Of a stretch of DNA of 28,609 nucleotides, positions 1-28,609 are shown piece after piece. The DNA is from a virus: the IMG/VR virus record IMGVR_UViG_3300025131_000304, positions 1 through 28,609 of that record, one strand, 5' to 3'. Each line of letters begins with the position of its first letter. Positions within the stretch are counted from its first letter, which is position 1. The translations under genes and the position numbers were made by a program. The notes under the pieces are model-generated. The model did no database searches, was not told the origin of the DNA, and was given only the letters and a program-made list of their open reading frames with translations.

Positions 1-1590
1 TGCTTCATAAATCATCTTTCCTGTCACTTCATTAGATTCAGTAAAGGGAATGCCATAAAATTTAGAAATGTCTTTAATCAAACTTCTTAGCTGCAGTGTG
101 TTCCAGTTCGAAATAGGTACAACTTTATCGTCACCCCACTCCTCGATAAGAATATCTTTTAATACCATAGGATCGGATACATCATAATCAATGTCGGGAT
201 AATCTGTGGCATCTGCGCGGAGAAACCGAGCAAACTGTAGATTCCACTTAATGGGGTCGACCTGCGTGATATTCAAAGCATAAGCCACCAACGAACCCGC
301 AGCAGAACCTCGTCCCGGTCCAGCGATCATTACCTCGTTGGCCTTTAAACTAATCTGATTCATTGTCAGGAAATATTTAGAAAAACCTCTATCCGAGATT
401 ACTCCCAATTCCATCCTCAATCTGTCAGTATATTCTTGACTGGTATGTAAGTTTTTGTTTTTCAGACCCTCAAGGCAAAACCTTTCCAAAGCCGTGTCGG
501 CAGTTTCGCCGGCTGGAATAACAAAGTCTGGCAATTGGACTTCGTTGTTTGGCAAGAAGGATTCGATCCGGTCGTGTGCAATGAAGTGGGTAGTCGTCAT
601 AGAGTTATAAACAAGATCGTCGTCATAATCTACTCCGCAGGATTTAGAATACTTCTTATACGCGGCCCACATTTGGTCGCCATTCCGAGGATAAAGTTCA
701 TAGCCAATTTCCTCTACTCCTTCGGGAAGCTCTCCGCTCATATAGTCTGGTTTAGATTTACCAAGCCAGCCAAGTCTTTTGTAAAGTTCCCGGTCTTTCC
801 AAGCAGTTGGATTCGGATAGTGAGAATCGGACGTTGAAATTAAATCAATTCCAAATTCCTCATGCATCTTAATAATGTATTTGTTAAGTTCATGTTGCTC
901 GGGAATATTGTTCCATTGGAGTTCTCCATACCAGCGGTCTCCGAAGATATCCAGCATTTGTCTTGTTGTCTCACGCATAGCCTCTAGAACGGCTTCAGGG
1001 CCATTGTCCCGGTTCTCCCAGTAGTTTCCGGCGTATACCCCTCCTAGACATGCGGACGCCGCTATGACCCCTTGAGAGTACTTTTTCAAGAGTTTGTAGT
1101 CTACGCGAGGGAATCTATAATAATTTCCAGGCTCAAAGGATTCGGAGATAAGAGAAAAGAGATTGTTTAGCCCCTCTTGATTCTGCGCCAAAAGAACAAG
1201 ATGGCGCCTTCGATTGAGGATGTTTCGCACAGCCTTTTTAGAAGCTTCCTCGTCTTCAACGGTTGTTGCCGTCACATCTTTGCTCAATGACTTTTTGCGT
1301 TTCTTGTCTTCTTTAGCCGCTTCATAATCAGCTTTCCAGTCTTCCATTGAAGGTAGGAAATAGGCTTCAATGCCAAAGATGGGTTTAAAATCTCTCCCCT
1401 CTTCTTTCATTTTCTTTGCGTGCAGAACTTGATGAGGTAATCCATTCATATTCCCATGATCTGTCAATGCCAGGGCATCCATTCCATTTTCATATGCAAA
1501 ATCCATATGTTCCTGTGGGTAGCCAATGGCATCAAAGATGCTTCCTGCTACACTGTGTGCATGTAATCCAATAAAAGGGATTTTACTCAT
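1..1590 (-). CDS. dnaE: DNA polymerase III alpha subunit, DnaE-like (3' part beyond window)
   Basis: Template-directed replicative polymerase of family C. I translated the whole minus frame from ATG at 1590 to the window edge: 530 codons with no stop, so the gene is partial at its C-terminus. The N-terminus is a PHP domain: His-Ala-His at residues 10-12, LTDHGN at 42-47 and a SDSHY motif near 254-258. The polymerase signature GRGSAAGSLVAY lies at about 426-437, and the palm carboxylates PDIDYD at 465-470 keep Asp466 and Asp468, matching PDFDVDF of bacterial DnaE. Metal-binding His residues of the PHP domain are retained, unlike in E. coli DnaE, so an intrinsic PHP nuclease is possible (inference). 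A good Shine-Dalgarno (CAGGAG) precedes the ATG. It follows a 40-aa peptide gene and may be read from the internal promoter at 1890-1917. The thumb, beta-binding and OB parts are outside the window. Confidence 0.93.
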   Translation of the reverse strand, partial: MSKIPFIGLHAHSVAGSIFDAIGYPQEHMDFAYENGMDALALTDHGNMNGLPHQVLHAKKMKEEGRDFKPIFGIEAYFLPSMEDWKADYEAAKEDKKRKKSLSKDVTATTVEDEEASKKAVRNILNRRRHLVLLAQNQEGLNNLFSLISESFEPGNYYRFPRVDYKLLKKYSQGVIAASACLGGVYAGNYWENRDNGPEAVLEAMRETTRQMLDIFGDRWYGELQWNNIPEQHELNKYIIKMHEEFGIDLISTSDSHYPNPTAWKDRELYKRLGWLGKSKPDYMSGELPEGVEEIGYELYPRNGDQMWAAYKKYSKSCGVDYDDDLVYNSMTTTHFIAHDRIESFLPNNEVQLPDFVIPAGETADTALERFCLEGLKNKNLHTSQEYTDRLRMELGVISDRGFSKYFLTMNQISLKANEVMIAGPGRGSAAGSLVAYALNITQVDPIKWNLQFARFLRADATDYPDIDYDVSDPMVLKDILIEEWGDDKVVPISNWNTLQLRSLIKDISKFYGIPFTESNEVTGKMIYEA

Positions 1591-1611
1591 TATCATTTAC
1601 TCCTGTTTAAT

Positions 1612-1734
1612 TTATAAGGTTCCGGTTATAGCGCAGACAAAGACTGTAATAAGTCCGATCATTGGGATACCAATGAATATCAACGCAAAGGGCATAAGTA
1701 GCATAAGTGGGTTAGGTGGGTTATTATGGCTCAT
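1612..1734 (-). CDS. Small hydrophobic membrane peptide, 40 aa
   Basis: A short open frame fills the gap between the nucleotidyltransferase-like gene and dnaE. It starts MSHNNPPNPLMLLM and continues as one long hydrophobic stretch (about residues 10-38, rich in Leu, Ile, Phe, Val and Gly), so a single membrane span with a short polar N-terminus is likely. AGGAG lies 6 bases before the ATG at 1734; a second in-frame ATG at 1737 is too close to it. The first bases overlap the 3' end of the upstream gene (stop at 1724-1726), and the stop TAA at 1612-1614 is about 20 bases before the dnaE start. No function can be assigned; membrane location is inferred from composition only. Its regular spacing and ribosome site argue that it is translated. 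Confidence 0.6.
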   Translation of the reverse strand: MSHNNPPNPLMLLMPFALIFIGIPMIGLITVFVCAITGTL

Positions 1735-2608
1735 CATCAACTCCTGTTTCATTCCACTCGTGATACGATAGGAATATTGGGTGTGGTCGTTTGACCTGTT
1801 TACTTTCGGGTGATCCTAGATAAGTACAATACTTATCCCATGCGTCTATGTTGTAATACCATGGGAGAGTAATTGCTTTCTTATTATCTATTATAACACA
1901 ATTGAATACTTTGTCAAGAGAAAAAAATCGCGCTGACCAGCGCTCTTCTTTTGGTAGTTTCTCTCTGGGGAATAAACCGTCCTCTAAAACTTTTGAATTA
2001 TACATTCCAGTCCCCTCCCGAATAACGCGGCGCGCCTTGACAAAATCATCTTTGTCAAAGGTGAAGCCCAAGTATTCTCCATCTCGGATAGTCTTCCCCC
2101 CGTGTTCTAAAAGAAAACCTTGATCGCTTGAAATAATCTTTCGATGCTCTCGAAGAATGCTCGGATCATAAACCCCCCACGGGAAGGCTACATAATTTCT
2201 TTTTGGGATGACCCACTTGCTTAAGCGAGAACTAATCTGAAAAGCAGTCATGGCTCCATGGAGGATGCTCCAAGCGAGACAATCTCGCTTTCCAACGTCC
2301 TTTGCTTTGATGGGGACGTAATAGATCGGAATAGGCTTCCGAGATTCCGAAGGGAAAACATCTAGGCGGCGGCCGATCCACACGGGGTCTTGGACGTACT
2401 CGCCCAGCCTATGTCGGATAAGTGGCTTTGTATCGTCGTTACAGACGATCCAGATCGTTTCGCATCCAGCCCACGCACATTCATATACGGCTCGCTCAAT
2501 GGCGAGATAGTTGGGGGCGATGGGCATCATAGCATCGCCCCAGTCAAAGTTAAAGTCCAGGGGCTCTCCCGCTACCGGGACAATACCAGCTAAATGATAA
2601 CTACTCAT
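1724..2608 (-). CDS. Nucleotidyltransferase-like protein (GT-A fold, putative)
   Basis: A 294-aa protein whose first 70 residues resemble the start of sugar-phosphate nucleotidyltransferases: LAGIVPVAGEP at 6-16 (in place of the usual Gly-rich signature), then DAMMPIAPNYLAIERAV near 25-41, where such enzymes carry the Lys-Pro-Met and self-association segment, then a beta strand IWIVCNDD near 52-59. A GKRDCLAW segment near 106-113 and a later aromatic segment RNYVAFPWGVYDP follow. The catalytic Gly-x-Gly-x-Arg signature is not intact, so activity is uncertain. The start ATG overlaps the stop of the flavoprotein-like gene as ATGA, so the two are probably translationally coupled and act together. 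A consensus promoter (1890-1917) sits inside its 3' third. Remote-fold recognition only; it could also be a non-enzymatic derivative. Confidence 0.45.
   Translation of the reverse strand: MSSYHLAGIVPVAGEPLDFNFDWGDAMMPIAPNYLAIERAVYECAWAGCETIWIVCNDDTKPLIRHRLGEYVQDPVWIGRRLDVFPSESRKPIPIYYVPIKAKDVGKRDCLAWSILHGAMTAFQISSRLSKWVIPKRNYVAFPWGVYDPSILREHRKIISSDQGFLLEHGGKTIRDGEYLGFTFDKDDFVKARRVIREGTGMYNSKVLEDGLFPREKLPKEERWSARFFSLDKVFNCVIIDNKKAITLPWYYNIDAWDKYCTYLGSPESKQVKRPHPIFLSYHEWNETGVDDEP
1890..1917 (-). promoter_or_regulatory. Sigma-70-like promoter inside the nucleotidyltransferase-like gene
   Basis: On the minus strand TTGACA (1912-1917) and TATAAT (1890-1895) are both perfect consensus hexamers separated by 16 bases, with TG-T before the -10 (extended -10). 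It lies within coding sequence (around residues 232-240 of the 294-aa protein). Predicted start near 1883, giving a leader of about 150 bases before the 40-aa peptide gene and dnaE. Confidence 0.65.
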
Positions 2609-3477
2609 AAGCGTCGTGCCAATCTTGAACTATAACTTTCCAGCTCTTCAGGAAAGTTTTTAATTATTTCTTCGGCAGTGTCGTAACGGAACTCAAATCT
2701 TTCATCCGGCTCGTAATAGTTTTTAATGTCTCTCACTATTTCCCTCTGGGCTGATTCAATCTTGGGAGAGTAATACCGGTAGAGCTTCGGGTTATAAGTA
2801 TCTCGCCCATTCCTCGCGCCTCGGATGCCTGCATCTTTCATCATCTGGATTATTTTAAATCTTGCCATTGTGGGAGAATAATCGAAATTGTTTAATTGGT
2901 CGGGCTCCAAATAAGAAACGGCCACGAGGTCTTTACGGATCCTCTTTCCTTTGGCGCCGTCGAGCCTGTCTGAAGGATAAAAATATACCCGATTAATAAA
3001 ATGATCATCAGTGTCTATCGCATCGAGAGGGTGCTCCATCCCGCTCCGAACATTGAACCAATCAATAACTTTGGCCGGCAGCTCGATGCGGCTTTTTATA
3101 AAAGGGAGTCCGCTTACTTTTTCATCATCAAATATTATAAGTTTTTCAAACTCAAAGCGCCCCAGGCGAGATACGTGGGTGACCGCTTTTAGTATATTTT
3201 TGTTTATGGTGATACTCGCGGTTTTGTCTGCCATCGGCAACAGGCCTGATAAACCGAGCACCCGGATCAATCTTTCCCAAAGTTCTAGCTTCGAAGAGGT
3301 TGTCACTCCCAGAGAACGGAAATCATAATCTTCAGCGAAATCGTCAAAGCGGAAAGGAGGGTCAGCGCAGGCAAAGATACAAGGACAATCATTAAGATAC
3401 GCATAAAGGAGAGCATTTAATCCTCCCCCTATGACGATTTGGTCGTACTCGAAGACCTGTTGATGGATTTTTTCCAT
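2605..3477 (-). CDS. FAD/NAD-binding Rossmann-like protein (putative flavoprotein)
   Basis: A 290-aa protein with an N-terminal dinucleotide-binding strand-loop-helix: hydrophobic strand YDQIVIGGG then LNALLYAYL (residues 11-28), the Gly-rich turn used by FAD proteins such as UDP-galactopyranose mutase or protoporphyrinogen-oxidase relatives. The middle (about 120-190) has a strand pattern ending in VAVSYLEPDQLN, and a later segment reads KLYRYYSPKIESAQREI, which loosely recalls the substrate-binding half of those flavoproteins. At 290 aa it is shorter than a full amine-oxidase-type enzyme (usually about 400 or more) and has no clear C-terminal FAD motif. It overlaps the end of thyX by 49 bases, and its stop overlaps the next start as ATGA. 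Function unknown; the neighbour suggests sugar or nucleotide chemistry (inference). ATG at 3477 has only a weak ribosome site. Confidence 0.42.
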   Translation of the reverse strand: MEKIHQQVFEYDQIVIGGGLNALLYAYLNDCPCIFACADPPFRFDDFAEDYDFRSLGVTTSSKLELWERLIRVLGLSGLLPMADKTASITINKNILKAVTHVSRLGRFEFEKLIIFDDEKVSGLPFIKSRIELPAKVIDWFNVRSGMEHPLDAIDTDDHFINRVYFYPSDRLDGAKGKRIRKDLVAVSYLEPDQLNNFDYSPTMARFKIIQMMKDAGIRGARNGRDTYNPKLYRYYSPKIESAQREIVRDIKNYYEPDERFEFRYDTAEEIIKNFPEELESYSSRLARRL

Positions 3478-4157
3478 GCTTCAACCGTGATGGGGAAAAG
3501 TTCTTCGCAGATTTCCAATACCGCATTGGCGACTTTCTGCATCTCCCACTGTGCTCCAGCGTGTTTGCGTAATTCGACAAACTTCAAGAGATTATTTAAG
3601 TTGGCTGTTCCATAATACTGGGTATACATATTTTGCGGCAGGACTCCTCGGGCCTGTTCTCGACAGACACCGGCCCCTAAAAGATTGTTATACAACAAAA
3701 TAGATTCCTTGTGATGAGCCTGCACAGCATTCACTAAATTCATACGGTGGTCAATAGATCCAATATATTTGTGAGGAATAAAAGTCTCTTCAGTCGAGGC
3801 TTGCCGATTGGATTGGCTTTGCTCGCGATATTCCTTGGGAGAATAAAATTTAATATCTACGTCTGTATAGCGTCGAGAAATTTCATTGTAACTCCAAGTA
3901 CGATGACGGTGATGCTGACTCCTAATAAATAGAGGAACAACAAATCGGAAGGTGACAAGAGAATGCTCAAGTGTTGAAGTGTGTCGGTGTCCAACCAAAT
4001 AATTGATAAGTCTTTTATCCCCGTCATCTACTTCTTCCTTTTGTACACCAAAAGAGACACGCGCACTATTAACCACAGTGATATCACTGCCCATATGGTC
4101 CACATATTCTACCCTCCCTACATCGTCGTCGTATAAATAGATAGTTCTATTTTCCAC
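3429..4157 (-). CDS. thyX: Flavin-dependent thymidylate synthase ThyX
   Basis: Makes dTMP from dUMP using methylene-tetrahydrofolate, with FAD and NADPH, in the cytoplasm. The ThyX signature RHR-x7-S is present at residues 84-94 (RHRTWSYNEIS), followed by RRY at 95-97. The second conserved block, LPQNMYTQYYG near 173-183 and ELRKHAGAQWE at 195-205, holds the dUMP-binding Arg and Gln. Length 242 aa is normal for the family. Translation starts at GTG (4157), since GAGAGG lies 5 bases upstream and the 50-aa gene overlaps the start by 11 bases. It sits in an operon with a class II ribonucleotide reductase, so together they supply deoxynucleotides for phage DNA. Confidence 0.95.
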   Translation of the reverse strand: MENRTIYLYDDDVGRVEYVDHMGSDITVVNSARVSFGVQKEEVDDGDKRLINYLVGHRHTSTLEHSLVTFRFVVPLFIRSQHHRHRTWSYNEISRRYTDVDIKFYSPKEYREQSQSNRQASTEETFIPHKYIGSIDHRMNLVNAVQAHHKESILLYNNLLGAGVCREQARGVLPQNMYTQYYGTANLNNLLKFVELRKHAGAQWEMQKVANAVLEICEELFPITVEAWKKSINRSSSTTKSS

Positions 4158-4299
4158 GCTTTCCTCTCTTATCTCGTTTTTCGTTAATGGCGCGCCGTCG
4201 TCGCTTGGTTGGTGAATCTAAAAGAATATCATCCTCTTTTAAAATTTCCTCAATTAATTCTTTAATGGTTGAGATAAGTTTCTCATTTTTTGTACTCAT
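4147..4299 (-). CDS. Small basic protein, 50 aa, unknown
   Basis: A short gene between the GroES-like gene and thyX. The start ATG at 4299 overlaps the GroES-like stop as ATGA, and GGAGGG lies 7 bases before it, one of the best ribosome sites in the window. The product begins MSTKNEKLIS, forms a probable amphipathic acidic helix (residues 5-25) and ends in a strongly basic tail rich in Arg and Lys (about residues 31-50, e.g. PTKRRRRAINEKR). The 3' end overlaps the thyX start by 11 bases, which suggests coupling. No family recognised; the tail could bind nucleic acid (inference). Confidence 0.65.
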   Translation of the reverse strand: MSTKNEKLISTIKELIEEILKEDDILLDSPTKRRRRAINEKRDKRGKRGK

Positions 4300-4580
4300 A
4301 CTGTTCCCTCCTTCACGATACCAACAATGTGATTTTCTAATACTAAATAGACTTTGCCTTCACCAAAATCTATTTCTTCGATCATATGGCTTAAAACAAC
4401 TGCTTTGTCTCCTTGGGCCAAAGGGGGCTTGGTCCCACACGAAACTGCCCTGATCCGAACTAATTCGTGTCTGGCTTGCGGACGTTCATAACCTTCCGGA
4501 AGCTCAATCAGCGTTTCGTTTTCGAGCGGCTCGTTATCTCGATCAATTAAAATATATCTATTACACGGTTGAAACTTCAT
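4296..4580 (-). CDS. GroES-like co-chaperonin (Cpn10 fold, putative)
   Basis: 94 aa, close to GroES (about 97) and slightly shorter than T4 gp31 (111). The pattern follows the Cpn10 barrel: an N-terminal strand FQPCNRYILIDRD corresponding to the GroES strand around RPLHDRVIV, a flexible segment around residues 16-35 with the hydrophobic LIEL where the GroEL-binding mobile loop belongs, a strand LVRIRAVSCGT, the GDKAVV segment (GroES VGDIVIF), and a C-terminal YLVLENHIVGIV matching the GroES end (VLIMSESDILAIV). Likely role: cap host GroEL and adapt it to fold phage proteins, as gp31 does for the T4 capsid protein (family knowledge). It is the third gene after the helicase promoter. Divergent, hence moderate confidence. 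Confidence 0.62.
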   Translation of the reverse strand: MKFQPCNRYILIDRDNEPLENETLIELPEGYERPQARHELVRIRAVSCGTKPPLAQGDKAVVLSHMIEEIDFGEGKVYLVLENHIVGIVKEGTV

Positions 4581-4591
4581 GTTCCTTTCTC

Positions 4592-6832
4592 CTATTTATT
4601 TCCCTGCAAAGACGCGTAAAGCGACTCTACATATTCAGTTGGCAATTCACAAGACCCTCCGGCGCATGCCAAGTCTTGAGTAAATTCTACATTATTATTT
4701 TCTTCGGACATTGTAGTCCAGTCTATATCTTGATATTCTTTAGTAAGTTTTTCCCACAGTTTTAAATTATAAATATCTTTCAAACAGTAAGTCATCTTAC
4801 GGACGTCCCCCTCAAAATGACTCTCAGCGAATTTAATCGCAGCATTGGCCCAAGATCTCTTGAGGAGGTTGACTTCCAAAAGACATTCCCCAGTTCCCAA
4901 AACTGCATCCGATGCAGACCACAGATTTCCCTCAAAGGCTATCAGCGCCTGTTCAATAATACCACTAGCAAAAAAAGAGCCCGGACCATATTCCCTCAAG
5001 ATATCGTTGGGATAAGGGACCGCACAAAATGGAGCCTGCACATAATCCTTATCTCCCGAGTATGGTAACAGGCTAACGCCAGCGAAGTCTTTACGATTCT
5101 TATAAATGAAGTCGGCTACATCATCCCATTCATGCTCTTTAACGTGGATAGTGTTGGAAACATTATGACGCATCCCACTACGAACACAAAGATTAATGTT
5201 GGTTCCGTAACGAACCCAATTCTGTTGCGTCAACTTAACACTTTCTAGTAACTTCAGTGCATCAATTTGATTTTTAGTTTTGGCGCCGACTGGGACTTCA
5301 CATAGAAAAGTAATAACTTCAGTCACGCCGTTGGGGTCCCAAGCGCTGCGTTCTACTGCTCGTCTATTATATTTTTTAAAATGTTGCACTGGGTTTTCTT
5401 GCTTATTAGCTTGTACCCGGCGAAAATATCGTTTGGCGTGGTGAGGATGAATTCCGCTGGCTGTTCCCAAGACGCATGACGTAGATCCCGCAGGCTTGAC
5501 GCAAGTCGTGCGCGCTGCTTGGTTTACCCCAATAATGTCGGCAACGCGTTTATTCATCTCTTTAACAATTTTGGAACCATTGCGCTGAATGGTCGCGTCA
5601 AATAAAATCTCCGGGCTGTCCATCATCCCGGTGATCGAAACCCCCAACAATGCCTCGCGCTTGGTGATATTTTCCGTTACAGAACCAACATAAGGGAAAC
5701 TGGTATAGGCCGCTTGAAGGGTACCAATAATGGCGGCTACTCGGCATGCTCTATAAAAATTCTCTTCAGTGTCAGCCTTTTTGCCGTTGATCTCTGTCAA
5801 ATTACAAAACTGCCAGCCTGCATTCCCATGCTTATCGACCGGGTAAAGACTAATTTCAGCGCACGGATTAAAGCCACACTCAGTATCCTCTGCCCAAATA
5901 AATCCTGGCTCTCCATATTCACGCACCCACCCCATCAGTTGATTAAAATCTTGTTTAGAAGTCTCATCCCGAACCAACAACGCGCTATTATTAGAGCGGC
6001 CACGTTGGGGGTTTTCTAGTTGCCAGCGTCCGGTTTTTGCAGTAGCCATTTCTTCGTCACCGGGCGAAAAAAGCGCGATGGTAGCTGAACGGCGTACTCC
6101 TCCGGAAATAACTGCGTCAGCGGCATGCATGATTATATCATATACTTGGATTGGCCGAAGTTTCGCTTGTGCTGTCCCCTCCAGAGCGTCATCGAGAATT
6201 TGACGAATTAATTCCAGTGATCGTCGCAACCCATCTGGACCAGGCGCCTTGGATCCCGAACTGAGGGGGGAACCCGCTGGACGGACTAAGGAGTAATCAA
6301 AATTAACGCGCCGTCCACGATATTTTAGGGAACCGGGCGCGCCGTGAGTTCTTGCAAAATAGCTTTTTACTAAAACGCCGATGGCATCAGCCCAGCCCTC
6401 AATTGTATCCGGTACCACGAAGGTTTTTTCTCCCCTATGTAACTGTCTAATGGGGGGTAGCTGTGCAACATGATGCTCTTGGACACTAAAACCAACTCCG
6501 GAACCACACAATAAAAGATACATTAGCTCTTGAAAAGCTCTGGGGCGGTTGATGTGTCCAAAGGCGCAGTTATAAAGTCGTGCATTATGTTGGAAGATGG
6601 GCTCTCCACCAAATTGGAGGACGCGTTGGGATCCTAAAACTTCCTTGCGGCGCACAGCAATTTCGGCTTCGTCAATATATTTGTGTACTTCAGGAATATC
6701 TTTAAATTTCTCCCTATGCATATCGAAAACACGTTTAACCTGCTCGGCCCATGTTTCTCGCCTCTTCTCTTCGGGCAAATATTTAGCATATTTGGCTATT
6801 CTTGTATATTCTTGTAAAGTACTAATTGACAT
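4592..6832 (-). CDS. nrdJ: Class II (adenosylcobalamin-dependent) ribonucleoside-triphosphate reductase
   Basis: Reduces ribonucleotides to deoxynucleotides with a B12-derived radical. At 746 aa it matches the monomeric Lactobacillus leichmannii type (739 aa), not the longer dimeric form. Key features: the N-terminal redox Cys in YNCAFG (Cys89), QELMYLLLCGSGVGFS (101-116), the radical Cys and partner Glu in NPCAE (Cys324, Glu326), a third active-site Cys at Cys343, and a C-terminal swinging pair CAGGSC (Cys723 and Cys728) that is recharged by thioredoxin or a similar donor. No partner small subunit or activase is nearby, in line with class II. The gene overlaps the helicase stop by 11 bases and is followed 11 bases later by the GroES-like gene. 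No intron or intein is visible. Confidence 0.95.
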   Translation of the reverse strand: MSISTLQEYTRIAKYAKYLPEEKRRETWAEQVKRVFDMHREKFKDIPEVHKYIDEAEIAVRRKEVLGSQRVLQFGGEPIFQHNARLYNCAFGHINRPRAFQELMYLLLCGSGVGFSVQEHHVAQLPPIRQLHRGEKTFVVPDTIEGWADAIGVLVKSYFARTHGAPGSLKYRGRRVNFDYSLVRPAGSPLSSGSKAPGPDGLRRSLELIRQILDDALEGTAQAKLRPIQVYDIIMHAADAVISGGVRRSATIALFSPGDEEMATAKTGRWQLENPQRGRSNNSALLVRDETSKQDFNQLMGWVREYGEPGFIWAEDTECGFNPCAEISLYPVDKHGNAGWQFCNLTEINGKKADTEENFYRACRVAAIIGTLQAAYTSFPYVGSVTENITKREALLGVSITGMMDSPEILFDATIQRNGSKIVKEMNKRVADIIGVNQAARTTCVKPAGSTSCVLGTASGIHPHHAKRYFRRVQANKQENPVQHFKKYNRRAVERSAWDPNGVTEVITFLCEVPVGAKTKNQIDALKLLESVKLTQQNWVRYGTNINLCVRSGMRHNVSNTIHVKEHEWDDVADFIYKNRKDFAGVSLLPYSGDKDYVQAPFCAVPYPNDILREYGPGSFFASGIIEQALIAFEGNLWSASDAVLGTGECLLEVNLLKRSWANAAIKFAESHFEGDVRKMTYCLKDIYNLKLWEKLTKEYQDIDWTTMSEENNNVEFTQDLACAGGSCELPTEYVESLYASLQGNK

Positions 6833-8204
6833 CTTCTTTTTTCCCCTTCCTCTTCTTCTTAAAGTTTGCGTATTTTTCTTTTAATTTAACTTCTTGCCTC
6901 TTTTTAGCGCTCTCTTTAACTTCCCCAATTGTTTCCCCTGTAGAGGGCAATACTTTAATTTTGACATTGCGTGTATCCATAATAATAGGGAATATAATAC
7001 CATCCGGACCATTCCTGTTCTTTGCAACAAAAATACGGCCAGTATTTGTTAACTTATCCTCCACCGTTCTGGATATTGTGAAGATAAAATCTGATACGAA
7101 ACATTTATTGAAAGCCTCCGAAATTGATTCCATTGTAATGACTTCCGCATTTAATCCAGAACGATTAGTTTGAGATGCTGTCCAAACACAACATTTTTGT
7201 GTCTGCGCTAATGCTCGAAGCTGTTCATAAATAGTCTCTAGCTCATGCCTTTTCTCTCTTAATGTTGATTCGGGGCGTAATAAATCTCCGTAGTCCACGA
7301 TAATCATATCCGGCTTCAGTTGTCGATTTTTTAATTTTTCTACATGGTTTTTTATAGTTCTAACACTGGCTGTTTTCGTAGGGTACTCTTTAATAATTAA
7401 TGTGCCGCCCAAAGCTTCTACTGTTTCGTAGATTTCTTCTTTGAAGGTACTCAAGTCATTGAGGGGGATACCAGTGATGCAACTATCGAATCTAGAGCCA
7501 ACCACCGTATCAGCCAGTTCTAATGTGTAATAAACAACAGTTTTCCCAGCCAAAAGTGCTTGGGTACCAAGATGCACGAGGGCCATACTTTTTCCCGCTC
7601 CTGTTGGGGCAATTACAACTCCCAACTCTCCTTTCCCCAGGCCCTGCATACAGATTTCATCTATATATTGCCAACCGGTCGAGAGAGGATCCCGTACCTT
7701 GAGAATGAAGCGTTGTTCGAAATCTTTTAAATAATCATGACCGAAATCGGAATCTGCTCCCAGTTTTAGAGCCTCATTGATAACTCCTGCTATTTCATCA
7801 AACGAAGAATTTTGAAGAAGTTTTACTGACTTTAGCATGGCTTCTTTTAGCTTTTGTTTGCGACAAAAATCTAGCGTTGTCGTGGTAACATAATCTCGAT
7901 TCTCTATATCTGCTTTATGAATGCGAGCAAAAAAATCTCTTATTTGTTTTTGAACCGCCTCATTATGCTCTTGCAATTCAGTACGCAGAATAGATTTCAT
8001 CACCTTCTCAGAGGGGTGAACTGAAAATTTCTCTCGGTATTTGAGAATCAATTCCACAAATACCTGAAGATACCTTAATTCTAAAAAATTAATATCAAGT
8101 ACTTCTGAAATTTGATCCGCGAATGGTCGATCGAGTAAAATCAGGTGACATAAACTCTCTTGGAAGTCCTTCCCATAACGACTAAAATCTTCTCTTTGGG
8201 ACAC
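6822..8204 (-). CDS. dnaB: Replicative DNA helicase, DnaB/gp41-type
   Basis: Hexameric replication-fork helicase, 460 aa. The N-terminal part (1-165) is helical, as in DnaB. The RecA-like motor has Walker A APTGAGKS at 199-206, a strand VVYYTLEL near 223-230 with the DnaB H1a Glu, Walker B IIVDYGDLL with Asp304, and an ASQTNR segment corresponding to motif H3 (S-Q-x-x-R in DnaB). The C-terminal tail is strongly basic and Lys-rich. It starts at GTG (8204) with GGAGAG 5 bases upstream. Its own promoter (8223-8251) and a 23-base palindrome lie just before the start, so this appears to be the first gene of the helicase-nrdJ-groES-thyX transcript. No primase gene is in the window. Confidence 0.92.
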   Translation of the reverse strand: MSQREDFSRYGKDFQESLCHLILLDRPFADQISEVLDINFLELRYLQVFVELILKYREKFSVHPSEKVMKSILRTELQEHNEAVQKQIRDFFARIHKADIENRDYVTTTTLDFCRKQKLKEAMLKSVKLLQNSSFDEIAGVINEALKLGADSDFGHDYLKDFEQRFILKVRDPLSTGWQYIDEICMQGLGKGELGVVIAPTGAGKSMALVHLGTQALLAGKTVVYYTLELADTVVGSRFDSCITGIPLNDLSTFKEEIYETVEALGGTLIIKEYPTKTASVRTIKNHVEKLKNRQLKPDMIIVDYGDLLRPESTLREKRHELETIYEQLRALAQTQKCCVWTASQTNRSGLNAEVITMESISEAFNKCFVSDFIFTISRTVEDKLTNTGRIFVAKNRNGPDGIIFPIIMDTRNVKIKVLPSTGETIGEVKESAKKRQEVKLKEKYANFKKKRKGKKEDVN

Positions 8205-8213
8205 TAGCTCTCC

Positions 8214-8236
8214 AATAATGTTATAATAACATTATT
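8214..8236. repeat. 23-base perfect palindrome over the helicase -10 region
   Basis: Left arm aataatgttat (8214-8224), a single central base, right arm ataacattatt (8226-8236): 11 of 11 bases paired. It covers the -10 hexamer (8223-8228) and the expected start site of the helicase promoter, the usual place for a repressor operator. If the start lies near 8216 almost none of it would be transcribed, so an RNA hairpin is less likely than a protein site. Confidence 0.6.
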
Positions 8237-8251
8237 TATCATCAACGTCAA
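8223..8251 (-). promoter_or_regulatory. Helicase operon promoter
   Basis: Minus-strand TTGACG (8246-8251) and TATTAT (8223-8228) with 17-base spacing and TG-T before the -10. The -35 overlaps the stop codon of the exonuclease gene (8248-8250). Predicted leader is about 12 bases before the helicase GTG. Confidence 0.7.
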
Positions 8252-9204
8252 GCTGAAATTATGATTCTTTTAAATGTGCTGAATAAATCTGAGGTATTCC
8301 AATCTCCAAATCCATCCTCTATCATGCGTTTGATAGATCCCATTTTATTAAATTGGGGTTCAAAATTTTTAATCGTTTCATTAATATAAGTTTTCCCCAC
8401 AATCGAAATAGAGGGGGAATACAATTGCATAATCTTATAGTTGTCTTCTATAATCTGTTGGGAATCAATGATATTTTTAAAAACCTTAAGGCCGCTATTA
8501 TCATTTTCGCAACTTTCCATTAATTGCGCGATCGTTACATCCTTCTCTTCTTTAAAGAAGGGAAATCTTTTGGAAATAGTTTTTAATCCCACCCCCGAGA
8601 CGCCATCTAAATTATCTGATTTATCACCCACTACGGCTCGGGCCATAGCGAAGTTGACAGGATGAATACCAAATTCTTTTATGATGGTATTCATATTAAG
8701 AAATTTCTTTTGGATGGGGCGCCACAGAACGGTTTCATCATCGCAAAGCTGAAAAAAGTCTTTATCGCTAGAAACAATTAGTTTTTGCCAGCCCTTATAG
8801 AGGGGTGACTGTGAAACGTGTGCGATGATATCATCAGCCTCGACGCCATCTATCATTAGCTGAATGATGGGCATCTCATTTAAAAGCTCTATCAGACGCA
8901 TCTGTTGCCAAACCTTGTTTGCCATTTCTTGGTCTTCCGTAAGATTGCGAACATTACGATTTAAACGAATTGGCTTTCGCCCCTCTTTATAATTTTTATT
9001 TGTTATTCTGCGTCGTTGGGATCCCCCTACACCATCCCAAGCAATAATAATGGCGTCCGGTTTCATCTCCCGACAAAGCTTTTGCAATATTTTGATAAAA
9101 CCCTTATAGCCACCAATGGGATTCCCCGTTGGAGACAAACTTGGGTCTACAATATAAGCACGAAAATACGCATTGAGCGCATCTATAATCATTAAGCGTT
9201 TCAT
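8248..9204 (-). CDS. 5'-3' exonuclease / flap nuclease (FEN family, T4 RNase H-like)
   Basis: Removes RNA primers and flaps during lagging-strand synthesis. From ATG at 9204 the protein has 318 aa. The metal-binding acids of the PIN/FEN fold are all visible: IIDALNAYFRA (Asp8), IIIAWDG (Asp57), VEADD (Glu122, Asp124, Asp125), SSDKD (Asp147, Asp149) and GDKSDN (193-198), then a helix-hairpin DNA-binding segment GVSGVGLKT. GGAG lies 5 bases before the ATG; a GTG at 9222 gives six extra residues but has no ribosome site. It forms a split equivalent of the Pol I 5'-nuclease, complementing the family A polymerase at 12999-14186. A promoter (9243-9271) precedes it, and the helicase promoter overlaps its 3' end. 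Confidence 0.93.
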   Translation of the reverse strand: MKRLMIIDALNAYFRAYIVDPSLSPTGNPIGGYKGFIKILQKLCREMKPDAIIIAWDGVGGSQRRRITNKNYKEGRKPIRLNRNVRNLTEDQEMANKVWQQMRLIELLNEMPIIQLMIDGVEADDIIAHVSQSPLYKGWQKLIVSSDKDFFQLCDDETVLWRPIQKKFLNMNTIIKEFGIHPVNFAMARAVVGDKSDNLDGVSGVGLKTISKRFPFFKEEKDVTIAQLMESCENDNSGLKVFKNIIDSQQIIEDNYKIMQLYSPSISIVGKTYINETIKNFEPQFNKMGSIKRMIEDGFGDWNTSDLFSTFKRIIISA

Positions 9205-9227
9205 TCTAACTCCATAAGACACTAAAG

Positions 9228-9259
9228 CCTTTTTACATTATTAATATAACATAAAAAGG
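9228..9259. repeat. Inverted repeat bracketing the exonuclease promoter -10
   Basis: Arms ccttttta (9228-9235) and taaaaagg (9252-9259) are perfect complements with a 16-base loop that contains the -10 hexamer (9243-9248). The position fits an operator; it could also form a weak hairpin in DNA. The arms are simple AT-rich sequence, so chance is possible. Confidence 0.4.
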
Positions 9260-9271
9260 ACTCAAATGCAA
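9243..9271 (-). promoter_or_regulatory. Promoter of the exonuclease gene
   Basis: Minus-strand TTGCAT (9266-9271), 17 bases, TATATT (9243-9248), with TG-T just before the -10 as in the other sites. The -35 is poor, so it may need an activator. It lies in the 99-base gap 9205-9303 between the RecA-like gene and the exonuclease gene, which holds no gene. Confidence 0.5.
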
Positions 9272-9303
9272 CCGTTAAGATGTAAATTTACTGTGGGCCA
9301 GAT

Positions 9304-10410
9304 CTATTCTTCATTATCATAAAAATCTTCCGCTTTGCCTTCGCGTTTATCGAACTTCATAATAACTTCTTCGTCCATAATCTGAAAAATTCTCTGACGA
9401 AATTTTTCTTCCTGCATCTTTTCTAGCCACTTCGATGCTTGGAACTTTTCAGACGAACCATCTTCAAAATTCAGTGTGTACCAGGCGCCGGATTGCTCAA
9501 TATTTTTAGAACCTTTTACGGCATCAAATAAAGATTCATCATCTTGGATGGCTACCTCGTCGCTGCCCCATAAAATTCTAAAATTACAGCGTCGACCTTG
9601 AGTCCCAAACCGTGATTTTTCCAACTTAACTTTAACCTCGGAACCAATTCGGAAGCCGTTCTCATCCAAGACGAAACTTGCTTTAGCTTTACGTCCCGTA
9701 AGCCAAATCCGCAACGAATAAGTATAATTCATTGCTTTGCCGCCGGGAGTGACATATGGGGTTGTCATAGCTTCGGCAGCAAATCTAGTAATGTTGGTCT
9801 TAAGTTGGTTCAAAACCAAGAAAGTACACTTATGTTGAGCAATAGATAAAGTTAGTTTGGCCATACCTTTAGCTAAAATTCTAGCCTTGACTGCCATAGA
9901 CGATTGGGGGTTAAAATCCCCCTCAACATCAGAAATCGCTGGCGTCTGTGCGAGCGAATCCCAGATAAAAAGAATCTGACCTGGGACACTGCCGAGCAAA
10001 GTCTCAATTGTTTCGAGAACAAACTCTACAGAAGTAGGCTGGATATATAGAATTTTATTCACATCGCAGCCTGCGCGCTCTAAAAAGGCCGGGTCGAGGG
10101 CTGATTCAGAATCAAAATATACTACATCAATCCCCATTTTTTGCGCATTGGCCGCAACTTGAGCAGCCATATAAGACTTACCAGTAGATTCGAGTCCAGC
10201 GATTTCCGTTACTTTGCCTACGGGGATCCCGGCTAGGTGTCCTCGGCAAATAATAGAATCAAGCCAGCGTGAGCCAGTGGGAATCCATTGAGTTACTTGC
10301 GTTGGATTATCTTCTTGTAAATTATGAGCAACTGTCATGCCAGCTTTCTTATTAACAAGCTTGCGCATGTCGGCTATTGACAATTTTCCAGCGGCCGGTT
10401 TCTTACGCAT
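9304..10410 (-). CDS. recA: RecA/UvsX-type recombinase
   Basis: Forms filaments on single-stranded DNA and drives strand exchange and recombination-dependent replication. Using ATG at 10410 gives 368 aa. Walker A is GLESTGKS (72-79), matching RecA GPESSGKT; VVYFDSES is the RecA strand containing the Asp-x-Glu segment; Walker B is ILFIWDSLA. NQLKTNI and YVTPGGKAMNYTYSLRIWL match the RecA L1/L2 region (FINQLR ... TTGGNALKFYASVRL). The C-terminal 120 residues diverge from cellular RecA and are acidic. The frame is open back to 10488, but those extra codons lie inside the FKBP gene; the 10410 start overlaps the FKBP stop by only 8 bases. It lies downstream of ssb and the FKBP gene, probably in one transcript from 11787-11815. 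Confidence 0.9.
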   Translation of the reverse strand: MRKKPAAGKLSIADMRKLVNKKAGMTVAHNLQEDNPTQVTQWIPTGSRWLDSIICRGHLAGIPVGKVTEIAGLESTGKSYMAAQVAANAQKMGIDVVYFDSESALDPAFLERAGCDVNKILYIQPTSVEFVLETIETLLGSVPGQILFIWDSLAQTPAISDVEGDFNPQSSMAVKARILAKGMAKLTLSIAQHKCTFLVLNQLKTNITRFAAEAMTTPYVTPGGKAMNYTYSLRIWLTGRKAKASFVLDENGFRIGSEVKVKLEKSRFGTQGRRCNFRILWGSDEVAIQDDESLFDAVKGSKNIEQSGAWYTLNFEDGSSEKFQASKWLEKMQEEKFRQRIFQIMDEEVIMKFDKREGKAEDFYDNEE

Positions 10411-10870
10411 TCTCGTTCGATTCGGTATCAGTAGCGGAATCTTCGATTTCCACCAATTCAATATCAAATTGAAGATCCTGACCAGCAAGGGGGTGATTTA
10501 AATCTACCGTAACACTGGTTTCGTTGAGTTGGCTGATTCGACCCATAAGGGACTTGCCTTCAGGAGTAGCCAACGGTACCGGTAATCCTTCCGTCAGGGC
10601 AATATGCTCTGGGAAAGCTGTGCGCTGAATTTCCGTATGAGCATCTTCGACAATATCTCCGTATGCTTCATCTTTGGTAAGGGTAATCGTCTTCTTTTCT
10701 CCCACCGACATGCCAACAATGGCATTGTCAAATCCTCGAATCATCTGACCTGCACCAACTTGGAAACCAATAGGCTCTCCGCGTCCATATGAATTGTCAA
10801 ACTCGGTTCCATCTTGGAGGCTACCGCGATAATGAACCTTTACCTGCGTGCCTTTTTGTGCTTTTAACAT
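10403..10870 (-). CDS. FKBP-type peptidyl-prolyl isomerase, SlyD-like
   Basis: Catalyses cis-trans isomerisation of Xaa-Pro bonds and acts as a folding helper. The FKBP core is clear: VKVHYRGSL with DGTEFDNS (residues 10-27), GQMIRGFDNAIVGMSVGEKK (41-60), DEAYG (67-71) and a C-terminal DLNHPLAGQDLQFDIELVEI, which is the SlyD/SlpA pattern. Residues of about 75-125 form the inserted-in-flap chaperone domain (EGLPVPL ... GKSLMGRISQL). It lacks the His/Cys-rich metal tail of E. coli SlyD and ends in an acidic tail instead. 155 aa total. A ribosome site AAAGGA precedes the ATG at 10870. It lies between ssb and recA, so it may help fold or assemble replication proteins (inference). An FKBP gene is unusual in a phage. 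Confidence 0.93.
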   Translation of the reverse strand: MLKAQKGTQVKVHYRGSLQDGTEFDNSYGRGEPIGFQVGAGQMIRGFDNAIVGMSVGEKKTITLTKDEAYGDIVEDAHTEIQRTAFPEHIALTEGLPVPLATPEGKSLMGRISQLNETSVTVDLNHPLAGQDLQFDIELVEIEDSATDTESNENA

Positions 10871-10938
10871 TAATTTATTTCCTTTGTGTTGTTAAAATAA
10901 TGAGACATCTGTAACCCATGCCTCCCTGCGGATTAAAA

Positions 10939-11706
10939 TTAGTTTCCTAGCAAATCTTGGAAAGCTGCATCTACACTAGTAGTGGTCGGTACACGGGGTG
11001 CCGAACGTTCGACTGTTTCCTCGTCATTTCCAAGAGTGTTCATGAACTCGTTAAAAATGTTTTCCACTTCCTCTTGAGGTTTGCGGGTGAAAAGATTTTC
11101 CATATCTGGAACAGTCTTGAGAAGTCGAGCGCACTCTTCTTCTCCGCCAACCGCATCATCACAAAGTGGCGATGTTCGGCGCCGTGGAGTCAGAGTGGTC
11201 TTCGGGAACTGTGCTCCTGGTGGCTTTCCATACCCCAGCGTCAGGTCGGTTCCGTCCTCACAGTCAGTGATATCACCATACTCAGGATTGAGAACCAAAT
11301 TCAAGAGAGCGGTATATGCTTCCTTGCCATAGCCCCAAACTCGAACACCTTCGGCTTCTTCGCCTCGAACGAGAACTGGTGAGAAGAAACGTTGCCGGGG
11401 AGACATATCCTTCGCCAATTTCAATGTATCGGTATCTTGCGAATCGTTGTATTCCTTCCAGAGTTGATCCTTGAAGTCGCAGATAGGACACTCGTCTCCA
11501 AAGTTCTTCTTGGGACAAAGAATACCAGAACGGTTTTCTCCACCAAGGTTATAATGGAAAAAATAATCCTTGAAGGGATCTCCATCGGCAGTCGGGACAA
11601 TGCGAATTACCTGCTGTCCGTCTTGGGGCTTCCAAAAGCCTCCTGCCTTATTTTTGTTTTTGACTGCATCCAGTCGTGCTTTGATTTTATCAATGTTTAG
11701 TGCCAT
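10939..11706 (-). CDS. gp32-like single-stranded DNA-binding protein
   Basis: Coats single-stranded DNA at the fork and during recombination. The 255-aa protein follows T4 gp32: a short basic N-terminus for cooperativity (ALNIDKIKARLDAVKNKNK), then the OB-fold core with a zinc site formed by His51, Cys64, Cys73 and Cys76 (ILCPKKNFGDECPIC), and an acidic C-terminal half ending in DAAFQDLLGN that would contact partner proteins. It starts at ATG 11706 with AAGGAG upstream. A strong promoter (11787-11815), an operator-like repeat and a leader hairpin lie before it, pointing to tight control; T4 gp32 is known to regulate its own mRNA. The 68-base gap after it (10871-10938) shows no terminator, so the FKBP and recA genes are probably co-transcribed. 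Confidence 0.87.
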   Translation of the reverse strand: MALNIDKIKARLDAVKNKNKAGGFWKPQDGQQVIRIVPTADGDPFKDYFFHYNLGGENRSGILCPKKNFGDECPICDFKDQLWKEYNDSQDTDTLKLAKDMSPRQRFFSPVLVRGEEAEGVRVWGYGKEAYTALLNLVLNPEYGDITDCEDGTDLTLGYGKPPGAQFPKTTLTPRRRTSPLCDDAVGGEEECARLLKTVPDMENLFTRKPQEEVENIFNEFMNTLGNDEETVERSAPRVPTTTSVDAAFQDLLGN

Positions 11707-11753
11707 TTTTCAATTCTCCTTGTTTTGTTTTAAATTGTGCTATGAGCTAAAGT

Positions 11754-11777
11754 AAAGACGACAAATCTCTCGTCTTT
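11754..11777 (-). promoter_or_regulatory. 5' leader hairpin of the ssb transcript
   Basis: Arms aaagacga (11754-11761) and tcgtcttt (11770-11777) pair perfectly over 8 bases with an 8-base loop. Given a start near 11780, the hairpin would be at the very 5' end of the ssb mRNA, about 47 bases before the ATG. It could protect the RNA end or be a target for autoregulation. Confidence 0.55.
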
Positions 11778-11786
11778 CTGTATAAT

Positions 11787-11815
11787 AATATAACATATTT
11801 TTGAATGCTTGTCAA
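11787..11815 (-). promoter_or_regulatory. Strong sigma-70-like promoter of ssb
   Basis: Minus-strand TTGACA (11810-11815), 17 bases, TATATT (11787-11792), with TG-T before the -10. This is the closest match to consensus in an intergenic position. It occupies the gap 11707-11830 between the 83-aa gene and ssb; the rest of the gap is the ssb leader. Confidence 0.8.
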
Positions 11816-11820
11816 GCATT
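11804..11820. repeat. Operator-like inverted repeat over the ssb -35
   Basis: Left arm aatgctt (11804-11810), centre gtc, right arm aagcatt (11814-11820): perfect 7-base arms covering the -35 hexamer. A bound protein here would block RNA polymerase. Confidence 0.45.
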
Positions 11821-11830
11821 ATTTTGCTTT

Positions 11831-12082
11831 TTATTCAAAATCTTTGATATTCGTGATATCAAATTCTTTGACTTCGCCAACTACTGTTTTTTGATTGAAG
11901 ATGCGAAAAGCTTGTTTATCCAAATCCCATACGAGTCGGTGACCTTCAACAAGTTGGCGTGGTTTACCGGTCCCCTTAAGTTGAGATGAAAGAAAATCTT
12001 CTGATAACTCTGAAATTTCTACAAATCTCATGGTTCTAAGATTTCCGTCTTTTTTCATATATGTTCCTAAATTAGCTTTCAA
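11831..12082 (-). CDS. Unknown 83-aa protein
   Basis: No family recognised. It starts at TTG (12082), supported by GGAG 5 bases upstream; the next in-frame ATG (residue 9) has no ribosome site. The sequence is a mix of charged residues and short beta-like stretches (RTMRFVEIS, GHRLVWDLD, FRIFNQKTVVGEVKEFDI), compatible with a small beta-barrel, and ends acidic (NIKDFE). It has a consensus promoter (12105-12133) about 25 bases upstream and is directly followed by the ssb promoter. High expression early and a role in replication or host take-over are plausible but only inferred from position. Confidence 0.75.
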   Translation of the reverse strand: MKANLGTYMKKDGNLRTMRFVEISELSEDFLSSQLKGTGKPRQLVEGHRLVWDLDKQAFRIFNQKTVVGEVKEFDITNIKDFE

Positions 12083-12104
12083 GACTTCTCCTTTTCTTAT
12101 CTAT

Positions 12105-12133
12105 AATATAGCATGTTTTTGAGAGGGTGTCAA
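12105..12133 (-). promoter_or_regulatory. Promoter of the 83-aa gene
   Basis: Minus-strand TTGACA (12128-12133), 17 bases, TATATT (12105-12110), with TG-C before the -10. It lies in the gap 12083-12166 between the FtsZ-like gene and the 83-aa gene. Confidence 0.78.
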
Positions 12134-12155
12134 GGTTTTTCCTATAGGTTGACAC
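12127..12155. repeat. Inverted repeat at the -35 of the 83-aa gene promoter
   Basis: Arms gtgtcaa (12127-12133) and ttgacac (12149-12155) are perfect complements, one of them the -35 itself. The 15-base loop holds the 8-base palindrome cctatagg (12141-12148). There is no U-run after it, so it is not a normal terminator; an operator is possible. Confidence 0.35.
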
Positions 12156-12166
12156 TTTCTTTACAG

Positions 12167-12991
12167 TCATGGTTGCACATAAGAGGCGTGCGCGATGCAA
12201 TAAGAAATATCTTTCTTATACTTGGTCTCGAATACTGCATACGAAATATTCGTAGTTTTTGATAATTTTGTTTTCATCTGATTAACAATCGATCGGAATA
12301 ATGTCCCATCGTTTTGCAACTTCTCTTTATTTACACCATAAATATAACACACATCACGGGGATTGTCAAGGGGAAAAAACATTTTTTCTTCATCATTTTC
12401 AGAATCAAAAATTCCAAACGTAGAGATTTTACACACATCACGGGGAAGTTCCATCTTCCCCACCACAGGTGACGCCTTCTGAAAAACGTGGATCATATGG
12501 AGCGTGGATGCAAGAGCTTCGTTTAATTTATCAAAATAAGACATAATTGGAACTTCCCCAATTATCTTTTCCAACTCGGGGTTAGAAACTAGGTATATTC
12601 TTTTAAAAACAGCAGAACGAGCATACTGCTGTAATACCCCCCGGACCAATCTTTCTCTTAGAACCTGCACCCCCGTCAGTAACTCGATTTCGGGCTGCAC
12701 ATAGAGAATTGTTACCTCCTTGTGGTTTAATTCTTCTAAAATTCGAAGAGAGGCTGTAGATATTGCACCTCCTCCCGCTAAGATAAAAAGAGTCTCGCCC
12801 TTTAAGCCTCCGAGAAAGTTTTCCAAAGAAGGAAGCTTTGTTTCATATTCTTCAGTTGTTTCATAAAATGGAAAATTATAACATCGTTCTCCCTCTAATC
12901 CTACATCTATTTTATAACACTTATATTGAGAATATTTCTCGAAACACTGAGTTATTTTACAACCGGCCTTTCCTAATCCTATTATATTCAT
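12167..12991 (-). CDS. FtsZ/tubulin-fold protein with degenerate GTP-binding and catalytic loops
   Basis: A 274-aa protein that follows the FtsZ layout. N-terminal IIGLGKAGCKI (3-13) matches the FtsZ T1 loop region (VIGVGGAGGNA). LFILAGGGAISTASL (68-82) takes the place of the Gly-rich T4 signature GGGTGTG, but is altered. ILYVQPE then LLTGVQVLRERLVRGVL matches the FtsZ VVTKPF region. VSNPELEKI (135-143) matches the T6 guanine-contact PNDRLLEI, keeping the Asn. The C-terminal ISYAVFETKYKKDISYCIAHAS matches the FtsZ strand pair around IFGSVI ... DEIVVTVIATG. The catalytic T7 motif NxDxxD is not seen where expected, so polymer-coupled GTP hydrolysis is doubtful. It starts at ATG 12991 with GAGAGG 3 bases upstream, 7 bases after the polymerase stop. 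Similarity was judged by eye. Confidence 0.6.
   Translation of the reverse strand: MNIIGLGKAGCKITQCFEKYSQYKCYKIDVGLEGERCYNFPFYETTEEYETKLPSLENFLGGLKGETLFILAGGGAISTASLRILEELNHKEVTILYVQPEIELLTGVQVLRERLVRGVLQQYARSAVFKRIYLVSNPELEKIIGEVPIMSYFDKLNEALASTLHMIHVFQKASPVVGKMELPRDVCKISTFGIFDSENDEEKMFFPLDNPRDVCYIYGVNKEKLQNDGTLFRSIVNQMKTKLSKTTNISYAVFETKYKKDISYCIAHASYVQP
12341..12369 (-). promoter_or_regulatory. Intragenic promoter in the FtsZ-like gene
   Basis: Minus-strand TTGACA (12364-12369), 17 bases, TATATT (12341-12346), with TG-T before the -10. It lies inside the C-terminal third of the FtsZ-like gene. It would add transcription into the 83-aa gene and ssb. Confidence 0.65.
12347..12446. repeat. 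Pair of 16-base direct repeats, 84 bases apart
   Basis: acacacatcacgggga occurs at 12347-12362 and again at 12431-12446, in the same frame, encoding PRDVC twice in the FtsZ-like protein. The left copy fills the spacer of the intragenic promoter at 12341-12369. Confidence 0.6.
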
Positions 12992-12998
12992 AATCCTC

Positions 12999-14186
12999 TC
13001 ACAATTTTAATCTCTTTAAATTTCCAAAATCCCGTCCAGCACGAATATTAACCACGAACTCGCCCAGCGCCGTATTCCCAAAAAGCTTAATTATATCCGG
13101 AAGAAGACGGCGCTCATCAAACGACAAATCCAGAATGATAGAGTCGTGAACCGGGAAGGCCACAAATGATTTTCGGTCTTCTAAATAATTATTCACCTTT
13201 ATCATTTGCCTTAAAACATTTTCGGCACAAGTGCTCTGAATGATATAATTTAATGCTGTTCTTTCTTCGGAGGGGATGGTCTTGTTCCAAAAGGTTCTCA
13301 CTTGGCCCTGAGTGAAGTACTTTTGTACCACAGAGCCCCGATCATAGGCACGAGAGGATAAGTAATCTTTACTGTCCGGATTATACAGCCATGCAAATAT
13401 TCTCTTTTTGGCTTCCTCTCGGGTGACAAGTCCTCGGTAAACATTTTTAATATTCCATTCGTGAATATCTTCTTGAGGCTGCATTTTCCCCTGTAAAGCT
13501 ATTAACGTTCTTAACTCGGCTGCATTAAAATCTAGTTCTATAAAAAAATCGTTGGTGGGTTCTACTACACATCTATATTTTCGATCCATCGTCAAAATTG
13601 GAAAGCTTCCTGGTTCTGTTGTTAACCTCCCAGTTTTGGTACCGTGGGGGTTAAACTTACAAGAAATTAATGTTTTATTTAAATTTTGAGCAAACCTACG
13701 AGCCCTCGGTTGATGCAGGTAGGGAAACAAATTTTTAGAATTTATATTTAATTTCCGGTACCGCATTTCTCCAAGCGTTTTTGCTAAAGCAATTTGATAG
13801 TCATAATCAAGAGGTTTTGAATGAGTATAGAAAACATGCTGACAGATCTGATTCTTCATATAACAATATTCTAGCAAAAATTTGGGAGGCACTAAATCAA
13901 AAAAACAGTTCTCTTCGAGAGAAATATCAGCGATCTCGAAAGACCGCATAAATGCTTTTAACTTGGAGCAAATTTTTTGCCACCGGGGTGCGAGATGATC
14001 TGGACACACCTCCTCCAAGCTTAGGCCACCACAATATATCTTGGCACACTGGATGTCTTCTTTTTTGAAAAAATCGGAATACGCCCATGTGTGAGTTAGG
14101 TCGGGGGGGATTTCATCATAAAACAATTCACCGTCAACATAAACTCCGACACATTCTGATTTGTCATCAAGGGTTTGGAAAAACAC
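12999..14186 (-). CDS. polA: Family A DNA polymerase, short form (palm/fingers only)
   Basis: DNA polymerase of the Pol I/T7 family, 395 aa, far shorter than a full Pol I (about 930) or T7 polymerase (704). Motif A is FFIELDFNAAELR with catalytic Asp219. The fingers O-helix keeps the R-x3-K-x3-F-x3-Y spacing (Arg256, Lys260, Phe264, Tyr268; REEAKKRIFAWLY). Motif C is FPVHDS (His347, Asp348). An upstream block GTKTGRLTTEPGSFPIL (182-198) matches the conserved T-x-x-GR-L-S region. The first 150 residues are poorly conserved, and no 3'-5' exonuclease motifs (DxE, Yx3D) are obvious. It starts at GTG 14186 with AGGAG upstream. It is followed by the FtsZ-like gene after 7 bases. The Phe at 264 rather than Tyr is typical of phages that exclude dideoxynucleotides poorly or well depending on this residue (family knowledge). 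Confidence 0.88.
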   Translation of the reverse strand: MFFQTLDDKSECVGVYVDGELFYDEIPPDLTHTWAYSDFFKKEDIQCAKIYCGGLSLEEVCPDHLAPRWQKICSKLKAFMRSFEIADISLEENCFFDLVPPKFLLEYCYMKNQICQHVFYTHSKPLDYDYQIALAKTLGEMRYRKLNINSKNLFPYLHQPRARRFAQNLNKTLISCKFNPHGTKTGRLTTEPGSFPILTMDRKYRCVVEPTNDFFIELDFNAAELRTLIALQGKMQPQEDIHEWNIKNVYRGLVTREEAKKRIFAWLYNPDSKDYLSSRAYDRGSVVQKYFTQGQVRTFWNKTIPSEERTALNYIIQSTCAENVLRQMIKVNNYLEDRKSFVAFPVHDSIILDLSFDERRLLPDIIKLFGNTALGEFVVNIRAGRDFGNLKRLKL

Positions 14187-14194
14187 TCTCTCTC

Positions 14195-15490
14195 CTAATA
14201 TCTTTTGTAGGTTGCCAACGATACCACTCGTGCATAAAATTCCTCAAAATTTTTAAACGGCCACCTGTCTTTATCCAAAGTGGCATAATATCTTTTGTAT
14301 ATATCATAGTTAAGAGATCCATTAAGAAATCTTAGATCATCAAACTTACTATTAATATAACGCAATCCCTGCACGTTGTCAAGTGTCTTTACAATATTTT
14401 TAGAATTATTAAAAATATGATCCAATCGGGCTTCCGAGAACTTGGTGCCTTTCTCAATATTCTTTAGGCGGATATAAAACTGAAGCCAGTGTAAATGTGA
14501 AAAATATTCTTTCACTTGATCCTGCCGTACTGGTTCTCTATACACTGTATAACGGTGGATACGGCCCTTCCGAGTTACTTGTTTCTGAATTCGTGGTCGT
14601 GCTGTCATCATACCATTGTACGTACTTACAGCGAGTCGCTGCAAATCCTCGATATCTTGGAGAAATATGGGGCTAGCATAGGAGCGGAAATATGTAATGG
14701 GCCCTACTGAGCCGCCTGTTCGGGCGCCCATAAATTTTTGCATAGCGGGGGAAGCTAAATTGGCAACAAGGCGCCATGGCGCATTCATATCAATATAGAA
14801 TCCATATTTAATGGCTACATTCTTATAAAACTCAAAAGCTGGACTCTGTATAAAATCTTTTATTTTCTCTGTGTCCGAGGCAGCGTCATAATCGCCTATC
14901 TCAAATGCTAAACCGCTCGTCAAAAGAGAGGAAAAACCTGCCAGGATATGAGAGGAGCGCGTGAAAGAGGTGCCAACAGCGCTCTCTTTTATTAATTGTA
15001 AAAAAACGGGTAAAAAATCTTTAAAAGATATGATGTCCGGATTATTAGAAAGTCCCCCAATGAGGTGGGCGCGAAAGGCGCGCTGGAAACCGGCATACCC
15101 CCGTCCAGGATCCATATATCCACGCACAGCTTTGAAGTTTGTGAGCGCTGGAGTTGGTACAGGAAAGCGGCCCTTCGCCTCGCAATATTCAATTTCTTTC
15201 TTCATCTCTAGATAAGCATCTGCCACAAAATCGACAACTGCCACACCTTCCTCTATCAGCACCAAAGAGTTGAGAGAGCACATCATAGGAGTCATATCAG
15301 GAGAGACCCGGCCATAAAGAATATCTTCCTGATTCCAGAAATCTCGCACGGGTGCTGGTAAAACAAACTCTTTAAGGTTTTTAGTATTATAAAAAGCATA
15401 TGCTCGGTACATTTCCCTCTTTAGAAATAAATCAAAGGTAGTCGAGTTATTCGATGCATCGAAAACGGAAGGTAAAAATGGATCAGCCAT
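14195..15490 (-). CDS. Unknown 431-aa protein at the tail/replication boundary
   Basis: No family recognised. It is rich in aromatic and charged residues, with no signal peptide or membrane span. Notable stretches are ARTGGSVGPITYFRSYASP (about 257-275) and a basic segment RPRIQKQVTRKGRIHRYTVYR near 300-320, and the C-terminus is rich in Tyr, Phe, Arg and Lys. The ATG at 15490 overlaps the stop of the 1346-aa gene as TAATG, so it is probably translated with the tail genes and is likely a virion or tail-assembly protein (inference from context). A consensus promoter (14354-14382) lies inside its 3' end and would feed the polymerase and FtsZ-like genes. The next gene begins 8 bases later. Confidence 0.8.
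   Translation of the reverse strand: MADPFLPSVFDASNNSTTFDLFLKREMYRAYAFYNTKNLKEFVLPAPVRDFWNQEDILYGRVSPDMTPMMCSLNSLVLIEEGVAVVDFVADAYLEMKKEIEYCEAKGRFPVPTPALTNFKAVRGYMDPGRGYAGFQRAFRAHLIGGLSNNPDIISFKDFLPVFLQLIKESAVGTSFTRSSHILAGFSSLLTSGLAFEIGDYDAASDTEKIKDFIQSPAFEFYKNVAIKYGFYIDMNAPWRLVANLASPAMQKFMGARTGGSVGPITYFRSYASPIFLQDIEDLQRLAVSTYNGMMTARPRIQKQVTRKGRIHRYTVYREPVRQDQVKEYFSHLHWLQFYIRLKNIEKGTKFSEARLDHIFNNSKNIVKTLDNVQGLRYINSKFDDLRFLNGSLNYDIYKRYYATLDKDRWPFKNFEEFYARVVSLATYKRY
14354..14382 (-). promoter_or_regulatory. Intragenic promoter before the family A polymerase
   Basis: Minus-strand TTGACA (14377-14382), 17 bases, TATATT (14354-14359). It lacks the TG extension seen at most other sites. It sits about 170 bases upstream of the polymerase start, inside the 431-aa gene, and marks the border between tail and replication genes. 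Confidence 0.68.
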
Positions 15491-18400
15491 TATGGACTCC
15501 CCACTGGTGGCGTTACCCCGGCTTCGCCATCAAGCTCATTAACGCTTTCTTCGGGGCAAGCCTCCACATCTGCATTCGCGCCCGAAGACAGACGCGATGT
15601 ACCGTCTCCACTATTATCAAAAAGACACTCTAACTCAGTTTCAAATACATTATCATTAGAGATTTCATTTTTTACATTCGTAATTAAATGATAACCTCCC
15701 AACCCCAACTGGTTGGCGTGAGAATTTTGAGTACTCGGGTGACCCAGGTCGAGACCCAGAGGCTGCATACTTATAAATACATATTGTCCCGGATGAAACA
15801 TGGTATTCCCCACCATCTTAACATTGGCCCTATAGACGGTAGCCAACTCCGATAGCGGATTATAGGCGTCTTGTTCAAACCTAGCCTCTCTCAAAAAGGG
15901 TTGATCCGTCTTAGAAAATTTAATAGATTTTACCAACCCCTCTTCGGCGCCCATATAGAGGTGATAAATCCCTCTCTTAAAATCATCCGCATAATTGCCA
16001 CCCCACCCTTTCTCGGGATTAGAAGTTTCGGCATAAATATAAATATAATGATACATATCTGTAGTTCTTTTCCACACATCTACCTCGTAAAGTGGTTCTT
16101 CTATTGTAATTTGGGACAAATTCATTTTATTGGCATTTACGCTGTCAAGCAGCTTGAAACTGCTCAAGTTCGCGGCGTTGCCGCCTTTGGCTAGCCAGGT
16201 CTGGGTTGCCCAGCTCAATCCGCTAGCCTCAATAGGGCTTTTGCCTTCTTTTGTGGGCATCGATACCATACCAGTTTTAAAATTAACCCGTTGACGCATG
16301 GATCCCTGGAAACATTCGGCATTAAAAATATCCACCAAAGATTCTTGGAGGATGCTTCGGATAAAAGGCATTAACCCAAAAGATATTCGATTTTGATCTG
16401 TTATATTTCTCTGAAACCACTTGCGGAGTGCTCGAACCGAGATGGGAATGTCGCCCATATTTACGGTAAAATAGCCTGGACCGTGTGGGTTTTTTAAGGT
16501 GAGGGGGCCCAGCAAAATTTTCAGCTTGCCGGCCGTGCAGGGGGCATACGAGGTTGATGAATTCCCCACATTGACACCCGTATAATCCAACGCATGTTTG
16601 GCGGCTTCTTCAAATAAGTCGGAAGCATAAACAAACTGAATAGTCCATTTATCGCCGGCGAGATCATTATTGATACCCCTTTGCACACCCCCCCCGTGTT
16701 TCAAATCTAACGCTTCATCTATGGATTGTATATCACTCCGTCCAGGTGTTTTAATTTTCCCATCGGCCGTCAGAAGAACCCGTTGCGCCTGACCCGCTTG
16801 GGCGTCATCCCCCTCGGGGTTGAAGGGATTCAAATTCCAATTATCGATGGCGTCCTTTTCGAGACGTTCTCGGGTATGTTCTTCGACTTCGGTGGTCTGC
16901 GCTGTGTCGCTGCCCATTTGCAAATTTATATAATGCCTGTAATTACTATCATCGCTCATGGCGGCCCCCCGCTCGGTGGCAAACTGGTGCCACACGTAGG
17001 GTTCGTCGCCGGCGGCAGCGGGGGTGGCCATCAAACCCAAAGACTGGCCGACGGCGGCGCGACGAAAGTCTGAAAAAGCATCCATACCCACCGGCTGGTT
17101 AGAGTCCCTCATCACGTTGCAATTACTATTATCTATTTTAACTTTTGTTGAAGTCCATTCAGCCTTCCAAATCTGATCCCGAGTGACTGTCGCTGAATAT
17201 ATTTGGGTACGGCCCTCCGTATCATATTTTCCTTCAGCCAATTCTCCCAACAAAGAATCCGCTAGCCATGCGCGGGCCCAACGGTCAATGTTCGATGCTC
17301 TTTTCTCCTGGATTTTAATCTCGTCGGAGTCACAATAAACTTTGGCTTCTGCCAATTCCTGGTTTATTTTATCCTTTTGCTCGCGAATAAAGGGAGTAGC
17401 CAAAACATTGGCTTTCGCATCAGATAAGAGCCCCTCAATTCGCGAACGATAATGCAAAGTTAAAGTAAAAACGCCGTCCTGTCCAATATCAAACTCATGA
17501 TCAATCATGGTCATGAACAGGGGAGTTACATTATTTTTAACACCATCTTTCATATCAGAACTAAAAATCGATGACCGTGCGGGCGCCCAACCAACTACAA
17601 GTTTCATTTCGAAAGTGGTGGAATCTCCTCGATTGGCCCGGATATGAACGTTTCCTCCTTTGGACGCAACGGTCCCTGCTCCGGTGGTACTTGCACCGCA
17701 GGGCGGCTGAGTTTTGACTCTTTTTGCGCGTTCCGCTTCCTTCTTAGCCTCCAACTTATCTAAATCTTTTGGGGGGCGCCTTAAAAAATCTAAATAGCTC
17801 CAATCCCGCGATTTGGGCGCTGTATTTGTGCTATGGAGCGTCCCTTTACGTTCTCTTGTGAGTTCATTAAAATTCTGAAAAAATAAAGTTACAGAGGCTT
17901 TTATATCATTACGAATAGTGGCCGGGTTATCACTGATATATTCCCAAGTGATATTCTTTACACCGACCTGTCCCCGCATCGATACGTCCTCGGTCATCGC
18001 CACAAAATCAGTCTGTTGAGGGAAGGTCATTTCTAATTCCCCGGTGGGACATTCGGATTCGTCATAGTAAACTTTAAAAAACCTATAAACGGGCACTAAA
18101 TGAGACAGTTGTGTATTGGTGATTTTCTGGGTGAACTCGGACCAGCCCTTTTGCATAAAAAGCTTATTAACAAATTCTGCTGGATGGCCATGTGCTGATT
18201 CTACTTTTTGATACTTTTTAATTCTTACATCTCGGGACAGCTTGAGGTGGGCCAGCGAGGCAATGTTAGAAGCCAAAATACATTTCTCGCTCATAACGAG
18301 ATCCTTCATAGACATTTCCATATCAATATTACTGGTGTCTAAAGTACTACAAGGGTTACGATTTTCTCTTTTTCTAAGAGCTGCCATCTTCTCCTTTACA

Positions 18401-19530
18401 GCTTCCTTATCCGCGTCGGTTTTGGCGGCCGCAAGTTCTCTCTCCAACTCTTTCATTTCAACAGCTGGAGCAAATTCTTTTTGAGCGGCATCTTTATTAA
18501 TGACAAAATAATTATAAGCTAAAATATCCTTTGCCGTCACCATGCCCATATTTAGCAGTTTATAGCGAAACTCCACTCGGGATACTATTTCTCGCAAGTC
18601 TGGTGGTTCACCATCAAAATTCTTGAGTCGTCCCTGGCTGAGAGCCCTAATATCAATTCCAGTCTCTTCACAGAATTCTTGAGTCGTCATCTTAAAATAT
18701 CTACCCCCCATCGGTAAATCATCCTCAGTGACCACTTTCGTGGGATTGTTTTCATCAAAATTTCTGTTTTGAAGAGCCTCGAAATTCAGGCCATTGATGG
18801 TCTGTCCAACGCGTGCTACCATCTGAAAGGGTTCATTCTTCACGCTTTGATATTTGTCACCGGCGCCTAAGATATCTTGTCGGGTAGTGTGTGCACTGCG
18901 CTCCAACTGTCCATCCTTATGAGTATACGGAAAGTCGATCGCGTTGCTCAGGGACCAGACCGCGTTCACATTAGTACTCCATGCATCCGCAGTCGCGTTC
19001 GGATCGCGGTGGTGGGTAGCAAAGGGATTGTCCGCCATTCCAGCATCACTAAGATTTTCAAACCGCACCGCTGCGGCGCCGGCCCAATCCATAATGGCAC
19101 GTTGTAGCTGCACCTTCGATGACAGTATGCCGCTAATGTTTTGCGAGATCTCTTTCTTGCTATGCCATGCACCATCGGGTATTCCTGCTAGCGGGTTGTT
19201 CGTGGCTTCATATGAAGGCTGATCATATTTTTCATAAAGATACATCGCCTGGTCTCTATAGCTTCCATCTATAGTCTTATGACCAAAAGCCGTTTTGTAA
19301 AATGCGTTTCCTTGAATCAAGTCAAAGTGGATTGGGCGAGAGCCGAGCGCGATTAAATCATAAATAGTGCAGCGCTTTGCGGGACTAAAACTCGTATTCT
19401 CCACCTGGGTGTGGATGATTAGTGCATTCTTTTGGGCGGTCGGATTCCAGGCCATCTTATTCAGAGCTTGACCGGTGCTTACGCTTAAACGCGCGTCCTT
19501 ATCGCGTTCCTCTTTAGTTTTATCAGCCAC
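15490..19530 (-). CDS. Giant baseplate hub / tail-tip structural protein (putative)
   Basis: A 1346-aa soluble protein with no membrane span. The C-terminal region carries a pattern familiar from baseplate hub proteins (gp27/gpD type): VYRANVKMVGNTMFHPGQYVFI, then LGLGGYHLITNVKNEI and a final ETELECLFDN strand. A charged, Lys/Glu-rich coiled segment lies near 365-395, and another near 590-615 is followed by a Gly/Ser/Thr-rich linker (PPCGASTTGAGTVASKGG). These divide it into at least three domains. It starts at GTG 19530, overlapping the LysM gene stop by 8 bases; the ribosome site is weak, so coupling is likely. Its place after sheath, tube, tape measure and LysM genes supports a baseplate role. 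Far larger than T4 gp27 (391 aa), so it may combine several baseplate functions. Residue positions are approximate. Confidence 0.6.
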   Translation of the reverse strand: MADKTKEERDKDARLSVSTGQALNKMAWNPTAQKNALIIHTQVENTSFSPAKRCTIYDLIALGSRPIHFDLIQGNAFYKTAFGHKTIDGSYRDQAMYLYEKYDQPSYEATNNPLAGIPDGAWHSKKEISQNISGILSSKVQLQRAIMDWAGAAAVRFENLSDAGMADNPFATHHRDPNATADAWSTNVNAVWSLSNAIDFPYTHKDGQLERSAHTTRQDILGAGDKYQSVKNEPFQMVARVGQTINGLNFEALQNRNFDENNPTKVVTEDDLPMGGRYFKMTTQEFCEETGIDIRALSQGRLKNFDGEPPDLREIVSRVEFRYKLLNMGMVTAKDILAYNYFVINKDAAQKEFAPAVEMKELERELAAAKTDADKEAVKEKMAALRKRENRNPCSTLDTSNIDMEMSMKDLVMSEKCILASNIASLAHLKLSRDVRIKKYQKVESAHGHPAEFVNKLFMQKGWSEFTQKITNTQLSHLVPVYRFFKVYYDESECPTGELEMTFPQQTDFVAMTEDVSMRGQVGVKNITWEYISDNPATIRNDIKASVTLFFQNFNELTRERKGTLHSTNTAPKSRDWSYLDFLRRPPKDLDKLEAKKEAERAKRVKTQPPCGASTTGAGTVASKGGNVHIRANRGDSTTFEMKLVVGWAPARSSIFSSDMKDGVKNNVTPLFMTMIDHEFDIGQDGVFTLTLHYRSRIEGLLSDAKANVLATPFIREQKDKINQELAEAKVYCDSDEIKIQEKRASNIDRWARAWLADSLLGELAEGKYDTEGRTQIYSATVTRDQIWKAEWTSTKVKIDNSNCNVMRDSNQPVGMDAFSDFRRAAVGQSLGLMATPAAAGDEPYVWHQFATERGAAMSDDSNYRHYINLQMGSDTAQTTEVEEHTRERLEKDAIDNWNLNPFNPEGDDAQAGQAQRVLLTADGKIKTPGRSDIQSIDEALDLKHGGGVQRGINNDLAGDKWTIQFVYASDLFEEAAKHALDYTGVNVGNSSTSYAPCTAGKLKILLGPLTLKNPHGPGYFTVNMGDIPISVRALRKWFQRNITDQNRISFGLMPFIRSILQESLVDIFNAECFQGSMRQRVNFKTGMVSMPTKEGKSPIEASGLSWATQTWLAKGGNAANLSSFKLLDSVNANKMNLSQITIEEPLYEVDVWKRTTDMYHYIYIYAETSNPEKGWGGNYADDFKRGIYHLYMGAEEGLVKSIKFSKTDQPFLREARFEQDAYNPLSELATVYRANVKMVGNTMFHPGQYVFISMQPLGLDLGHPSTQNSHANQLGLGGYHLITNVKNEISNDNVFETELECLFDNSGDGTSRLSSGANADVEACPEESVNELDGEAGVTPPVGSP

Positions 19531-19876
19531 TGACTGGATCCGTATATCGACTTGCCAACATTTCGGGAGGGAATGGAATTAGTATAATTTGGCCCAGGTT
19601 AACGTGGTTTTCAGTCGGCATTTGGTTGTACCAAGGAATAATCCACCAATATTCTGGGTTTCCATAATATTTATGAGCTAACTTATAAAAACGATCTCCA
19701 GTTTTCCATATATGCTGGACCGTTGTAATATGGGAGCGCTCCGCTGCAGTTAATGTTTTGATTTCGGGGGTCAAATATTGTCTAATTTGTTTAACCCCCC
19801 GTTTGGAGAGTATTTCATAATACAACTCAGAATTATTAAAGCGCTTTTGCCTGTTATTATATCTCCCAGATGACAT
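19523..19876 (-). CDS. LysM-domain baseplate protein (gp53-like)
   Basis: 117 aa. The second half is a LysM-like module: HIWKTGDRFYKLAHKYYGNPEYWWIIPWYN, then VNLGQIILIPFP, the arrangement used by T4 gp53 and by small baseplate LysM proteins that link the hub to the wedge or tube. The first half contains YYEILSKRGVKQIRQYLTPEI, a short helix-rich adaptor. In T4 gp53 joins wedges to each other around the hub (family knowledge). ATG at 19876 lies directly after the stop of the 333-aa gene (TAA-ATG), with a GGGGGGAAG ribosome site. Its stop lies inside the start of the giant hub gene. Confidence 0.75.
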   Translation of the reverse strand: MSSGRYNNRQKRFNNSELYYEILSKRGVKQIRQYLTPEIKTLTAAERSHITTVQHIWKTGDRFYKLAHKYYGNPEYWWIIPWYNQMPTENHVNLGQIILIPFPPEMLASRYTDPVSG

Positions 19877-20878
19877 TTAACTTCCCCCCATTATTTTGCG
19901 CACTTCTGCGGCTTCTTGTTGGACATTGGTCATTGCTTCTTCGGTGGCGGCGTTGGCTATCCGAGATTCTGCGAGGGCTTCATCTGCCTGTCTTAAGGCT
20001 TCTCTGGTTTGGGCATCGATTTCCATGGCGTCCTGAATCGATCTAAAGGGTGCGTTGGCGCCATCGTCGTCGGATCCCTCGAATTCACTCGTAAATTCAC
20101 CTTTGGGAACAAACGGGAAAGCTTCTTCTTTTCCTCCGCGCCATTTCTTATTGGAAGTCCACCCCAGTTTTTCTTTGTGTAAGACATCTCCCTCTAAACT
20201 TAAAGTAAAACTTTTTGGCCACAATTGATTTTCCGGGTCAAAAAATCCCGCATCCAAATCAGGAGAAAAATTTAAAGCCGATACTACAAGAATTAACCCA
20301 TGAGCATCCACTCCTTGCACCAAATTGGAAAATTTTACTTGAATAAGCGGCGGTGTTACTAACGCTGCCTGCCCCGCTGTCGATCCCAGGGATTCATATC
20401 TTCCGTACAACATTTTTACGAGCGCAGCAGTGTTCGATAAATTAACTTTGGCCTCCGCCAGACTGGCTGCCGGAACACTCCACCCCAAACTTATAGTTCG
20501 CATAGTATTTTTATAAGTGGCAATAATATCATTCCGCTGAATTAGATCTTCTTTATTCCAATTAACGGTATAGCTATCGGTGTATTCTGTGAGCATCCCT
20601 TTAAATTTAACCAGCTCCTGAGAAGATAATCCCTTAATCTCAATCCAATAACCCTTGTTGGCATATATATTAGTTGGGTCCGAAAAGGCAGTTTGACCAA
20701 AGGGAACATTATGATAATCAGGGCGCACGGATGATTGGAAAGGGCTATTTTTTTGAACGGGTGCATACTCCGCATCAAATTCTTGTTGTGCGGCTGTCAT
20801 TGCGGCGGGGTTACCCTCTGTTTTGGGGCCCTGTTCCTTTGATAATTTTTTTAAAAGTCTTTTAGTTTTTCTTCCCAT
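19877..20878 (-). CDS. Baseplate/tail-tube-associated structural protein (putative)
   Basis: 333 aa. The core (about 75-245) shows a pattern found in baseplate proteins of contractile phages: YWIEIKGL, a segment TMRTISLGWSVPAASLAEAK, LVKMLYGRYESLG, TPPLIQVKFSNLV, then LNFSPDLDAGFFDPENQLWPKSFTLSLEGDVLHKEKLGW, i.e. beta-rich with a final strand around a conserved His-Lys-x-x-LGW. The N-terminus is basic (RKTKRLLKKLSK) and the C-terminal 80 residues are a charged helix (coiled coil) rich in Glu and Ala. A link between tube and baseplate is inferred from its place between tape measure and LysM genes. The exact T4 counterpart is unclear. ATG at 20878 has only a weak ribosome site. Confidence 0.55.
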   Translation of the reverse strand: MGRKTKRLLKKLSKEQGPKTEGNPAAMTAAQQEFDAEYAPVQKNSPFQSSVRPDYHNVPFGQTAFSDPTNIYANKGYWIEIKGLSSQELVKFKGMLTEYTDSYTVNWNKEDLIQRNDIIATYKNTMRTISLGWSVPAASLAEAKVNLSNTAALVKMLYGRYESLGSTAGQAALVTPPLIQVKFSNLVQGVDAHGLILVVSALNFSPDLDAGFFDPENQLWPKSFTLSLEGDVLHKEKLGWTSNKKWRGGKEEAFPFVPKGEFTSEFEGSDDDGANAPFRSIQDAMEIDAQTREALRQADEALAESRIANAATEEAMTNVQQEAAEVRKIMGGS

Positions 20879-20901
20879 CTTATTTTCCCAAGTTTAATTA
20901 T

Positions 20902-23262
20902 TTAGCTACTGTTCATGTTTGTCTTCTCTCTGACAACCCCTTCCGCGATTTCGCCAACCCAAATGCCCATTTCCGTGCTATCCATCATCAATTTAACTTC
21001 TAATGGTTGTTTCGGTCCCTTGCCGCCCTTGCCACCCAGAGCGGTGAGGGCGCCCGCCCCTATGCCGCCAGCTATCAGGCCCCCCATCAGGGCCGGTGCC
21101 ATTGCGAGCGCGATAGGATTCATTGCCATCAATGCAAGTCCTTTGCCAGTTTTCAGCATTCCTTCGCCCACGGCCTGAATATTTTCAGCGACTTCCGAGG
21201 TAACGTCTCCAAGGACAGCAAAGAGTTCCGTCAGTGCTGTGATCTTACTGGTGTTCATCCTTTCCATCGAATCTGCGATCCATCCCAAACCCGTAGATAC
21301 TCCCCACATGACGAGGACCGTGCCTCCAAGGACAAGAAGGGCGGCTGCGATGGCAAGAAGGCCAAATGCAAGTACTGGAGCCGCCCCAGCGGCCATATAA
21401 ATAGCCACACCCATAGCCACGAAGACACTCCCGACCTTAATAAGCAGTTCTATAAAGGTGGATCCCACCTGAGCGTCGGCAATCCAATATATGAGACCAA
21501 GGATGGCCGTGACGAGGCCGGCCACAGCGAGGACTACGCCACCCGTCGATAGGTTAAACGCAGTTAAAGCACCGTTGGTGGACCAAATAGCAATTGCGAG
21601 GGCGCCCATTCCTACGGCCATGATTTTGGCGCCTTTGCTTCCGTTTAAAAACATAGGAATCAAAAAGGCAAAAATCGGGATAAGGGCCCCAGGGCCCTTC
21701 ATCATCGCCCAGTTTAACTTCATAGTTTCCAGCTTCAACATGAGCACGGCGGCAGAAATCGCAAAAAGAGCATACGGTATCGCTGGACTTATACTTAAAA
21801 ATTTCCCAGTAAGATCCAGAAATTTCCCAAAAACTTTAACAGCAGGGAGCATCGAGGCCGCGAATGATCGCATAATCTGCGTATATTCATCTTTTATAGA
21901 ATTAAAATCTTTCTGTTGTTTGGACAGTTCAAGTAATTCTGCTTGGCTCTTCTGGGCGCCCACGGCCATATTATCAAAATCTCCAACCATTACTTGAGCA
22001 AGTTCACTAACATCGGACAAACCCATCGCCTCAGTTAGGGCCTTCCGTTGGTAATAACCCATATCATCAAAAGAAACGCCCGCCTGATTTACAGCATCCG
22101 ACAGCATCTTCATTCTCTCGCTTGGATCTGTGGTCGTAACCATCTCCATCGAATTTAAAAATGGGCCGCCCAACATTGCATTTAATTTACCAACCGATTC
22201 TGCGGCGCCGTCGAAAGTATCAAATTTTTCAGTAATATTTAATAATTGTTCGACTTCCATTCCGGCTTTTTTTGCATTAATATATAATTTCTTAAAAACA
22301 CCGGTGCTTGCTTTGCCAAATTTGGCCATCTGTTTTTTGCTGCTCTCAAAGTTCTGGGCCATTTCTTTGGCAGGTCGACCAAGTGACTGGGCCGTTAAAA
22401 ACATTTCTGTTTGAAAGTTCGTAGCCGCTTCGGCTGAAAAACCCATTACTTTAGTCAAATGATTGACATTTCCAGCAGTGAGATCTGCACTGACACCGAA
22501 TTTATTTAAAAGGGCGGTGGTCTGTTCCAACTCAGTACGTGCGGAACTGGACATCGTTTCCAAAGTATAAACCTGGGTAACTAAAGCAGTCATGGTTTCA
22601 GAGGCGCCTTCCATGGTGACTCCCATGGTATACATGTCGGCCTCAAGTTGGACTAGTTCATCTCCATATCGTTGAGCCTGCCCCGTATTCTGACTAAATT
22701 TAACTAAAGCCTCGTCCTGAGCCATGGCTAGGGCCATCGTACTCTGAATAACCTTCATCATACTTGAACCTGCGAGGTTTGCTACGGTCAGAGTATCAGC
22801 AAGGGCATTTTTGGCATTGGCAGGGTTATTTAAAAAGCCACCGAGGGCAGTTCCCTTCCAAGAGTCCCCGATGCCCGTGAGGGCGGTGATTCTCATCGCT
22901 ATATTTCTTTGATTTGTCGACGATATTTCCGCCTCTGCGTCGAGTTTTGCACCTTCCCTCTTAGCATCATTTAGACGTTCTGTGGCAGCCGTTATCGCGT
23001 CCGTATTCGTTCCGACTTTAGCTAGCGCTACCGCTTCTTCAGCCAGGGCTATCAGTCGTTGGCTCTCAAGTCTGACGGCGTCAAGCCGCAACTTATTATA
23101 ATCCTTCCCCATCTCGTTCATATTCTTGTGCGCCTCATGTTGCGCTTCCATGGTTGCGAATCGTCTACGCTCCGTCTCCGCGATACGTTCGAGAATATCT
23201 AGGCTTTGTTCAGCCTTAGTTTCTTCTGCCGCCTTGGGTTTTTTGGGATCGTCACCTGCCAT
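20902..23262 (-). CDS. Tail tape measure protein
   Basis: 786 aa, with the usual design: a charged alpha-helical coiled-coil N-terminal half (MAGDDPKKPK, then long Glu/Ala/Lys-rich helices), a middle rich in Met, Gln and Ser, and a C-terminal part with several hydrophobic spans (for example near ISPAIPYALFAISAAVLM, LIPIFAFLIPMFLNG and GLVTAILGLIYWIADA), followed by Gly-rich segments (GGLIAGGIGAGALTALGG). Tape measures fix tail length and are injected through the membrane (family knowledge). At about 0.15 nm per residue it predicts a tail of roughly 115-120 nm (inference). It lies directly downstream of the chaperone pair and the 114-aa gene, the normal order. ATG at 23262, AAAGGA upstream. 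Confidence 0.85.
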   Translation of the reverse strand: MAGDDPKKPKAAEETKAEQSLDILERIAETERRRFATMEAQHEAHKNMNEMGKDYNKLRLDAVRLESQRLIALAEEAVALAKVGTNTDAITAATERLNDAKREGAKLDAEAEISSTNQRNIAMRITALTGIGDSWKGTALGGFLNNPANAKNALADTLTVANLAGSSMMKVIQSTMALAMAQDEALVKFSQNTGQAQRYGDELVQLEADMYTMGVTMEGASETMTALVTQVYTLETMSSSARTELEQTTALLNKFGVSADLTAGNVNHLTKVMGFSAEAATNFQTEMFLTAQSLGRPAKEMAQNFESSKKQMAKFGKASTGVFKKLYINAKKAGMEVEQLLNITEKFDTFDGAAESVGKLNAMLGGPFLNSMEMVTTTDPSERMKMLSDAVNQAGVSFDDMGYYQRKALTEAMGLSDVSELAQVMVGDFDNMAVGAQKSQAELLELSKQQKDFNSIKDEYTQIMRSFAASMLPAVKVFGKFLDLTGKFLSISPAIPYALFAISAAVLMLKLETMKLNWAMMKGPGALIPIFAFLIPMFLNGSKGAKIMAVGMGALAIAIWSTNGALTAFNLSTGGVVLAVAGLVTAILGLIYWIADAQVGSTFIELLIKVGSVFVAMGVAIYMAAGAAPVLAFGLLAIAAALLVLGGTVLVMWGVSTGLGWIADSMERMNTSKITALTELFAVLGDVTSEVAENIQAVGEGMLKTGKGLALMAMNPIALAMAPALMGGLIAGGIGAGALTALGGKGGKGPKQPLEVKLMMDSTEMGIWVGEIAEGVVREKTNMNSS

Positions 23263-23279
23263 ATTACATTAAAATCCTT

Positions 23280-23624
23280 TTATTTAAAGGGCCAAATCAA
23301 TCCTGTTTCGCCTTCGAAATTTTTAATGGCCATTTCCAGTTTAGATTTATTTTTAAAAGTTCTGGGGTCATCCAAACCATTTCTAGCTACCGACTCTAAA
23401 TAGTTCTTTTCTCTTCCCAATGTTCGGGCAAAAGCGTTAACATCAGAGCGGGATCCCCGAATTCCTACCGGCACCTTTGGGCCGCCAAACATATCTTGCA
23501 GAATAATTTTTATCGTACTGCCAAACATAGCCAACCAACTTTCATCCAGCCGGCCTTTGTTCTTTTTCATTTCTTCTAAGTCAAACTCAATTGAAACAAG
23601 TTGTTCTTCGTTAAGGATTGCCAT
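23280..23624 (-). CDS. Unknown 114-aa protein between tail chaperones and tape measure
   Basis: No family recognised. It begins MAILNEEQLVSIEFDLEEMKKNK, an acidic helix, then DESWLAMFGSTIKIILQDMFGG, a basic middle (VGIRGSRSDVNAFARTLGREKNY) and ends FEGETGLIWPFK. No membrane span or signal peptide. It is the first gene after the terminator at 23676-23714 and leads directly into the tape measure gene, so it is probably a tail assembly protein. AAGGA lies 12 bases before the ATG at 23624. An AT-rich palindrome (23646-23656) precedes it. Confidence 0.8.
   Translation of the reverse strand: MAILNEEQLVSIEFDLEEMKKNKGRLDESWLAMFGSTIKIILQDMFGGPKVPVGIRGSRSDVNAFARTLGREKNYLESVARNGLDDPRTFKNKSKLEMAIKNFEGETGLIWPFK
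23394..23405 (-). promoter_or_regulatory. AACTATTT-type motif inside the 114-aa gene (weak)
   Basis: Minus strand AACTATTTAGAG, similar to the motif in the gaps before the sheath, tube and 114-aa genes. It is inside coding sequence, about 130 bases upstream of the tape measure start. Possibly chance. Confidence 0.15.
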
Positions 23625-23645
23625 TTAAATAAATTCCTTCATTCT

Positions 23646-23656
23646 CTATTAAATAG
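23646..23656. promoter_or_regulatory. AT-rich palindrome upstream of the 114-aa gene
   Basis: ctatt-a-aatag is a perfect 5+1+5 palindrome about 22 bases before the start codon. On the minus strand it reads as part of AACTATTTAATAG, shared with sites 25406-25423 and 28458-28469 before tube and sheath. It could be a late promoter element, needed here because the terminator lies just upstream. Confidence 0.3.
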
Positions 23657-23675
23657 TTGCATAGAGTAAATATAT

Positions 23676-23714
23676 AAAAAATAAGACCAGACCTATAAAA
23701 AGATCTGATCTTAT
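23676..23714 (-). terminator. Rho-independent terminator after the tail chaperone genes
   Basis: In minus-strand RNA, arms 23701-23714 and 23681-23694 form 14 pairs (12 Watson-Crick, 2 G-U) around a 6-base loop, followed by a U-rich tail (five T at 23676-23680, then ATATATTT). In plus-strand RNA the two wobbles become C-A mismatches, so it is specific to the minus strand. The stop codon of the chaperone frame (23711-23713) lies in the 5' arm. The 86-base gap 23625-23710 holds only this and the palindrome at 23646. Confidence 0.75.
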
Positions 23715-23992
23715 CGGGGCTTGGGAGGGCGGCGACCAGGGGCGCCACCTTTGGGTTTTGAAGCCTTGTTCATTGCTTCACTTTCTTCTTTAAGTTGCTT
23801 AACCAAGCGGTTTAAAAACCATCTGCGGATTTGTACGGGAAGATTGTAAGCCTCTATAAATGACCATCCCATATGATATTGCAACAAAAACATTTCTTCA
23901 TAAACGCCTTGAAGATATTCATCGTTTAGGCCAAAAAAAGTCCGTCGTAAACGGAACCTCCAATGCTTCAGTTTCGAAGCCACACATCCCAC
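23711..23992 (-). CDS. Tape-measure chaperone extension, likely made by frameshift from the gp26-like gene
   Basis: The open frame runs from a GTG at 23992, but the first 20 codons lie inside the upstream gene, the GTG has no ribosome site and there is no supported start after the overlap before an ATG near residue 40. After the T7 run the frame reads GLNDEYLQGVYEEMFLLQYH, then MGWSFIEAYNLPVQIRRWFL and a charged helix ending in a basic Pro/Arg-rich tail (KGGAPGRRPPKPR). The central helix-Pro-Arg-Trp pattern resembles the T-part of tail assembly chaperones (gpG-GT type) that lie just before the tape measure. A +1 (or -2) shift at 23933-23939 would give a fusion of about 357 residues. It could also be translated alone from a non-canonical start. 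The stop is in the terminator stem. Confidence 0.7.
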   Translation of the reverse strand: MGCVASKLKHWRFRLRRTFFGLNDEYLQGVYEEMFLLQYHMGWSFIEAYNLPVQIRRWFLNRLVKQLKEESEAMNKASKPKGGAPGRRPPKPR

Positions 23993-24785
23993 ATGTAAAG
24001 GATTGCTTCAAATCAATCGTGGGGCAAACTCGCTCGTAGGCGCCCCGAAGGTACCGCGCATCTCTGGCTGGCATATTCTCTACCAGACTTGATATACTTT
24101 TAGAATCCGTTTTTCCGTTAACCGAAACAATCATAATTCTGAAATGATCCGTGGCAGTTGATTCTGGAAGTTTCTTTTTCTTTTTATTTTCTGCTAACTT
24201 TAACAAATACTGTTCTTCTTTGCCTGTTAATAAACGAACTTCTACATTTACACCCATAGCGGGCAAAGGGATAATAAAAGTACCGTCCAGACTCTCGGAG
24301 ATATCATAATCTTCATAATCATCTCCGTGATAAATTGTCTGAGCCTCTAAATCAAATTCCACCTCTTGGTGGCTTATGCACGAAGGACAAACAATCTGTG
24401 TTCTATACTCCGCACCGTAGCCACTAATCCTGGCTGCGACAAGAATAGCATTTTTGTCTCCTACATAAAGACTTGCTGGGGTAACCTTCTTATTTAAAAT
24501 AATATTCTGTAAAAGGCGGTCAATCGCGATGCCTTGCTTTAGAAGACTCCTCGAAGATAGAATATCCTCGTCTTTGGCAGTCATATGACGAATCTCTATA
24601 TGAGGTTGTCCGCAAAGAGGGTGACCCTCTGCATATAGTTTCCCCTCAGATGGAAGTTCTACAAATTCTGTGGGAGTGGAAAAATTAAGGGGCCCATCTC
24701 CTGCCATATCTACCCCGGTGGCGGCTGGTGAGTTATTCCCTTTTTTGTGGGCTCCTCCCATACGCTCGCTATTGTTTCTAGCCAA
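23919..24785 (-). CDS. T4 gp26-like baseplate/tail chaperone protein
   Basis: 288 aa, TTG start at 24785 supported by AGAGG 6 bases upstream (an ATG at residue 9 lacks a site). After a short unstructured N-terminus, the pattern matches the T4 gp26-type family: FVELPSEGKLYAEGHPL, then IEIRHMTAKDEDILSS, GIAIDRLLQNIIL, AARISGYGAEYRTQIVCPSC, FIIPLPAMGVNVEVRLLTGKEE. Two Cys pairs, CPSC (near 133) and CGMC (near 269), suggest a zinc site. The C-terminus contains a T7 run and ends FFWPKR. T4 gp26 acts in hub assembly; similar proteins are thought to be tape-measure chaperones (family inference). It follows the tube gene by 35 bases. Confidence 0.68.
   Translation of the reverse strand: MARNNSERMGGAHKKGNNSPAATGVDMAGDGPLNFSTPTEFVELPSEGKLYAEGHPLCGQPHIEIRHMTAKDEDILSSRSLLKQGIAIDRLLQNIILNKKVTPASLYVGDKNAILVAARISGYGAEYRTQIVCPSCISHQEVEFDLEAQTIYHGDDYEDYDISESLDGTFIIPLPAMGVNVEVRLLTGKEEQYLLKLAENKKKKKLPESTATDHFRIMIVSVNGKTDSKSISSLVENMPARDARYLRGAYERVCPTIDLKQSFTCGMCGFETEALEVPFTTDFFWPKR
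23933..23939 (-). other. Putative programmed frameshift site (T7 run)
   Basis: On the minus strand frame 0 reads GAC TTT TTT TGG, and the extension frame reads ACT TTT TTT GGC. Moving between them needs +1 (P-site TTT re-pairs with TTT; slow TGG codon in the A site) or -2. A -1 shift would reach TAA after GCC and can be excluded. A GGAGG (23957-23961) lies 17 bases upstream and may pause ribosomes. Confidence 0.6.
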
Positions 24786-24820
24786 ATAACACCTCTATGT
24801 TATAATTAATATTAAAAATC

Positions 24821-25387
24821 TTAAGTTCCTGGTTTAAAAAACGTATTACCATCAGATTTCAATCCGGTTTCGGAAGCCACAGCAGTTTCAAGAACTGCCC
24901 AATCATAACGAATAGTTAAACCAACTTCAGTCAGGTCATCGGCACTATAGTCCAAATCACCGAAAGTAGCTCCAATAATAAAGGGGTTCCAAAGGGTCCA
25001 CGTTTCCAACGAATTTCCCTCAGAATCAATTTGAGTAATAACCACGGTCCCTAAAGCTGCAACTGCAGATTGTTTGGACATAGTGGTTACATCATTAACA
25101 TCTATGGGCGGAGTATAACCAGATGCTCTAATAATTGCGGCTGTGTTGGCTGCAGCATCGGGTGAAACTGGGTCGACCAAAGTAACTGTGCATTCTGCCC
25201 ATTCAGCACGGCCAGGATAATAAAACTTGTGATTCAGGAAATTGTGTTCACTTGTTGTAATCGTAATTTCAGGCTTTTTCACAGTTTTAGCGTACCAAGT
25301 GGCGCCATTAGGCATGTTACCCAGGGTTACCAAAAATCTATATTGTCTTTTCGGATCTTTATTTGTTGCGTCGGTCCAGAAGGCCAT
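24821..25387 (-). CDS. Tail tube protein (gp19-like)
   Basis: 188 aa, the usual size for T4-type tail tube proteins (163 in T4). The sequence shows the tube beta-sandwich pattern: DPKRQYRFLVTLGNMPNG, an aromatic turn NHKFYYPGRAEWAECTVTLVDP (about 48-70), then an exposed loop, and a C-terminal LWNPFIIGATFGDLDYS followed by EVGLTIRYDWAVLE. Hexameric rings of this protein stack into the inner DNA channel (family knowledge). ATG at 25387 with AGGAG 11 bases upstream. It lies just after the sheath gene, as in T4. The 47-base gap before it holds the palindrome 25406-25423. Confidence 0.88.
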   Translation of the reverse strand: MAFWTDATNKDPKRQYRFLVTLGNMPNGATWYAKTVKKPEITITTSEHNFLNHKFYYPGRAEWAECTVTLVDPVSPDAAANTAAIIRASGYTPPIDVNDVTTMSKQSAVAALGTVVITQIDSEGNSLETWTLWNPFIIGATFGDLDYSADDLTEVGLTIRYDWAVLETAVASETGLKSDGNTFFKPGT

Positions 25388-25405
25388 TTATTAATTTCTC
25401 CTATT

Positions 25406-25423
25406 AACTATTATTAAATAGTT
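25406..25423. promoter_or_regulatory. AT-rich inverted repeat before the tube gene
   Basis: Arms aactatt (25406-25412) and aatagtt (25417-25423) with a 4-base loop, perfect. On the minus strand AACTATTTAATAATAG, about 19 bases before the start codon. No U-run follows, so it is not a terminator. Same motif type as 23646 and 28458. Confidence 0.35.
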
Positions 25424-25434
25424 CCAAATTATTT

Positions 25435-28410
25435 TTAATCTTCAAAAGAAGCCCCGGATCGAGTTATAACAAAATCAATTGCAATAAATTCGATAGCCCG
25501 AGCCGGTTTCAGAAAGATTTTGGCATATAAAATATTCCTATCAATCAAATCCGGAGTTGTCGTTGTTTCATCAAGAATTACTTTAAACTCTGTGAGGCCA
25601 AGTCTAGATTGGACACTCGACAAGAATGGATTAACTTGCCCCAAGAATCGTTCCCAAGTTACCTTGACATTTTGGTCAAACAAAATGGTAGCAGCAATTC
25701 GAGAAACTTCTTTCTTAATATAAACCATGAGTCGTCGCACATTGATGCGATCTAGGGCTGAACGAGTAGTCTGAAGAGTTTTCTGTCCGAAGACTACAAT
25801 CCCCTCACTGGGGAAAGAGGCAATCGGATTAATGTTCGCCTCGTAAAGCTTATCGCGGTCTTTAGAGGTGAGTCGTTGAGTGACAGCCAAAACAGGCAAA
25901 CCAGCAGATCCACCAGTGAGGCCGCCCCGATTAAATCCAGCGGGTGCGAACCAAAGTTCAGATTTAGCTTCGGAAGAAGCAAATGTACCGAGAGCGATAA
26001 CGCTTGGGGGTACCCAGAGCAGATTACCTTTGATGGTATCTCGCACCTGGACCCATGGATAATAAGTACATCCATATGAGGAATTTAGCTGACGAGATTC
26101 GAGAGAATTAGTCGCTAAATCCACACTTTCAATTCGGGCATCAAAGGATTCGGTGTTTTCTGTAAAAGGTACATAAACGCCAGGGATATCTATAACCGCC
26201 AGAGCATCGCCGCGATCTTCGCAGACATCAACGATCTTGGTAGTCAAGGTCGGTTCTGTCAAACCTGGATAAGTTATAAGATTACACTCAACAAATTCAG
26301 GGTCGGCAATCGTATCAATTGCGCGCTTTACAGTGTAATATGCATATGAGTCTGTCTCACCCAAATCATCATCCAACAAAGTATTTCTAAAAGGTTCTAG
26401 TTCCGTGATATCAAGACCATCGAAGCCTCCGGCGAGTGGAGATGTAAATCTGTCATAGCCAGCATCAATAACCGCTTTATAAGATGCAGATGTTGTTAAT
26501 GATCCACTAGCCGTGATTGAGTCACCCGCAACACGGGAACCTACCGACCACGAAGCATCAGTAATCAACGTTCCTGCTGAATTAGTGATGGCGGTTATAT
26601 CATCCAACGTAAAGACCCATTGAGATTTCATAAGAGGTCCGCCGGTGTCGATACCCATGGGCGGTGGCCAGAGATAATCAGCAAATTCCCGAAGATATAA
26701 AAGGCTGCCATCTTCTGGCAAGTTGAGGGAGGTCTGCAGTCCGAAGTAAGCATCTGTCGGATTTGCGATGCCTCCCCTTGATGCGGAAAGTCGTGTTGCT
26801 ACATCGGGGAACCGAAGACTCGCGGTGTATGCGGGGATCCCGACATAGCCGCTTCCGATTATGGTTGCTGATCCTGTTGAGATTCCGCCGTGAACGGCGC
26901 CCGTAACCGGGAAAATGCTAGTATTGCCTCCAGCGACAATGCTGGAGGCACAGGTGGTACCTACCGCATCGGTTCCGGTTGATCCGCTGAGAAATCCAGT
27001 TACAACGCAGTCATTAAACTTTGGTGGCCCATATACTCCAAATGGTAAGTATGCTGGGTCGGTTACCCCTTCGTTAACATTCCGGTTCATCACGACGCGG
27101 ATATATTTAGATTGAGTGTTATATTCTCCGTATTGACGCAAGCGCAGTTCGTTGTCGTCCCATTGGAAATATTTATCCCCGATCAGGCGGGCGATATAAT
27201 TTTGAGAAGTGGGATTCAAATTGACGTTGCTAAATCGTTCTATAACTCTAACAACATTATCATTATCGGTTGAACTCCTGACGAGGACCGTAAAAGATCC
27301 GTAAGGATTTTTCCCCGATGTATCGCGGGAATACTTAAGGTCCTGGATAGAGATTTTTAAATTATCTTGAGTCCAACGGCCTCCATCGAGTGCCACGAAT
27401 TGGAAAAGCTTCTGCATATCCTCTACATCGAAAGAGCCGGTTTCGGTCGAGATGTCCTGTGAAAAGAACCATCCCGTTTCGGCTTCAGCATAAGGAATGC
27501 GATATTCATCTTTGCCAATGTCGGCAGATGTTTCGAGGGGCACCAGAAGAGCATAACAGCTCGCTGGATCCAGCCGCTCGGTTGCCGGAGTTATTGAGCT
27601 AGCCTTTGCACTAATAAAAGAAGCATAGCTTTCGCCAAGCCAATATTGGTCTTGGCCTTGACTAAATGTTCCGCCAACGACGTCGCTATTTGTCAATTGT
27701 GGATTTGTATTAAAAACGTTTCGAATATATTTCGCAGATGCTTCATCAAAATTAAAGGCGGTTGTATATAAGGGGGCTGTTGCAGTCGTATCGGTTTTGG
27801 AAATAATCTGGGCTTTCCACTCCATCTCACTGCCAATATTATTAAAAAGTCCGCACGTCCCAGCGTCCGCATATGTGGTTGCTGATGCGGTTGTCGCCAA
27901 ACTTCCCGTCATAATGACGGCTCCCTCTGTGGAGTAAAAAATCGCGCCCAAGTAACCGGGTTGCGGGTTGACTGACCCGGATCGACAAATGAATAAACCA
28001 TATGCGCCGCCGTTGACTGCGATGTCGTCGCTCGGTTCCGTTCCGGTCGACCAACCAGCCAAGCCAGTTGCCACATTCGCGCCCGGGGATTGACACCCAA
28101 GAAGACGCAAATATGTAACAGGTCCTACTTGGGGTTTAAAATAAGCTTGAGCCGCATATGCTCCATAAGTGGGGCCTCCTAGATTTCCATTTCTCCAAAT
28201 ATCTCCACCAGTTTTTCCGGGAATGGGATTTCCAAATGTTTGCACATATTCGGAAAAGGAAGTAATTTTAATGGGGCGCATGCCAGGGCCATATGGGGCG
28301 CGCCCAATAATAATGGGGCCCATGGGCTCTACCGCAGCAGGTAATTGTGAATTATCAACCTCACTAAGAAAAATTCCTGGCGATATAAATTTAAATTTCT
28401 TTACGGACAT
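25435..28410 (-). CDS. Tail sheath protein
   Basis: Contractile sheath subunit, 991 aa, much longer than T4 gp18 (659). The N-terminus MSVKKFKFISPGIFLSEVDN matches the sheath 'PGVY..E.d' start. The conserved C-terminal domain is intact: VTQRLTSKDRDKLYEANINPIASFPSEGIVVFGQKTL, RINVRRLMVYIKKEV, then FLGQVNPFLSSVQSRLGL and a final FITR-type segment FIAIDFVITRSG. The extra 300 or so residues lie in the middle (roughly 80-640), are rich in Gly, Ser and Thr, and are likely surface-exposed insert domains. ATG at 28410 with AGGAG upstream. It leads the tail module and is followed by the tube gene, the T4 order. Confidence 0.95.
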   Translation of the reverse strand: MSVKKFKFISPGIFLSEVDNSQLPAAVEPMGPIIIGRAPYGPGMRPIKITSFSEYVQTFGNPIPGKTGGDIWRNGNLGGPTYGAYAAQAYFKPQVGPVTYLRLLGCQSPGANVATGLAGWSTGTEPSDDIAVNGGAYGLFICRSGSVNPQPGYLGAIFYSTEGAVIMTGSLATTASATTYADAGTCGLFNNIGSEMEWKAQIISKTDTTATAPLYTTAFNFDEASAKYIRNVFNTNPQLTNSDVVGGTFSQGQDQYWLGESYASFISAKASSITPATERLDPASCYALLVPLETSADIGKDEYRIPYAEAETGWFFSQDISTETGSFDVEDMQKLFQFVALDGGRWTQDNLKISIQDLKYSRDTSGKNPYGSFTVLVRSSTDNDNVVRVIERFSNVNLNPTSQNYIARLIGDKYFQWDDNELRLRQYGEYNTQSKYIRVVMNRNVNEGVTDPAYLPFGVYGPPKFNDCVVTGFLSGSTGTDAVGTTCASSIVAGGNTSIFPVTGAVHGGISTGSATIIGSGYVGIPAYTASLRFPDVATRLSASRGGIANPTDAYFGLQTSLNLPEDGSLLYLREFADYLWPPPMGIDTGGPLMKSQWVFTLDDITAITNSAGTLITDASWSVGSRVAGDSITASGSLTTSASYKAVIDAGYDRFTSPLAGGFDGLDITELEPFRNTLLDDDLGETDSYAYYTVKRAIDTIADPEFVECNLITYPGLTEPTLTTKIVDVCEDRGDALAVIDIPGVYVPFTENTESFDARIESVDLATNSLESRQLNSSYGCTYYPWVQVRDTIKGNLLWVPPSVIALGTFASSEAKSELWFAPAGFNRGGLTGGSAGLPVLAVTQRLTSKDRDKLYEANINPIASFPSEGIVVFGQKTLQTTRSALDRINVRRLMVYIKKEVSRIAATILFDQNVKVTWERFLGQVNPFLSSVQSRLGLTEFKVILDETTTTPDLIDRNILYAKIFLKPARAIEFIAIDFVITRSGASFED
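26925..26950. repeat. Perfect 10-base hairpin inside the sheath gene
   Basis: Arms tgcctccagc (26925-26934) and gctggaggca (26941-26950) with a 6-base loop, GC-rich. It codes for ASSIVAGG in the insert region of the sheath. No strong U-run follows on the minus strand, so termination is unlikely. Confidence 0.4.
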
Positions 28411-28457
28411 GTAATAAGTTCTCCTATCCTGCGGACTACAACTTTCCCAGCTTTCTT

Positions 28458-28469
28458 CTATAAATAGTC
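28458..28469 (-). promoter_or_regulatory. GACTATTTATAG motif before the sheath gene
   Basis: In the gap 28411-28503, minus-strand GACTATTTATAG about 48 bases before the sheath start. It resembles the sites before the tube and 114-aa genes. It may be a late promoter -10 element. The rest of the gap is AT-rich with a ribosome site and no gene. Confidence 0.25.
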
Positions 28470-28503
28470 TAATGAAAACTCAAAATCTATATAATTATAA
28501 ACT

Positions 28504-28609
28504 TCATTTCTTCTTGGGAGGGTGCGTCCATGGCCTCGGGTCTCCAAGAATAACTCTTTCCCGAGGGATTTTTACTTCTACATAATTCTCTCGAATTGCC
28601 ACTTTGGGG
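28504..28609 (-). CDS. C-terminal end of an unidentified gene upstream of the sheath
   Basis: Partial: only the last 34 residues and the stop TGA (28504-28506) are in the window. The frame reads PKVAIRENYVEVKIPRERV followed by ILGDPRPWTHPPKKK, with alternating hydrophobic and charged residues typical of a real protein end, while the other two minus frames hit stops or look non-coding. The basic Pro-rich tail is distinctive. No identification is possible; in T4 the terminase large subunit gene (17) lies upstream of the sheath gene, but nothing here confirms that. Confidence 0.5.
   Translation of the reverse strand, partial: PKVAIRENYVEVKIPRERVILGDPRPWTHPPKKK

Follow-up and report, generated by a model that had tools for sequence, protein, structure and literature searches.

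The window analyzed here is a virus record of 28,609 bases that represents a fragment of a T4-like tailed phage. Among its replication genes lies a gene for a 274-aa protein with a predicted tubulin/FtsZ fold, encoded on the minus strand, a point absent from the earlier note on this DNA. This protein and its homologues are designated family A, and a second, canonical FtsZ-like phage protein is designated B. The family A gene and its neighbors in the window are listed below.

14195–15490: 431-aa gene immediately preceding polA, kept across the family A loci
12999–14186, minus strand: polA, short family-A DNA polymerase of 395 aa (PF00476, E = 1.8e-13; phrog_17)
12167–12991, minus strand: family A protein, 274 aa, predicted tubulin/FtsZ fold (ORF, AlphaFold2, Foldseek and position after polA)
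11831–12082, minus strand: 83-aa protein with a weak WYL_2/Sm-like match, present in only part of the loci
10939–11706, minus strand: ssb, gp32-like single-strand-DNA-binding protein (phrog_1192, E = 1.3e-26)
10403–10870: FKBP-type peptidyl-prolyl isomerase, between ssb and uvsX
9304–10488, minus strand: UvsX/RecA-like recombinase (phrog_97, E = 3.2e-58)
8248–9222, minus strand: 5'-3' exonuclease (phrog_107, E = 8.7e-27)
6822–8204, minus strand: DnaB-like replicative helicase (phrog_19, E = 6.6e-76)

Along the direction of transcription, the 431-aa gene is followed by polA, the family A gene, the 83-aa gene, ssb and the FKBP isomerase gene, and then by the genes for the UvsX-like recombinase, the 5'-3' exonuclease, the DnaB-like helicase and a ribonucleotide reductase. 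Genes for the tail sheath, tail tube and baseplate lie upstream of the replication genes. The stop codon of polA is located 7 nt upstream of the family A gene. The earlier note had placed the protein between a polymerase and ssb; the replication module is as described there, but the 83-aa gene separates ssb from the family A gene. The 431-aa gene matches nothing in Pfam or NCBIfam and nothing with confidence in PHROGs, and the short polA has no match among annotated phages. The FKBP-type isomerase gene occupies the same place in only some relatives (e.g. L088, L101, L129, L132 and L160). A 290-aa protein encoded downstream of thyX (2605–3477) begins with a dinucleotide-binding-like motif (IVIGGGLNALLYAYL) and has no Pfam match. 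In a comparison with a 78%-identical relative (L002), the family A gene exhibits a dN of 0.138 and a dS of 1.29 (dN/dS of about 0.11), and the 274-aa ORF is a real gene under purifying selection.

Single-sequence searches with the 274-aa protein returned nothing useful from Pfam, PHROGs, the PDB, phages (by tblastn) or IMG/VR peptide patterns, and no PHROG or Pfam family gave a confident match to this query. The family was reached instead via the neighboring polymerase. A polA search yielded 80 IMG/VR loci, of which 78 carry a family A homologue immediately behind polA and two terminate at polA or shortly past it. A 50-member alignment was then used for an IMG/VR pattern search independent of polA, which produced at least 599 matches, with at least 596 confirmed among the matches listed. 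A total of 159 loci were examined, corresponding to about 154 distinct ones since five contigs were counted twice. The replication genes are all on the same strand in 159 of 159 loci, and the order polA–family A–ssb is observed in all 136 loci that have both flanks. The family A start overlaps the polA stop or lies at most 60 nt from it in 95 of 145 loci. The slot between polA and ssb, regarded as unusual in the earlier note, is the constant place of family A in every locus examined. Each of 12 large contigs, the longest of 187 kb, contains one copy of the gene. Pairwise distances of family A correlate with those of polA, UvsX and ssb (Spearman 0.78, 0.78 and 0.73, respectively) as well as polA correlates with UvsX (0.78), which indicates that family A is inherited with the replication module. 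Within a large uncultured lineage of far-T4-like phages, family A is a core gene present in one copy.

The helicase and sheath of the window are only 34–42% identical to those of the nearest annotated phages (Microcystis phage Mel-JY01, Flavobacterium immuto phages, Rhodothermus phage RM378 and an uncultured 484-kb phage), which places the window in an uncultured lineage far from classical T4. Judging by IMG sample numbers, this lineage is apparently mostly marine. The cultured far-T4 phages RM378, Mel-JY01 and immuto, as well as LR756508, gave no family A profile match in a search run without a positive control and were dropped as candidate carriers; family A would therefore not be common to all replisomes of this type. 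Only one match was obtained among 84,980 species genomes, in a phage scaffold within a WOR-3 MAG. The corresponding piece of the phage lineage (CP070664.1, 2243228–2260037, 'WOR-3 bacterium bin77 chromosome', L164) is found amid otherwise cellular genes. A WOR-3 prophage was rejected, as the piece sits between runs of N inside the MAG, and it looks like a scaffolding artefact.

An AlphaFold2 model of the 274-aa protein built from the 50-sequence alignment (pLDDT 94.1, pTM 0.92) adopts a two-domain tubulin/FtsZ fold with the central helix H7 at residues 149–171. In a Foldseek comparison with the PDB, the best match is TubZ (4ei7, E = 4.5e-12), followed by FtsZ (4m8i, E = 5.4e-12), and the best 50 matches are all TubZ, FtsZ or CetZ (E = 4.5e-12 to 5e-10, TMq 0.66–0.72). 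The structure prediction that the earlier note had suggested as a check thus returned the two-domain tubulin fold, with TubZ and FtsZ as the best matches and no other Rossmann family among the top 50. Among viral models in BFVD, the best match is a phage 'FtsZ' (A0A6J5RW92, TMq 0.80), and PhuZ of phage Noxifer is a weaker one (TMq 0.55). By its modeled fold, the 274-aa protein belongs to the tubulin/FtsZ superfamily.

The sequence relationship is more distant. FtsZ is the top PDB profile match at only E = 0.097, and its identity to the family is about 10%. PF00091 and TIGR00065 are each seen in 3 of 50 members, with best E values of 0.0058 and 0.022 that fall short of the curated cut-offs. A profile of 136 homologues aligns by hhalign over residues 2–165 to E. 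coli FtsZ residues 14–194 with an E value of 0.0016, whereas null comparisons (the reversed profile and unrelated families) gave only short matches at 0.036–0.71; the order of the motifs is therefore not due to chance. The fold model and the existence of the family likewise rule out a chance resemblance to FtsZ. The FtsZ-like segments that had been read from the single sequence are indeed present and in order, namely IIGLGKAG (T1, residues 3–10), LAGGGAISTAS (T4, 71–81), ILYVQPE (VVTKP-like strand, 95–101), SNPELEKI (136–143) and the C-terminal SYAVFETKYKKDISYCIAHA. Against phiKZ PhuZ, the profile match covers 26 residues of T1 only (E = 0.0022), and full-length similarity is absent. The earlier assignment to the phage tubulins PhuZ and TubZ therefore holds for the fold and fails for membership of either family; by the tests made, family A is none of FtsZ, TubZ and PhuZ.

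Weak matches to families that bind NAD(P) arise from the Rossmann-like T1 loop (TrkA_N in 15 members and Sacchrp_dh_NADP in 10). Together with weak matches of some members to GMC oxidoreductases in Pfam and NCBIfam, these would suit a Rossmann-type dinucleotide-binding protein unrelated to tubulin whose T1 merely resembles GxGxxG. Such an identity is very improbable given the tubulin two-domain fold (TM of about 0.7 over the protein), the placement of all 50 listed PDB matches in the superfamily, and the Asn pair in T6 and H7.

The family A elements that correspond to the nucleotide-binding and catalytic parts of FtsZ were mapped as follows. Conservation was counted in the columns of 136 distinct sequences, and FtsZ numbering follows the printed alignment.

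12956–12979, minus strand: T1 loop, residues 5–12 GLGKAGCK (FtsZ GVGGGGGN), ungapped in hhalign to FtsZ
12842–12856, minus strand: T3/H3 region, residues 46–50 TEEYE, no GAGxN
12752–12778, minus strand: T4 loop, residues 72–80 AGGGAISTA (family GSGKIS; FtsZ GGGTGTG)
12689–12703, minus strand: S5/T5, residues 97–101 YVQPE (family YIxPD; FtsZ VVTKPF)
12611–12631, minus strand: signature QEYARSG, residues 121–127, end of helix H5
12572–12586, minus strand: T6, residues 136–140 SNPEL, with Asn137 aligned to E. coli FtsZ N165 (hhalign)
12521–12538, minus strand: H7, residues 152–157 YFDKLN, with residue 153 and Asn157 aligned to FtsZ F182 and N186
12428–12478, minus strand: H7-S7 link, residues 172–188, expected place of T7 and H8
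C-terminal strand pair SYAVFETKYKKDISYCIAHA, strands at residues 248–256 and 262–269 in the model

In T1, G5 (135/136) and G7 (136/136) are essentially invariant, and A9 and G10 are each found in 128 of the 136 sequences. The T5 residues Y97 (134/136) and P100 (130/136) are similarly conserved, with an acid at position 101 in 93%. In FtsZ and tubulin, the guanine base is contacted by the T6 Asn together with an aromatic residue and an Asn of H7. The equivalent family A residues N137 and N157 are each kept in 133 of 136 sequences, and position 153 is Y, F or H in 133 of 136. Guanine-base pocket residues (N137, an aromatic residue or His at 153, and N157) thus appear to be retained family-wide. 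The most conserved family-specific motif is QEYARSG at the end of H5 (Q121 and R125, 136/136; S126, 135/136). An equivalence of Q121 and R125 to the E-x3-R of FtsZ H5 was considered and dropped, as the two motifs lie at distances from the T6 Asn that differ by about 11 residues.

The remaining active-site elements are missing. The GAGxN string of T3 is absent in 133 sequences and present in only three; the region instead displays a near-invariant E47 (133/136) and Y49 (129/136) and forms helices at residues 46–51 and 57–60 in the model. A GGGTGTG-type T4 motif is found in none of the 136 sequences, which read GSGKIS or similar, so that the altered T4 loop first noticed in one protein is a property of the whole family. 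The same applies to the missing T7 acid: NxDxxD occurs in 0 of 136 sequences, the H7-S7 link contains no helix H8 in the model and no invariant acid, and the highest acid frequency at any position of the T7 region is 68%. The model ends after the strand at residues 262–269 without a C-terminal helix H11 or tail. The chains stop 0–17 residues (median 4) past Q273, and both a C-terminal tail and the FtsZ C-terminal linker with its FtsA/ZipA-binding peptide are absent. The T3, T4, H8 and T7 features of FtsZ are lost family-wide.

The fold, family, operon position, purifying selection and coinheritance with replication genes, all established by computation, are tentatively best explained if family A is a guanine-nucleotide-bound static structural or regulatory part of the phage replication machinery rather than a dynamic GTP-driven filament (probability of roughly 0.48). 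By residue mapping, family A would bind a guanine nucleotide through the base pocket of N137, the aromatic residue 153 and N157, with T1 and T5 kept, a prediction drawn from an alignment in which identity is about 10%. Because T1 draws weak NAD(P)-family matches, the ligand could differ from a guanine nucleotide. In the tubulin mechanism, the T7 acid of the neighboring subunit acts on the nucleotide. With its T3 and T4 phosphate loops remodeled and its T7 acid and helix H8 lost family-wide, family A would be unable to hydrolyze GTP by this tubulin/FtsZ mechanism. The earlier suggestion of nucleotide binding without canonical hydrolysis gains support from the same combination of kept base contacts and lost T3, T4 and T7 elements and seems likely. 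The protein would be made together with the polymerase, ssb, recombinase and helicase, and it would persist, with nucleotide bound, as a part of the machinery where the phage DNA is replicated. Its fixed place between polymerase and ssb makes a structural or regulatory role at that site most likely; operon position alone is no proof of such a role, as unrelated genes also ride in phage operons.

The joint loss of T7, H8 and the T3 and T4 loops would remove much of the protofilament contact, which makes a GTP-driven dynamic filament unlikely. Most characterized tubulin-superfamily proteins polymerize, which counts against a non-filament view. The main rival proposes that family A forms hydrolysis-free, nucleotide-bound filaments through a non-canonical interface and that these organize, center or segregate phage DNA in the manner of PhuZ and TubZ. 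The fold is shared with both proteins, DNA-organizing phage tubulins are known and the replication-gene neighborhood suits DNA organization; phiKZ TubZ likewise contains a helical T3 insertion, which rearranges on polymerization (PMC3678025). However, family A lacks T3 and the lower longitudinal interface (T7 and H8). It also lacks the C-terminal tail, which in TubZ and PhuZ accompanies helix H11 (PMC3678025). Moreover, a non-exhaustive look identified no TubR-like gene beside family A, whose neighbors are polA, the 83-aa protein gene and ssb. Such filaments are possible but unlikely.

The earlier note had also raised the idea that the protein is a decoy that caps host FtsZ and stops division; binding would then be through the nucleotide face of the decoy. 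An FtsZ fold with an intact predicted base pocket and no T7 would be suitable for this purpose, and many phages block FtsZ with unrelated proteins, e.g. lambda Kil (PMC3961180). Yet the identity to FtsZ is only about 10%, the T3 GAGxN and T4 GGGTGTG motifs of the top-face interface are not mimicked, and conservation is strongest at family-specific motifs. The gene is also a fixed replication-operon member across a very diverse phage group, and as a coinherited part of the polA–ssb–UvsX operon it does not resemble a variable host-takeover gene. The decoy has no support beyond the fold and is improbable.

Some phages of the lineage encode a second tubulin. B is a 364-aa canonical FtsZ-like protein first placed on a family A-bearing contig of 165,872 bp (G008), and it contains T1 (GVGGGGGK), T4 (GGGGGTGS) and T7 (FDSKDL).

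L176:3387–4481 (= G008:103386–104480): B gene
L179:6001–7092: B gene

B has 107 confirmed IMG/VR relatives on contigs of up to 281 kb, and its model adopts a tubulin fold close to that of A0A6J5RW92. It adjoins a tandem pair of genes (458 and 469 aa) with the appearance of baseplate-hub genes; the one tested gave no family match. In phages with B only, a distant short polA is followed by other genes. Such distant polA versions (about 395–412 aa; L263–L271) were observed in large phages of up to 281 kb that contain B and lack A. Several 'phage' records (named Listeria, Enterococcus or Acinetobacter phage, or Bacteriophage sp.) contain an ordinary bacterial ftsZ, once beside lpxC, and thus apparently reflect bacterial contamination.

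The co-occurrence of A and canonical B in seven contigs raises a two-tubulin system in which family A pairs with a catalytic partner that supplies T7, namely B where present and host FtsZ elsewhere. Against this system, B is missing by profile search from 21 of 22 large A-bearing contigs and A from 14 of 20 contigs with B (contigs may be incomplete in both cases), the A and B genes are far apart in different modules, and the T3 and T4 residues that such an interface would call for are absent from A. This arrangement has a low probability as an account of family A. An A–B pair as a general rule was rejected on the 21 of 22 contigs and on the different genes that follow the distant polA in B-only phages; a partnership is possible in some phages and not the rule. 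A more specific version of the replication-machinery reading, which is doubtful, is that an ex-cytoskeletal GTPase was turned lineage-wide into a guanine-nucleotide-bound replisome accessory of the short family-A polymerase and ssb, in some members alongside a second, catalytic phage tubulin.

The analysis adds a large, so far unannotated protein family (about 600 or more candidate members in IMG/VR) whose function can be tested directly. It also uncovers phages that encode two distinct proteins of the tubulin fold. The interest lies in a core phage gene that keeps the fold and a predicted base pocket and has dropped the catalytic and longitudinal-contact parts. Characterized tubulin-superfamily proteins are mostly filament-forming GTPases. 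If the static, nucleotide-bound role is true, the tubulin fold has been reused beyond dynamic filaments, or its filaments need no hydrolysis. A tubulin fold in phages is already known from PhuZ and TubZ. Family A appears to be undescribed, as no earlier description was found in the open literature searched.

Family A resembles FtsZ in its fold, in the order of T1, T4, T5, T6 and H7, and in the base-contacting Asn residues of T6 and H7. It differs in the absence of the GAGxN T3, the GGGTGTG T4, H8, the NxDxxD T7 and the C-terminal peptide, at about 10% identity, and FtsZ is a bacterial cell-division protein, whereas family A is a phage replication-operon gene. FtsZl1 and FtsZl2 are likewise divergent families of the FtsZ superfamily (Makarova and Koonin 2010, PMC2875224). 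They are cellular and keep the T4 signature GGGTG(S/T)G, by which one of the two was found (PMC2875224), whereas family A is viral and has lost it, thereby failing the usual signature by which such families were found (PMC2875224). TubZ, a plasmid and phage partition tubulin, shares the fold and provides the best PDB match (4ei7), but it is about 380 aa or more in length compared with 274, and family A has neither the T7 acid nor the C-terminal H11 and tail, with no adjacent TubR identified. PhuZ, the spindle tubulin of phiKZ-like jumbo phages, is also a phage-encoded tubulin fold with a helical T3 region. In contrast to family A, it carries a catalytic aspartate in T7 and ends in a C-terminal tail (PMC3678025); it belongs to a different phage group, aligns by profile only in T1 and matches in BFVD at a TMq of 0.55. 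The best viral structural neighbor is A0A6J5RW92 ('FtsZ Cell division GTPase', uncultured Caudovirales phage; TMq 0.80), which differs from family A in its length of 452 aa and is closer to B (E = 8e-22) than to A (1e-11).
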